Source of the DNA: Fluviicola sp.
Lineage (GTDB): Bacteria > Bacteroidota > Bacteroidia > Flavobacteriales_D > Crocinitomicaceae
Assembly: GCA_002734085.1 (NCBI GenBank)
Contig: NVXV01000006.1
Coordinates: forward strand, 76,230-126,087
Length of the DNA: 49,858 nucleotides
Direction of reading: 5' to 3'
The notes under the pieces are model-generated. The model was not told the origin of the DNA. It made no database searches and saw only the letters and a list, made by a program, of their open reading frames with translations. Below are positions 1 through 49,858 of this stretch, one piece after another; the first letter of the stretch is position 1; every line of letters starts with the position of its first letter. The position numbers and the translations under genes were made by a program.

Positions 1-132
1 CACTATAACTATGAAAAAATGTATTGAATTTAACTTGACTGCGGATTGCCTTTTAGTAGAGAAATCAAATATATTTTGCATACACTAAAATAAGCAAAAA
101 TCGTGCAAATTTGAAGATACTGTTTTAAAAAT

Positions 133-1251
133 TTATCTATTGAGCATTACAGGCATTACCAACATGAGGATGTCTTCATTCTCATTCTCAGCAACAGCTG
201 GTAAAATTAATCCTGCTCTGTTTGGCTGGCTCATCATAATTTTGATTTCCTCCGTATCGATGTTGTTTAACATCTCTAAAATAAATCTTGAATTAAATCC
301 AATCTCCATATCTTCACCTTCATAACTACAAGTGAGACGTTCATTTGCTTCGTTTGAAAAATCGACATCTTCAGCAGAAATTGAAAGCTCAGAACCCGTG
401 ATTTTAAGTTTTACTTGATGCGTTGTTTTGTTTGCAAATATTGAAACACGCTTGATAGAACTTAAAATTGAATTTCTATCCACCGTTAATACATTTGGAT
501 TTTCATTTGGAATAACAGCTTCGTAATTTGGATATTTACCATCGATTAAACGACAAGTCAACTCAGTGTTATTAAATGTGAAAACTGCATTAGAATCAGT
601 GTATTCTATTTTAACCTCTTCTTCACCTTTTAAATTATTTCGAAGCATGTTTAATGCTTTTTTTGGAAGAATGAATGAAGAGTTACCAGAAGCTTTAGAG
701 TCAGTCCTTTTATAGCGAACTAACTTGTGTGCATCCGTTGCAACAAAAGTCATGTCTTCAGGAGTGAGTTGACAAAATACACCACTCATTACAGGACGAA
801 GGTCATCGTTACCAGTGGCAAATAGTGTTTTGTTAATTGCTTCCGATATAATTTCACCAGTTACGACAGTATGTTCAGTCTTTTTAAGTTCAGGAGCTTT
901 TGGAAAATCATCTCCGTTATACCCAACCATCTTAGACTTACCATTTGTATAACTTATTTCAATACTGAAGTTATCCATACTTACCGTAAAAGTCAAAGGC
1001 TGTTCAGGAAGATTTTTTAAAACGTCAAGTAAAAGCTTTGCAGGAACACAAATTTTTCCAGATTTATTTGCTTCAACATCAAAAGTGGTCTTCATCGTTG
1101 TTTCAAGATCTGAAGCTGATACTGTTAGTGCATTATCATTAATTTCGAATAAAAAATTATCTAAAATTGGAAGTGTATTACTCGTTGTAAGAACACCGCT
1201 AATTGTTTGTAAATTTTTTAATAAACTCGAGCTTGAAACAACAAAATTCAT
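133..1251 (-). CDS. dnaN: DNA polymerase III subunit beta (sliding clamp)
   Basis: This is the ring-shaped processivity clamp that tethers the replicative polymerase to DNA. The 372-residue length fits the family, and the three repeated clamp folds (roughly residues 1-120, 125-245 and 250-372) can be followed. Recognisable features are the N-terminal start MNFVVSSSSLL, the FATGNDDLRPVMSGV segment opening domain 2, and the C-terminal ending LVMPVMLNR, where the family normally ends in a P-M-R tail that forms part of the peptide-binding pocket. It is the last gene of a minus-strand group gldF-gldG-DUF4340 protein-dnaN, with a 69-base gap and its own TATATTTG element upstream, so it can probably be transcribed independently. 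dnaA is not next to it, so this is not the usual dnaA-dnaN origin region. Family call is secure. Confidence 0.97.
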   Translation of the reverse strand: MNFVVSSSSLLKNLQTISGVLTTSNTLPILDNFLFEINDNALTVSASDLETTMKTTFDVEANKSGKICVPAKLLLDVLKNLPEQPLTFTVSMDNFSIEISYTNGKSKMVGYNGDDFPKAPELKKTEHTVVTGEIISEAINKTLFATGNDDLRPVMSGVFCQLTPEDMTFVATDAHKLVRYKRTDSKASGNSSFILPKKALNMLRNNLKGEEEVKIEYTDSNAVFTFNNTELTCRLIDGKYPNYEAVIPNENPNVLTVDRNSILSSIKRVSIFANKTTHQVKLKITGSELSISAEDVDFSNEANERLTCSYEGEDMEIGFNSRFILEMLNNIDTEEIKIMMSQPNRAGLILPAVAENENEDILMLVMPVMLNR

Positions 1252-1277
1252 TTTCTAGTGCTTAATAATTTGAAAGA

Positions 1278-1285
1278 CAAATATA
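1278..1285 (-). promoter_or_regulatory. Putative -7 promoter element of dnaN
   Basis: On the minus strand this reads TATATTTG, a match to the Bacteroidota -7 consensus TAnnTTTG, ending 26 bases before the dnaN start codon. No clear TTTG -33 element is seen at the expected distance, so the call rests on one element. Confidence 0.45.
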
Positions 1286-1320
1286 ACTTTTTGATCTTAA
1301 AAAAATACTCCTACAATAAA

Positions 1321-2334
1321 TTAGTTGTTAACGTAGTTATCGACAAAAACTGTCTGACCTTCAATCAAAGGACCAACTGTATAATATTGCATACGCACAA
1401 CCTGTCCGTCTTGTTTTACAGCCCATAAATAATCTTTGTCGTAAACTGTAGTATCTGAAGAGTATTCTGGATCTAACCTTCTATACATATCGAGTTCATA
1501 AGTATCATTACTCGTAGATTCTATATTTAATTCATAATCGGGTAATTCACTTTTCATTTTTTTAATATCTTCAGGTGAAAGAGTGTAATTTGCTTGGTTG
1601 TAGTGAATATTTTCAAACCCGTTAAGATAAAATAGTAGGTTGTCTTTATTTATATTTTCGAGTTCCTGTCCCTTTCTAGTCACTTTATAACTTGAGCCGT
1701 CTTTTGTAATTTCAAAACTTTCTAATGGTACAACGCGATTAATTAACTGGATCTTTTGAATTTCGTTTCTTTTTAGTGAAAATAATTCCGAGCAGGCAAA
1801 CTTTCTTGGATCTGTGAAAAAACGAGGGTCCAGTATACCGTAAAAACCTTTCATTCCCATAATTACGGGATTGTCACTTTTCTTTTCTGGTGTTTCTAGA
1901 AGCATATGAGTGCCCATATGATCTTGTGTTGGGTGTCCAACATACCATGTTTTTATCCATTCACCATTCTGGAATATTTTTACTTCTTTGTTCCTCGACA
2001 TCATTTGCTTTTTCATGTTGCTCATGGCCGATTTAGGAACATATCCTTTTAATGTGATTTTAGTCATCGTTTCAAGCATCATTTGAATTATTTGTTGCTG
2101 CACACAATTCCCATCTTCATCTTCCCATACTCCTTGCTCGTTGCGGACAACTGTAAAAGTGCGATCAAAGTAATTGTCGTAGATGCTTATTTTGTCAACA
2201 CTTGCGGTATCTTGAACAGCGAAGCTAATTAAACTCATATCAGAAACTTTTGAAGTTTTTGAAAGATCCATTGCCAGGAATGTTAATCCAACAATAACTC
2301 CAACTCCAATTAAAAGTATTACAATTTTTTTCAT
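1321..2334 (-). CDS. DUF4340-type membrane-anchored protein in the gldFG group
   Basis: A 337-residue protein with one N-terminal membrane segment (residues about 4-24) and a large, probably periplasmic remainder containing beta-rich repeats around two lysine/aspartate-rich modules. It resembles the DUF4340 proteins that accompany GldG-type ABC systems in many bacteria. It begins 6 bases after the gldG stop, so it is almost certainly co-transcribed with gldF and gldG, and is followed by dnaN. No catalytic motif is visible. The context suggests it is an accessory periplasmic component of the GldFG transporter, but that is inference. The DUF assignment is from memory of the fold pattern and not from a search. 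Confidence 0.65.
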   Translation of the reverse strand: MKKIVILLIGVGVIVGLTFLAMDLSKTSKVSDMSLISFAVQDTASVDKISIYDNYFDRTFTVVRNEQGVWEDEDGNCVQQQIIQMMLETMTKITLKGYVPKSAMSNMKKQMMSRNKEVKIFQNGEWIKTWYVGHPTQDHMGTHMLLETPEKKSDNPVIMGMKGFYGILDPRFFTDPRKFACSELFSLKRNEIQKIQLINRVVPLESFEITKDGSSYKVTRKGQELENINKDNLLFYLNGFENIHYNQANYTLSPEDIKKMKSELPDYELNIESTSNDTYELDMYRRLDPEYSSDTTVYDKDYLWAVKQDGQVVRMQYYTVGPLIEGQTVFVDNYVNN

Positions 2335-2340
2335 GTAAAT

Positions 2341-4119
2341 TTATTTATTAACGTAACGTGATCTGCGAATGAAAATTATTACTGCACCTAAGATTAAAAT
2401 GAAGAGTACAGGAACAAAAATATTGATGAATTTATAAAAACCGCCATGTTTTTCAACCTTCAAGTTGTCGGTAGGGTGCAAGTCGATAGTTCTGCTTCTT
2501 ATAGATAATAATCTACTTTCACCTAACATGTAATCCACACAATTTTCAAAGAATTCAAAATTTCCAATTCTGTATTTTGTTGCCAAAAGCTCATCTATTT
2601 CATTTCCTTTTGGTTTTCTTGGGAGGTATTTATATCGATTTTCTTCAGGTAAAGGAACAGAATCATAAAACTCATTCTTCATGAATGTACCATTGCCAAT
2701 TACCATTAATTTACCTGGCTTTACGGATTTCTCATGAAATTCAACATCTGGACTATCCGTGTACGATGAAGTGATTCTATTTTTATAAGCAGATTCAAAT
2801 TCTCCTTCTACAATTGCTCCTAACATCAACTTATTTCTTTCGTCTTCTGGGTTGTCTTGAAACTGTGGATTTTCGCCAAAGGTACTTTCCATGGCAACAG
2901 ACAGTAGAGGCGCCTTTCCAAAAGATTTTGAATTACTTGAAGATGTAAGGATTACTGATGGCCGAATATTACTTTTATTTTGAATAAACTGTAAACTAGA
3001 AGCATAAGGCAGTTTGACAGGGTCAACCATGCTTGAAATAGGATGTTTTGTTCCTTTTGCAATAACATAAAAGTACCAATTTACATAACCTTTTGGAATT
3101 CCCGGGAAGATGAAAGGATCGTAGTTTGCGTCTATCACTAAGTCTTCATTTATTTTAATTCCATAATCAAATACAAGGTCTGTTAATCCAGTTCTTTTTC
3201 TAACACTATGAACTTTACCTGTTCTACGTATCGTATCATTATTAATTTCTAGCGGATTGTGGAAGAGCATAATGTTTCCCCCATTCATTAAATATTGGTC
3301 AATAATGTATTTATCTTCATCGCTAAACTTCGACTTTGGATCAGCTAATATAATTCCGTCAATGCCTTCTAAGGCGTCAATAGCTCCATTGATTACCAAG
3401 TCTTTTATCTTGTAAGCATCCTCAATTTTTAATCGTGCACCTTGTGTATTTCGAATGTCTAACTCACCGTGACCATGAATAAACGCTAGTGTTTTTTTAT
3501 CCTTACGGGTAGCTTTTGCCATGACTTGCATAAACTTGTATTCCAAGTCATTAATTCCATTTTGAATTTTAGCTTCTAAACCTTGGTTTAGTCTGTATTG
3601 ACCACCTTCGATGAAACGAATACGATCTACTGTTACACCTCTATATTCTACAACAGCACCAGGGAAAACTTCTACAATGTTTGCTGCTCCCTGACTTCGA
3701 AAAGTAATGTCGGCAGGTCTAATTCCTCTTCCACGATCAAAAAGTTGTTCTTTTAGTGCCTCTTGGTCTTCTAGTGAACCATCATTTGGATTAATAAATT
3801 CGTATTGAATTTTATCGCCAGCATAATATTTAAACTCTTCCAATTTGTCCTTCACCGCAGTTTGGAGTCTTTTTACTTCAGCGGGGAATTCTCCTTCTAG
3901 ATATATTTTAAACAAAACCTTATCCGTTAATATAGTATCGCTTTCCAGAAAGTTGATTGTTGACTCCGTTAAGGAGTAGCGTTGGTCTTTTGTGAAGTCG
4001 ACTCTAAAATCAATAAATGAAACGATGATATTCAATAAAATAATAACCGCCAATGCTATGATTGTAATAACACTGTAAAACGCTCTATTCGATAGATTTT
4101 TAAAAACTCTTGACTTCAT
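2341..4119 (-). CDS. gldG: Gliding-motility-associated ABC transporter auxiliary subunit GldG
   Basis: GldG is the large extracytoplasmic partner of the permease GldF in the GldAFG ABC system linked to gliding motility in Bacteroidota. The 592-residue protein has an N-terminal membrane segment (about residues 15-37), a long extracytoplasmic region, and a C-terminal membrane segment (about 563-585) followed by the basic tail IRRSRYVNK. The central part contains the ABC-type_uno features seen in this family, such as the FIHGHGELD segment and the YLMNGGNIMLFHNP segment. It starts 4 bases after the gldF stop. The ATPase gene gldA is not in this window and must lie elsewhere. The family also occurs in non-gliding members of the phylum, so motility should not be assumed. 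Confidence 0.88.
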   Translation of the reverse strand: MKSRVFKNLSNRAFYSVITIIALAVIILLNIIVSFIDFRVDFTKDQRYSLTESTINFLESDTILTDKVLFKIYLEGEFPAEVKRLQTAVKDKLEEFKYYAGDKIQYEFINPNDGSLEDQEALKEQLFDRGRGIRPADITFRSQGAANIVEVFPGAVVEYRGVTVDRIRFIEGGQYRLNQGLEAKIQNGINDLEYKFMQVMAKATRKDKKTLAFIHGHGELDIRNTQGARLKIEDAYKIKDLVINGAIDALEGIDGIILADPKSKFSDEDKYIIDQYLMNGGNIMLFHNPLEINNDTIRRTGKVHSVRKRTGLTDLVFDYGIKINEDLVIDANYDPFIFPGIPKGYVNWYFYVIAKGTKHPISSMVDPVKLPYASSLQFIQNKSNIRPSVILTSSSNSKSFGKAPLLSVAMESTFGENPQFQDNPEDERNKLMLGAIVEGEFESAYKNRITSSYTDSPDVEFHEKSVKPGKLMVIGNGTFMKNEFYDSVPLPEENRYKYLPRKPKGNEIDELLATKYRIGNFEFFENCVDYMLGESRLLSIRSRTIDLHPTDNLKVEKHGGFYKFINIFVPVLFILILGAVIIFIRRSRYVNK

Positions 4120-4123
4120 GGCG

Positions 4124-4873
4124 TTATTTTCTTAATGCTGTTAGTACATTGTGTGAAGCAAATAGGAAAAAGGCAATCAAACTTAAAAAGTAAAATAGAT
4201 CACTAAAGATAAGGACTCCTTTTTTAATAGATTCATAGTGGAAGTCAATACTTGCATACCTTATTATACTGTCAAAGCCAGCGAAAGTAGCGTAAGAACC
4301 GAGTAAAGACAAACCACTAAATAAAAACCAACATAAAAACATGGCAATAATAAATGCAACTATTTGATTGCTCGTAATTGTACTTGCGAAAATTCCGATA
4401 GAGACAAAAGTAGCGCCTAATAGTATAAGGCCAAGATATGATGTAACTGCTGCACCATCGTCTAAGACACCAACTGGATCACCCAAATAATGCATCGAAA
4501 TGTAAAATGTAATTGTTGGAAGTAAAGTGATGACAACTAAAGTAACACCAGCTAGGTATTTAGCAGCTAAAATTTTAAAATCTGAAATGGGTCGCGTATA
4601 TAATAGCTCAATTGTTCCTGTTCTTTTCTCCTCAGCAAATGAACGCATAGTAATTGCAGGAATTAAGATAAGTAGAATTAAAGGTGTAAGATTAAAAAAA
4701 GGTATTAAGTCTGAAACACCGCCTTCTAATAAGTTGTAATAGTCTGAAATCACCCATAAGAATAGCCAACAGGTAACTACAAAAATCAGCATAAATATAT
4801 ATCCAATGATGGAACTCAGAAATCCTTTAATCTCTTTTAAATACAATGCGCGCATTTGACTAATTTTTCTCAA
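4124..4873 (-). CDS. gldF: Gliding-motility-associated ABC transporter permease GldF
   Basis: A 249-residue ABC-2 type permease with six predicted membrane segments. After a short cytoplasmic start it shows the typical coupling region MRSFAEEKRTGTIELLYTRP (about residues 76-95), where the E-E-K-R-T-G-T-I-E-L signature of ABC-2 permeases is plain. It opens the minus-strand group and is followed with 4-base spacing by gldG. GldF normally works with the ATPase GldA, which is not encoded here. A TATTTTTG element on the minus strand at 4922-4929 could be its promoter. The start ATG at 4871-4873 leads directly into MRKISQMRALYLKEIKGFL, the usual beginning of this family. Confidence 0.9.
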   Translation of the reverse strand: MRKISQMRALYLKEIKGFLSSIIGYIFMLIFVVTCWLFLWVISDYYNLLEGGVSDLIPFFNLTPLILLILIPAITMRSFAEEKRTGTIELLYTRPISDFKILAAKYLAGVTLVVITLLPTITFYISMHYLGDPVGVLDDGAAVTSYLGLILLGATFVSIGIFASTITSNQIVAFIIAMFLCWFLFSGLSLLGSYATFAGFDSIIRYASIDFHYESIKKGVLIFSDLFYFLSLIAFFLFASHNVLTALRK

Positions 4874-5006
4874 AAATAAGTGTTCTTTTTGTCTCTAAGC
4901 GTGAGAAATGTTAAAGTTTATCAAAAATATACTGTTCAAAGAAGATGTAAGGTTGTGTTTTATTGTAAGGAGTCGTATATAAGTGAGTCTATAATTAGTT
5001 TTGTAT

Positions 5007-5026
5007 TTTTTAGTCTTATCTAAAAA
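5007..5026. promoter_or_regulatory. Operator-like perfect inverted repeat upstream of the DtxR/MntR-type regulator
   Basis: The sequence is TTTTTAG-N6-CTAAAAA, a perfect 7-base inverted repeat with a 6-base spacer. Its half-site resembles the TTAGG/TTTAG half-sites bound by DtxR, IdeR and MntR family regulators. It lies 5 bases upstream of the TATATTTG element at 5032-5039, in the place where a bound repressor would block polymerase. Binding by the adjacent regulator is inferred. Confidence 0.5.
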
Positions 5027-5031
5027 TATTT

Positions 5032-5039
5032 TATATTTG
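5032..5039 (+). promoter_or_regulatory. -7 promoter element of the regulator-ZIP operon
   Basis: TATATTTG matches TAnnTTTG exactly. It shows that the first in-frame ATG (5001) lies upstream of the promoter and cannot be the real start, which moves the start of the regulator to 5058 or 5070. No convincing -33 TTTG is seen at normal spacing. Confidence 0.55.
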
Positions 5040-5057
5040 CACCATAATTCAAATAGG

Positions 5058-5726
5058 ATGGAGGAGATATTGACACAAAGTGAAGAGAACTACATAAAAG
5101 CAATTTTTTCGTTGTACCAACAAACAAATGCTCCTGTTTCTACCAATGATTTGGCGGAAAGGATGGAAACAAAAGCTAGTTCTGTTACCGATATGGTTCG
5201 AAGACTCTCTGAAAAATCATTATTGCTTTATACAAAATACAAGGGATGTGAATTGACAAAGGAAGGTGAACGTACAGCTTTAAAAACGATACGTAAGCAT
5301 AGACTTTGGGAAACATTTTTAGTTGAGAAATTAAAATTTGGATGGGATGAAGTGCACGATATTGCAGAACAATTAGAGCATATTCGCTCAGTTAAATTAA
5401 CAGATCAATTGGACGCATTTTTGGATTTCCCAAAATTTGATCCGCATGGTGATGCAATTCCTGATAAAAATGGAGAAATAGTTCAACGAGAAAAATCTTG
5501 TAAGTTATCGGATTTGGAGTTAGAATCTGAGGCAATTGTTATTGGTGTGGCAGATGGGTCTCCATCATTTTTAAGGTATTTAGACAAGCATCAAATTACA
5601 CTTGGAACAAAATTAGTAATTAAGGAAAGATTTGAGTTTGATGACTCGATGGAGGTGGAGTTGAATGATACGATTTTAAGCTTATCTTCTGCTGCATCTT
5701 CAAAAATAACTGTTCAATTAGTATAG
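5058..5726 (+). CDS. DtxR/MntR-family metal-dependent transcriptional regulator
   Basis: A 222-residue metalloregulator with three parts: an N-terminal winged helix (residues about 5-70, with NDLAERMETKASSVTDMVRR as the recognition region), a dimerisation/metal-binding domain (about 71-140) containing KHRLWETFL and AEQLEHIRS, and a C-terminal FeoA/SH3-like domain (about 150-222). The E-x-x-E-H arrangement matches MntR, where DtxR has C-x-x-E-H, suggesting manganese rather than iron, but the N-terminal positions that are Asp and Glu in Bacillus MntR look like Asn and Lys here. Metal selectivity is therefore open. Two starts are possible: ATG 5058, or TTG 5070, which has GGAGGAG just upstream. 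The next gene, a ZIP transporter, begins 3 bases after its stop, so the two form one operon, probably under metal control through the inverted repeat at 5007-5026. Confidence 0.88.
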   Translation: MEEILTQSEENYIKAIFSLYQQTNAPVSTNDLAERMETKASSVTDMVRRLSEKSLLLYTKYKGCELTKEGERTALKTIRKHRLWETFLVEKLKFGWDEVHDIAEQLEHIRSVKLTDQLDAFLDFPKFDPHGDAIPDKNGEIVQREKSCKLSDLELESEAIVIGVADGSPSFLRYLDKHQITLGTKLVIKERFEFDDSMEVELNDTILSLSSAASSKITVQLV

Positions 5727-5729
5727 TAA

Positions 5730-6551
5730 ATGGATTCAATTATTGCATTTTTTGAAAATATAGATCCTGTTTTAGCAGCTTTATATGCAACCCTCTTTAC
5801 TTGGGGATTGACTACTTTGGGCGCTTCATTTGTATTTCTTTTTAAAGGGATGAATCGAGCGCTTTTAGATGGAATGCTAGGGTTTACAGGGGGAGTTATG
5901 GTAGCAGCGAGTTTCTGGAGTTTGTTGGCTCCAGGAATCGAAATGAGTGACGGAGAAGGCTTTATGAAAGTTGTTCCTTCAGCTATTGGATTTACGCTTG
6001 GAGCATTTTTTATATATGGTTTAGACCAGATTTTACCACATTTGCATATCAATTTCAAGGAAAGTGAGAAAGAAGGGATTAAAACTCCATGGAGAAAAAG
6101 TACCTTATTATTCCTAGCTATTACATTACATAATATTCCTGAAGGGTTAGCGATAGGAGTATTGTTTGGTGGTGTTGCCGCTGATGTGCCTGGTGCAACA
6201 ATCGGTGGTGCTGTTACTTTAGCTATAGGGATTGGTATTCAAAATTTCCCAGAAGGTATTGCCGTTTCTATGCCTATGCGCAGGCACGGGGCATCTCGCT
6301 GGAGAAGCTTTAATTATGGGCAGATGTCTGCCATTGTTGAACCGATTTTTGGGGTTCTTGGAGCTTTGGCTGTTAGTTTTTTCAATCCAATATTACCTTA
6401 TGCATTGGCTTTTGCAGCAGGGGCAATGATTTATGTTGTTGTTGAGGAGGTGATTCCTGAAACACAAAGAGATAAATACACAGATATTGCAACGATGGGG
6501 TTCATCTTTGGCTTCGTAGTTATGATGATGCTCGATGTAGGGTTAGGATAG
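5730..6551 (+). CDS. ZIP-family divalent metal transporter
   Basis: A 273-residue inner-membrane transporter of the ZIP family, with eight predicted membrane segments. The two metal-site helices are visible: HNIPEG at about residues 134-139 (helix 4) and NFPEG at about 171-175 (helix 5), matching the HNxPEG and paired xExPE motifs of bacterial ZIPs such as ZupT. The loop between helices 3 and 4 has HLHIN, a short histidine-containing stretch usual in the family. It would import zinc, manganese or iron. The gene lies 3 bases downstream of the DtxR/MntR-type regulator, so its expression is probably metal-responsive. Which metal is carried cannot be read from sequence. The start ATG at 5730 directly follows the stop of the regulator. 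Confidence 0.9.
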   Translation: MDSIIAFFENIDPVLAALYATLFTWGLTTLGASFVFLFKGMNRALLDGMLGFTGGVMVAASFWSLLAPGIEMSDGEGFMKVVPSAIGFTLGAFFIYGLDQILPHLHINFKESEKEGIKTPWRKSTLLFLAITLHNIPEGLAIGVLFGGVAADVPGATIGGAVTLAIGIGIQNFPEGIAVSMPMRRHGASRWRSFNYGQMSAIVEPIFGVLGALAVSFFNPILPYALAFAAGAMIYVVVEEVIPETQRDKYTDIATMGFIFGFVVMMMLDVGLG

Positions 6552-6625
6552 CTGACTAATGATGCTCGAAGAATTTAAGGAATCACTTTGAAAATTAATA
6601 TTTGTTAAATAATAATAAAACCTTA

Positions 6626-6653
6626 TTGGATTGAAAATAAATACTTAAATTTG
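6626..6653 (+). promoter_or_regulatory. Promoter of the candidate small RNA
   Basis: TTG (6626-6628) followed after 17 bases by TAAATTTG (6646-6653), a perfect match to the Bacteroidota -7 element TAnnTTTG. The predicted transcription start is about 6660, immediately before the first stem-loop. No gene start follows within 200 bases, so it appears to serve a noncoding transcript. Confidence 0.5.
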
Positions 6654-6659
6654 TACCAA

Positions 6660-6757
6660 GGTTGTTTCATTTCATAGTTGAAACAATTGGGTTTTATAGT
6701 TTTAGCATGGTTTAGCAAAAAAGAGGAATAAGTGTACAGCATTTATTCCTCTTTTTA
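6660..6757 (+). ncRNA. Candidate small RNA of about 98 nucleotides
   Basis: A compact transcription unit with no reading frame: a promoter ending at 6653, then a perfect 8-base-pair stem TTGTTTCA (6662-6669) with TGAAACAA (6679-6686) around a 9-base loop, a linker of about 30 bases, and an intrinsic terminator. The 5' hairpin directly at the predicted transcription start and the terminator at the other end are the usual shape of a bacterial regulatory RNA. It could belong to a known Flavobacteria RNA family, but I do not recognise it with certainty. An alternative is that the hairpin-terminator unit ends read-through from the ZIP operon, although the internal promoter argues for an independent RNA. 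Confidence 0.5.
6718..6756 (+). terminator. Strong intrinsic terminator
   Basis: A perfect 14-base inverted repeat, AAAAAGAGGAATAA (6718-6731) and TTATTCCTCTTTTT (6743-6756), around an 11-base loop. The right arm ends in a T-run, and the mirrored A-run makes it able to act in both directions. It ends the candidate small RNA and any read-through from the ZIP operon. Confidence 0.85.
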
Positions 6758-6867
6758 TTTCTAATAAAACCAACTTCAAAACAGGTCATTCTATATTGAA
6801 TTCAACAGAAATTAACAAAAGGTTCTTTAAAAGAACTCTTTAAATCTCAGAAAAGTAGCGAATACCA

Positions 6868-7776
6868 ATGTATTTTTGTACTGTGAGAGTAAATGAATCG
6901 ATTAACGCGCTAGTTGAACTGTTAGACGACCCAGATGAGGTTGTATCAACACATGTGCAGTCTAAAATTGTAGAGCAGGGGGAGAAAGTCATTCCTTATT
7001 TAGAAAAACTACAAGATCGATTTTTAGATAATCCTCAGAAATCTGAGCGCATTGACCAAATGATTCATAGCATTCATTTTAAGGCATTAAAAAAGTCATT
7101 TTCAAATTGGGTTGATTCTGAAGAAAAGCTTTTACTGGAAGGAGTTTATCTGGTTTGCAAATACCAATACCCAGATTTAACGATTAGTGAACTCAGTAAT
7201 AAATTACTCGAAATTAAACAAGCCGTTTGGTTAGAGATAAACCCAAAGCAAACTAGTTTTGAAACAATCAAAGTGTTTAACCGCATCTTTTTTGATCATT
7301 TTGATTTTAAGTGCTCTGATGTTATTCAGCATACTCCATTTGACTATTTTACAAATGCTGTCCTAGAAACTCGTGAAGGCTCAGATACAGCTCTTGGTTT
7401 GATTTATAGTCTGGTCGCACAATCTCTTGATTTACCAGTCTATGGAGTTAGTGTAGATCAACCAAACAAAACATTTCTGTTAGCTTATTTAGATAAGAAT
7501 AATATTCTAGAAATTTTAGACTGGGGTGTACACAATAATGGTGTTCTATTCTATATAAGTGTAAGTAACAAAGGTGTGGTTGTGGATCCTCAGCGACTAG
7601 AAGAAGTGTTTAAAATGGAGGGGTTACCTGTTTCAAAAGATCAATTTGAACCAACACCAAATACAGTGTTGATTAGAAATTATCTCATTCAAATATCAAA
7701 AAGCTGTGAAAACTTACCTTACTTCAGGTATAAATTGGTAGAATTAAAAGAGCTAATTGATTTGTTTAGTAAGTAA
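6868..7776 (+). CDS. SirB1-like protein with transglutaminase-type fold
   Basis: A 302-residue cytoplasmic protein resembling the SirB1/UPF0162 group, whose C-terminal half belongs to the transglutaminase-like superfamily. The N-terminal 100 residues are helical and HEAT-like (LVELLDDPDEVV, VIPYLEKLQDRF). The segment FNRIFFDHFDFKC followed by RGSDTALGLIYSLVAQSLDLPVYGV-type sequence corresponds to the R/E-G-x-P/T-x-x-L-x-x-x-Y region of SirB1-like proteins, where the usual catalytic Cys is not obvious here, so activity is doubtful. Its biochemical role is unknown. The start is uncertain: ATG 6868 overlaps a TATTTTTG promoter-like element (6871-6878), and in-frame GTG 6883 lies exactly 4 bases after it, as in several genes of this window. 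Confidence 0.65.
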   Translation: MYFCTVRVNESINALVELLDDPDEVVSTHVQSKIVEQGEKVIPYLEKLQDRFLDNPQKSERIDQMIHSIHFKALKKSFSNWVDSEEKLLLEGVYLVCKYQYPDLTISELSNKLLEIKQAVWLEINPKQTSFETIKVFNRIFFDHFDFKCSDVIQHTPFDYFTNAVLETREGSDTALGLIYSLVAQSLDLPVYGVSVDQPNKTFLLAYLDKNNILEILDWGVHNNGVLFYISVSNKGVVVDPQRLEEVFKMEGLPVSKDQFEPTPNTVLIRNYLIQISKSCENLPYFRYKLVELKELIDLFSK

Positions 7777-7796
7777 CAAGTTATAAGTATTTCCGT

Positions 7797-9383
7797 TTAG
7801 TTTGCTAACTCGTCCGCCATCACTTTATATGTAGGGTCCTCCAGAACATTAACGTCAATGATTTTATCTGCATTTTTCAATAGTTTTCTACAATCTTGAC
7901 TCAAATGCTTTAAGTGAACCTTTTTACCTGCTTTTTGATAAAGCTCGGTCAATTTATTAAGTGCCTCAATCCCTGACATATCTACAACACGACTTTCTGA
8001 AAAATCAATCACAACTTCTTCAGGGTCATTGGCAATGTCAAATTTCTCATTGAAAATCGAAACAGAACCAAAGAATAATGGTCCGTATATCTCGTAGTAT
8101 TTAACTCCGTTTTCATCAATTTTCTTACGAGCTCGAATACGCGTAGCATTCTCCCAGGCAAATGTTAAAGATGATATAATAACTCCAACAAGTACAGCCA
8201 ATGCTAAGTTGTGGAAGTAGACTGTAACGAACATTACCACGAGCATCACAAAGATGTCTATTTTTGGCATTTTGTTGAACGTTCTCAAACTTGCCCATTC
8301 AAACGTTCCAATAGAAACCATAATCATTAACCCCGTTAATGCAGCCATTGGTAATTGCTCGACAAGTCCTGAACCGAACATTATAAATAGTAATAAAGCT
8401 ATTGCCGCTACAATACCAGAAAGTCTAGCTCTTGCACCTGAGGATATGTTTATCAAACTTTGGCCAATCATTGCACAACCACCCATCCCTGAAAAGAAAC
8501 CAGTAACTGTATTTGCGGCACCTTGTGCAATACACTCTTTGTTTGTACGCCCTCGTGTTTGTGTTATTTCATCAATTAAATTTAATGTTAATAGACTTTC
8601 GATTAATCCGACTCCTGCCATGATCACAGCATAAGGAAGAATAATAAGGAGTGTGTCCCAAGTAAATGGTATTTGTGGCACATTGAAAGGTGGAAAGCCT
8701 CCTTCGATAGAGCCACCATCTAAGGTGTCCTTTACGGTAGATACATCTAAACCAAAACCAATTGTAATAAACGCTATAACAAGAATTGCGGCAAGTGAGC
8801 TAGGAATTATCTTGGTGATTTTAGGAAGTCCCCAGATGATTACCATTGTTAATAGAACAAGTCCTAACATTATTAATAACGGTGTTCCAGTCATCCACTC
8901 TAACTCTCCAGACGCTCCTCTAGATTTAAAGTAGTTCAATTGAGACATGAAAATTACAATCGCCAATCCGTTTACAAATCCGTACATTACGGAGTGTGGA
9001 ACAAGTCTAATAAACTTACCTAAACGTAAAAAACCGATCAACATCTGAATTATTCCTGCTAAGACTACAGTAGCAAAAATGTATTGTGCGATTTGATCAC
9101 CAGTAACATCAACTTTAGACTTCAGTTCGATTATCATACCGATAAAAACTACTGCTACCGCCCCTGTAGCCCCAGAAATCATACCTGGTCTACCTCCGAA
9201 AATGGATGTTATTAACCCAATTGTAAAGGCAGCATATAATCCTGTCAATGGAGATAATCCTGCTAATAATGCGAAGGCGATTGCTTCTGGTACTAACGCG
9301 ATTGCTACTGTAAGTCCTGATAAAACTTCGTTTTTGTAGTCTACTTTCTGATTTAAATCAAAAAGGTTAAAATATTTTTTCAT
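7797..9383 (-). CDS. SulP-family anion transporter with STAS domain
   Basis: A 528-residue inner-membrane transporter of the SulP (SLC26) family. It has 12-14 hydrophobic segments over residues 20-410, with the conserved N-terminal AIALVPEAIAFALLAGLSP segment, the GATGAVAVVF segment and the GMGGCAMIGQSLINISSGAR motif near residue 300. A C-terminal cytoplasmic STAS domain (about 425-528) carries the VVIDFSESRVVDMSGIEAL core. Family members carry sulfate, bicarbonate, dicarboxylates or other anions; the substrate cannot be decided from sequence. It stands alone on the minus strand and converges with the preceding plus-strand gene with a 20-base gap. A TATTTTTGCACC promoter-like element sits about 110 bases upstream. 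Confidence 0.92.
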   Translation of the reverse strand: MKKYFNLFDLNQKVDYKNEVLSGLTVAIALVPEAIAFALLAGLSPLTGLYAAFTIGLITSIFGGRPGMISGATGAVAVVFIGMIIELKSKVDVTGDQIAQYIFATVVLAGIIQMLIGFLRLGKFIRLVPHSVMYGFVNGLAIVIFMSQLNYFKSRGASGELEWMTGTPLLIMLGLVLLTMVIIWGLPKITKIIPSSLAAILVIAFITIGFGLDVSTVKDTLDGGSIEGGFPPFNVPQIPFTWDTLLIILPYAVIMAGVGLIESLLTLNLIDEITQTRGRTNKECIAQGAANTVTGFFSGMGGCAMIGQSLINISSGARARLSGIVAAIALLLFIMFGSGLVEQLPMAALTGLMIMVSIGTFEWASLRTFNKMPKIDIFVMLVVMFVTVYFHNLALAVLVGVIISSLTFAWENATRIRARKKIDENGVKYYEIYGPLFFGSVSIFNEKFDIANDPEEVVIDFSESRVVDMSGIEALNKLTELYQKAGKKVHLKHLSQDCRKLLKNADKIIDVNVLEDPTYKVMADELAN

Positions 9384-9697
9384 TTAAAAATTGAATATTA
9401 AAATTGATTATTTTGCTTGGCGACTCGTGCTTGCATTAAATAAATCAAGGTGGAGTAATTTTAAAATTCATATCTTTTGTGTTTTGAAGGTGCAAAAATA
9501 GTACTTTCTTTTTAAAGCCTCGGTTATTTTGAAAATTACTTTTGTTCGTTTTAGGTTCAACCTGAAAGATTCAGAGTTCAATACTGTAGCAAGTGATAAT
9601 GGTCTTGTAAGAGATTGTAATTAAAACGTTTTGGAATGGTCTTTGTCCCTGCAGCACAAATAATTATTATATTTAAACAATATTAAAAAACTTACTT
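9384..9697. other. Divergent intergenic region between sulP-like gene and repeat-protein gene
   Basis: This 314-base region has promoter-like elements pointing both ways: TATTTTTG on the minus strand (9493-9500), and TTTG (9642-9645) with TATATTTA (9668-9675, one mismatch to the consensus) on the plus strand ahead of the repeat protein. The middle part (about 9500-9640) shows no reading frame or clear secondary structure. Confidence 0.5.
9493..9500 (-). promoter_or_regulatory. Putative -7 element of the SulP transporter gene
   Basis: The minus strand reads TATTTTTGCACC, with the TAnnTTTG core at 9493-9500. It is followed by C-A, as in the regulator promoter at 5032-5039. A leader of about 100 bases would separate it from the SulP start codon. 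No -33 element is clear. Confidence 0.4.
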
Positions 9698-10030
9698 ATG
9701 AAATTAATTTTATTTGTTGCCCTACTAATAATCTCATCTTTGAGCTATAGCCAAAAAGTATATACAGTTGATTACGAAAGTCGTGCTGATGTAAAAGTAT
9801 TCGTTGTAGACTATGAAAGTCGTGCTGATTTAGTCGTTTATAAAGTAGATTATGAAAGTCGAGCAGGTGACAATGATGGTAATTGGTTTTTTGTTGATTA
9901 CGAAAGTCGTGCCGATAAGAGTATCTTTTTTGTAGAATATGAGAGTCGAGCCGATCTAAAAATATTTTTTGCAGACTATTCTAGTCGAGCTGGTTGGAAG
10001 AATTCTTCTAAGAAACATTTGATGTATTAG
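9698..10030 (+). CDS. Secreted YESRA-repeat protein, probable 7(1) septoil-knot family (formerly DUF6150)
   Basis: A 110-residue exported protein. Residues 1-19 form a signal peptide (MKLILFVALLIISSLSYSQ). The rest consists of six short repeats with core DYESRA beginning at residues 25, 38, 51, 67, 80 and 93. The period is exactly 13 residues except for one 3-residue insertion after the third repeat; the last two are EYESRA and DYSSRA. Each repeat also has a beta strand of the type KVFVV. From memory this pattern belongs to the family called DUF6150 or Septknot, small proteins predicted to form a deeply knotted 7(1) topology. No biological role is known to me. It stands alone, in a single-gene unit with AT-rich flanks. 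The family name is recalled, not searched; the repeats are directly visible. Confidence 0.8.
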   Translation: MKLILFVALLIISSLSYSQKVYTVDYESRADVKVFVVDYESRADLVVYKVDYESRAGDNDGNWFFVDYESRADKSIFFVEYESRADLKIFFADYSSRAGWKNSSKKHLMY

Positions 10031-10400
10031 GGGAAGACGGTGAGAGATTATGGCATTTAGACTCACTTCGTTGTAAGACATTTTTTTTGTATCCTTAAAC
10101 TGCCGCAAGGTTACATCTTGTGGACTTGGGGAAATAAAAAAGTCTGACTCCTGTTCAAAACGCAACCTAAACCCAATGAAACAATATGAACAAGAATCAG
10201 ACTCCACTACTAACTATTATGAAAAAAACAACTTTGGTAATTGTCTTTCTCAAATATACAAACTGATTTTAAGTGTTTGACTCAAAAATTGTGAACGGTG
10301 CTTTTAATTGATTTAAGTATTAATTTGATTGATTAAAATTCTTAAAAATATTTCGAAACTTCCGTGAATTTCATTTTCTATATCAATTTATCCTTTATTT
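10031..10400. other. Intergenic region with a long imperfect inverted repeat
   Basis: This 370-base gap has no credible reading frame. It contains the 17-base inverted repeat at 10141-10203, described separately, and an AT-rich 200-base stretch ahead of murQ. A short frame MKKTTLVIVFLKYTN near 10220 looks like the first part of a signal peptide but stops after 15 codons, so it may be a gene relic or chance. Confidence 0.4.
10141..10203 (-). terminator. Hairpin with T-run on the minus strand
   Basis: Two 17-base arms, 10141-10157 and 10187-10203, are complementary at 15 of 17 positions. On the minus strand the two others become G-U pairs, so a minus-strand transcript forms a full 17-pair stem, followed by TTTTTATTT. 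The loop is unusually long (29 bases). No minus-strand gene lies just upstream, so either it ends an unseen transcript or it is a relic of a small repeat element. Confidence 0.4.
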
Positions 10401-11231
10401 TTGATAAAAATTGATGTTTTGAAGAAAATCACAGAGTCTGCGAGTAATTATGATCATTTGGAGGAGATGTCAATGAGAGAAATTCTCGTTGGTATGAACC
10501 GTGAAGATCAAACTGTACCTCTGGCTATTGAGAAAATCATTCCAGAAATTGATGCTTTCGTTACAAAAGCTTTGGAGTGCATGGTAAAAGGTGGTAGACT
10601 CTTTTATTTAGGTGCTGGAACTAGTGGTCGACTTGGCGTTGTAGATGCTTCTGAATGCCCTCCGACCTTTGGTGTTGATCACGGTGTTGTAATTGGTTTG
10701 ATTGCTGGAGGAGATGAAGCGATCCGAAAAGCGGTAGAAAATGCTGAGGATAATTCTGAACAAGGTTGGGATGACTTATTAGCGCATAATATCAAAGAAA
10801 ATGACGTTGTTGTAGGTATAGCCGCTTCTGGAACTACGCCTTATGTGATTGGGGCTATAGAGAAAGCAAACAGAAACGGTAATTTAACTGCTGGAATCAC
10901 TTGTAATCCTGATAGTCCATTGGATCAAGCAGCAAAACATTCATTAGTTCCTATTGTAGGTCCTGAATTTGTCACAGGAAGCACTCGATTGAAATCAGGT
11001 ACTGCTCAAAAATTAGTGCTTAATATGATATCTACAAGTCTAATGATTGGATTAGGACATGTTCACGGTAATAAAATGGTGGATATGCAACTCAGTAATG
11101 CAAAGTTAGTGATTCGAGGAACTCAAATGGTAGCTGAATCTTGTAATATAGATATGAAATTGGCTAAAGCTTTATTAATTGAACATGGTTCAGTAAGAAA
11201 AGCTGTTCAACATTATATGAAAAAACAATAA
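10401..11231 (+). CDS. murQ: N-acetylmuramic acid 6-phosphate etherase
   Basis: MurQ cleaves the lactyl ether of MurNAc 6-phosphate to give GlcNAc 6-phosphate and D-lactate during recycling of peptidoglycan sugars. The 276-residue protein is one SIS-fold domain with the family signatures LGAGTSGRLGVVDASECPP (about residues 72-90, including the Glu used for catalysis), AASGTTPYVIG and the C-terminal GHVHGNKMVDMQ segment. No anmK, murP or murK homologue is adjacent. It is followed 7 bases later by cmk, so the two are probably co-transcribed. The start is uncertain: there is no in-frame ATG. TTG 10401 overlaps a TATTTTTG element (10396-10403), whereas TTG 10419 would give MKKITESASNYDHLE, close to the length of homologues. 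Confidence 0.93.
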   Translation: MIKIDVLKKITESASNYDHLEEMSMREILVGMNREDQTVPLAIEKIIPEIDAFVTKALECMVKGGRLFYLGAGTSGRLGVVDASECPPTFGVDHGVVIGLIAGGDEAIRKAVENAEDNSEQGWDDLLAHNIKENDVVVGIAASGTTPYVIGAIEKANRNGNLTAGITCNPDSPLDQAAKHSLVPIVGPEFVTGSTRLKSGTAQKLVLNMISTSLMIGLGHVHGNKMVDMQLSNAKLVIRGTQMVAESCNIDMKLAKALLIEHGSVRKAVQHYMKKQ

Positions 11232-11238
11232 CGGATCG

Positions 11239-11928
11239 ATGAAAGAGAAAATTACAATAGCTGTAGATGGCTGGTCTTCTTGTGGTAAAAGTACTCTTGC
11301 CAAAGCTTTAGCAAAAAAGTTAGAATATATTTATGTTGATTCTGGTGCAATGTACAGAGGTGTTGCGCTTTTTGCTCTTAGGAAAGGATGGGTTTCTGCT
11401 AGTCATACAGATAATTCTATGATTATTGATAATTTGAACTCTATTCAACTAGATTTTGAGTCGACAAAACCCGGTAAAGCAGACCTGTTTCTAAATGGTG
11501 AAAACGTGGAGAAAGAGATTCGTAAAATCGAAGTTTCCAATGTTGTTAGTGCAGTGGCTACTATAAAGGAAGTGAGAAAGCATTTAGTTGATTTGCAACG
11601 TAAACTGGGAGATTCTGGTGGAGTTGTTATGGACGGTAGAGATATTGGATCTGTCGTTTTTCCAGATGCTGAGCTAAAGTTATTCGTTACTGCTGATGTT
11701 GATATTCGTGCACAGAGAAGATTTGAAGAACTCAAGTCAAAAGGGGAAGATGTTTCTATTGAAGCGGTTAAAAGCAATTTAAAACAACGTGATGAAATGG
11801 ATTCTACTAGAAAAGAGAGTCCTTTAATTCAAACGGATGATGCAGTAGTGTTAGATAATTCTCATTTATCACCTGGTCAACAACTGGAAGTAGCACTAGA
11901 ATTAGTTAAAGAACGATTAAAATCGTAA
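11239..11928 (+). CDS. cmk: Cytidylate kinase
   Basis: Cmk phosphorylates CMP and dCMP to the diphosphates using ATP. The 229-residue length and motifs fit: a P-loop at about residues 11-20 (DGWSSCGKSTLAKALA), YVDSGAMYRGVAL for nucleotide-monophosphate binding, the MDGRDIGSVVFPDAELK segment (about 131-147), and the lid-region arginines in RAQRR. One oddity is the P-loop, which begins D-G-W-S-S-C-G-K rather than the more common D-G-P-A-G-S-G-K, a variant common in Bacteroidota. It follows murQ by 7 bases and precedes a lytic transglycosylase gene with a 47-base gap. No doubt about the family. Confidence 0.95.
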   Translation: MKEKITIAVDGWSSCGKSTLAKALAKKLEYIYVDSGAMYRGVALFALRKGWVSASHTDNSMIIDNLNSIQLDFESTKPGKADLFLNGENVEKEIRKIEVSNVVSAVATIKEVRKHLVDLQRKLGDSGGVVMDGRDIGSVVFPDAELKLFVTADVDIRAQRRFEELKSKGEDVSIEAVKSNLKQRDEMDSTRKESPLIQTDDAVVLDNSHLSPGQQLEVALELVKERLKS

Positions 11929-11975
11929 CAAAATCAATTTTTTTTCGTTATAATTGTATAAATCGTTGTTAAACC

Positions 11976-12938
11976 ATGCTCAAAAAACTAGTTACATGCG
12001 TTGCATTATTTGCAACATTTTCCGCTTTCGCTGATTTCAATGACTCTATTCCTGTTTCGTGGAAAGAAGAAGTAGTTGAAATGCGCCACCTTAATGATAC
12101 AGTTGATGTCGCTTATCTTGATAATTCGTCACTTTTTATTGAAAGGTGGGATAAGTTAGCTCAGCCTATTTTTTGGAAGACTATTATGACACTGTCTTCG
12201 GATTCATGTGTTGTAAACATTGCAAAATCCAGAACAATCATCACAAAAATGAGTTTAGAAGATTGGAATAAATTTTCTGACTTGGAAAAAGATCAGATGA
12301 GAGACTCTATTCGTACTGCTCACGGTTTGAGTAGCGACGATAAAATCTATATGACTTCTGGGAAGAGTGACTTTTATGCATTTGAAAAAGTTTTGCCAAG
12401 TGTAGCAAAAGGCGTTGAAGTTTTCGCTAAACAAAATGTTGATCCATGGTATGCTCAGGCAATTTTGATGATAGAGAGTCCAGGTAGACTTGCTAAATCT
12501 AATGTTGGAGCCTATGGACCATTTCAATTGATGCCTTCAGTAGCTCGCAGTCATGGTTTAAAGGTAAATCGTCACATTGACGAAAGAAAAGATTTTGTTA
12601 AGTCCGCAGAAGGAGCAAGCAGCTTAATAGCAAACACTTGTATTCCAGAAGCAAAGAATATTCTTGAAAAACATAATATTTCGTATAACGAACAAGATTT
12701 GTGGTTTAGGTTATTTGTGCTACATGTATATCACGCTGGAGCATATAATGTTGCTGCAGTCATTGATAAAATTCAACCGGAAAAAGGAGGGACTGAGTTA
12801 ATTCAGACAATGTGGCAAACTGAAGCAGGGCATTTTAGAAATGCTTCTCAAAACTATACTCAGCTTGCACTTGCAGCAATGCTTATTTTCGATGAAATCA
12901 TATGGAAAAAATGTGATTATCTTGTAAGTGAAAAGTAG
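11976..12938 (+). CDS. Exported lytic transglycosylase (SLT domain)
   Basis: A 320-residue exported enzyme that would cut peptidoglycan between MurNAc and GlcNAc with formation of 1,6-anhydro ends. Residues 1-19 are a signal peptide ending in A-F-A. The SLT-type lysozyme fold occupies about residues 145-300, with the catalytic Glu in MIESPG (E167), the GAYGPFQLMP motif that always follows in this superfamily, and AYNAG-like HAGAYNVAAV about 75 residues later. The first 125 residues have no recognised domain. It follows murQ-cmk after 47 bases; a link with cell-wall recycling through MurQ is plausible but is inference. It converges with the EI24-type gene downstream with a 78-base gap and no clear terminator. 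Confidence 0.85.
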   Translation: MLKKLVTCVALFATFSAFADFNDSIPVSWKEEVVEMRHLNDTVDVAYLDNSSLFIERWDKLAQPIFWKTIMTLSSDSCVVNIAKSRTIITKMSLEDWNKFSDLEKDQMRDSIRTAHGLSSDDKIYMTSGKSDFYAFEKVLPSVAKGVEVFAKQNVDPWYAQAILMIESPGRLAKSNVGAYGPFQLMPSVARSHGLKVNRHIDERKDFVKSAEGASSLIANTCIPEAKNILEKHNISYNEQDLWFRLFVLHVYHAGAYNVAAVIDKIQPEKGGTELIQTMWQTEAGHFRNASQNYTQLALAAMLIFDEIIWKKCDYLVSEK

Positions 12939-13016
12939 TGTAGATTGTTTTTTACTTTGTCACTGAATTGGACAGAGAATCACAATGTTGCGCAAAATGT
13001 AATGAAATGCTGCAAA

Positions 13017-13748
13017 TTAAATTGTTGTTTTCTCCTTTGCTTCTTTCATTCTTAGGTAGCAAATAGTACCTACCATTGTTAAAAGAACGGGGGCTATTAC
13101 CACACCAACATAGGGAATCATTAAAAATGCCGTGAATATCAATCCTGTGAAAATCATATGTAAAGGATGACTGAAAGCATATCCCCAACTTTTTCCTACG
13201 CTTACATCATACCGTTCTAATGAATAATCATAAGAATTGAAACCAGTAAAAAAGGCAAGAAGTATCATTGAAATATATGGGTCTAGAAATGAAATTCCGA
13301 GTGCCCACGCAAAAATCCACCAGAAAAACTTAATGAACATGTACATCAAACCACCAAGGAATGCAACTCCGATTGTTCTGAGAATATCATTCATAAACTT
13401 TTCCCAACCCGCCTTAAACTTTTTTCCTGTTTGATGTTCATCAACTCTTTCGCTTAAAATAGTATGAAAAGGGGAGAGTAAGGTGATTATTGTAAATTGA
13501 TAAATAAATATTGATACTCCTTTTATCCAGCTAAAAATCGTGTCAACTCCAGTTTGCAAAGAATCACCAATCCAAGGAACATAAGAGACAACTCCCAAAG
13601 CTGAATTTGCAGACTCAAGCCCTTGCGCATACATTAGAAAAAAAACAGCGATTACGATTCCTGGTATAAAAAATAAAAGAAATTTTCCTTGAAATAATAG
13701 TTTCAAAGAGAGCTGAATTGCGTAAAAATGATTTCTAACTGCTTTCAT
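13017..13748 (-). CDS. EI24/CysZ-like integral membrane protein
   Basis: A 243-residue polytopic membrane protein with about five hydrophobic segments (roughly residues 23-45, 75-95, 120-142, 145-165 and 200-230). The arrangement, including the motif FYAIQLSLKLLFQGKFLLFFIPG at the N-terminus shortened to its core LKLLFQGK and the ERVDEHQTGKKF cytoplasmic loop, fits the EI24 domain family to which the sulfate permease CysZ belongs. Whether it carries sulfate is unknown; no cys genes are nearby. Its start codon overlaps the stop of a 57-codon gene upstream (ATGA), so the two are translationally coupled. Confidence 0.78.
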   Translation of the reverse strand: MKAVRNHFYAIQLSLKLLFQGKFLLFFIPGIVIAVFFLMYAQGLESANSALGVVSYVPWIGDSLQTGVDTIFSWIKGVSIFIYQFTIITLLSPFHTILSERVDEHQTGKKFKAGWEKFMNDILRTIGVAFLGGLMYMFIKFFWWIFAWALGISFLDPYISMILLAFFTGFNSYDYSLERYDVSVGKSWGYAFSHPLHMIFTGLIFTAFLMIPYVGVVIAPVLLTMVGTICYLRMKEAKEKTTI

Positions 13749-13918
13749 TGTGCGTTGTGATAAAGCTTCAAAATTAAAGTAATCATTCCAAAAAAGGCAA
13801 TAGTTCCTAAAAAGAATAATTTTCCACCACGATATCCTCTTTTATACCAATACCAGCTATTAATTGACCCTAATATGAGTCCTCCAACCAATGCATAAAT
13901 GTAATTTATAGAAGGCAT
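13745..13918 (-). CDS. Small two-helix membrane protein coupled to the EI24-type gene
   Basis: A 57-codon reading frame starting MPSINYIYALVGGL and ending KLYHNAQ. It has two hydrophobic segments (about residues 6-20 and 33-51) separated by a positively charged turn with SWYWYKRGYRGGK, consistent with a small membrane hairpin with its basic loop in the cytoplasm. Its TGA stop overlaps the ATG of the EI24-type gene in the sequence ATGA, the usual mark of translational coupling, which supports it being a real gene. No family is recognised. It may be an accessory subunit of the EI24 protein, but this is inference. Confidence 0.6.
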   Translation of the reverse strand: MPSINYIYALVGGLILGSINSWYWYKRGYRGGKLFFLGTIAFFGMITLILKLYHNAQ

Positions 13919-13993
13919 TTGTTGCGTTTAAGAGTTATTAATGGAAACATAAAAGCAATTGTGAAATTTGATAGGAGGTAGTGTCGTTAACAT

Positions 13994-16900
13994 TTATTCA
14001 TCACAATTTACAACAACCCCTATAACACAAATATCGTCTACTTGCTCATATCCCTCTGCCCATGAATTCATTTCATTTTCAAGAATTTCTTGTTGTTCTG
14101 ACATTGGTTTTTGATAATTTTCAGTGATTAACGTTTTCATCACTTTAACTTTGAATTTTTTATTTCTAGGTCCTCCAAATTGATCAGCATAACCATCAGA
14201 AGTCATGTAAAATGATGTCGTTTTATCTATCGTAAACTCATGCAATTCATACACTTGATCAATAGAAGTAAATCCTCCGACTGCTACTTTTGTTGCTTTG
14301 ATTTCATGAAGTTCTCCATCTTGGATAAACCAAAGCGGTCTATGCGCACCTGCGTATTTAATTGTTTTTTTCTTTTGATTAATAGTGATAATAGAAGCAT
14401 CCATTCCGTCTCGAGTAGCTTTTTTACTCTCGTCTTGGCGCAGAGAAGTTTTAATTCCTTCGTTTAAAAAAGATAGAATTTTATCAGGAGAGGTAATTCC
14501 TTTTTCACCAACACAAACATTGAGTTTATCTACTCCAATCATGGACATAAATGCTCCTGGAACACCATGTCCTGTACAGTCGGCACAAACGATAATTGAT
14601 TCATCTCCTCGTTGATAAAACCAATAAAAATCTCCACTAACCACGTCTTTTGGCCAAAATAAAATGAAAGAATCGGCAAGATGTTTTGTCATTTCATCCT
14701 TTAGTGGAAGAATTGCATTCTGAATTCGTTGTGCATAATTGATACTGTCTTCTATTTCAGTTTTCTGATGTAAGATTTCAGTCTTTTGGTCTTCTAATCG
14801 GTGATTTTTCTCTTCAATTTCTTTGGTACGCTCTTTTACAGCGGACTCTAACCTTTTGTTCTGCTGCTTTAGTCGATAAGAACTTATAACTATTGCAAAA
14901 TAAATGATAACAATAAATAATAATACGTAAGCGGTATAGGCAGTTGCTGAACGATACCAAGGTGTAAGTATTTTAAAGCTAATTTTGGCTGGTTTAGCTT
15001 CTTGACGATATACATTTCTAGCTTTTACTATAAAAGTATACTCGCCCTCCTGTAAATTAGAAAAATCCATTTCAGTTTTCTCCGTCCAATCAGACCATTT
15101 TTCATTGTACCCTATAAGTTTGTAGCTGTATTCAATGGGTTGATGGTCTTCAAAATAAGGTGCGCTAAATGTAAAATTAATGAAGTTTTTTTCGAATTCT
15201 AATTCAATCGATCTGTTTTTTTTGGAATGATGCCCTCCATAGATTATTGACTTTTTTTTAGTCATCACCTTTCGAATTAAGGTGTTGAAATTCTCCTTAA
15301 ATGGTATTTCTCCTTTAATATTGTAACGAATTAAGCCTTCTGTAGCACCAATCCATAAATACTCTTTATGTTCTGGACGGTAAAGGGTGTTAATACGTCC
15401 TTTTTTGATTCCCCAAAAAGGTCTATTGATATAGGTTTCTTCTTTCTTATTATATATCCCAACGTCGTTGTCAATGCAATACCAAATATGCTTCTCGTCT
15501 TCTGTAAAGTAGAATATCGGTTTTTTGAAAATGCTATCTCCTAATTTAGTAGGCATAAAAACGGTAAATAACTCTCCATCAAAATCCGTTTGATCCACTT
15601 CTAGGATTCCATCAGTTGTGCCAAAAACAACTTCACCATTTAATTTTTGAGGAACAATCACGTGATCACTTGGGAAACCATAAGAAACGCCACTAAAGAA
15701 TTCCACATTAAATTTGTTTTGAATATAACTTAACTTCAGAACACCTAGACCTTGAAGACCTAACCAATAATTAGTTGTATCTTTTTTTGTTTCACTTTCT
15801 ATATTCGTGACAGAAGAAAATGCTTCAGGAAAGGTAAATATCGGAGCCAAAGATTTTGAATTCAGCACTTGTAAGCCTTGTTTTCCAGCAGTAATAATCT
15901 GATTAAGATCTTCATTAATGTAAAGGGCATTTACATTCTGACGATTGATGCGTTTAGGATCAGCGTTTGGAATAGTGAGGTCTAAAGTGAATAAACCTTC
16001 ACTCGTACCAATATATAAGGTATTATTAAGCTGTTTTAAGCTCCAAACACTGTGTTTAATGGATTCAACTTTTTCATAAATTCGAAAAAGTGACTCATTT
16101 TTTTGATTGATTCGAAATAACCCTTCATTTGTTCCGACAAATAAATGATCGTTATTATTAATGTTGGTTTGGAGTACAACTTCTACACCTCCAATGAGTC
16201 CTTGATTTTCTCCAAAATAAGATAAACGCGAATCTAAATTAACCAATGCAATTCCGTTACCTAATGCCATCCATAAATTACCGTCGTAATCAATGAATTG
16301 ATTTTTAACTTCGTTCGAGCGAAGTCCCATACGCTTATTAATTCTACCGAGTTCATTTCCTTGATAATCAATAATTATACAGCCTTTATCAAAAGTATTT
16401 AATGCAATCCTATTGGAACCAATTTTCTGGGCACCAAAAATGAGTAGTTTATTTAGGAAGTCACTATTGGGATTTTCGATTGGTTCGACTTTGTTTTGAC
16501 TCGTCAATTTGTATAAACCAATTTCCTGTGTGATGATAAGATGTTCTTTCTTATCTTTCATTGGTATTATTCCGAATGCTGCATAAATCTCAAATGGTTC
16601 AGAACCCTCTATTCTTTCCCAAGCGTCACCATTCCACTGCATTAATCCAAAGTCGCGCATTCTTACTACAAGTTTGTCATTCACTTTGAAAACAGTATGC
16701 ACGGTAGAAGGCATAGGAAGCAAGATTATTTCTTCATTTTTATATTGAAATATTTGCTGTTCACTCTGAAAGAAAATCCCATCGGAAGTTTCAATGATAG
16801 ACCAGACATCATTAAAAGGATTAGACTCACGTAAGGTTGAATCTACAAGCGATTGATACTTATAACTACCAACACTATCAATTGATAAATATCCAAAATC

Positions 16901-17209
16901 CCCCATCACACCAACGTAAATCGTTCCGTCTTCTGCAGTATAAAGAGATCTTGTTACTCGAGAGGAAACAATTGGGATTTCTTCCCATCTTGTGCCATCA
17001 AAAGCTAAAATGTTACCAGTATTTCCAAAATACATAACACCAGATTGATCTTGAGTGACCCCATGATTGTCAGGAGCATATTCATGTCCATAATCATCTG
17101 TTGTGTAATTAGTTATTGGAGGAAAGAAATCTTGCCCAAAAAAAGTATTAAACTGACAAAAAAATGTCGTGACCAAAAGAATAAAATAATATTTGGGTTG
17201 AATATTCAT
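13994..17209 (-). CDS. Propeller sensor with Y_Y_Y domain, membrane helix and SpoIIE-type phosphatase output
   Basis: A 1071-residue membrane receptor. Residues 1-25 are a signal peptide. About residues 40-660 form a two-component-regulator propeller made of repeated motifs such as MYFGNTGNILAFDGTRW and LYIGTSEGLFTLD. Then come a Y_Y_Y domain (about 670-745, EYSYKLIGYNEKWSDW), a membrane helix (about 750-776), a coiled coil (about 778-830) and a PP2C/SpoIIE serine phosphatase (about 850-1070). The phosphatase has the metal-binding Asp motifs SGDFYWF, ADCTGHGVPGAFMSMIG and DGMDASI intact. The layout is that of a hybrid sensor in which a kinase is replaced by a phosphatase, as seen in many Bacteroidota. 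It would read an extracellular ligand and dephosphorylate an anti-anti-sigma-type partner; no such partner lies nearby. Confidence 0.88.
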   Translation of the reverse strand: MNIQPKYYFILLVTTFFCQFNTFFGQDFFPPITNYTTDDYGHEYAPDNHGVTQDQSGVMYFGNTGNILAFDGTRWEEIPIVSSRVTRSLYTAEDGTIYVGVMGDFGYLSIDSVGSYKYQSLVDSTLRESNPFNDVWSIIETSDGIFFQSEQQIFQYKNEEIILLPMPSTVHTVFKVNDKLVVRMRDFGLMQWNGDAWERIEGSEPFEIYAAFGIIPMKDKKEHLIITQEIGLYKLTSQNKVEPIENPNSDFLNKLLIFGAQKIGSNRIALNTFDKGCIIIDYQGNELGRINKRMGLRSNEVKNQFIDYDGNLWMALGNGIALVNLDSRLSYFGENQGLIGGVEVVLQTNINNNDHLFVGTNEGLFRINQKNESLFRIYEKVESIKHSVWSLKQLNNTLYIGTSEGLFTLDLTIPNADPKRINRQNVNALYINEDLNQIITAGKQGLQVLNSKSLAPIFTFPEAFSSVTNIESETKKDTTNYWLGLQGLGVLKLSYIQNKFNVEFFSGVSYGFPSDHVIVPQKLNGEVVFGTTDGILEVDQTDFDGELFTVFMPTKLGDSIFKKPIFYFTEDEKHIWYCIDNDVGIYNKKEETYINRPFWGIKKGRINTLYRPEHKEYLWIGATEGLIRYNIKGEIPFKENFNTLIRKVMTKKKSIIYGGHHSKKNRSIELEFEKNFINFTFSAPYFEDHQPIEYSYKLIGYNEKWSDWTEKTEMDFSNLQEGEYTFIVKARNVYRQEAKPAKISFKILTPWYRSATAYTAYVLLFIVIIYFAIVISSYRLKQQNKRLESAVKERTKEIEEKNHRLEDQKTEILHQKTEIEDSINYAQRIQNAILPLKDEMTKHLADSFILFWPKDVVSGDFYWFYQRGDESIIVCADCTGHGVPGAFMSMIGVDKLNVCVGEKGITSPDKILSFLNEGIKTSLRQDESKKATRDGMDASIITINQKKKTIKYAGAHRPLWFIQDGELHEIKATKVAVGGFTSIDQVYELHEFTIDKTTSFYMTSDGYADQFGGPRNKKFKVKVMKTLITENYQKPMSEQQEILENEMNSWAEGYEQVDDICVIGVVVNCDE

Positions 17210-17321
17210 GTGCGCAAATTAAAGAAAATCAATTGATTTTGATCAAATACTGAAGTAAAAATAGTGTTTTCCATACAAAGTCCGAGAAGATTATATATTT
17301 TCGTTTTTAAAACAATTCAAC

Positions 17322-17726
17322 ATGAGTAAATCATTAACTTTAAAAGAAGCAATTGCGTCCGTTGAGGAATTTCACAACAGTTTTGGTATTAAGAACAATC
17401 TTGAGCCAATAGCAAACATTGAATCAGATCAAATTGAGTTGCGCCATCGTTTGATGAGTGAAGAAAACAGCGAATATTTAGAAGCAGCCAAAAATAATGA
17501 CCTTGTGGAAGTAGCTGATGCTCTGGGAGATCAGCTTTATATTTTGTGTGGTACAATTCTGAAACATGGGATGCAAGATCTAATCGGAGAGGTGTTTGAA
17601 GAGATTCATAGATCGAATATGAGTAAATTAGATGAAAATGGTAAGCCTATTTATAGAGAAGATGGTAAAGTATTGAAAGGGGAAAATTATTTCAAACCAA
17701 ATATAAAATTAATTTTGGATAAATAA
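17322..17726 (+). CDS. MazG-like all-alpha NTP pyrophosphohydrolase
   Basis: A 134-residue member of the all-alpha NTP pyrophosphatase superfamily (the group with phosphoribosyl-ATP pyrophosphohydrolase and MazG). The two metal-binding helices can be read: EENSEYLEA (about residues 47-55) and EVADALGDQLYIL (about 62-75), giving the E-x-x-E and E-x-x-D pattern. The product would hydrolyse a noncanonical or modified nucleoside triphosphate to its monophosphate and pyrophosphate. The C-terminal NYFKPNIK tail is typical of the subfamily. The stop codon overlaps the start of the NUDIX gene by one base (TAATG), so they are translationally coupled and probably cooperate in nucleotide-pool cleaning. 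Substrate unknown. Confidence 0.8.
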   Translation: MSKSLTLKEAIASVEEFHNSFGIKNNLEPIANIESDQIELRHRLMSEENSEYLEAAKNNDLVEVADALGDQLYILCGTILKHGMQDLIGEVFEEIHRSNMSKLDENGKPIYREDGKVLKGENYFKPNIKLILDK

Positions 17727-18157
17727 TGGCATTCAATATTCGAGTTTATGGAATCTTGATTAATGAAAAGAATGAAGTTCTACTTTCTGATGAAAATCGT
17801 TTTGGAAGAAAGTTTACTAAATTCCCTGGAGGTGGATTGGAGCAAGGCGAAGGACTGAAAGATTGTCTAAAACGTGAGTTTATTGAAGAATTACAGTTAA
17901 ACGTTGAGGTAGGGGAACTGCTTTATCTTACCGATTTTTATCAGCAATCAGCTTTCGATGCAAAAGATCAAATTATTAGTATTTACTATAGTGTTAGGAG
18001 TTTATTAACGGCTAAAATAAAAACAACAGATAAACTATTTGATTTTCAGTTAGATGAGCAGGAGGTGCATAGATGGATTTCGTTGGATGAATTGTCGGAA
18101 GAAGACATGACTTTTCCAATTGATAGAAAAGTAGCTAAAATTCTGAGTGAAAAGTAA
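17726..18157 (+). CDS. NUDIX hydrolase
   Basis: A 143-residue single-domain NUDIX enzyme. The NUDIX box is at about residues 35-57, with GGGLEQGE followed seven residues later by KREFIEELQL; the catalytic R-E-x-x-E-E is intact, and the Gly two residues after the last Glu is replaced by Gln. Members hydrolyse a nucleoside diphosphate linked to some other group. It begins inside the stop codon of the NTP pyrophosphatase upstream. The next gene is convergent and ends 3 bases away. The substrate cannot be told from sequence. Confidence 0.87.
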   Translation: MAFNIRVYGILINEKNEVLLSDENRFGRKFTKFPGGGLEQGEGLKDCLKREFIEELQLNVEVGELLYLTDFYQQSAFDAKDQIISIYYSVRSLLTAKIKTTDKLFDFQLDEQEVHRWISLDELSEEDMTFPIDRKVAKILSEK

Positions 18158-18160
18158 TAA

Positions 18161-18727
18161 TCAATTCAAGCGTTTTTGAACATAAGTATCTACTTTTCCA
18201 AAAAATTGATTGGGTGTATAAGTTCTCCAGGAAAATTCTTCGAGTTCACCTCCAAGCACAAAATATTGATCCAGATGAATTTCATTGAATTCCTTCACAA
18301 CGTGCTCGTGAAAGTTTATTAACGCGATATAACCATCTTCAAGTTCATCAAACCACTCTTCATAATAGCAATCGTCTGAATAGTGAAAATTAAGCACATT
18401 TTCTCCGATGAGGATAAATTTATCAACTCCCTCATAAATCAATGGTTCGATGATATCCCGTTTCAAAGTCATGATATCATTATTTATAGCATCATTCCAC
18501 TCACCAATCAATTCGATTACGGTATATCCCTCCTCATAATCCGTATAAATAATTTTAATAAATAAAGTGGGAGAGCCGATATTATCCCATTGCGGGTGAA
18601 TCATGTAATTATATACCTGATCTGTAAATTCGAATTCACTGTATTCGCGAGCGTAAAAAGGAGAACGTTCATCTTCTGATGAAATATAATAATGTCTCCA
18701 ATTAAAATACGGTTCAATATCATGCAT
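18161..18727 (-). CDS. Conserved protein of unknown function, acidic and tyrosine-rich
   Basis: A 188-residue cytoplasmic protein, strongly acidic and rich in Tyr, Phe and Trp. It has an alternating beta-strand pattern (LFIKIIYTDYEEGYTVIEL) followed by a helix and a possible alpha/beta fold, and ends in a basic tail VQKRLN. I do not recognise a family. It converges with the NUDIX gene (3 bases between the stops). Its promoter-like TACCTTTG on the minus strand (18732-18739) ends only 4 bases before the ATG, implying a leaderless or nearly leaderless mRNA; the ATG at 18725-18727 is the only reasonable start. Confidence 0.6.
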   Translation of the reverse strand: MHDIEPYFNWRHYYISSEDERSPFYAREYSEFEFTDQVYNYMIHPQWDNIGSPTLFIKIIYTDYEEGYTVIELIGEWNDAINNDIMTLKRDIIEPLIYEGVDKFILIGENVLNFHYSDDCYYEEWFDELEDGYIALINFHEHVVKEFNEIHLDQYFVLGGELEEFSWRTYTPNQFFGKVDTYVQKRLN

Positions 18728-18731
18728 AATG

Positions 18732-18739
18732 CAAAGGTA
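18732..18739 (-). promoter_or_regulatory. -7 promoter element placed 4 bases before a start codon
   Basis: TACCTTTG on the minus strand, an exact TAnnTTTG, followed by CATT and then the ATG at 18727. No -33 element is obvious. If used, the transcript would begin at or next to the start codon. Confidence 0.45.
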
Positions 18740-18928
18740 CGTATGATTTTAGAGAAGTAGAAAGAATGGAAGCTGATAAATTCCACAGTAATACCTCAAA
18801 TTTCATACGATTTGTACTTTGTAATATTCTCAATGAAGGATCTTGTATCAAAGCTGTCACTCGTCACTTTTCCATTCTTTTCCTTTCGGAGTAAAACTTT
18901 AATGTTTAAATTTGGAAAAAATCGAGTT

Positions 18929-20422
18929 ATGTCAAAAGGTATATTTTTTTTAATCACATTTTGCGCTTTGTTGATCTTCTCCAGCTGTGGAAAAGATAAA
19001 AATAAGGTAGACATTAAATCAGCTGTAGCATCTTTTGCGACTAGTCATCAGGACGTTATAGGTTATGGTTATATTGATATCAAACAGATGTTGAATAAGT
19101 CCAAGTTAGCCGAGTTAAAAGGAATTGGAAATGGCGTTGCAGATATTTTTACTTCACTTGAATCAGGAGTGAAGTTAGAAAGTGGTGTTCATTATGCTTT
19201 GACAGGACCGATGGATAGAAGCGGAATGCCCGATAAAGTTTTTGCTTTCTTCCTTGTTGAGAATAGAGATTCTCTCAGAATGAAGCTTGAACAAGAAATG
19301 GGATATTTATTTGAAGAAGAAGATGGATTGATGATGTATGACGATATGTCTACTGCAATTGGGTTTAATGATAAATTAGCAATTGTTGTTTTGACGCAAT
19401 TTGGAAAGAATCCAAAAGAGGATTTAAAATCGGCATTCATCAAAACTACAAGTAAAACTCAAAATCCTAAAATTGTTGAAATTTTGGATTTAGAAACGGA
19501 TATACTACTAGGAATTAATTTATCAAACCTTTATAATACATCCAACACAAGTTTAAATAATTTGCCAGAGAAAAGAAAGAAAGAAATAATTGCGATGCTT
19601 GAAGATGGGCATTACTCTTCAACAATTGACTTTAATGATGGGAATATTACAGCTGAAGTTAATACTGGGCGAGTTAGTGATGCGCTAAAAGAGGAGTACT
19701 TTTTTAAATCGGAATTTGAGTCTAACATCTTTGAAAAGCTTGGACCTGGTTCACCTTTAGTGGCTTTTGCTGCGGCTATGGACATTCCTCAAATGGAGTC
19801 GCTGATGATGCTTGTTCAACCTGAAGGAGCAGAATCTCCAATTAAATACCTTGGGTTAGGTGATCAAAAAGTGGGGGATATCATTGATGGAGAGTTTGGT
19901 TTTGCATTAAATTCATCTCCGGATATGTTAGAGTCTAGTATGATTCCCGCGTTTAACTTTTATGCAAGTGTTGGTGAGAACTATGAATTTTTACAAGATT
20001 TGGCAAAAGTATATAGTGAAGAAGAAGTCATAGAGGATTTAGGAGATGGTTATTACAGATATCAGGAAACATCTATTGCTCACCTAAGTAAAGAGTCTAT
20101 TATTTTACAAAGTAATGCTGTCGAGAAGGAGAATTTTAAGACAGGGAAATTAAACCAAATTCGAGGTGTTAACAGTTTTGGTGAAAAGCCATTGTCTATT
20201 TTTATTGATGTTAAAGCACTTAATAAAGCTGAAATGTCAGGATTTGCAAATGACGCTGAAATACTCTTGAAGCTCACAGATTATATAACTATAGAAGGCG
20301 ACAATAAAGGAATAAAAATGGTTATCCAATTAATGGAGAAAAATGAGAATGTATTGAATCAGATTCTAAATTCTTATAGAAATGAACTAAAGGAGCAGTT
20401 CGGAGGAGGTTTATTAATGTAA
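18929..20422 (+). CDS. DUF4836-type lipoprotein
   Basis: A 497-residue lipoprotein from the start chosen here. The N-terminus MSKGIFFLITFCALLIFSSC has a lipobox whose Cys would carry the lipid anchor; the upstream in-frame ATG (18812) gives an unlikely 39-residue extension in front of this signal peptide, and a TAAATTTG element (18907-18914) supports the later start. The rest is a long alpha/beta region rich in charged residues, resembling the DUF4836 family of Bacteroidota. Function is not known. It is followed 11 bases later by a second lipoprotein gene, so the pair is likely an operon acting in the envelope. Confidence 0.75.
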   Translation: MSKGIFFLITFCALLIFSSCGKDKNKVDIKSAVASFATSHQDVIGYGYIDIKQMLNKSKLAELKGIGNGVADIFTSLESGVKLESGVHYALTGPMDRSGMPDKVFAFFLVENRDSLRMKLEQEMGYLFEEEDGLMMYDDMSTAIGFNDKLAIVVLTQFGKNPKEDLKSAFIKTTSKTQNPKIVEILDLETDILLGINLSNLYNTSNTSLNNLPEKRKKEIIAMLEDGHYSSTIDFNDGNITAEVNTGRVSDALKEEYFFKSEFESNIFEKLGPGSPLVAFAAAMDIPQMESLMMLVQPEGAESPIKYLGLGDQKVGDIIDGEFGFALNSSPDMLESSMIPAFNFYASVGENYEFLQDLAKVYSEEEVIEDLGDGYYRYQETSIAHLSKESIILQSNAVEKENFKTGKLNQIRGVNSFGEKPLSIFIDVKALNKAEMSGFANDAEILLKLTDYITIEGDNKGIKMVIQLMEKNENVLNQILNSYRNELKEQFGGGLLM

Positions 20423-20433
20423 ATTAATGTACA

Positions 20434-21087
20434 ATGAAAATATCGCTAACGCTAATCACCGTCTTTATATCATCAACACTATTATTAAATAGTTGTAAAG
20501 AAAAAGGACATGCCGAAGAATTTTCTTACGGGGTATATGAAAATGGAAAATACATTAATAAATTCTTAGGATTCACACTTGAAATCCCAGAAAGTTGGTA
20601 TGTATATAATGAAGATGAGTTGAAAAAAGTGATGGGTGAGCTTGAGCGAGATGAGAGTTTCAATGAAAACGGTAGAGAGATAATTAAAAAAGGAAAGGTA
20701 CGCTCAGCTGATCTATTCATGGCTCAGTTAAATAATCCATATACGTTTGATGCGATTATAAACCCAAGTTTTGTAATTAATACTGAACGAATTAATGACG
20801 TTGAACCCATCCAGGATGCAGAGGATTATATGAGACTAGCTCGTAGGAATATGCAAGCTATGGTTAATGAACCCGTGATATTTCAAGAAGCTGCTCGAGT
20901 AGAACTGAGTGGAAATGAATTTGACCGACACACTATAGAAAATGTTGAGTACGGATATAAATATAAAACTACTCAGTTTTGCGAAATTATGAATGGTTAT
21001 GCTGTTATTTTTACACTTTCTTACGCCAATGAGATCGATCGAAAGGAACTTGTAAGATGTTTGAGTTCGTTAGAATATAAAGACTAA
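20434..21087 (+). CDS. Lipoprotein with a PsbP/DcrB-like domain
   Basis: A 217-residue lipoprotein. Residues 1-21 are a signal peptide with the lipobox L-L-N-S-C. The mature part begins with a disordered linker and then resembles the DcrB/PsbP-like fold: the KFLGFTLEIPESWYVYNED segment (residues about 43-61) is the characteristic first hairpin, and a Trp-Tyr pair follows. The last 60 residues contain the second half with the typical ending SLEYKD. It is 11 bases downstream of the DUF4836-type lipoprotein gene. Function is unknown. The fold assignment is by pattern and moderately sure. Confidence 0.6.
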   Translation: MKISLTLITVFISSTLLLNSCKEKGHAEEFSYGVYENGKYINKFLGFTLEIPESWYVYNEDELKKVMGELERDESFNENGREIIKKGKVRSADLFMAQLNNPYTFDAIINPSFVINTERINDVEPIQDAEDYMRLARRNMQAMVNEPVIFQEAARVELSGNEFDRHTIENVEYGYKYKTTQFCEIMNGYAVIFTLSYANEIDRKELVRCLSSLEYKD

Positions 21088-21163
21088 GGTTAACAACTAT
21101 TCGTGCGAAGATTAATTTACATAATTTGTTCATATTCTAATCAAATTTTCATATCTTTATGAT

Positions 21164-21396
21164 ACAAACAATCGCGCATAGCGTTGTATTTGTTTGAGGT
21201 CGTAAGACCGCCCATGTAGCGTGTTTTTGAAACTTAACATTTATCTATTTAGGGTTTAACTTGATTTGCCAATGGCGAGCCTCCCTTTACTCTTTGAGAA
21301 AGGATAACCCAGAGGATTACAGAAGTAAGTCGGAGACCTTAACCATGTCATTCTGAAGTTTTCAGAAAATGTAGCTACGTGGGTTTTTATTTTTTT
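21164..21396 (+). ncRNA. Candidate structured RNA with long-range closing helix and T-run
   Basis: The elements seen are: a bulged hairpin 21164-21193 (stems ACAAA/TTTGT, CAA/TTG, CGC/GCG); a hairpin GGTC-GTAA-GACC with a GNRA-type loop (21198-21209); a 10-base closing helix CCCATGTAGC (21211-21220) with GCTACGTGGG (21374-21383, one G-U); inside it GGTTTAA (21253-21259) with TTAACC (21339-21344); CCTC/GAGG (21280-21283, 21312-21315) around CCTTT/AAAGG (21284-21288, 21299-21303); and TTCTGAA/TTCAGAA (21351-21357, 21361-21367). The closing helix is followed by TTTTTATTTTTTT. No reading frame is present. The shape resembles housekeeping RNAs such as 6S, but no signature is recognised. It could also be the leader of the porin gene. 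Confidence 0.55.
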
Positions 21397-21522
21397 AAGC
21401 CTAAAGGAAGTGTATCTTATAGTCTTAATATCTTAAAATCTCATCGTCTTTATCTCATCTTTCTAGCACTAGACTGACCTTCGTTCTTATTAAATTCGTA
21501 ATATTGCTTTTCTTTAGAATTA

Positions 21523-21536
21523 CACAATAAATTGTG
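21523..21536. promoter_or_regulatory. Operator-like palindrome upstream of the porin gene
   Basis: CACAAT-AA-ATTGTG, a perfect 6-base inverted repeat with a 2-base spacer, 20 bases before the GTG start of the porin gene. It could be a regulator binding site or a small 5' hairpin; nothing identifies the partner. Confidence 0.3.
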
Positions 21537-21556
21537 ATAGCCAACATTGTATTAAC

Positions 21557-23296
21557 GTGAGATTGATTCTTTTTATAACAGGTTTAGTTTTAACCTTGAA
21601 CATATTTGCTCAAGACAAATTGATGTTGTCTAAAGTGGATACAATCGGATTAGAATATCGCTCTGGAGGGGTGGGTCTCGATTCAATTGATGCAATTAAC
21701 GTTGGTAATCTCACATTGCGACCAGCCGCTGGTTTTAGTCAGGTTTTTGAATATAATCTCGCTCAAAACTTATATCAATCTCCAGCTGGATTTTCTTATT
21801 TGATGAACGAGAAGAAAGTAAAACCCAAATATATAGGTCTTCCTTACTTAGGCTTTCAGTATGCCTTTGGTAGTGCATTAAATCAAGCATTGAATGTAGA
21901 TTACCATCAGTATTTTACCCCACAAACTCATCTTCATTTTCGTTATCATAGAAGAACAAGTAATGGGTTATTGAGAAATGGAGGTTTTAAGCTTAATGAT
22001 GTAAGTCTTGAATTCTATCACGCTAAAAACGGATGGTCTACGAAGTTAGATGCGTATTATGGCGGACATGAATATGGAGAAAACACAGGAATTGAAACAG
22101 ATGAACTGATTGAAGAGTTTCCAATTGAATTTACTCCTGTTCTTAGAAATAATGCGCAATCAACCGTTAGGAAACTTAATCTTGCTTGGGACAATTATTT
22201 TCGTTTGCTGGGTGATTCAATCAATGGTTTTGGAGTTAAAACACAGCATAAATTTGATTTGAACGGGAGGGTTTTTAACGAACCAAATTTTTCTGATACG
22301 CTGGTTGAAAATATTTACATAGACTCTATTTCAACTCGTGATCAATATCAGACCTCATCGATTTCCAATGGAGGTGGTATATATTTTAGTTCTAATGCTT
22401 TTCAAATAGATGCTACAATCAACCATCGATATTGGAGAAATCAAAACCTGGCAAAATATCGAGATACAAATGAGGTTTATCTGCAATCGCAGCTTTGGAC
22501 AAAATGGAAGGGGATTACAATCGAAAATGATTTTTATTTTAATTTGTTAGGAGCGTTAGGTGAGTTTTACAATCATGCAAAATTAACTTTAAAGCCCTCT
22601 AGAAAGACAGTGATTTTTGGACGATTGAATTTTGATAACAGACTTCCAATGCCCTACCAACGCTTTCACAATGCAAATCATGTTCAGTGGAAGTTAAACG
22701 AACTAAAAACACAGCAAATTCTGAATATCTCTGGAGGAATTCGTTATGGCGACACCAACTTTGTTGAAGCAACAGTGAATTGGACAAATATCAACAACGG
22801 ACTTTATTTTATTCAAAATGATTGGCGACAAGATACTTTGGATTTTGTTTCTGTCGGTACTATTGGATTAAAAGGAGCTTTGCATCTCGGTAAGTTTGGT
22901 TTTTACCCAAGTGTTCAGTTAGGAGTAAACACGGATAATTTTAATTATCAACCTAAGTTCTCTACAATGAATCGTATATCTTTTCAATCAAAGCTTTTCA
23001 AAGCACAGCGTTTAGGAGTTGCTCTTGGTGTGGATGTGGGTTATGTGACAGGCTATCAGTTCATGCAGTACAATACCTTACTGGGCGTGGTACAACCTGT
23101 TCAAACGAATGAGAAAACTCCTAGTTTGATGCGTTTAAATGCATTTATGGCGCTTTCTATTGATGAGTTTAGATTTTTTGTTAGGGCGGAGCATCTCGAT
23201 TATTTCATCAATGATCAAACTGCTCGAATAGATACTAATTACCCGATTATGCCATTTATTATTAGAATTGGAGTGACCTGGGATTTCTTTAATTAA
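21557..23296 (+). CDS. Outer-membrane porin-like beta-barrel (Porin_10-like)
   Basis: A 579-residue exported protein. A short signal peptide of 18 residues ending in I-F-A-Q is followed by a region rich in alternating aromatic and polar residues, as in transmembrane beta-strands, ending in ITWDFFN-type FIIRIGVTWDFFN, where the terminal aromatic residue is typical of proteins inserted by the BAM complex. Its composition and the sequence FRYHRRTSNG fit the putative porin family of Bacteroidota (Porin_10, DUF4289). The gene uses a GTG start (21557), and it follows a region with a structured-RNA candidate. The substrate is unknown. It converges with purE (9 bases apart). Confidence 0.78.
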   Translation: MRLILFITGLVLTLNIFAQDKLMLSKVDTIGLEYRSGGVGLDSIDAINVGNLTLRPAAGFSQVFEYNLAQNLYQSPAGFSYLMNEKKVKPKYIGLPYLGFQYAFGSALNQALNVDYHQYFTPQTHLHFRYHRRTSNGLLRNGGFKLNDVSLEFYHAKNGWSTKLDAYYGGHEYGENTGIETDELIEEFPIEFTPVLRNNAQSTVRKLNLAWDNYFRLLGDSINGFGVKTQHKFDLNGRVFNEPNFSDTLVENIYIDSISTRDQYQTSSISNGGGIYFSSNAFQIDATINHRYWRNQNLAKYRDTNEVYLQSQLWTKWKGITIENDFYFNLLGALGEFYNHAKLTLKPSRKTVIFGRLNFDNRLPMPYQRFHNANHVQWKLNELKTQQILNISGGIRYGDTNFVEATVNWTNINNGLYFIQNDWRQDTLDFVSVGTIGLKGALHLGKFGFYPSVQLGVNTDNFNYQPKFSTMNRISFQSKLFKAQRLGVALGVDVGYVTGYQFMQYNTLLGVVQPVQTNEKTPSLMRLNAFMALSIDEFRFFVRAEHLDYFINDQTARIDTNYPIMPFIIRIGVTWDFFN

Positions 23297-23305
23297 CCTA
23301 ATGGT

Positions 23306-23785
23306 CTACAAATCATGAGCTGAGTCTAATACTTTCTGCTTTAACTCTTCCATATATTTTTCAAGTCTATTAAGTAATTCAGGTTGTTGAGCACCAATAA
23401 TTTTTGCTGCTAAGATCCCAGCATTTTTGGCACCATCAAGTGCTACGGTCGCAACTGGAATACCACCAGGCATTTGCAGAATAGAAAGTACAGAGTCCCA
23501 ACCATCAATTGAATTTCTCGATTTAATCGGAACACCAATTACGGGAAGTGGAGTTAATGAAGCAGTCATTCCTGGTAAGTGGGCAGCTCCACCAGCGCCA
23601 GCGATAATAACCTTTATACCTTGTTTGTGTGCATTTTTCGCATAATCATACATTCGGTCAGGCGTACGGTGAGCTGAAACAATATTCATTTCATAGTCTA
23701 CCCCCAAATGATCTAAAATATCAGCTGCTTCCTGCATGATGTGTAGGTCTGATTTACTTCCCATTATAATTCCAACTTCTGGCAT
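23306..23785 (-). CDS. purE: N5-carboxyaminoimidazole ribonucleotide mutase
   Basis: PurE class I converts N5-CAIR to CAIR in de novo purine synthesis. From [14 protein letters not shown] the protein is 159 residues long, the normal size. The conserved motifs are clear: GSKSDL with the phosphate-binding Ser/Asp, [13 protein letters not shown] with the essential His-Arg, [10 protein letters not shown], and [19 protein letters not shown]. An in-frame ATG further upstream (23852-23854) would add 23 residues before the conserved start, which no family member has, so it is rejected. No purK homologue is in view. It is transcribed toward the porin gene. Confidence 0.95.
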
Positions 23786-23900
23786 GGTATCTTTTTTTTG
23801 TAAAGATAAAGAAAATCGGAAGACTATAATTATAGGTGTTTTATCAATCTTCAAGAAAGAATTTTAATATTGAAAATGAATTACTTTCTTATTTTTAAAT

Positions 23901-23908
23901 TAAATTTG
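23901..23908 (+). promoter_or_regulatory. -7 promoter element placed 5 bases before the upp start codon
   Basis: TAAATTTG, an exact TAnnTTTG, then CTCTT and the upp ATG at 23914. The start of upp is fixed by family conservation, so the transcript, if this element is used, would have no or almost no leader. Confidence 0.5.
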
Positions 23909-23913
23909 CTCTT

Positions 23914-24561
23914 ATGATTCACAATTTTTCAAAATCGAACTCCATCTTTAGCCAATTTTTATCTGAAATCAGAGATATTGACGTGCAAGGTGACAGAATG
24001 CGTTTCCGACGTAATTTACAGCGAATTTCGGAGATAATGGCTTACGAGCTTTCTAAAACTTTGAAGTATTCGGAGAAAACTGTAACAACTCCTTTAGGAG
24101 AAGCTCAAGTGATGACGCCCGATGACCAAATTGTATTGGCCACAATCTTAAGAGCTGGATTACCTATGCATCAAGGTTTACTTAATTATTTTGATAATGC
24201 GGAGTCAGCGTTTGTAAGTGCTTTTAGAAAACATACTAGTGAAGAAGAGTTTGATATCCATGTTGAGTATTGTGCTTCTCCAAATATTGATAAGAAAGCA
24301 CTTGTTATTAGCGATCCTATGCTAGCTACAGGGAGTTCTATGGTTATGGTCTATGATGTACTCAAAAAATATGGAAAAGCAAAACAAGTACATATAGTGG
24401 CAGGTATAGCTACACAAGAAGCACTTGCTTTAGTGAAGAAAAAATTCCCAGACAATGTGAAAATATGGGTAGGAGCAATTGATGATGAATTAACGGCTCA
24501 GTCCTATATTGTACCTGGGCTAGGAGATGCTGGAGACTTGGCATTTGGCGATAAAATCTAG
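23914..24561 (+). CDS. upp: Uracil phosphoribosyltransferase
   Basis: Upp salvages uracil by joining it to PRPP to make UMP. The 215-residue protein has the family motifs: RMRFRRNLQRISEIMAYE near residues 29-46, the hood residues LRAGLPMHQGL, the PRPP-binding loop VISDPMLATGSSMV (about 130-143), and the uracil-binding C-terminal GLGDAGDLAFGDK. The start MIHNFSKSNSIFSQF is conserved in homologues. It is the first gene of a group (upp, a small membrane protein, a YjjG-like nucleotidase) with minimal spacing. A promoter element ends 5 bases before the ATG. Confidence 0.95.
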   Translation: MIHNFSKSNSIFSQFLSEIRDIDVQGDRMRFRRNLQRISEIMAYELSKTLKYSEKTVTTPLGEAQVMTPDDQIVLATILRAGLPMHQGLLNYFDNAESAFVSAFRKHTSEEEFDIHVEYCASPNIDKKALVISDPMLATGSSMVMVYDVLKKYGKAKQVHIVAGIATQEALALVKKKFPDNVKIWVGAIDDELTAQSYIVPGLGDAGDLAFGDKI

Positions 24562-24565
24562 AAAA

Positions 24566-25030
24566 ATGATGCTTTATGCCACACTTGTGTTTTTTAGCAC
24601 ATGGAAATTTATGTTTGCTCCCATATTGGGTTTTGCTTCGGGATTTACTTTTCTGGAAACATTTATTTCTTGTATGATTGGAGCCTTGATTTCATCAAGT
24701 GTTTTTTATTTCGGTAGTAATTATTTTATGCAAAAGTCGCTTGAACGTACTGTAAAGAGAAATAAAAAACGAGAAGCAATAGGGAGATATACAAAAACTA
24801 AGAAGGTGTTCACTAAAACAAATAGAAGAATAGTAAGTATTAAAAAGTCGATTGGAATTTATGGTGCTTGCTATTTGTTTCCTTTTTTTCTATCCATTCC
24901 ATTAGGCTCAATAATTACCGCTAAGTTTTATAAACACCAGAAGAAAACTTACTTTCTTATCATTTTGTTTCTTTCCATTAACTGCCTTATTGTAACGAGT
25001 GCAACTTATTTGTTTAACTTTATATTTTGA
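24566..25030 (+). CDS. Small polytopic membrane protein of unknown function
   Basis: A 154-residue protein with about four membrane segments (roughly residues 3-20, 22-45, 95-118 and 128-150) and a very basic middle region (about 55-95, with RNKKREAIGRYTKTKK). An earlier in-frame start at 24527 lies inside upp and is less likely, since ATG 24566 falls 4 bases after the upp stop. The stop overlaps the ATG of the next gene by one base (TGATG). The strong coupling on both sides suggests it shares an operon with upp and the nucleotidase. No family is recognised; a role in nucleobase handling would be speculation. Confidence 0.65.
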   Translation: MMLYATLVFFSTWKFMFAPILGFASGFTFLETFISCMIGALISSSVFYFGSNYFMQKSLERTVKRNKKREAIGRYTKTKKVFTKTNRRIVSIKKSIGIYGACYLFPFFLSIPLGSIITAKFYKHQKKTYFLIILFLSINCLIVTSATYLFNFIF

Positions 25031-25734
25031 TGAACAAATTGAACCACATTTTTTTTGATTTAGATAGAACGCTTTGGGATTTTGAAACTAATTCCAAAGC
25101 TGCCCTGGTGCAAATATTTGATGAGTTAAAGTTAGCCGAACATATTCCTACGTTTGATGTATTTTATGAAGAATATAGAATTGTAAACGCTGACTTTTGG
25201 GACAAATATTCGAAAGGCATTATTAGTAAAGCAGATTTAAGATCAGGGCGTTTTGCGCAAACCCTTGAGAAATTCAGTATAATAAATGAGAAGTTGAGTC
25301 ACAAACTAGGAGAAAGATACATTCAGGTTTCACCTTATCAAACAAATTTATTTCCTGGCACAGTAGAAACTTTGTCCGAGTTAAAAAATAATGACCACCA
25401 ACTCCATATTATTACGAATGGTTTCAAAGAAGTCCAATTTATCAAGCTCGAGAATAGCGGAATTTTAAATTATTTCGACGATATCTTGTGCAGTGAAGAA
25501 GTAGGTGTGAATAAACCTGATCCGCTTGTGTTTAAAAAAGCACTTGAACGCACAAAAGCAAAGAATATCGAATCAATTATGATTGGTGATGATTTTAATG
25601 CAGATGTATTAGGAGCTGAAAAATGCGGTATTCGTGGTGTTCTTTTCGATCCACATAATCATCATGTTGAAAGATCTGGGGTTGAACGGATTCAATCTTT
25701 AAAAGAAATCCCTGCGAAAATCATTGGACTTTAA
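25030..25734 (+). CDS. YjjG-family noncanonical pyrimidine nucleotidase (HAD)
   Basis: A 234-residue HAD-superfamily phosphatase similar to YjjG, which dephosphorylates pyrimidine monophosphates, including noncanonical ones. The four HAD motifs are visible: motif I FFDLDRTLWDF (nucleophile Asp about residue 11), motif II IITNG, motif III KPDPLVF with the Lys, and motif IV MIGDDFNADV. The cap region is the four-helix type usual for this subgroup. The start chosen is the ATG at 25030, overlapping the stop of the small membrane protein. Together with upp and the NTP pyrophosphatase/NUDIX pair elsewhere in the window this adds to nucleotide salvage functions. Confidence 0.88.
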   Translation: MNKLNHIFFDLDRTLWDFETNSKAALVQIFDELKLAEHIPTFDVFYEEYRIVNADFWDKYSKGIISKADLRSGRFAQTLEKFSIINEKLSHKLGERYIQVSPYQTNLFPGTVETLSELKNNDHQLHIITNGFKEVQFIKLENSGILNYFDDILCSEEVGVNKPDPLVFKKALERTKAKNIESIMIGDDFNADVLGAEKCGIRGVLFDPHNHHVERSGVERIQSLKEIPAKIIGL

Positions 25735-25779
25735 TAAGTTTAACATAATTTACTACATTTACCTGCATAGTACAACTTA

Positions 25780-26523
25780 ATGGAAACTATTGGAATTGTA
25801 ATACCCTGTTATAACGAAGCTAAACGCCTAAAGGTAGAGGTGTTTGAGAAATTCGCTCAAAACAATCTACACATTCGATTACATTTTGTTAATGATGGGA
25901 GTACTGACAATACTCAGGAAGTACTGGAGAAATTAGTAGATAAATCTGACTCTATATTCGTTTCTAAAATGGAAAAAAATAAAGGGAAGGCTATGGCTGT
26001 ACATCACGGTGTAAAAACTTGCGCTGAATTTAACTATTCATATATTGCTTATCTCGATGCTGACTTGTCAATTCCTTTGGATGAAGTGAATCTATTGTAC
26101 CAAAGAATAAAGGAACATGACTCCATGAAAATGGCGTTTGGCTCAAGAATCAAGACGTTGAACAATAAGATTGAACGTCGAGTATTAAGACATATATTTG
26201 GGAGAATAATTGCCACTTGTATAAGTAATAGTTTGAAAGTGGCTGTTTATGATACACAGTGCGGTTGTAAGTTATTCAAGAAAGAATTGATTCAACCTTT
26301 GTTTGAAAAAGAATTTATTTCACCCTGGTTATTTGATGTCGAGCTTTTTTGGAGAATGATCGTTCTTTATGGTAGAGACAAACTACCTGAAAGGGCGTTA
26401 GAAGTTCCTTTAAGAGAATGCATACATATCAATGATTCAAAAGTAAAATGGACACACAGTTTTAAGACTTTCTTTCAACTGATTAAAATTCATCGTTTTT
26501 ACAAGAACAAGGCTAAGAATTAA
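25780..26523 (+). CDS. Family 2 glycosyltransferase, polyprenyl-phosphate sugar synthase-like
   Basis: A 247-residue GT-A fold enzyme resembling dolichyl-phosphate beta-glucosyltransferase (ALG5) and bacterial GtrB/CsbB-type proteins, which transfer a sugar from a nucleotide donor to a lipid phosphate. Motifs: VIPCYNEAKRL (residues 7-17), NDGSTDNT, LDADLSIPLDEV with the metal-binding D-x-D, and the later QCGCKLFKKE segment with SPWLFDVELFWR, typical of this subgroup. Unlike CsbB/GtrB it has no C-terminal membrane helices. It is followed 3 bases after its stop by a YfhO-type membrane protein, suggesting the pair builds and uses a lipid-linked sugar. Donor and lipid are unknown. Confidence 0.83.
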   Translation: METIGIVIPCYNEAKRLKVEVFEKFAQNNLHIRLHFVNDGSTDNTQEVLEKLVDKSDSIFVSKMEKNKGKAMAVHHGVKTCAEFNYSYIAYLDADLSIPLDEVNLLYQRIKEHDSMKMAFGSRIKTLNNKIERRVLRHIFGRIIATCISNSLKVAVYDTQCGCKLFKKELIQPLFEKEFISPWLFDVELFWRMIVLYGRDKLPERALEVPLRECIHINDSKVKWTHSFKTFFQLIKIHRFYKNKAKN

Positions 26524-26526
26524 CAC

Positions 26527-28680
26527 TTGAAATCTCTACTATTCAAATATCGATACGAAGGACTTCTAATTTTATTAGTGCTCGTAGCGCTTTGGCCATT
26601 GTCATTTCATATTTATATACCTAAATGGGATAACCTGGATGCTTATCTTCCATACAGACACGCAGTAGGCGAAATGATTTTAGATGGCAAGTGGCATTTT
26701 TGGCATCCATTTCACTATATGGGAAGTCCTGTTTATTCTGATTTACAGAGTGGCGCATGGAATCCGATAGTAATTGTATTAATTTATTTGTTTGGTGGAT
26801 ATGATATTAGTGCGCTGATAACAGAACTATTACTGTGTTATATCATTGCGGGTATTGGCATGTTTAAACTGGCTAGAACACTCTTTTCAAATGATAAAAT
26901 TGCTTTTATTTTAGGAATATCTTATGCGCTTTCAGGGTTTATGGTGAACTCAGCACAGTTAATGGTGTTCCTACTGGGTGTAGCTTACTTACCCTGGATT
27001 TTCATGTATATATACAAGCTGTTAAATTCATTTAAATGGAGGTATGTTGTTTTGTTAGCTATTGTTGTAGCACTGCATATAACTTCCGCGAGTCCTGCAT
27101 ATACAATTTTACTTTTTTATTTCTGTGTAATCTTAGTTCTTTACTTGTTCATAAGAAAGCGCAAAAGTGAATACAATTATAAAAAGGCAATCCTAAGGTT
27201 ATTCGTATCATTTTTTATTATATGCATACTAATTTTACCTTATCTGATTGCTTTCTATGACTTTTCTTCATACTTCAACCGGATCGAGAAAATGTCAATG
27301 GAAGATTACCTGACAAATCCATTTACACCGAGAGATTATATATCTTTTTTATTTCCATTTACTACAATTTCAGATAGTGAATATTTTGTGAGATCAACAC
27401 TAACTTTGCGTAGTGGTTACTTCGGCATTGTAGGACTAACTTTTTTTATTTATGCAATAGTTAAACTAAGAAAGAGAAAAATTTGGGTACTGTTGGCTGG
27501 GGTGCTCATCTCACTATATTTAGCTTGGGGATACCATGTTGCTTTTTATAAATTACTGATGAATCTTCCTGGGTTTGGTACGTTTAGGCATCCTTCAATT
27601 TATAGAACATATACTATATTTTTTGGTTTATTACTAGCAGGCTTTGGATTGTTACATTTGATAAAATCAGACCAATTGAATTCAATGGTTAAGAGAAGTA
27701 CTTATTTCTGGTTGATTTTTGGTGTTTGTGCAATGGTTATCAGCTTCTTTTTTACTTCGTGGAACAAAATTACATCTTCCTTAGGAGGTGTTATAGAGTA
27801 TATTGATAATTCAGATCAGTTGATAGCTACCTTAATATTTGTAAATGGATTCGTTTTAGTGTTAGGTATATCAATTGCAATTCTCCTAAGGAAATATTTT
27901 AAAGTTTCAATTTTGACAGCATTAGCTGTTTTCTGTGTTTTCGACATCGTAATCAATACACAATTAACCGGACCAAGGACCATATATAATACATTGTCAA
28001 AAGCAAATGTTCAAAATTACTTTGATAATTTGCCGAGTGATATAGATCAGTCATTTAATGAGACTCCTCTCAAGTATTTAGACCATAAACACAAAATACC
28101 CTTTGCTGATGGACTTTGGTTAAATCTCTCAATGTTTTACAAAAGACCTTCTTACAATGGCGTTAATCCAATGCGATTTAAAAATGAAGTAAAAGCTGAA
28201 AAAAATGGTGACTTGAAATTCATAACTGAGGATCCACTATTTTTTGCACCTCACAGGAGCAGAAAAAAATCTGACACGATTCAAGGTGGATTAATTTGGG
28301 ATGTTGAAGAAGATTATTCAATCTCAAAGAATCAGTTATTAGAGTTTTCTAATCCTAAAATAGAGTATAACAAGTTCGAAGTACATGTAATTAATTCTAT
28401 CGATCAAGTTCAATATTTAGTTCTGAATCAAAACTATCACCATTTATGGAATGCTAAATTCAACAATCAAGAACTCAAAATACAAAATGTGAATACAATG
28501 GTAATGGGTGTTGAAATTCCTCCAAATTCAAAGGGAGAAGTAGTATTCGAGTATTCATCGAAATGGATACCTTGGACAACACTTATCGCTTTGATTGGAT
28601 ATTTAGTATGTATTGGGTTCTTAATCTATCAGAAGAGATCTACTCCAAAATCATCTGACGCATTTTCTCGTAAAGAATAA
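26527..28680 (+). CDS. YfhO-type multi-pass membrane protein (GT-C-like)
   Basis: A 717-residue membrane protein with about 12 predicted helices in the first 480 residues and a soluble C-terminal domain (about 485-690), ending with one more helix (about 690-708). It resembles YfhO, which in Bacillus subtilis acts with CsbB to move sugars from a lipid carrier to a polymer outside the cell. The first outer loop has WDNLDAYLPYRHAVGEMI, carrying the acidic residues seen in GT-C glycosyltransferases. TTG 26527 is the likely start, since it directly follows the upstream stop and no ATG is suitable. The 3' end overlaps rlmB on the other strand by 41 bases. Confidence 0.75.
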   Translation: MKSLLFKYRYEGLLILLVLVALWPLSFHIYIPKWDNLDAYLPYRHAVGEMILDGKWHFWHPFHYMGSPVYSDLQSGAWNPIVIVLIYLFGGYDISALITELLLCYIIAGIGMFKLARTLFSNDKIAFILGISYALSGFMVNSAQLMVFLLGVAYLPWIFMYIYKLLNSFKWRYVVLLAIVVALHITSASPAYTILLFYFCVILVLYLFIRKRKSEYNYKKAILRLFVSFFIICILILPYLIAFYDFSSYFNRIEKMSMEDYLTNPFTPRDYISFLFPFTTISDSEYFVRSTLTLRSGYFGIVGLTFFIYAIVKLRKRKIWVLLAGVLISLYLAWGYHVAFYKLLMNLPGFGTFRHPSIYRTYTIFFGLLLAGFGLLHLIKSDQLNSMVKRSTYFWLIFGVCAMVISFFFTSWNKITSSLGGVIEYIDNSDQLIATLIFVNGFVLVLGISIAILLRKYFKVSILTALAVFCVFDIVINTQLTGPRTIYNTLSKANVQNYFDNLPSDIDQSFNETPLKYLDHKHKIPFADGLWLNLSMFYKRPSYNGVNPMRFKNEVKAEKNGDLKFITEDPLFFAPHRSRKKSDTIQGGLIWDVEEDYSISKNQLLEFSNPKIEYNKFEVHVINSIDQVQYLVLNQNYHHLWNAKFNNQELKIQNVNTMVMGVEIPPNSKGEVVFEYSSKWIPWTTLIALIGYLVCIGFLIYQKRSTPKSSDAFSRKE

Positions 28681-29395
28681 CTCCAGCGGATACTCCCACA
28701 TTATATGAACCAATCGTACCTAGTAATGGAATCTTAGCACGTTGATGCGCAAGAGAAAGTAATTCCTGAGAGATACCATCTTCTTCAGATCCTAAAATGA
28801 TTGTCGTAGGCCCTGATAATGTTACGTCAAAAACAAAGTCGTTCGTTTTTTCAGTACACGCCACAACTCGTAAACCTGCATTTTTAAGATATTCAACGGT
28901 TTCAACTAAATCTCTTGTTTTACAAACTGGAATTTTATGTAATGCACCTGATGAAGTTTTAATAGAGTCACTAGTTATTAAGGCAGAATTTCGATCTGGA
29001 ATGACAATCGCATGCACTCCAGCACATTCTGCTGTTCTTGCAATTGCACCAAAGTTTCTAACGTCAGTTATTCTGTCTAAAACAAGTACACTTGGAATGT
29101 CACCTGCCTCAAAAACATCATTGAGGACGTTTTCAATTTCATGATAAACTACTGGAGAAATAAAAGCAACTACTCCTTGATGATTTTTTGTTGTTAATCG
29201 ATTGATTTTTTCAACAGGAACAAATTGTAGTGTATATTTCTTGTTCGCTAAGGCTTCTTTCAACTCTTTAAAGAGTGCTTTATCCATTCCTCGTTGAATC
29301 ATTATTTTATTGATTTCCTTACGTGCTTCAACTGCTTCTATTACAGCACGTACACCAAAAATCAAATCCTCTATTTCGCCTTTTCTTCCAGCCAT
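28640..29395 (-). CDS. rlmB: 23S rRNA (guanosine-2'-O-)-methyltransferase RlmB-type (TrmH family)
   Basis: A 251-residue SPOUT-superfamily methyltransferase; RlmB methylates G2251 of 23S rRNA. Residues about 10-80 form the substrate-binding domain (FGVRAVIEAVEARKEINK), and about 100-250 the catalytic knot with SpoU motifs 1 (RNFGAIARTAECAGVHAIVI), 2 (IILGSEEDGIS) and 3 (IPLLGTIGSYNVGVSAGVILYE core, of which NVGVSAG replaces the frequent SLNVSVA). Family members differ in target (RlmB, TrmH, others), so the RNA position is inferred. The last 41 bases overlap the YfhO gene on the opposite strand. A TACTTTTG element (29413-29420, minus) lies 17 bases upstream of the ATG. Confidence 0.88.
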   Translation of the reverse strand: MAGRKGEIEDLIFGVRAVIEAVEARKEINKIMIQRGMDKALFKELKEALANKKYTLQFVPVEKINRLTTKNHQGVVAFISPVVYHEIENVLNDVFEAGDIPSVLVLDRITDVRNFGAIARTAECAGVHAIVIPDRNSALITSDSIKTSSGALHKIPVCKTRDLVETVEYLKNAGLRVVACTEKTNDFVFDVTLSGPTTIILGSEEDGISQELLSLAHQRAKIPLLGTIGSYNVGVSAGVILYEKMRQMILE

Positions 29396-29412
29396 AACTA
29401 TTAATTATGTCA

Positions 29413-29420
29413 CAAAAGTA
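29413..29420 (-). promoter_or_regulatory. Putative -7 element of rlmB
   Basis: TACTTTTG on the minus strand, an exact TAnnTTTG, 17 bases before the ATG of rlmB. No -33 element was found at standard distance. Confidence 0.4.
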
Positions 29421-29469
29421 CTTAGATGATATGGAATGCTGTTGCTTTTAACGAAAAAATGTATGTTTT

Positions 29470-30339
29470 TCAATGATTGCTGAGCATTTTGAAATATAAG
29501 ACGGATGACTCTTCATCGAAAACTAACTCAAAAGAATTACCGTAAAATGAATTGATAGTATTTAAGTTAACCAATATTGCATCCTCCCAATTACCAACAG
29601 TTTTACCTGGATAGGGGTGAGTAACTTCCCATATACTTTCTATACTACAATTTTCAATAGCGATCAGTTCTGGTAATGTCTTCCATTTAACAGTCATAGT
29701 TTGGTTGTTATTCGTTTTACTTGAAATAGTTACAACATTAATAGCTTCAACTTCTCCAATTTTTTCTCCTGCTTTATTTTGCACTTTTGAGTTGTATACC
29801 TCCAAAGAATCATTTACTGCATAACCGTCGTAACTCAACTCTTTATGATCAATAGTTTTATAATTTCCTGATAGGATGTTAATGGCTCTTTCTAGATTAT
29901 TAGGACTTAGGTAAACCTGATCGTCTATGAAATATATAACATTAGAATTCAGCCCTGTTGGCACCTCGCTTTGTGTGATAGCCTTATTAACCATATACTC
30001 GTTTGGACTATAAATATAATTTTTACCGTTTTTCACTAGAGCAAATGTGACAGTCGAGTAATCACTTTCACATCCATTAAATGCGATAAATATTGGAACA
30101 ACAATTATTGAAAGGACCAGAATTACCGAAATTAAAGGTCTTCTTTTTGGTTTATCTTTTTTTACTAAATCGCCATTTTTGTTTGATACACTTGTACTGA
30201 CTACTTTAGGATCAATTTTAGTTTCACCATCAATAGAATAAGCGTCGTTTTTTTGGGCTGTCCTCTTCTTCATAAAATAAGGTAATGCAATTGATAAAAT
30301 AATAGAAGAGGCAACGATTAAAATGAATAATACAGTCAT
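29470..30339 (-). CDS. Membrane-anchored protein of unknown function
   Basis: A 289-residue protein with two N-terminal hydrophobic segments (about residues 3-23 and 71-91), separated by a basic, Lys-rich cytoplasmic loop with KKDKPKRRP, and a C-terminal part of about 195 residues, probably outside the inner membrane. That part is mostly beta-strand-like with a repeating S/T-rich pattern. The Cys in FNGCES directly after the second helix resembles a lipobox, but lies too far from the N-terminus for ordinary lipoprotein processing. No family is recognised. A CAAATATA element (30360-30367; TATATTTG on the minus strand) lies 20 bases upstream of the start. Confidence 0.6.
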   Translation of the reverse strand: MTVLFILIVASSIILSIALPYFMKKRTAQKNDAYSIDGETKIDPKVVSTSVSNKNGDLVKKDKPKRRPLISVILVLSIIVVPIFIAFNGCESDYSTVTFALVKNGKNYIYSPNEYMVNKAITQSEVPTGLNSNVIYFIDDQVYLSPNNLERAINILSGNYKTIDHKELSYDGYAVNDSLEVYNSKVQNKAGEKIGEVEAINVVTISSKTNNNQTMTVKWKTLPELIAIENCSIESIWEVTHPYPGKTVGNWEDAILVNLNTINSFYGNSFELVFDEESSVLYFKMLSNH

Positions 30340-30510
30340 AATTATATAAGTTATTTTAACAAATATATGTAATTAAATATATGGTAAACAGATGTGTAGC
30401 ATTGTTTTTTCTTTTTATAAAGAAAAGTTACTCTTACCTATATTTTAGTTTTAATTGAACATTCGTCTTCTTTTTTCTCAATTAATCAGTCATTATCTAA
30501 TCAAGCTAAC

Positions 30511-30518
30511 TATTTTTG
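30511..30518 (+). promoter_or_regulatory. -7 promoter element placed 4 bases before the ABC transporter start codon
   Basis: TATTTTTG then CATC and ATG at 30523. This is the same arrangement as upstream of upp and of the gene at 18727, suggesting a leaderless transcript. No -33 element is evident. Confidence 0.45.
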
Positions 30519-30522
30519 CATC

Positions 30523-32298
30523 ATGGCTGAAAAAGGAGCTTCAAAGTTTAACATGAATGTTTTTAAGCGGTTGTTGCAGTATGCAAGACCCCATAAAAAA
30601 TATCTGTTTTTAGCTTTCCTTTTTACTATAGGACTTTCTATTGTAGCGCCATTACGTCCTAGTGTAATTGGAAACATGGTTGATGATTACATAAAAAAGA
30701 CTCAAGACGCCGATGCTTTATTTTTCTGGACTCTAATCGTGATTGGAATGCTTTTACTCGAAGCATTCTTTCAATTTTTCAATACGTTTTTCGCAAATCT
30801 GTTGGCTCAATCTGTTATTCGAGATATGCGAATACGATTGTTCAGGCACATGATGGCGTTTAAAATGAAATATTTTGACAAGACACCGATTGGCTCAGTG
30901 GTGACTAGAGTTGTTTCAGACCTTGAAGCTATATCAGAAGTTTTTTCACAAGGATTAATCAATATGATGGGAGATATCCTTGTGCTTTTAACCATTTTGG
31001 GTTGGATGTTTTGGACAAATCCTTTACTTGCTTTATTTATATTAATCCCTATACCTTTATTAATTATCGCAACCAGAATTTTTGCGCGAGCGATGAAAAA
31101 AGCTTATCAAAAAGAACGGGTAGAGGTGAATCGATTGAATACTTTTGTACAGGAAAGACTTTCTGGTATGGCAATACTACAACTATTCAATCGTGAAAAA
31201 GTCGAAGAGAAGCGTTTTGCAGAAATTAATGCTAGACACCGACAAGCACATGTTGATACAATATGGGCGAATTCAATTTTCTTTCCTGTTGTAGAGTTTT
31301 TAAGTTCTTTGTCTATAGCTTTTTTAATCGTTTTTAGTGCTTGGTCTTTATCGAATGATATGAGTATAGCTGGTGATTCAATGGGAACTATTGTGAAATA
31401 TACACTTTGGGTTCATATGTTGTACAGACCAATTCGTCAACTTGCAGATAAATTCAACGTACTTCAAAGAGGAGTTGTTCGTGCAGAGAGAGTTTTTAGT
31501 ACTTTAGATACAGATGAACAAATTCAAGATGAAGGAAATATTAACAAGGTTGATTTTCAAAAACCTATAAAATTTGAAGATGTTTGGTTTGCATACCAAG
31601 ATGATGACTGGGTATTAAAAGGAATTGACTTAAAAATTGAGCCGAATACCACAGTTGCCTTTGTTGGCGCTACTGGTGCCGGAAAGTCTTCGATTGTCAA
31701 TTTACTTTCCCGGTTTTATGAATACCAAAAAGGGGCAATTAAAGTTGGTGAAACGAACATCGAAAAAATTGACTTGGCTTACTTGAGAAAAAATATTTCT
31801 ATCGTTCTCCAGGATGTTTTTCTATTTTCAGATACAATTTACAATAACATTACTTTGGGTGATGAGTCGATAACTAAAGAAGAAGTTATAAACGCTGCAA
31901 AAGCTGTTGGAGCTCATAACTTTATAATGAGACTACCAAACAATTATGATTATGAAGTAGGTGAGAGAGGAGGCGTATTATCCGTTGGTCAAAGACAATT
32001 ACTTGCTTTTATTAGAGCTTATGTTTATAACCCTCATATTTTGATCTTAGATGAAGCAACATCTAGTGTGGATAACGAAAGTGAGGAACTTATTCAAAAT
32101 GCAACAACAAAACTAACGGTTGGTAGAACATCAATTGTTATTGCACATCGTTTATCAACGATACAACAAGCGGATAAGATCATTGTATTAGACAAAGGTG
32201 AGATAATGGAGATCGGAAGTCACCAAGAATTAATTGATAAAAATGGCTTTTATAAAAATCTGTATGAAAGACAGTTTTTAGCCAGTGAAAGAGATTAG
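30523..32298 (+). CDS. ABC exporter, fused permease and ATPase
   Basis: A 591-residue half-transporter of the MsbA/multidrug exporter type. Residues about 18-310 have six membrane helices; about 340-585 are the nucleotide-binding domain with Walker A GATGAGKSS (near residue 381), Q-loop in SIVLQDVFLF, signature LSVGQRQ (near 485), Walker B ILILDEATSS (near 508), and the H-loop Ile-Ala-His-Arg. The signature sequence L-S-V-G-Q is a slight variation of LSGGQ, the form often seen in the degenerate half of heterodimeric exporters, although it is otherwise complete. Its substrate is unknown. The next gene starts one base after its stop, suggesting co-transcription. Confidence 0.9.
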   Translation: MAEKGASKFNMNVFKRLLQYARPHKKYLFLAFLFTIGLSIVAPLRPSVIGNMVDDYIKKTQDADALFFWTLIVIGMLLLEAFFQFFNTFFANLLAQSVIRDMRIRLFRHMMAFKMKYFDKTPIGSVVTRVVSDLEAISEVFSQGLINMMGDILVLLTILGWMFWTNPLLALFILIPIPLLIIATRIFARAMKKAYQKERVEVNRLNTFVQERLSGMAILQLFNREKVEEKRFAEINARHRQAHVDTIWANSIFFPVVEFLSSLSIAFLIVFSAWSLSNDMSIAGDSMGTIVKYTLWVHMLYRPIRQLADKFNVLQRGVVRAERVFSTLDTDEQIQDEGNINKVDFQKPIKFEDVWFAYQDDDWVLKGIDLKIEPNTTVAFVGATGAGKSSIVNLLSRFYEYQKGAIKVGETNIEKIDLAYLRKNISIVLQDVFLFSDTIYNNITLGDESITKEEVINAAKAVGAHNFIMRLPNNYDYEVGERGGVLSVGQRQLLAFIRAYVYNPHILILDEATSSVDNESEELIQNATTKLTVGRTSIVIAHRLSTIQQADKIIVLDKGEIMEIGSHQELIDKNGFYKNLYERQFLASERD

Positions 32299-32299
32299 T

Positions 32300-33160
32300 A
32301 TGATAAGATTAAAAATTGGAGGAGTACCAGAACATTTCAATTTACCATGGAAATTGGCTATGGAAGAAGGGAAGTTTCGCGATGAAAATATCCATTTACA
32401 TTGGGAAGATATGTCCGGAGGTACAGGTCAAATGATTCGTGGTCTAGAGAATAAAACACTAGATGTTGCTGTCTTATTGACGGAAGGAATCACTAAATCT
32501 ATTTTACAAGGTCTGGATGCCAAAATTCTTCAAATTTATGTGACGTCTCCATTGCATTGGGGAATACATGTTCCTTTCAAATCTGATATACACACGTTAG
32601 AACAATTGGAAGGAAAGACATTTGCTATTTCTCGGGAAGGCTCTGGATCACATTTGATGTCATATGTTCTTGCTGATCAAAACGGTTGGGATATTGATGA
32701 GTTGAAGTTTAACATCATTGGAGATATCTACGGCGGACTTTGGGCACTCGAGAATAATGAAGCACAAGCTTTTCTTTGGGAAAAGTATACCACAAAGCCT
32801 TACACAGAACAAGACAAATGTCGCTATATTGATGAAGTAGTTACTCCTTGGCCATGTTTTGCAATTGCGGTGAGAACTGAAGTGATAGAGAAATATGGTA
32901 ATGATTTAAATAAAATTTGTGAAATTGTTAATTCTAGAGCAAGAGCATTAAAAATTAATCCAGATGCTTCAGAAGTTATTGCTTGGCGATATGGGTTAAA
33001 AATGCAAGACGTTCAGAAATGGTTGAAAGAAACAGATTGGAATTATAATGGAATTGATTTTATTGATGATTTCAGTAAAACTGTAGAATATTTGCTTAAA
33101 TTACGACTTATAACAAAAGAGGAAACAAACGATTTCGAATCAAAGTTGTTTGTTAAATAA
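32300..33160 (+). CDS. Cytosolic periplasmic-binding-fold protein, Ca3427/NMT1-like
   Basis: A 286-residue protein with the type 2 periplasmic-binding fold but no signal peptide or lipobox, so it should act in the cytoplasm. The sequence KIGGVPEHFNLPW, GGTGQMIRGLENKTLDVAVLLTEG (shortened to its core GTGQMIRGLENKTLDVA), SPLHWGIHVP, and SREGSGSHLMSYVLA matches what I recall of the Ca3427-like subgroup of THI5/NMT1-type proteins, found in yeast and bacteria and of unknown function. The His and Trp in SPLHWGIH would line the ligand cleft. It starts one base after the ABC exporter stop and is 22 bases ahead of menD. The ATG 32300 is preferred to GTG 32285 because the conserved region begins there. 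Confidence 0.72.
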   Translation: MIRLKIGGVPEHFNLPWKLAMEEGKFRDENIHLHWEDMSGGTGQMIRGLENKTLDVAVLLTEGITKSILQGLDAKILQIYVTSPLHWGIHVPFKSDIHTLEQLEGKTFAISREGSGSHLMSYVLADQNGWDIDELKFNIIGDIYGGLWALENNEAQAFLWEKYTTKPYTEQDKCRYIDEVVTPWPCFAIAVRTEVIEKYGNDLNKICEIVNSRARALKINPDASEVIAWRYGLKMQDVQKWLKETDWNYNGIDFIDDFSKTVEYLLKLRLITKEETNDFESKLFVK

Positions 33161-33182
33161 ATTGTTTTAGATCTTGACGAAA

Positions 33183-34898
33183 ATGACTAGTAATAGTGAG
33201 AAATACGGTGTACAACAGTTAAAAGAACAATGCTTTTTAAATGATTTACGTACAATTGTGTTTTCTCCAGGATCGAGAAATGCGCCTTTAGTGATTGCCT
33301 TTACACAAGATGAACGTTTCACCTGTTATGTTATACCTGATGAGCGTAGCGCGGCATTTTACGCTTTGGGGATGGCGGAGCAACTTCAAAAACCTGTTGC
33401 AGTAGCGTGTACCTCGGGTTCGGCACTTCTCAATTATTACCCTGCCGTTAGTGAAGCGTTTTACAGAACTATTCCACTTGTTATTATTTCTGCTGACCGC
33501 CCTTCAGAATGGACAGACATGGGAGATGGACAAACAATACGACAAGAAGGCGTTTTTAAAAATCATATTATCGATCAAACCTCACTTCTAGAATCTCCAA
33601 AGAGTGAAAATGAGAAGTGGTTTAATCAAAGAGAAATTGATAGGCTTCTACAAAAATGTAAGAAAGGCCCTGTGCACATAAATTTTCCATTTAACGAACC
33701 GCTCTATAATTTGGGGGATAATAAAGTTTCAGGAACTGTTCAAACAGAACTGTTGGAGTTGGAGAGCATTCTTTCTTCGCAGCAAATTTCAAAATTGTCA
33801 GAGGTTTGGAACAGTTCCAAAAGAAAATTAATTATTTGTGGACAAATGTCTCAAAATGGATATCTACAAGAACAATTAAAGCAATTGACTAAGGACTCCT
33901 CTGTGGCTGTGTTGGTGGAAAACACAAGTAATCTTTCTGATCGAAGTTTTATCCATTGTATTGATAGAACAATCAATAGTATTACTAGTGATTATCCTGA
34001 ATTATTTCGTCCTGATTTACTTATTACCATTGGTGGTGCTGTGATTTCTAAAAAGATTAAATCTTATTTGCGTTCGAATAAACCAAAGAACCATTGGAAA
34101 ATCGGCAATGATTTCCAGTTTATGGATACGTTTCAGTCGTTAACCACATCGATTCCAATTTCTCCTAATACTTTTTTGAGCTCGATTTTAGAGAGTAATT
34201 TTAAATTTGGTTTATCGAGGTACGGAGAGCAGTGGAAGCAATTAGATTATTTAATTCAAGATAAACATAATAATTACTTTCATGATGTAGCGTATTCTGA
34301 CCTAAGTGTAGTTCAATTGCTATTAGATGCAATTCCTGAAAAGAGTCAGTTACACTTTGGAAACAGTTCAGTCATTCGTTATGCGCAATTATTTGATCCT
34401 GTTCAGTCTATAATTCATAAGTGTAATAGAGGTACGAGTGGAATAGATGGTTCAACAAGCACAGCGCTTGGGAACTGTCTTGCAGATCCAGATCATCTGC
34501 ATACTTTTATTTCAGGTGATATCAGTTTCTTTTATGATAGTAATGCTTTTTGGAATCATCATTTACCCTCAAACTTTAGAATGTTTGTAATCAATAATGG
34601 AGGAGGAGGAATCTTTAATATTATTCCTGGTCCCGAAAAATCTGAAGTGAAAGAAAAGTATTTTGTTGCCAATCAATCATTTTCTGCAAAGTCCATTTGT
34701 GAGGCTTTTGAAGTAAACTATATGTGTGCCAGTTCGATGGATGAAATTGATAGCCAATTGAATTCATTTTTTGAAATTCAGTCAAACGAGCGCCCCGTTC
34801 TTATGGAAATATTTACACCTAGAGAGAAAAATGATGAGGTGTTAAAGGATTACTTCAAAAAGATTAAAGTCAAAGAAATTAAAAAACTCGAGTTATAA
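33183..34898 (+). CDS. menD: 2-succinyl-5-enolpyruvyl-6-hydroxy-3-cyclohexene-1-carboxylate synthase
   Basis: MenD joins isochorismate and 2-oxoglutarate in a thiamine-diphosphate-dependent step of menaquinone synthesis. The 571-residue protein shows all three ThDP-enzyme domains, with SPGSRNAPLVIAF near residue 30, TSGSALLNYYPAVSEAF (about 75), RPSEWTDMGDGQTIRQEG, and the ThDP/Mg region GDISFFYDSNAFW followed by the NNGGGGIFN segment near the C-terminus. A TTG at 33174 is in frame but ATG 33183 is a better start. It lies 22 bases after the Ca3427-like gene. menE is about 5 kb away on the other strand; the other men genes are outside the window. Confidence 0.94.
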   Translation: MTSNSEKYGVQQLKEQCFLNDLRTIVFSPGSRNAPLVIAFTQDERFTCYVIPDERSAAFYALGMAEQLQKPVAVACTSGSALLNYYPAVSEAFYRTIPLVIISADRPSEWTDMGDGQTIRQEGVFKNHIIDQTSLLESPKSENEKWFNQREIDRLLQKCKKGPVHINFPFNEPLYNLGDNKVSGTVQTELLELESILSSQQISKLSEVWNSSKRKLIICGQMSQNGYLQEQLKQLTKDSSVAVLVENTSNLSDRSFIHCIDRTINSITSDYPELFRPDLLITIGGAVISKKIKSYLRSNKPKNHWKIGNDFQFMDTFQSLTTSIPISPNTFLSSILESNFKFGLSRYGEQWKQLDYLIQDKHNNYFHDVAYSDLSVVQLLLDAIPEKSQLHFGNSSVIRYAQLFDPVQSIIHKCNRGTSGIDGSTSTALGNCLADPDHLHTFISGDISFFYDSNAFWNHHLPSNFRMFVINNGGGGIFNIIPGPEKSEVKEKYFVANQSFSAKSICEAFEVNYMCASSMDEIDSQLNSFFEIQSNERPVLMEIFTPREKNDEVLKDYFKKIKVKEIKKLEL

Positions 34899-34903
34899 AA
34901 AAA

Positions 34904-34928
34904 CGCTCAACATCAATGATGAAGAGCG
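34904..34928 (-). terminator. Hairpin with minus-strand T-run at the end of menD
   Basis: CGCTC-AA-CATC, loop AAT, GATG-AA-GAGCG, a nested stem-loop in which CGCTC pairs with GAGCG and CATC with GATG. On the minus strand it is followed by seven T, so it should end minus-strand transcription coming from the rhomboid gene. The T-run begins 6 bases after the menD stop codon. On the plus strand only CTTTAAAAA follows, so it is weak for menD. Confidence 0.6.
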
Positions 34929-35064
34929 CTTTAAAAACATTGGTTTATGTAGCAAAACTGCTGTTTAGCTGCGTAATTTTAAGCATTCTTTGTAAACCTT
35001 AATTTCTATTTTTTTTAAACGGCAATAATGTATGTTGAGTGGAAAGTAATTGCTAAAGAGCTGG

Positions 35065-35877
35065 TTAGTCTGCTTTTGATTTATCAGTGTTGTTCTCTTC
35101 ATCCTCTTTTTTAGTATAATGGTAAGTAACTTGAATATTATTTAAGTTAGATTGGTTTTGCTCTTTTTCTCTTTTATTCTCTTGCTGTTTTTTAACTTGT
35201 TCTTCCCATCGTTTTCTTCTTTCAAGCCATTCTCCCTCTAAGTCTGGAGGTTCAATTCCCAATTCTTCTTCAATTTCATAACGATATTTAGGAGCTTTTG
35301 GTCCTTTCTTTCTAAATGCAATAGCTACAATTACACCAACAGCTAGTCCCAACAAATGTCCTTCCCATGAAATTCCTGGCTCTGTTGGGAACACTCCCCA
35401 AATCATCGATCCATATAAAAAGGCTACAAATAGAGATATGGCTTGTAAGGGTAAATATCTTCGTAGCATTCCACTTGTAAATAAAAAACCAAAAAGTCCA
35501 TAAATGACACCTGACATTCCAATATGGTAAGATTGTGTGTTTGCGGCCATATACCACAATAGAAAGCCCCCACCAATCCAAATAAAGAGTACCACATAAA
35601 ATGCAATTTCTCTGTAGAAGTAAATAAGTGCACTTAAAAAAATAAAGATTGGAATAGAGTTATTAATAATATGTGAGAAGTCTTTTTGACCGTGAATTAG
35701 AGGCATAAATAAAATTCCTTTTAATCCCTCAACAGTTGAAGGCTTTACTCCATATTTATACAAGTCCATTGAGTAATAGCGGTCAACAAGAAAAATACTC
35801 CACATAATGATAATGATCAGTAATGGATATATTATTGCTTCAAGAGTTGCTCCTTTTTTTGTTTGTACAAACTGCAT
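35065..35877 (-). CDS. Rhomboid-family intramembrane serine protease
   Basis: A 270-residue membrane protease with six predicted helices. The catalytic Ser lies in HIGMSGVIYG (S122) and the catalytic His in SWEGHLLGL (H174); the HIINN motif near residue 69 provides the oxyanion-stabilising side chains. After the membrane domain comes a highly charged cytosolic tail of about 70 residues (190-270), rich in Glu, Lys, Gln and Asn. Its substrates are unknown. It is followed by the minus-strand terminator at 34904-34928. No partner gene suggests a role. Confidence 0.87.
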   Translation of the reverse strand: MQFVQTKKGATLEAIIYPLLIIIIMWSIFLVDRYYSMDLYKYGVKPSTVEGLKGILFMPLIHGQKDFSHIINNSIPIFIFLSALIYFYREIAFYVVLFIWIGGGFLLWYMAANTQSYHIGMSGVIYGLFGFLFTSGMLRRYLPLQAISLFVAFLYGSMIWGVFPTEPGISWEGHLLGLAVGVIVAIAFRKKGPKAPKYRYEIEEELGIEPPDLEGEWLERRKRWEEQVKKQQENKREKEQNQSNLNNIQVTYHYTKKEDEENNTDKSKAD

Positions 35878-35976
35878 ATTGATTTTCAGTCAAAATCTAT
35901 TCCGTTCAACTACTCGCGCCATTCTGGCAGTTGATATCATTAGATGAAATTTGTCACTGGTTGTATAATGATCAAA

Positions 35977-38160
35977 TCATACTTTGGACTCAACCTGCTT
36001 AAAGATTATTTCATACACTGTACCTGGTAATTCTGTGAGTTGATTAATCGAGCCATCAAGTTGTTCTACTAGCGAATTGATTAACATGATGCCAAGAGTA
36101 GGCTCTTTTTTATCATCGAATAAATGAGTTGTCCCAACACCATTGTCTCCTATTATTAACTTTAATCTTTGACCACTTATCTTTTCAAATTTCGCAGTAA
36201 TTACACCTTTTTTACCTGGTTTTACTCCGTGTTTAATAGAGTTTGTGATGATTTCATTAATGATTAGTCCTAAAGGGATGGCAGTATCCAAATTAACCCA
36301 AACTTTTGTTGTTTTAAGATCGAGTGAAATCTCATTTTTTGGTCCACGAAAAGTATGTATTAGATCAGATATTAATTTCTTTAAATAGAGACTGAAATCT
36401 ACTTTATCCAAACTTTCTGATTTATAAAACATTTCATGAATAGCAGCCATTGATTTTATTCTGTTCTGACTGTCCATGTATAGATCTTCTAAGTTCACTG
36501 ATTTTGTTTTTAATCCAGATTGTAAGGACAAAAGGCTTGAAATTATTTGCAGATTATTTTTTACTCGATGATGTATTTCCCGAAGTAATACTTCCTTTTC
36601 AGATAAATTAGACAGTAGTTTCTCCTTTGCTTTCTTTTCCTTTGTGATATCCCTTACGGTACAATAGATCAATCCAGTTATACTATCTGGGGAAGCGTTC
36701 CAGTTGAGTATTAGTACTTCACCTGACTTAGAGATATATCTATTTTCAAAATTTAATGTTTGATTGTGATTTGTTAATTGCTCAGCTTCATTTTCAGTTA
36801 TAACCCGGTCATCAGGATGTACAAAATTAATGTATGGAGTACTTAATAATTCTTTTTCAGAATAACCTAGTAGTTCCGTCCATGAAGGACTAACTTTAAC
36901 AAAGTACCCTTCGTTATTGGCGATACATTGAAGATCCACAGAGAGGTTGAAAAAATGATCGAGTTCGCGGGATCCAATAATATTGTTTGTTATATCTTGA
37001 ACTAAACCTTTTACTCCAATAACATTATTATCAGCGTCATATATCGGACTTCCAGAAGCGATAATCCATTTTTTAACGTTGTTTGCGCAATGTATTATAT
37101 GCCTTATTTCATAAGGTAACCCCTTGGTTTTAGTATCGTTTAAGAGCCTGTCTAATTCCTTTTTGGTTTTTTCATCGATTCGACTATGATAAACTGTGAA
37201 TAGCTCATTTTTAATATTTGGATCAACTTCAAAAATAGTGTACACTTCTTCAGACCAGTTGACAACATTGTCCTTATAATAGTACGTCCAACTTCCGAGT
37301 TTAGAAAAACGTTCTGCTTGTCTTAATAGTGCTTCTTTTTCTTGTAATCTTTTTTTTATCAAATTGCGTTCAAAAAAGTTAGGTAATTTTTTCCGCTCAA
37401 TCCGTTCCTTTTTTAAATATTTGGAAATCTTGTTTGGTGGAGCCATGATAAAAGTACATTCGCTATCATTTTTTGCTTTACAAGTAACTTCAACAGCGAT
37501 AAGTGGGATTCCAAAACTCTCTTCACACCAACCAGATGAATATCCAGCACTCATAGCACAAACAGCTTCATGAGTTGTTTTTCCAGCAGATATCCATGCT
37601 TCAGCTTCAAAAGAGTTTTTATGGTTGTATTTTAGAACAAAATTTTCATTTGCTACAGGATTTGAATCAGGTAGAATTTCGACATTCGCCCAACCTGTAA
37701 AAGCAAAATGCACAGGCCCTGCTGAGAGTTTATGTAAAGGATCCTTTAGCTTTAATGCCTTATGGTATTTGCTTGCATCTTTCTTTCCGATGATATGAGC
37801 AATATCAAAAAGCATATCTGCAGCCAATTCGAACGATGAGTTTTCACCATTTTCTTCTAATAAACCCATTAATCCTTGAAAGAAGTCGTATGATATAGAA
37901 GAGGAACGCATCAATATGTAGCGTTCATTATTAATTTCTATTTTACCTTCTGAGGGGTAAAACGTTTTATCATTAAAATAATCTGAAAATTTGTCTTGAA
38001 TATGAAGAAACATTTCTTCATAATCTTTAGGAGAACTAAAAACATTATCAAGTTTTGAATTTTCAGAAAGTCGTCTTTTAAGATCAGATAATTTCTTTTC
38101 TGTTTTCCTAATTTCAGATTCAATTTCTTTTTTCTTATTAATGTTTTCGGACTGTTTCAA
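35977..38160 (-). CDS. V4R-PAS-PAS histidine kinase (HisKA_2 type)
   Basis: A 727-residue cytosolic kinase. After a coiled coil (1-40) comes a XylR_N/V4R-type ligand-binding region (about 50-245), recognisable by GYSSGWCEESFGIPL followed by EVTCKAKNDSECTFIMAPP, then two PAS domains (about 276-393 and 400-510), a HisKA_2 segment with the phospho-accepting His in REIHHRVKNNLQ (near 529), and a HATPase domain (about 615-725). V4R domains bind small hydrophobic or methane-related ligands in known cases; the ligand here is unknown. No response regulator is adjacent. It is divergent from the DksA/TraR-type gene, both having -7 elements in the 150 bases between them. Confidence 0.87.
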   Translation of the reverse strand: MKQSENINKKKEIESEIRKTEKKLSDLKRRLSENSKLDNVFSSPKDYEEMFLHIQDKFSDYFNDKTFYPSEGKIEINNERYILMRSSSISYDFFQGLMGLLEENGENSSFELAADMLFDIAHIIGKKDASKYHKALKLKDPLHKLSAGPVHFAFTGWANVEILPDSNPVANENFVLKYNHKNSFEAEAWISAGKTTHEAVCAMSAGYSSGWCEESFGIPLIAVEVTCKAKNDSECTFIMAPPNKISKYLKKERIERKKLPNFFERNLIKKRLQEKEALLRQAERFSKLGSWTYYYKDNVVNWSEEVYTIFEVDPNIKNELFTVYHSRIDEKTKKELDRLLNDTKTKGLPYEIRHIIHCANNVKKWIIASGSPIYDADNNVIGVKGLVQDITNNIIGSRELDHFFNLSVDLQCIANNEGYFVKVSPSWTELLGYSEKELLSTPYINFVHPDDRVITENEAEQLTNHNQTLNFENRYISKSGEVLILNWNASPDSITGLIYCTVRDITKEKKAKEKLLSNLSEKEVLLREIHHRVKNNLQIISSLLSLQSGLKTKSVNLEDLYMDSQNRIKSMAAIHEMFYKSESLDKVDFSLYLKKLISDLIHTFRGPKNEISLDLKTTKVWVNLDTAIPLGLIINEIITNSIKHGVKPGKKGVITAKFEKISGQRLKLIIGDNGVGTTHLFDDKKEPTLGIMLINSLVEQLDGSINQLTELPGTVYEIIFKQVESKV

Positions 38161-38191
38161 TTATTTAAGTATCTCTTAATTTTCTTTTCCT

Positions 38192-38199
38192 CAAAGTTA
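38192..38199 (-). promoter_or_regulatory. Putative -7 element of the V4R histidine kinase
   Basis: TAACTTTG on the minus strand, an exact TAnnTTTG, 31 bases upstream of the ATG. No -33 element is clear. Confidence 0.4.
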
Positions 38200-38286
38200 A
38201 TAATTTTAAAATAAAAGATTAATACACATTATCTTATGGAGAGTACTTTAATTAAAAGAGTATTTAGTAGAAAAAAAGATATTTAT

Positions 38287-38294
38287 TATATTTG
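38287..38294 (+). promoter_or_regulatory. Putative -7 element of the DksA/TraR-type gene
   Basis: TATATTTG, an exact TAnnTTTG, 17 bases before the ATG at 38312. A short leader of about 10-12 bases is predicted. Confidence 0.45.
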
Positions 38295-38311
38295 GTAATA
38301 CATCATACCGA

Positions 38312-38635
38312 ATGGACAAAGTAAAAATTAAGAAAATAATAGAGCGAGAGATTGAAAAAACGGTTGAGAATATCCATGACTATAAAGAATTAACAAAACC
38401 TGAAGCGCCAGATGTTGCGATTGGGCGTGTTTCTCGAATGGATGCAATAAATAATCGCAGTGTTTTAGAAGCCGCTTTAAGAAAAGCTGAGGAGCGATTA
38501 AAAGGACTCTACTATGTGAAAGAGAATATTAATGAAGCAACTTTTGGTAAATGTGCAGGCTGTGGACAGGAAATTCCAATTCAACGTATTTTTATTCGCC
38601 CAGAGAGTAGATATTGTGTGAGATGTGCTCAGTAG
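38312..38635 (+). CDS. TraR/DksA-family zinc-finger protein
   Basis: A 107-residue protein with a coiled-coil N-terminal half (about residues 1-70) and a C-terminal four-Cys zinc site: C81, C84, C102 and C105 in KCAGCGQEIP and RYCVRCAQ. This is the DksA C4-type zinc finger with the family pattern C-x2-C-x17-C-x2-C. It is shorter than DksA (151 residues) and resembles the short TraR-like group. DksA binds RNA polymerase through its secondary channel and works with ppGpp; whether this short form does is uncertain. Its stop (TAG) directly abuts the stop of the convergent J-domain gene (CTA), with no bases between. Confidence 0.85.
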   Translation: MDKVKIKKIIEREIEKTVENIHDYKELTKPEAPDVAIGRVSRMDAINNRSVLEAALRKAEERLKGLYYVKENINEATFGKCAGCGQEIPIQRIFIRPESRYCVRCAQ

Positions 38636-39529
38636 CTAGAGCAACCCTAATGTAATTAAGTGTGCCCATCGATCATTAGAATAAAGCAGAAATACTAAAA
38701 TTAATCCAAAAATATATTTGCTGACGTTGAAAAGTAAACTATAAGCCAATGTTCTACCTTTAATAAAATAAGTAATAAAAGGAATAATCAAGAATATAGG
38801 TAATATCGGGAATGAGCCAGAGACACTAAAATCAGTAGCAGATGAATACCAACCATCCTTTTCCCAAGTCCAAACTCTTTTTATATCTCTAAAAATGAAT
38901 GTACGTTCCAAGTAGATCGTTTGAAAATTTTCCGCTGAAGCATAAAAAGAAGTCTTTACCCAGACTTTTTCTTTATTCTTAGAGATTATGGGTACAATTT
39001 TATTGTGTCTTATTCCAGAATAGGTTAATATTCTATTGCCTTTTGCAAGTTCATCTTCTTCCCATTTTGAAGGTAGAATCAAATGATCAATTGTAAAAAT
39101 AAAGGATAGAAACAAGCATCCGTACATAATCATTTTGAAAGTTCGCCATGAGGCACCCGTCGATATTTCTTGAAAATATTTTTCATTTTCCTCAGCTTCT
39201 TTCTGCTTCATATACTCATATCTGCGGCGAGCTTGTTTCAATCGCTCTTCAAATATTTCTTCTTTAGTTTTAGATTGTTTCGGTTTCGTAAAATCATTGT
39301 ATGAATATTGTTTACCCTGCTTTTTCTCATCCTTTGATTTTTTTGATTGGTTTATTGCTATCATTAAAAAATCATAGGCTTCAGATATTTCAATAAACTT
39401 TTTATGTGCATTGGGCGAAGGGTTTTTATCAGGGTGATATTTTAATGCAAGTTTGCGGTAGGCTCTTTTAATGAGCTTTTCATCCTTCGTAGGAGCAATA
39501 CCGAGTATGTCAAAATATCTTTTAGTCAT
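38636..39529 (-). CDS. J-domain protein with C-terminal membrane helices
   Basis: A 297-residue protein whose first 65 residues form a J domain with the HPD motif (residues 32-34, KYHPDKN), the part that stimulates Hsp70 ATPase activity. Then follow a charged, helical linker (about 70-125), a membrane segment (about 131-150), a mostly beta-like middle part, and two further membrane segments (about 245-265 and 272-290). It is thus a membrane-bound co-chaperone of unknown target. It overlaps menE by 8 bases, so both are co-transcribed. Stop codons of this gene and the DksA/TraR-type gene meet without a gap. Confidence 0.78.
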   Translation of the reverse strand: MTKRYFDILGIAPTKDEKLIKRAYRKLALKYHPDKNPSPNAHKKFIEISEAYDFLMIAINQSKKSKDEKKQGKQYSYNDFTKPKQSKTKEEIFEERLKQARRRYEYMKQKEAEENEKYFQEISTGASWRTFKMIMYGCLFLSFIFTIDHLILPSKWEEDELAKGNRILTYSGIRHNKIVPIISKNKEKVWVKTSFYASAENFQTIYLERTFIFRDIKRVWTWEKDGWYSSATDFSVSGSFPILPIFLIIPFITYFIKGRTLAYSLLFNVSKYIFGLILVFLLYSNDRWAHLITLGLL

Positions 39530-40520
39530 GGATAACTTTACCCCGCGCGGCTAGTCGATCAATTTTTCCGTTAATTGTTAAAGGTAGTTTTTCTATTATA
39601 AATATCTCCTTTGGTTTAGTATAACGATCAAAACACCAATTGTTAACTAATTGTTGAATTTTACTGAATATTCCTTCTTCACAAATTATAATGACTTTTT
39701 CTCCATAAGTAACATCTGAAGTGCTACTTATAATGAAATTATTCTCTACTATTTTATCTTTAATCTTTTCTTCTAACTTTTCAGGGTGAATTTTAATACC
39801 GCCTGAATTGATTACGAAATCTTTTCTGCCCCTCCATTGAAAGTGGTACTCGTCAATTAATTCTACAATATCGTTGGTGTATAGTGCTTGGATTTTAAGC
39901 TGAGGTGAATGTATAATTAGTTCTCCATCGTTTTCTTTAAAACTGGTTTCACCTATTGCTTTGAACGGAGCATTTTGGTTATCTAATATTTTAAGTGCAA
40001 TATGAGATACTGTTTCTGTCATACCATAAGTTGAAAAAGCCATACATTTTCTACTTTGTAAGCGTTTTTCTAAGTTTAAAGATACAGGAGCACCACCGAT
40101 AATAAGATACTTTATTAAGTCGAGCTTTTCAGGAGTTTCATCAAGTATGGTATCTACCTGGAGGGGCACCATGGCTGCAAAATCTATCTTTTTAGTTAAA
40201 TTTTTAATTGGATTACTGGAAACATCAGCTATAGTCAGTTCCAAATTATAAAGAGCTGAACGAACAACCATCATTTTCCCACCAATATACTTAGGTGAAA
40301 TACAGAGTAAACTAGTGTTCATCTTGTCTAGTTCAAAAAAATCACCTGTCATTTCTGCTGAGGCTTTCATCCTCCATTTTGGTATCTCTATTAATTTTGG
40401 AGGTCCGGTTGAACCTGAAGACTTTTGGAGAACAGTGTTTGACTCATTATTCCAAATAGCTAAAAAGCCCTTGAAATCGGATACTGTATCCTTGTTTTCT
40501 GTAAGTAAATTAAATTTCAT
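39522..40520 (-). CDS. menE: o-Succinylbenzoate-CoA ligase-like AMP-binding enzyme
   Basis: A 332-residue acyl-adenylate-forming enzyme, shorter than the usual MenE (about 450 residues). It contains the P-loop-like SSGSTGPPKLIEIP motif (about 36-49), the adenylate-binding YGMTETVSHIALK, the WRGRKDFVINSGGIKIHPEKLEE hinge (core GRKDFVINSGGIKIHP), and the catalytic Lys in LPLTINGKIDRLA near the end. The N-terminal subdomain present in longer homologues is reduced, as in other short Bacteroidota MenE proteins. It would make o-succinylbenzoyl-CoA in menaquinone synthesis. Supporting this, menD is also in the window. The downstream J-domain gene overlaps it by 8 bases. Confidence 0.8.
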   Translation of the reverse strand: MKFNLLTENKDTVSDFKGFLAIWNNESNTVLQKSSGSTGPPKLIEIPKWRMKASAEMTGDFFELDKMNTSLLCISPKYIGGKMMVVRSALYNLELTIADVSSNPIKNLTKKIDFAAMVPLQVDTILDETPEKLDLIKYLIIGGAPVSLNLEKRLQSRKCMAFSTYGMTETVSHIALKILDNQNAPFKAIGETSFKENDGELIIHSPQLKIQALYTNDIVELIDEYHFQWRGRKDFVINSGGIKIHPEKLEEKIKDKIVENNFIISSTSDVTYGEKVIIICEEGIFSKIQQLVNNWCFDRYTKPKEIFIIEKLPLTINGKIDRLAARGKVIHD

Positions 40521-40624
40521 TCGACTTTTTATATAACTGGAACGATAGTTGCCAACAGTTTAAACAATAATAAAATAGTGAAATTAATGTTTGTTTTGTA
40601 ATTTCACAGATAAATTATAAAGAT

Positions 40625-41050
40625 ATGAAAGTCTTAACGATTGTAGTAATAACACTGGGTTTAATAGGCATGTCCTTTGTAAACGCTCCATCCAATGATA
40701 TTGAAGGTATTCAGTTTATGGATATTTCATTTGCAGATGCTTTGAAGAAAGCTAAGGAAGAAAAGAAATTGATTTTTGTAGATGCCTATGCTGTTTGGTG
40801 CGGTCCATGTAAATGGATGGAAGCAAATACATTCCGTGATAAAGAGGTAGGAGAAGCTTTCAATAAAAATTTCATAAACTTAAAAATAGATATGGAGAAA
40901 GGAGAAGGCCCTGAATTAGCTAGAAAATATAACGTAAGGGCTTATCCAACTTTGTTTTTAATTGATGGAGAAGGAAATGTTGTAAAACGTATTTTGGGAG
41001 CTAAAAAGAAAGATCAATTACTTAGTGAAGTAGAAGAATTTACAAATTAG
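40625..41050 (+). CDS. Exported thioredoxin-fold protein
   Basis: A 141-residue protein with a signal peptide (about residues 1-20) and a thioredoxin domain with active-site VWCGPCKWM (C59 and C62). The fold is completed by KIDMEKGEGPELARKYNVRAYPTLFLI (core RAYPTLFLID), with the cis-Pro before Thr. It is likely periplasmic, a disulfide reductase or isomerase, similar to the DUF255/thioredoxin-like proteins common in Bacteroidota. It is divergent from menE and convergent with frr (9 bases apart). Partner unknown. Confidence 0.87.
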   Translation: MKVLTIVVITLGLIGMSFVNAPSNDIEGIQFMDISFADALKKAKEEKKLIFVDAYAVWCGPCKWMEANTFRDKEVGEAFNKNFINLKIDMEKGEGPELARKYNVRAYPTLFLIDGEGNVVKRILGAKKKDQLLSEVEEFTN

Positions 41051-41059
41051 ACAATCAGA

Positions 41060-41623
41060 CTATATAGTCATGATATCTTTTTCTTTATCCTCAACGCGTT
41101 GATCAATCATTGCTGTATATTTATCAGTAATAGCTTGAATATCGCTTTCTGCGTCTTTCGCCATATCTTCCGATAAACCTTCATTCTTAAGCTCTTTAAC
41201 GTAATCCATTGCGTCCTTACGGTTGTTACGAATTCCAACTTTAGCTTGTTCGCCCTCTGCTTTTGCTTTCTTACTTAAATCACGTCTTCTTTCTTCAGTA
41301 AGAGGAGGTACGTTTATAATAAGCATTTCACCATTATCTTGGGGTGTTAGACCAACATTTGAATTTATAATTCCTCGAGAACATTCATCTAGAAGACCTT
41401 TTTCCCAAGGTTGAACAGTAATTGTTCGACCATCAAGAGTTCCAACATTTGCAACTTGCTGAAGTGGAGTAGGAGAACCATAATAATCAACCATTACACC
41501 GTGAAGCATATCTGGGCTAGCTTTTCCTACACGAATTTTTAATAATTCTGAATCTAAGTGACTGATAGTTTTATCGTTTGCACTTTTCAGCTCGTCCTTT
41601 GTCATGTTTATTTCTTCCGTCAT
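41060..41623 (-). CDS. frr: Ribosome recycling factor
   Basis: Frr (RRF) splits the post-termination ribosome together with EF-G. The 187-residue length and conserved parts fit: KIRVGKASPDMLHGVMVDYYG (core RVGKASPDMLHGV), TPLQQVANVGTLDGRTITVQPW, NNRKDAMDYVKEL, and the helical ends of the tRNA-shaped protein. It is the last gene of pyrH-frr, 74 bases after pyrH, and has a possible element TATTTTTG on the minus strand (41642-41649) of its own. Start MTEEINMTKDEL has a second in-frame ATG six codons later. Confidence 0.96.
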   Translation of the reverse strand: MTEEINMTKDELKSANDKTISHLDSELLKIRVGKASPDMLHGVMVDYYGSPTPLQQVANVGTLDGRTITVQPWEKGLLDECSRGIINSNVGLTPQDNGEMLIINVPPLTEERRRDLSKKAKAEGEQAKVGIRNNRKDAMDYVKELKNEGLSEDMAKDAESDIQAITDKYTAMIDQRVEDKEKDIMTI

Positions 41624-41641
41624 AGCTCAATCTTAGGATAA

Positions 41642-41649
41642 CAAAAATA
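41642..41649 (-). promoter_or_regulatory. Putative -7 element of frr
   Basis: TATTTTTG on the minus strand, an exact TAnnTTTG, 18 bases before the frr ATG, in the pyrH-frr gap. No -33 element is evident. Confidence 0.35.
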
Positions 41650-41697
41650 ACATTTAGTTTAAAATGTACTGAATAAAATTAGATGAAAAATATGTTT

Positions 41698-42411
<714 letters not shown>

Positions 42412-42450
42412 TCATTATATGGAATAAAAACTTGTGCCAAATTAAGACAA

Positions 42451-42482
42451 AAAAAAGAGAGAAACAACGTTCTCTCTTTTTT
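42451..42482. terminator. Bidirectional intrinsic terminator between tsf and pyrH
   Basis: A perfect 13-base inverted repeat, AAAAAAGAGAGAA (42451-42463) and TTCTCTCTTTTTT (42470-42482), with a 6-base loop. It lies 13 bases beyond the tsf stop on the minus strand and about 50 bases before pyrH. Its symmetric shape can terminate in both directions. Confidence 0.85.
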
Positions 42483-42495
42483 CAATGTAATATTT

Positions 42496-43320
42496 TTAGC
42501 TTAACGAGAAGCGTTTGAACTTCGTAACTGTTAAACCAGACTCTGTCGAGTTTAAGAAGTCTTTGACAGACACTTTGTTATCTCTAACAAATGGTTGACT
42601 TAATAAAGTATTCTCTTTAAAGAATTTATTTAATCTACCGTGAGCAATCTTCTCAGCCATTTCAGCAGGTTTTCCTTCTTGAATAGCAAGATCTTTCCCT
42701 ACTTCAAGCTCTCTGTCTACAACATCTTGAGTGATTTCTTCTTTAGTCAATGCAATCGGATTCATTGCTGCAACTTGCATAGCAACTTGTTTCGTAGCAT
42801 CTTCTATAGAGTCTCCAGCCTTGTTGTACCCTACTAATGTAGCAAGTTGGTTTCCTGGGTGATTGTAAGCGACAACCGTGTCTGCTTCAATTTTTGCGTA
42901 ATTAGATAAATCTAACTTCTCACCAACAACACCAACTTGTTCTGTAATTTTCTCTTCAACAGATAACTTATCATTGTAAGACAATGCTTTTAACTCTTCA
43001 AGAGTTTCAACGTTGTTTTTGATAGCTACATCTAATAAAGACTGAACAAAAGTTCTAAAGTCTTCATTTTTTGCAACAAAATCCGTTTCACAGTTGAGTT
43101 GAAGAATGTATCCAACATTTCCTTTGCTTTCAGCAAAAATCACACCTTCTTTAGCCTCATTGTCACCACGCTTAGCAGCAACTTTTTGACCTTTTTTACG
43201 AAGGATATCAACCGCTTTTTCAGTATCACCATCAGCTTCAACTAAAGCTTTTTTGCAGTCCATCATCCCTGCACCGGTTTTCTTTCTTAATTCATTTACT
43301 TGACTAGCTGTAATTGCCAT
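42496..43320 (-). CDS. tsf: Elongation factor Ts
   Basis: EF-Ts exchanges GDP for GTP on EF-Tu. The 274-residue protein begins MAITASQVNELRKKTGAGMMD, containing the TGAGMMDCKKAL motif of the N-terminal UBA-like domain (residues about 14-26), followed by the core domains with GYILQLNCETDFVAKNEDFR (core CETDFVAKN) and the coiled-coil hairpin. It is 45 bases downstream of rpsB, the usual rpsB-tsf pair. The usual C-terminal end GLTVTKFKRFSLS is present. A strong terminator follows. Confidence 0.97.
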   Translation of the reverse strand: MAITASQVNELRKKTGAGMMDCKKALVEADGDTEKAVDILRKKGQKVAAKRGDNEAKEGVIFAESKGNVGYILQLNCETDFVAKNEDFRTFVQSLLDVAIKNNVETLEELKALSYNDKLSVEEKITEQVGVVGEKLDLSNYAKIEADTVVAYNHPGNQLATLVGYNKAGDSIEDATKQVAMQVAAMNPIALTKEEITQDVVDRELEVGKDLAIQEGKPAEMAEKIAHGRLNKFFKENTLLSQPFVRDNKVSVKDFLNSTESGLTVTKFKRFSLS

Positions 43321-43365
43321 AATCCTATAATTACTATAAATATTTAAATAGATTTTGGAAGATTA

Positions 43366-44367
43366 TTACTCTTCTTCATCTTTTACTTCTACTTTTTCTG
43401 CTTTCTTAGCAGTTGTTTTCTTTTTAGCAGCTGGTTTTTTAGCGGCAGCTTTTTTCTTTGGAGCATCTTCAGTTTTAGCTTCTTTTTTCTCCTCCTTTTT
43501 TGCTGCAGCTTTCTTAGGAGCTGCCTTTTTAGTTTCTTTCTCAGCAGGTTTTTTATCCTCTACTTTGCCTTCAGCTTCTTTTTTGTCCTCAGCTTTCTTC
43601 TCGTCAGCTTTAGACTTCGCTTCTGCTTTTTTCGCTTCTTGCTCTTTCTTGTCAGCTTCTTGTTGTTCTTTAGCTGTTTTACGCTCTGCTAATCCTTCAC
43701 GGATAGCTTCAGTAACGTGGTCTAAGATAATTGCAATAGATTTTGTAGCATCATCATTAGAAGGGATTGGAAAATCAACATCTCTAGGATCAGAGTTTGT
43801 ATCAACCATTGCGAAAGTTGGAATGTTCAAACGAACAGATTCTTTCAATGCAATATTTTCCTTTAATACATCAACGATAAAAATTGCTGCAGGAATACGA
43901 GTCATTTCTGCAATAGAACCAAAATTCTTTTCTAATTTCTCACGTTGCCTCGTTTTGAATAAACGCTCTCTTTTTGAAAGTGTTTCCCAAGTTCCGTCTG
44001 TCGCCATTTTATCAATAGACGCCATTTTACGAATCGATTTACGCGTTGTAGCAAAGTTAGTGAGCATACCACCTGTCCAACGTTCAGTTACGTACGGCAT
44101 GTTTACAGCCTTAACGCGGTCTGCTAATATTTGTTTTGCCTGTTTTTTTGTTGCAACGAATAAAATCTTTTTACCCGACTTAGCAATCTGCTTAACAGCA
44201 GCACAAGCTTGCTCTAAATGAGCGATTGTCTTATTTAAATCTATAACGTGAATACCCTTTTGCTCATCAAATATATAAGGAGCCATTGCTGGGTTCCACT
44301 TTCTTTTTAGGTGACCAAAGTGTACACCTGCATCTAAAAGTTCTTTAAAATCTGCTTTTTTTGACAT
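43366..44367 (-). CDS. rpsB: 30S ribosomal protein S2 with long Lys/Ala/Glu-rich tail
   Basis: S2 (uS2) of 333 residues. The first 235 residues are a normal S2: FKELLDAGVHFGHLKRKWNP, ATKKQAKQILADR, VTERWTGGMLTNFATTRKSI (core RWTGGMLTNF), and VDTNSDPRDVDFPIPSNDDA. Beyond them come about 100 residues of low-complexity sequence made almost entirely of Lys, Ala and Glu (about 239-333), absent from E. coli S2 but seen as tails in many Bacteroidota. The start at 44367 gives MSKKADFKELL; an in-frame ATG six codons earlier (44385) seems less likely. It follows rpsI by 114 bases. Members of this phylum use S2 and the bS21-bS18 complex to hide the anti-SD, which may matter for the tail. Confidence 0.96.
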   Translation of the reverse strand: MSKKADFKELLDAGVHFGHLKRKWNPAMAPYIFDEQKGIHVIDLNKTIAHLEQACAAVKQIAKSGKKILFVATKKQAKQILADRVKAVNMPYVTERWTGGMLTNFATTRKSIRKMASIDKMATDGTWETLSKRERLFKTRQREKLEKNFGSIAEMTRIPAAIFIVDVLKENIALKESVRLNIPTFAMVDTNSDPRDVDFPIPSNDDATKSIAIILDHVTEAIREGLAERKTAKEQQEADKKEQEAKKAEAKSKADEKKAEDKKEAEGKVEDKKPAEKETKKAAPKKAAAKKEEKKEAKTEDAPKKKAAAKKPAAKKKTTAKKAEKVEVKDEEE

Positions 44368-44481
44368 TGTTTTAATTTTTTTCATGTTTACGTTCCTTTA
44401 GTAATCAGATATTGAGGGTTCTTCCGAAAAGTGCTCAATAACTTGGATACTAAACAAGCGCCAAATAAAGTCTCTCTACGA

Positions 44482-44868
44482 TTAACGTTTTGAGAATTGG
44501 AATTGCTTACGTGCTTTTGGCTGTCCTGGTTTTTTACGCTCAACCATTCTTGGGTCACGTGTCATTAAACCTTCAGCTTTTAAAACAGGCTTGTATTCCG
44601 GATCTATTTTTACTAGTGCTCTCGATATACCAAGGCGTACTGCTTCTGCTTGACCATTGATTCCACCACCAGCAACATTGATTGTTAAATCATATTTACC
44701 TGTAGTTTCTGTAAGGTCAAATGCTTGCATTACCTTAGCTTGGAGCGTTGGTACTGGAAAAAACTCTTTATAGTCTCTCTTGTTTATGGTAATATTTCCT
44801 TTACCATCTTTAAGATAAACACGAGCAACTGAAGTTTTTCTTCTCCCTAATGTGTTAATTACTTCCAT
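44482..44868 (-). CDS. rpsI: 30S ribosomal protein S9
   Basis: S9 (uS9), 128 residues, the standard length. Recognised by VINTLGRRKTSVARVYLKDG at the N-terminus, GGGINGQAEAVRLGISRAL (about residues 67-85) and the basic C-terminal end KARKQFQFSKR that reaches the decoding centre. It follows rplM directly (5 bases between stop and start), the universal L13-S9 pair. Confidence 0.97.
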   Translation of the reverse strand: MEVINTLGRRKTSVARVYLKDGKGNITINKRDYKEFFPVPTLQAKVMQAFDLTETTGKYDLTINVAGGGINGQAEAVRLGISRALVKIDPEYKPVLKAEGLMTRDPRMVERKKPGQPKARKQFQFSKR

Positions 44869-44873
44869 ACTTA

Positions 44874-45329
44874 CTATTTGATTGATTCAAGATTGAATTT
44901 TTCTGGCTTTTGTGCTGCATGATTATGCTCGGCACCTTCACAAACATTTAAGTTTGAATAAAGTTGGTTCCCTAATTTGTTCTTAGGCAACATTCCTTTA
45001 ACGGCCATTTCTACCAAACGAATTGGTCGTTTAGCTTTCAATTCTTCTGCTGTTAGTGAGCGCTGTCCTCCAGGGAAACCTGTGTGACGAATGTACGTTT
45101 TCTCCGTCCATTTATTACCAGTCAAAACAACCTTCTCAGCATTGATAACGATGACATTGTCACCACAATCAGCATGCGGAGTAAAGTTTGGTTTGTGTTT
45201 TCCTCGGATCAATTGCGCTACTTTGCTAGCCAAACGCCCGAGCGTTTCGCCTTCCGCGTCTACCAAAAGCCACTTTTTATCAGCGGTTTCTTTGTTGGCA
45301 GAGACAGTCTTGTAACTTAATGTATCCAC
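44874..45329 (-). CDS. rplM: 50S ribosomal protein L13
   Basis: L13 (uL13), 151 residues from a GTG start at 45327-45329, giving [13 protein letters not shown], the typical beginning of Bacteroidota L13. The upstream in-frame ATG (45362) would add 11 unconserved residues and lies close to the predicted transcription start, so it is rejected. Motifs: [38 protein letters not shown] (core [12 protein letters not shown]), [10 protein letters not shown] and [12 protein letters not shown]. It leads rplM-rpsI-rpsB-tsf. A promoter pair lies at 45374-45405. Confidence 0.95.
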
Positions 45330-45373
45330 TTCTTTATATTTTAAAATAAGACAATATCCCAAAATTGGGGCTG

Positions 45374-45405
45374 CAAAGATATAACTTCTTAGATTTAATC
45401 ACAAA
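45374..45405 (-). promoter_or_regulatory. Promoter of the rplM-rpsI-rpsB-tsf operon
   Basis: On the minus strand TTTG (45402-45405), 20 bases, then TATCTTTG (45374-45381), which matches the Bacteroidota promoter model TTTG-N19/20-TAnnTTTG. The predicted transcription start is about 45367, giving a leader of roughly 38 bases that begins with the palindrome CCCAATTTTGGG (45358-45369). Confidence 0.65.
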
Positions 45406-45479
45406 TGGTTTGAAGGAAAAGATTAAAAAAAATTGAATAACAGTCATTAGAAAATGTTAAACCCTTCATGTACCCTTGA

Positions 45480-46679
45480 TTATTTGATTACGCCAGGATA
45501 TACTTTTAACGCCTCTTCTAGGCACTCTAAAGCATCATGCAAATGTTCTTTTTCCAGCACATAAGCAATTCGTGCTTCTTTCTTTCCTAATCCAGGGGTA
45601 GCATAGAATCCACTTAACGGAGCCATCATTACGGTTTTTCCTTTGTGTTCAAAATCTTCTAAAAGCCATTGACAGAATTTTTCTGTATCATCAACCGGGA
45701 ATTCCGCTACACAGTAAAATGCACCTCTAGGCATAGGACAACGAACACCTTCAATTTCGTTAAGGCCATTCACCATTATATTTCTACGTTCTACATATTC
45801 CGCTTGTACTTGATCGAAATAAGATTGTGGAGTTTGCAAAGCGGCTTCCGCTGCAACTTGAGCATAAGTTGGCGGAGATAACCTTGCTTGTGCGAACTTC
45901 ATCACTGCATCAAGCACTTCTTGGTTTTTGGTGATTAAAGCACCAATTCTTGCTCCACACATTGAATATCTTTTAGAGACTGAGTCCACCAGAACAACAT
46001 TTTCCTCAATGCTTTTTAAATTCATTACAGAAAAAGGAGTTGCTCCGTCGTAACAAAACTCTCTGTATACTTCATCAGCAAAAAGAAATAAATCGTGCTT
46101 TTTAACTAATTCAGCAAGTTTCTGCATTTCTTCCTGTGTATATAAATACCCTGTAGGATTTGCAGGGTTACAAATCATGATCGCTTTCGTTTTTGAAGAA
46201 ATTCTTTTTTCGAACTCTTCAATAGGTGGGAGTGCAAATCCATCTTCAATCGTTGCAGTTACTGGAATGACTTTCAACCCTGCTGATACGGCAAATCCAT
46301 TATAGTTTGCATAAAAAGGCTCAGGAATTATTATTTCATCTCCTGGATTTAAACAAGATTGTAAACCAAAACTCAATGCTTCAGATCCTCCTGTGGTTAC
46401 TATGATTTGTTCGTGGTTAACGTCAATGTCAAACTTTTTATAGTATTCAGAGAGTCCTTTGCGATAAGTTTCGAAACCTGCAGAGTGAGAATATTCTAAT
46501 ACTTTAAGTTCAGTATTTCGAATTGCTTCTCTTGCAACTTCAGGCGTTTCTATATCTGGTTGACCAATATTTAAATGTATCACCGTCTTTCCTTGACTTT
46601 TCGCTTTTTCAGCAAATGGAACCAATTTCCTGATTGGTGAAGCGGGCATAGAAAGTGCTTTCTGAGATAAATTTGGCAT
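45480..46679 (-). CDS. Pyridoxal-phosphate-dependent aminotransferase, aspartate-aminotransferase type
   Basis: A 399-residue class I/II aminotransferase. Starting from MPNLSQKALSMPASPIRKL, it shows the family parts: NIGQPDIETP near residue 35, the TTGGSEALSFGLQ substrate region, the pyridoxal-contacting ICNPANPTGYLY (about 163-174), DEVYREFCYDG, and the PLP-binding Lys in VDSVSKRYSMCGARIG (near 230). It probably uses aspartate, or an aromatic amino acid, as amino donor; specificity is not determinable here. The upstream in-frame ATG (46766) would put 29 unconserved residues in front and is rejected. A TATTTTTG element (46704-46711, minus) lies 24 bases upstream. Confidence 0.93.
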   Translation of the reverse strand: MPNLSQKALSMPASPIRKLVPFAEKAKSQGKTVIHLNIGQPDIETPEVAREAIRNTELKVLEYSHSAGFETYRKGLSEYYKKFDIDVNHEQIIVTTGGSEALSFGLQSCLNPGDEIIIPEPFYANYNGFAVSAGLKVIPVTATIEDGFALPPIEEFEKRISSKTKAIMICNPANPTGYLYTQEEMQKLAELVKKHDLFLFADEVYREFCYDGATPFSVMNLKSIEENVVLVDSVSKRYSMCGARIGALITKNQEVLDAVMKFAQARLSPPTYAQVAAEAALQTPQSYFDQVQAEYVERRNIMVNGLNEIEGVRCPMPRGAFYCVAEFPVDDTEKFCQWLLEDFEHKGKTVMMAPLSGFYATPGLGKKEARIAYVLEKEHLHDALECLEEALKVYPGVIK

Positions 46680-46703
46680 AGTTTCTTTTTTAATAATGAG
46701 CGC

Positions 46704-46711
46704 CAAAAATA
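46704..46711 (-). promoter_or_regulatory. Putative -7 element of the aminotransferase gene
   Basis: TATTTTTG on the minus strand, exact TAnnTTTG, 24 bases before the ATG at 46679. No -33 element at the expected distance. Confidence 0.4.
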
Positions 46712-46831
46712 GGCATCTAATCTTGTTTAAAAGAGAATTTTTCAAAAAAAAATAACTTTTTTCCAACCCTTTATTACTTTTTCCCGTTTAATCAATTGAA
46801 GGCTCAGTTTATATTTATTTTAGGCTTGGTT

Positions 46832-46862
46832 TTTGTAGAATATATTTAAAGTCCTATATTTG
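46832..46862 (+). promoter_or_regulatory. Near-consensus promoter of the sigma factor gene
   Basis: TTTG (46832-46835), exactly 19 bases, then TATATTTG (46855-46862): the best match to the Bacteroidota promoter model in this window. The expected transcription start is about 46869, leaving a leader of about 88 bases before the ATG at 46957. Confidence 0.7.
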
Positions 46863-46956
46863 GACTCAATTACAAACTAAAAAAAGAAGCGCTTATAGAA
46901 ACATTTTTACTCTGAATAAAATTTGATTTAATTATTAATCTCAAAACTGAGTAATT

Positions 46957-47553
46957 ATGGATTTGCTACAACTTGAAGATAAGTCGCTTGTTTCCCTATA
47001 TTTAAAAGGTAACGAAAAAGCATTTGAGACGTTATTAATGCGTCACAAGAATAAGATATACAACTATATCTACGCTAAGATTCGTGATACAGCACTTTCA
47101 CAGGATATTTTCCAAGATACTTTTATTAAAGTGGTTAAAACACTTAAAAAAGGTAGTTATAATGAAGAAGGTAAGTTTTTACCCTGGGCAATGCGTATTG
47201 CGCATAACCTTATGATTGATCATTTTAGAAAGGCTAATAAAGTTCGTATGATTTCTGAATCTAGTTCTAAATCGGATGATTTTAATATATTTTCTGTATT
47301 AAAACTGGAAGATGAGAATGTTGAAGACGTAATAACGAGAGAGGAGCTTGAAGCTCAAATGGTAGAATTGATTGAACATCTACCAGACGCTCAAAGAGAT
47401 ATTCTTAAAATGAGAATTTTTCAGGAAATGTCTTTTAAAGATATCGCAGAGAAGGAAGATGTTAGTATAAATACGGCTCTAGGAAGAATGAGGTACGCTT
47501 TGATAAACATGAGAAAGCTTATCGAAAAACATAACTTGGTTACGCATATTTAA
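46957..47553 (+). CDS. ECF-like RNA polymerase sigma factor
   Basis: A 198-residue sigma-70 family factor with regions 2 and 4 only, as in ECF sigma factors. Region 2 is about residues 20-90: DIFQDTFIKVVKTLKKG (-10 recognition) and AMRIAHNLMIDHFRKANK. Region 4 is about 130-190: LPDAQRDILKMRIFQEMSFKDIAEKEDVSINTALGRM (core FKDIAEKEDVSINTALGRM), the helix-turn-helix for the -35 element. A short acidic linker (about 95-125) separates them. No anti-sigma gene follows: the next gene is convergent, with a 4-base overlap at the stops. The strong promoter suggests it is well expressed under ordinary conditions. Confidence 0.92.
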   Translation: MDLLQLEDKSLVSLYLKGNEKAFETLLMRHKNKIYNYIYAKIRDTALSQDIFQDTFIKVVKTLKKGSYNEEGKFLPWAMRIAHNLMIDHFRKANKVRMISESSSKSDDFNIFSVLKLEDENVEDVITREELEAQMVELIEHLPDAQRDILKMRIFQEMSFKDIAEKEDVSINTALGRMRYALINMRKLIEKHNLVTHI

Positions 47554-48884
47554 TTTGAGTATTCCAGTCTTAAGCTTCCAGTTAACTTGTATAATTCAAG
47601 ATAAGTTTGAATACGTTGAAAAAGCAAGTTAGTATAGTTCAGCTTGGCATTTAGATAAGAATTTCTCAACTGTAAAAGATCAATACTGTTGATACTACCT
47701 AGGTTATATCTGTCTAGTCCCATTTTATATGCTTGTTGTGCATAAGCTACGTTTTCTGAGGATACATTAACAAGATGATTTCTGATTTCATAGAGGTTTG
47801 CAAGATTATGACTATTCGCAAGGAGTTGTTTCTCTAGTTCCTTCACATTCATTTCGCTTATTTCCTCTTGGATCTTCGAAACTTCAACAGCTCTTTTATT
47901 CTTCCAATTATCAAATAGAGAATACCTTAAGCTAACATTAGCAAAATAAGAAATCTGTTGTGTTGAAGCGTTTAGATTTTCATCATTAAGGGCTCTGAAA
48001 TTACCAAAGCTCGGACTTGCACCAAGTTGAGCAGTGAGGGTTGGGTATAAGAATGAACGTTGCAGGTCAGTGTTTGTTTTTTGTAGCTCCAAGTTGATCA
48101 GTTGATTTTTTAAATTCTGATTGTTTGCTGTGATTTCTTCTATTAGTTTTTCTTTTTGAAATGATTCTAAAGGAACTCCTAAAGAGTCTACTAAAGATGG
48201 AAAACTATTTCCAGTTAAATCTTCCTCAGGTACATTCATTAAAAGAAGTAGGTTTCGGTAAGCATTGTCTCTTACCACCTTTTGTTGCATAATATTGATG
48301 CTGTCTGATAGAAGTTGATTTCGCATTTGAACAACCTCAAGATGATTTGATTGCCCTAGTTTTTGTTTGCTTTCTTCGTATTGATACTGTTTTTTAGTGA
48401 GTTCTAAAATGTCTTTTAAGTTTTCTAATTGACTATCTTGGAACAAAGCATTGTAATATGCTTGTAGTACGTCATAAGCAGTGTTTTCTAAAATTAACGA
48501 GTAGTTTCCATTACTTTGACTCTCTAATTGATTTAGTCGATCTTTTGAAATTTTAACTGCAAAGCCTGAAAATATATTCCAATTTACATTTATCCCCGGA
48601 TTGATTTGACCATTGTAAATAAGACCAGGAGTAAACGTAAAAGGATTATTCGTATTATCAACTACTGAATGATTGTAGCCCGCTGTTAAATCCACGGTTG
48701 GAAACAAACCGGCTTCAGACCACTTGTTGTTTTTCTCTGCAACTTCAATCTGCTTCTCCGCAATCTGCATTTGGAAATTATTCTCTAGCGCAACCATTAC
48801 AGCTTTTTTGGCAGAGAGCTCTTCTTGCGAAAAAACACTAAAGCAAGTTGATAAAAATAGGATCGTTAAAAATGAAAGTTTCAT
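47550..48884 (-). CDS. TolC-family outer-membrane efflux protein
   Basis: A 444-residue outer-membrane channel with a signal peptide of about 19 residues (MKLSFLTILFLSTCFSVFS, cleaved near FSQ). It consists of two repeats of long alpha-helical hairpins and beta-strands (about residues 25-220 and 225-440), a pattern typical of OEP/TolC proteins, with coiled-coil segments such as ANSHNLANLYEIRNHLV. Its start codon overlaps the stop of the RND pump gene (TAATG), so the two are translationally coupled and form one export system. An adaptor (membrane fusion) gene would be expected upstream, outside the window. Confidence 0.9.
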   Translation of the reverse strand: MKLSFLTILFLSTCFSVFSQEELSAKKAVMVALENNFQMQIAEKQIEVAEKNNKWSEAGLFPTVDLTAGYNHSVVDNTNNPFTFTPGLIYNGQINPGINVNWNIFSGFAVKISKDRLNQLESQSNGNYSLILENTAYDVLQAYYNALFQDSQLENLKDILELTKKQYQYEESKQKLGQSNHLEVVQMRNQLLSDSINIMQQKVVRDNAYRNLLLLMNVPEEDLTGNSFPSLVDSLGVPLESFQKEKLIEEITANNQNLKNQLINLELQKTNTDLQRSFLYPTLTAQLGASPSFGNFRALNDENLNASTQQISYFANVSLRYSLFDNWKNKRAVEVSKIQEEISEMNVKELEKQLLANSHNLANLYEIRNHLVNVSSENVAYAQQAYKMGLDRYNLGSINSIDLLQLRNSYLNAKLNYTNLLFQRIQTYLELYKLTGSLRLEYSN

Positions 48885-49858
48885 TAAAATTGTTTTTCTT
48901 GAATATTCTTATGATTTTTTAATACGGTTTCCACCTCTTTTTCTTCTGGAAGCCTTCCTTTCCAAAAATAGGAAGCTACGCGTTTCAAGTCATTGCCAAA
49001 TAATATTGCCGCAGGGTAAAAACCAAGTATAAATAATGTTCCAAATAGAACCCCAAAAGCAATAGAAACAGCCATTGGGATTAAGAATTGAGCCTGCATA
49101 CTTTTTTCTGCAATCAATGGCAATAAGCCGGCAACAGTTGTAATTGTCGTTAATAATATTGGTCTAAAACGAGCAATAGAAGCTTTAAAAGCAGCCTCTT
49201 TACTTGAATGACCTTCAAGTACCAATGAATTGTATTTGTCGAGGAATACAACAGAGTCATTTACCAAGACTCCGAGTAAAGCAATCATACCAAATGCACT
49301 CAGAATTGACACTGGAATTCCAACTATGCCATGACCTAGAATAGCGCCTGCGATACCAGCCGGTATAACAAGAAGTATTAAAAATGCTTGGTAAAGAGAC
49401 GTAAAGTGAAGAGAGATGACAATAACAATTGCAATAAGCACAATCAATGTCATGTACATCATGCTGTTACCTGTTTTTTGGCTTCTTTCAAACTGCCCCA
49501 TTTTCTCAAAGGAAATATTAGGATAGATGGCAGAAAGTTTTGGTATGATTTCCTCACTAATCTGAGTGTTTAATTTGGCGACTTCGTCTGGATCTTTTAC
49601 CGTTGCGTCTATTTTGATCTCCCTTCTTCCATCTCTTCTTTTAAGACTTTCCGGTCCTCGACCTATTGAGAATTTAGCAACTTGATTTAGTGGAATAGCC
49701 AAACCATTCATGGTTTTTAATCGCATATTTTTTAAATCTGCAACGCTATTTCTGTCTTCTTCAGGATAACGCACCCAGATTTTTACCTCATCAGTTCCAA
49801 TAATTACGCGTTGAGCTTCTCTTCCAAAAAAACCATTTCTAATTTGTGATATGACCTC
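48884..49858 (-). CDS. RND-family efflux pump inner-membrane transporter (C-terminal part, runs off window)
   Basis: The last 324 residues of an AcrB/CusA/HAE1-type pump; the reading frame stays open to the edge of the window, so the 5' end is missing. It begins within the periplasmic docking and pore region (NGFFGREAQRVIIGTDEVKI, KVWVRYPEEDRN-type segment), continues with RFRPILLTTITTVAGLLPL and ILSAFGMIALLGVLVNDSVVF, the latter typical of transmembrane helix 10-11 of RND pumps, and ends after the final helix FGTLFILGFYPAAILF with a basic and acidic tail. It forms an efflux system with the following TolC gene. The exported substrate is not predictable. Confidence 0.92.
   Translation of the reverse strand, partial: EVISQIRNGFFGREAQRVIIGTDEVKIWVRYPEEDRNSVADLKNMRLKTMNGLAIPLNQVAKFSIGRGPESLKRRDGRREIKIDATVKDPDEVAKLNTQISEEIIPKLSAIYPNISFEKMGQFERSQKTGNSMMYMTLIVLIAIVIVISLHFTSLYQAFLILLVIPAGIAGAILGHGIVGIPVSILSAFGMIALLGVLVNDSVVFLDKYNSLVLEGHSSKEAAFKASIARFRPILLTTITTVAGLLPLIAEKSMQAQFLIPMAVSIAFGVLFGTLFILGFYPAAILFGNDLKRVASYFWKGRLPEEKEVETVLKNHKNIQEKQF

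Follow-up and report, generated by a model that had tools for sequence, protein, structure and literature searches.

In repeat proteins of the DUF6150 family, the copies of a six-residue motif change in lockstep within a protein while the strand halves beside them evolve position by position. The member considered here lies in the window, by which we mean the whole 49,858-nucleotide stretch of Fluviicola sp. DNA that was analysed, and its motifs are of the DYESRA type. The relative closest to it by identity outside the motif (L008) agrees at 51 of 56 such columns but at 12 of 36 motif residues; the L008 motifs read DQSYNA five times and DQAYNA once.

The same behavior is seen across the family sample, which comprised 123 mature sequences reduced to 22 representatives that share less than 75% identity. 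Identity of the six-residue motif is 0.762 when the copies of one protein are compared with each other and 0.395 when same-numbered repeats of different proteins are compared; in 1000 permutations the within-protein value had a mean of 0.41 and a maximum of 0.443. The six residues that follow the motif show the reverse, with 0.41 within a protein, slightly above permutations (mean 0.38, maximum 0.403), and 0.691 for same-numbered repeats of different proteins. Column by column in repeats 1, 2, 4 and 5, identity at motif positions 2-5 is 0.68-0.93 within and 0.22-0.41 between proteins, whatever the repeat number, and at columns 8, 10 and 12 it is 0.14-0.35 within and 0.70-0.87 between. A run on 99 sequences (18 representatives) gave the same picture for motif and strand halves. 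Length and script filters removed L005, L007, L013, L016, L040, L041, L072, L089 and L104 from these counts, and L004 is absent from the 99-sequence run and included in the 123-sequence run.

Lockstep was counted directly in 59 pairs of sequences picked on non-motif columns only, blind to the motif. With the same four copies considered, a difference in every copy is seen at 18 of 236 motif columns, as against 0.10 expected if the copies were independent; the corresponding count for the core in the same pairs is 1 of 295 columns against 0.09 expected. With all six copies, 17 of 236 motif columns differ throughout (0.00 expected).

Repeat layout and family membership

In its AF2 model the window protein runs from a signal peptide through Gln19 and six motif-plus-strand repeats to a short C-terminal helix. 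An earlier note on this DNA had described six repeats with a DYESRA core, a period of 13 residues and a single 3-residue insertion after repeat 3, and this layout is confirmed at the positions given in Table 1, where successive motifs are spaced by 13, 13, 16, 13 and 13 residues. It is not a product of chance, since the best 80 of 409 relatives show the same architecture by eye. These 80 loci derive from a scan of a genome-contig collection in which 409 of 460 pattern matches encode relatives; the exceptions among them are L112 (no ATG found by script), L116 (in-frame stop) and L104 (insertion one residue shorter). Alignments and the relatives' proteins likewise show the six 13-residue repeats, the insertion and invariant Trp residues. 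The note had also treated the insertion as a phase shift specific to this protein. That view does not hold, because the insertion with its Trp (NDGxW) occurs in 25 of 25 aligned sequences, being one residue shorter in L007, L013 and L016.

Table 1. Features of the DUF6150 gene and its immediate neighbors (window coordinates).
Feature	Position	Strand	Basis or detail
DUF6150 (PF19647) gene, six-repeat protein, 110 aa	9698..10030	+	ORF, ATG start; Pfam; AF2
Putative signal peptide, residues 1-18	9698..9751	+	read from sequence; mature start = Gln19
Repeat 1 motif DYESRA	9770..9787	+	residue 25
Repeat 2 motif DYESRA	9809..9826	+	residue 38
Repeat 3 motif DYESRA	9848..9865	+	residue 51
GDNDGNW segment with 3-residue insertion; family hallmark	9866..9886	+	alignment, relatives' proteins
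Repeat 4 motif DYESRA	9896..9913	+	residue 67
Repeat 5 motif EYESRA	9935..9952	+	residue 80
Repeat 6 motif DYSSRA	9974..9991	+	residue 93
Divergent neighbor: SulP sulfate permease with STAS domain	7797..9383	-	Pfam PF00916, PF01740
Downstream neighbor: SIS-domain protein, presumably MurQ-like	10401..11231	+	Pfam PF22645, PF01380

The signal peptide proposed in the note is supported by our own reading of the sequence: residues 1-18, MKLILFVALLIISSLSYS, have the typical appearance, Q19 comes next, and the relatives' printed proteins also show a hydrophobic N-terminus ahead of the Gln. From this segment we infer that the protein is exported. Promoters of the Bacteroidetes type follow the consensus TTG-(17-23)-TANNTTTG; a scan of 9384-9697 for it found no match, which leaves the promoter-like elements of the note unsupported.

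The note's assignment to PF19647 was borne out by the profile check, which matched residues 16-109 to profile positions 6-98 of 98 (E 4.9e-23; 81.4 bits, the cut-off being 27). Pfam labels the family DUF6150, of unknown function. Matched over the full length of the profile and possessing six repeats, a signal peptide and the NDGxW insertion, the window protein shows no essential difference from the family and is an ordinary member. The note also gives the family the name 'Septknot', to which the phrase '7(1) septoil knot domain' is related; a literature search for 'septknot', 'DUF6150' and 'septoil' found no related paper. Of 59 near genomes, 26 have a match above the cut-off, as do 205 of the 399 in a sample of the order and 19 of the 395 in a sample of the phylum (20 of 395 at E 0.001 or better). 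With about half of the sampled genomes of the order carrying it, the family is no single-species oddity. NCBIfam profiles gave no match to the window protein, a PADLOC search up to E 1 gave 0 families and hence no anti-phage defence membership, and PHROGs gave weak matches of unknown function (best E 0.0099) that do not place it in a phage family. A phage search returned no relatives and a plasmid search one weak match, on a Chryseobacterium plasmid (30.6% over 78%, E 3e-3); with L028 or L132 as query the plasmid search returned none. Viral contigs hold one relative, L132.

The window's genome carries a second DUF6150 gene, with five repeats and the motif DSDYKA (L002 1501-1794, minus strand; G000 contig C1 14826-15098). 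Its 12 fetched relatives, all from other genomes, have six repeats each, and alignment places the absent repeat at about repeat 5 of the window protein. Two further loci deserve mention. The divergent L028 (985-1701, minus strand) encodes five DUF6150-like repeats, mostly of the KYAYEA type, without a signal peptide and without the NDGxW insertion; after the repeats come a linker rich in Ser, a probable membrane helix and a weak match to SH3_3 that stays under the cut-off. In L165 two DUF6150 genes adjoin whose motif codes differ, and within each gene the code is nearly uniform.

Genomic neighborhood

The gene had been described as standing alone. This is so in the window, where it sits between the SulP and SIS-domain genes, but in some relatives there is a recurrent partner, pnuC. 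A SulP relative occurs in five other loci (L014, L026, L027, L052 and L059), many loci reaching only 1.5 kb, and a SIS-domain relative lies beside DUF6150 in nine (L014, L020, L021, L025, L026, L027, L052, L059 and L062), among which three pairs have identical DUF6150 proteins, leaving six when identical proteins are counted once.

The gene for PnuC, an NMN transporter, lies downstream on the same strand in 13 of the best 80 relatives, and also in L152 outside that set. By alignment start, the gap between the two genes is 46-50 bases in 11 of the 13, 81 in L130 and 390 in L115; PF04973 was confirmed for the PnuC of L110 and L079. In all 13 loci and in L152 an AAA_28 gene, which we take to be NadR-like, comes next, giving the order DUF6150 - pnuC - AAA_28 (L110 5001-6337); L065 has the AAA_28 gene without PnuC. 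Because the PnuC of 9 of the 12 other loci matches that of L110 at only 34-40%, the DUF6150-PnuC association has persisted through considerable divergence. In the window's genome pnuC is located elsewhere with no DUF6150 beside it, and we regard the recurrent neighbor simply as a lead on function. Motifs vary within the pnuC slot too: L152 carries DAEYKA, L055 DYESRA, and L120 KYESQA or DYESQA.

Downstream of the gene we also observed an inverted repeat (10141-10157 / 10187-10203; 17-nt arms, 88%, 29 nt between), and the 370 bases around it have no other match in the genome. Farther along, 13994-17209 on the minus strand encodes a 1071-residue regulator with propeller, Y_Y_Y and SpoIIE phosphatase domains.

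Candidate causes of motif likeness

The motif copies obey a simple rule of composition. In 783 of 792 copies, exactly one of motif positions 2 and 4 carries an aromatic residue (Tyr, Phe or His); 7 copies have one at neither position and 2 at each, the total being that after removal of the out-of-frame row L033b (six copies). Under a loose two-class definition, 93 of 123 proteins have all six copies in one class and 29 have all six in the other, frequencies that are not those of the population because the loci were chosen by nearness to the window protein (the 80) or as top Pfam scorers (L133-L155). The sole mixed protein is the divergent L132. Multiple independent origins of the position-4 class were considered on a tree from which L132 was left out; the tree needs 5 changes, but the AU test does not reject a single clade (p 0.38), so this idea was set aside. 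We suggest that motif position 2 of one repeat would touch position 4 of its neighbor, in a contact repeated from repeat to repeat. In L028, which lies outside the 792 copies, Tyr occupies both positions in four of five motif copies, and this breach of the one-Tyr rule slightly lowers our confidence in the explanation that we consider best, a knotted fold like that of Q9PR55 with packing between these motif positions, which we hold to be somewhat more likely than not.

Copying at the DNA level, by gene conversion or slippage that writes one repeat over the others, could make the copies alike without selection, and if such events were recent the synonymous codons of the motif should agree as well. 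In 97 genes, motif codon identity is indeed 0.534 against 0.460 expected from local usage. The excess is greatest for Ser (0.47 against 0.21), with Gln at 0.72 against 0.64 and Ala at 0.39 against 0.32, and 42 of the 91 genes with four or more such Ser use AGY for all of them. The motif codons of Tyr, Asp, Glu, Lys and Arg, however, agree about as often as expected, and codon identity in the six residues after the motif is 0.555 against 0.569 expected. The adjoining strand halves are also not homogenised, and conversion tracts would need to end at the motif edges each time. DNA copying still under way is thus not the chief cause, and we consider a copying origin improbable, although an old or partial contribution is possible. 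The copies might instead be alike through binding one repetitive or symmetric ligand, with a lineage-specific motif setting the specificity. The adjoining genes of L165, with QYKSDA-type and DADYKA-type codes, would suit this reading, as would the presence of both DYESRA and DSDYKA in the window's genome and the evidence from L028 that a single Tyr per motif is not obligatory. On the other side, no ligand or partner is known, and a near-exclusive aromatic at position 2 or 4 fits a packing rule more naturally; we hold ligand binding to be a genuine possibility, if not the expected one.

Predicted fold and knot

The AF2 model of the window protein has a mean pLDDT of 91.2, with blocks from residue 21 onward at 93-99 and the signal peptide at 63-66; the model of the five-repeat copy is weaker. 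Comparison of the predicted structures points to a fold resembling that of Q9PR55 of Ureaplasma, an 89-residue protein solved as a 7(1) knot (8IWA, 8IWB, 8JRM). The six-repeat model aligns over residues 17-100 with residues 23-84 of Q9PR55, matching 62 of its residues and skipping about 22. With the five-repeat paralogue the alignment covers nearly the full length (65 residues at 3.0 A, model 16-88 on chain 19-84; 65-66 residues of Q9PR55 matched over the comparisons), and Foldseek places it on Q9PR55 at an rmsd of 4.3-4.8 A with a probability of up to 0.97. Identity in the structural alignments is 18-26%. Sequence and profile searches of the PDB (E up to 1, some up to 10) gave chance-level matches among which Q9PR55 did not appear, so the link to a solved knot comes from fold comparison. 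The window protein is probably knotted, with 7(1) as a candidate order.

An ordinary unknotted beta-solenoid would agree with short-period repeats of one strand each in the AF2 model, and we think it very improbable. A knotted repeat protein of bacteria is also found in the Knotted Solenoid fold, which differs in having a 3(1) knot in a beta-solenoid made by a skip-and-backtrack shift (PMC13123833). The family and fold could, alternatively, be as proposed and the torus knot of another order, 5(1) or 9(1), following from repeat number and the threading of the end strands. P73136, described as a probable homologue of Q9PR55, has 112 residues and is thus similar in total length to the window protein; it is reported as a predicted 5(1) knot and Q9PR55 as 7(1), so that reported homologues differ in order (PMC9278004). 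The five-repeat paralogue, moreover, spans Q9PR55 nearly whole and the six-repeat protein skips about 22 residues, as if one repeat were extra. A change of order of this kind seems to us somewhat unlikely.

A more speculative reading, which we think unlikely, combines these observations with the proposed contact. DUF6150 would be a natural series in which repeat number, five in the genome's second copy and six in the window protein, sets knot order, the window protein perhaps lying one winding past Q9PR55 and possibly forming a 9(1) knot. The ring would be held shut by a single kind of contact made from repeat to repeat, in which Tyr at one of motif positions 2 and 4 faces a small residue at the other; a switch would then have to occur in every motif copy at once. 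Because six- and five-repeat relatives occur in one genome, the effect of repeat number on knot order could be examined there. No protein knot known is more complex than that of the solved Q9PR55, which raises the question of how a chain can tie it. The lockstep of the motif copies is unexpected and testable, and it provides a strong, checkable constraint on how such a fold holds together.
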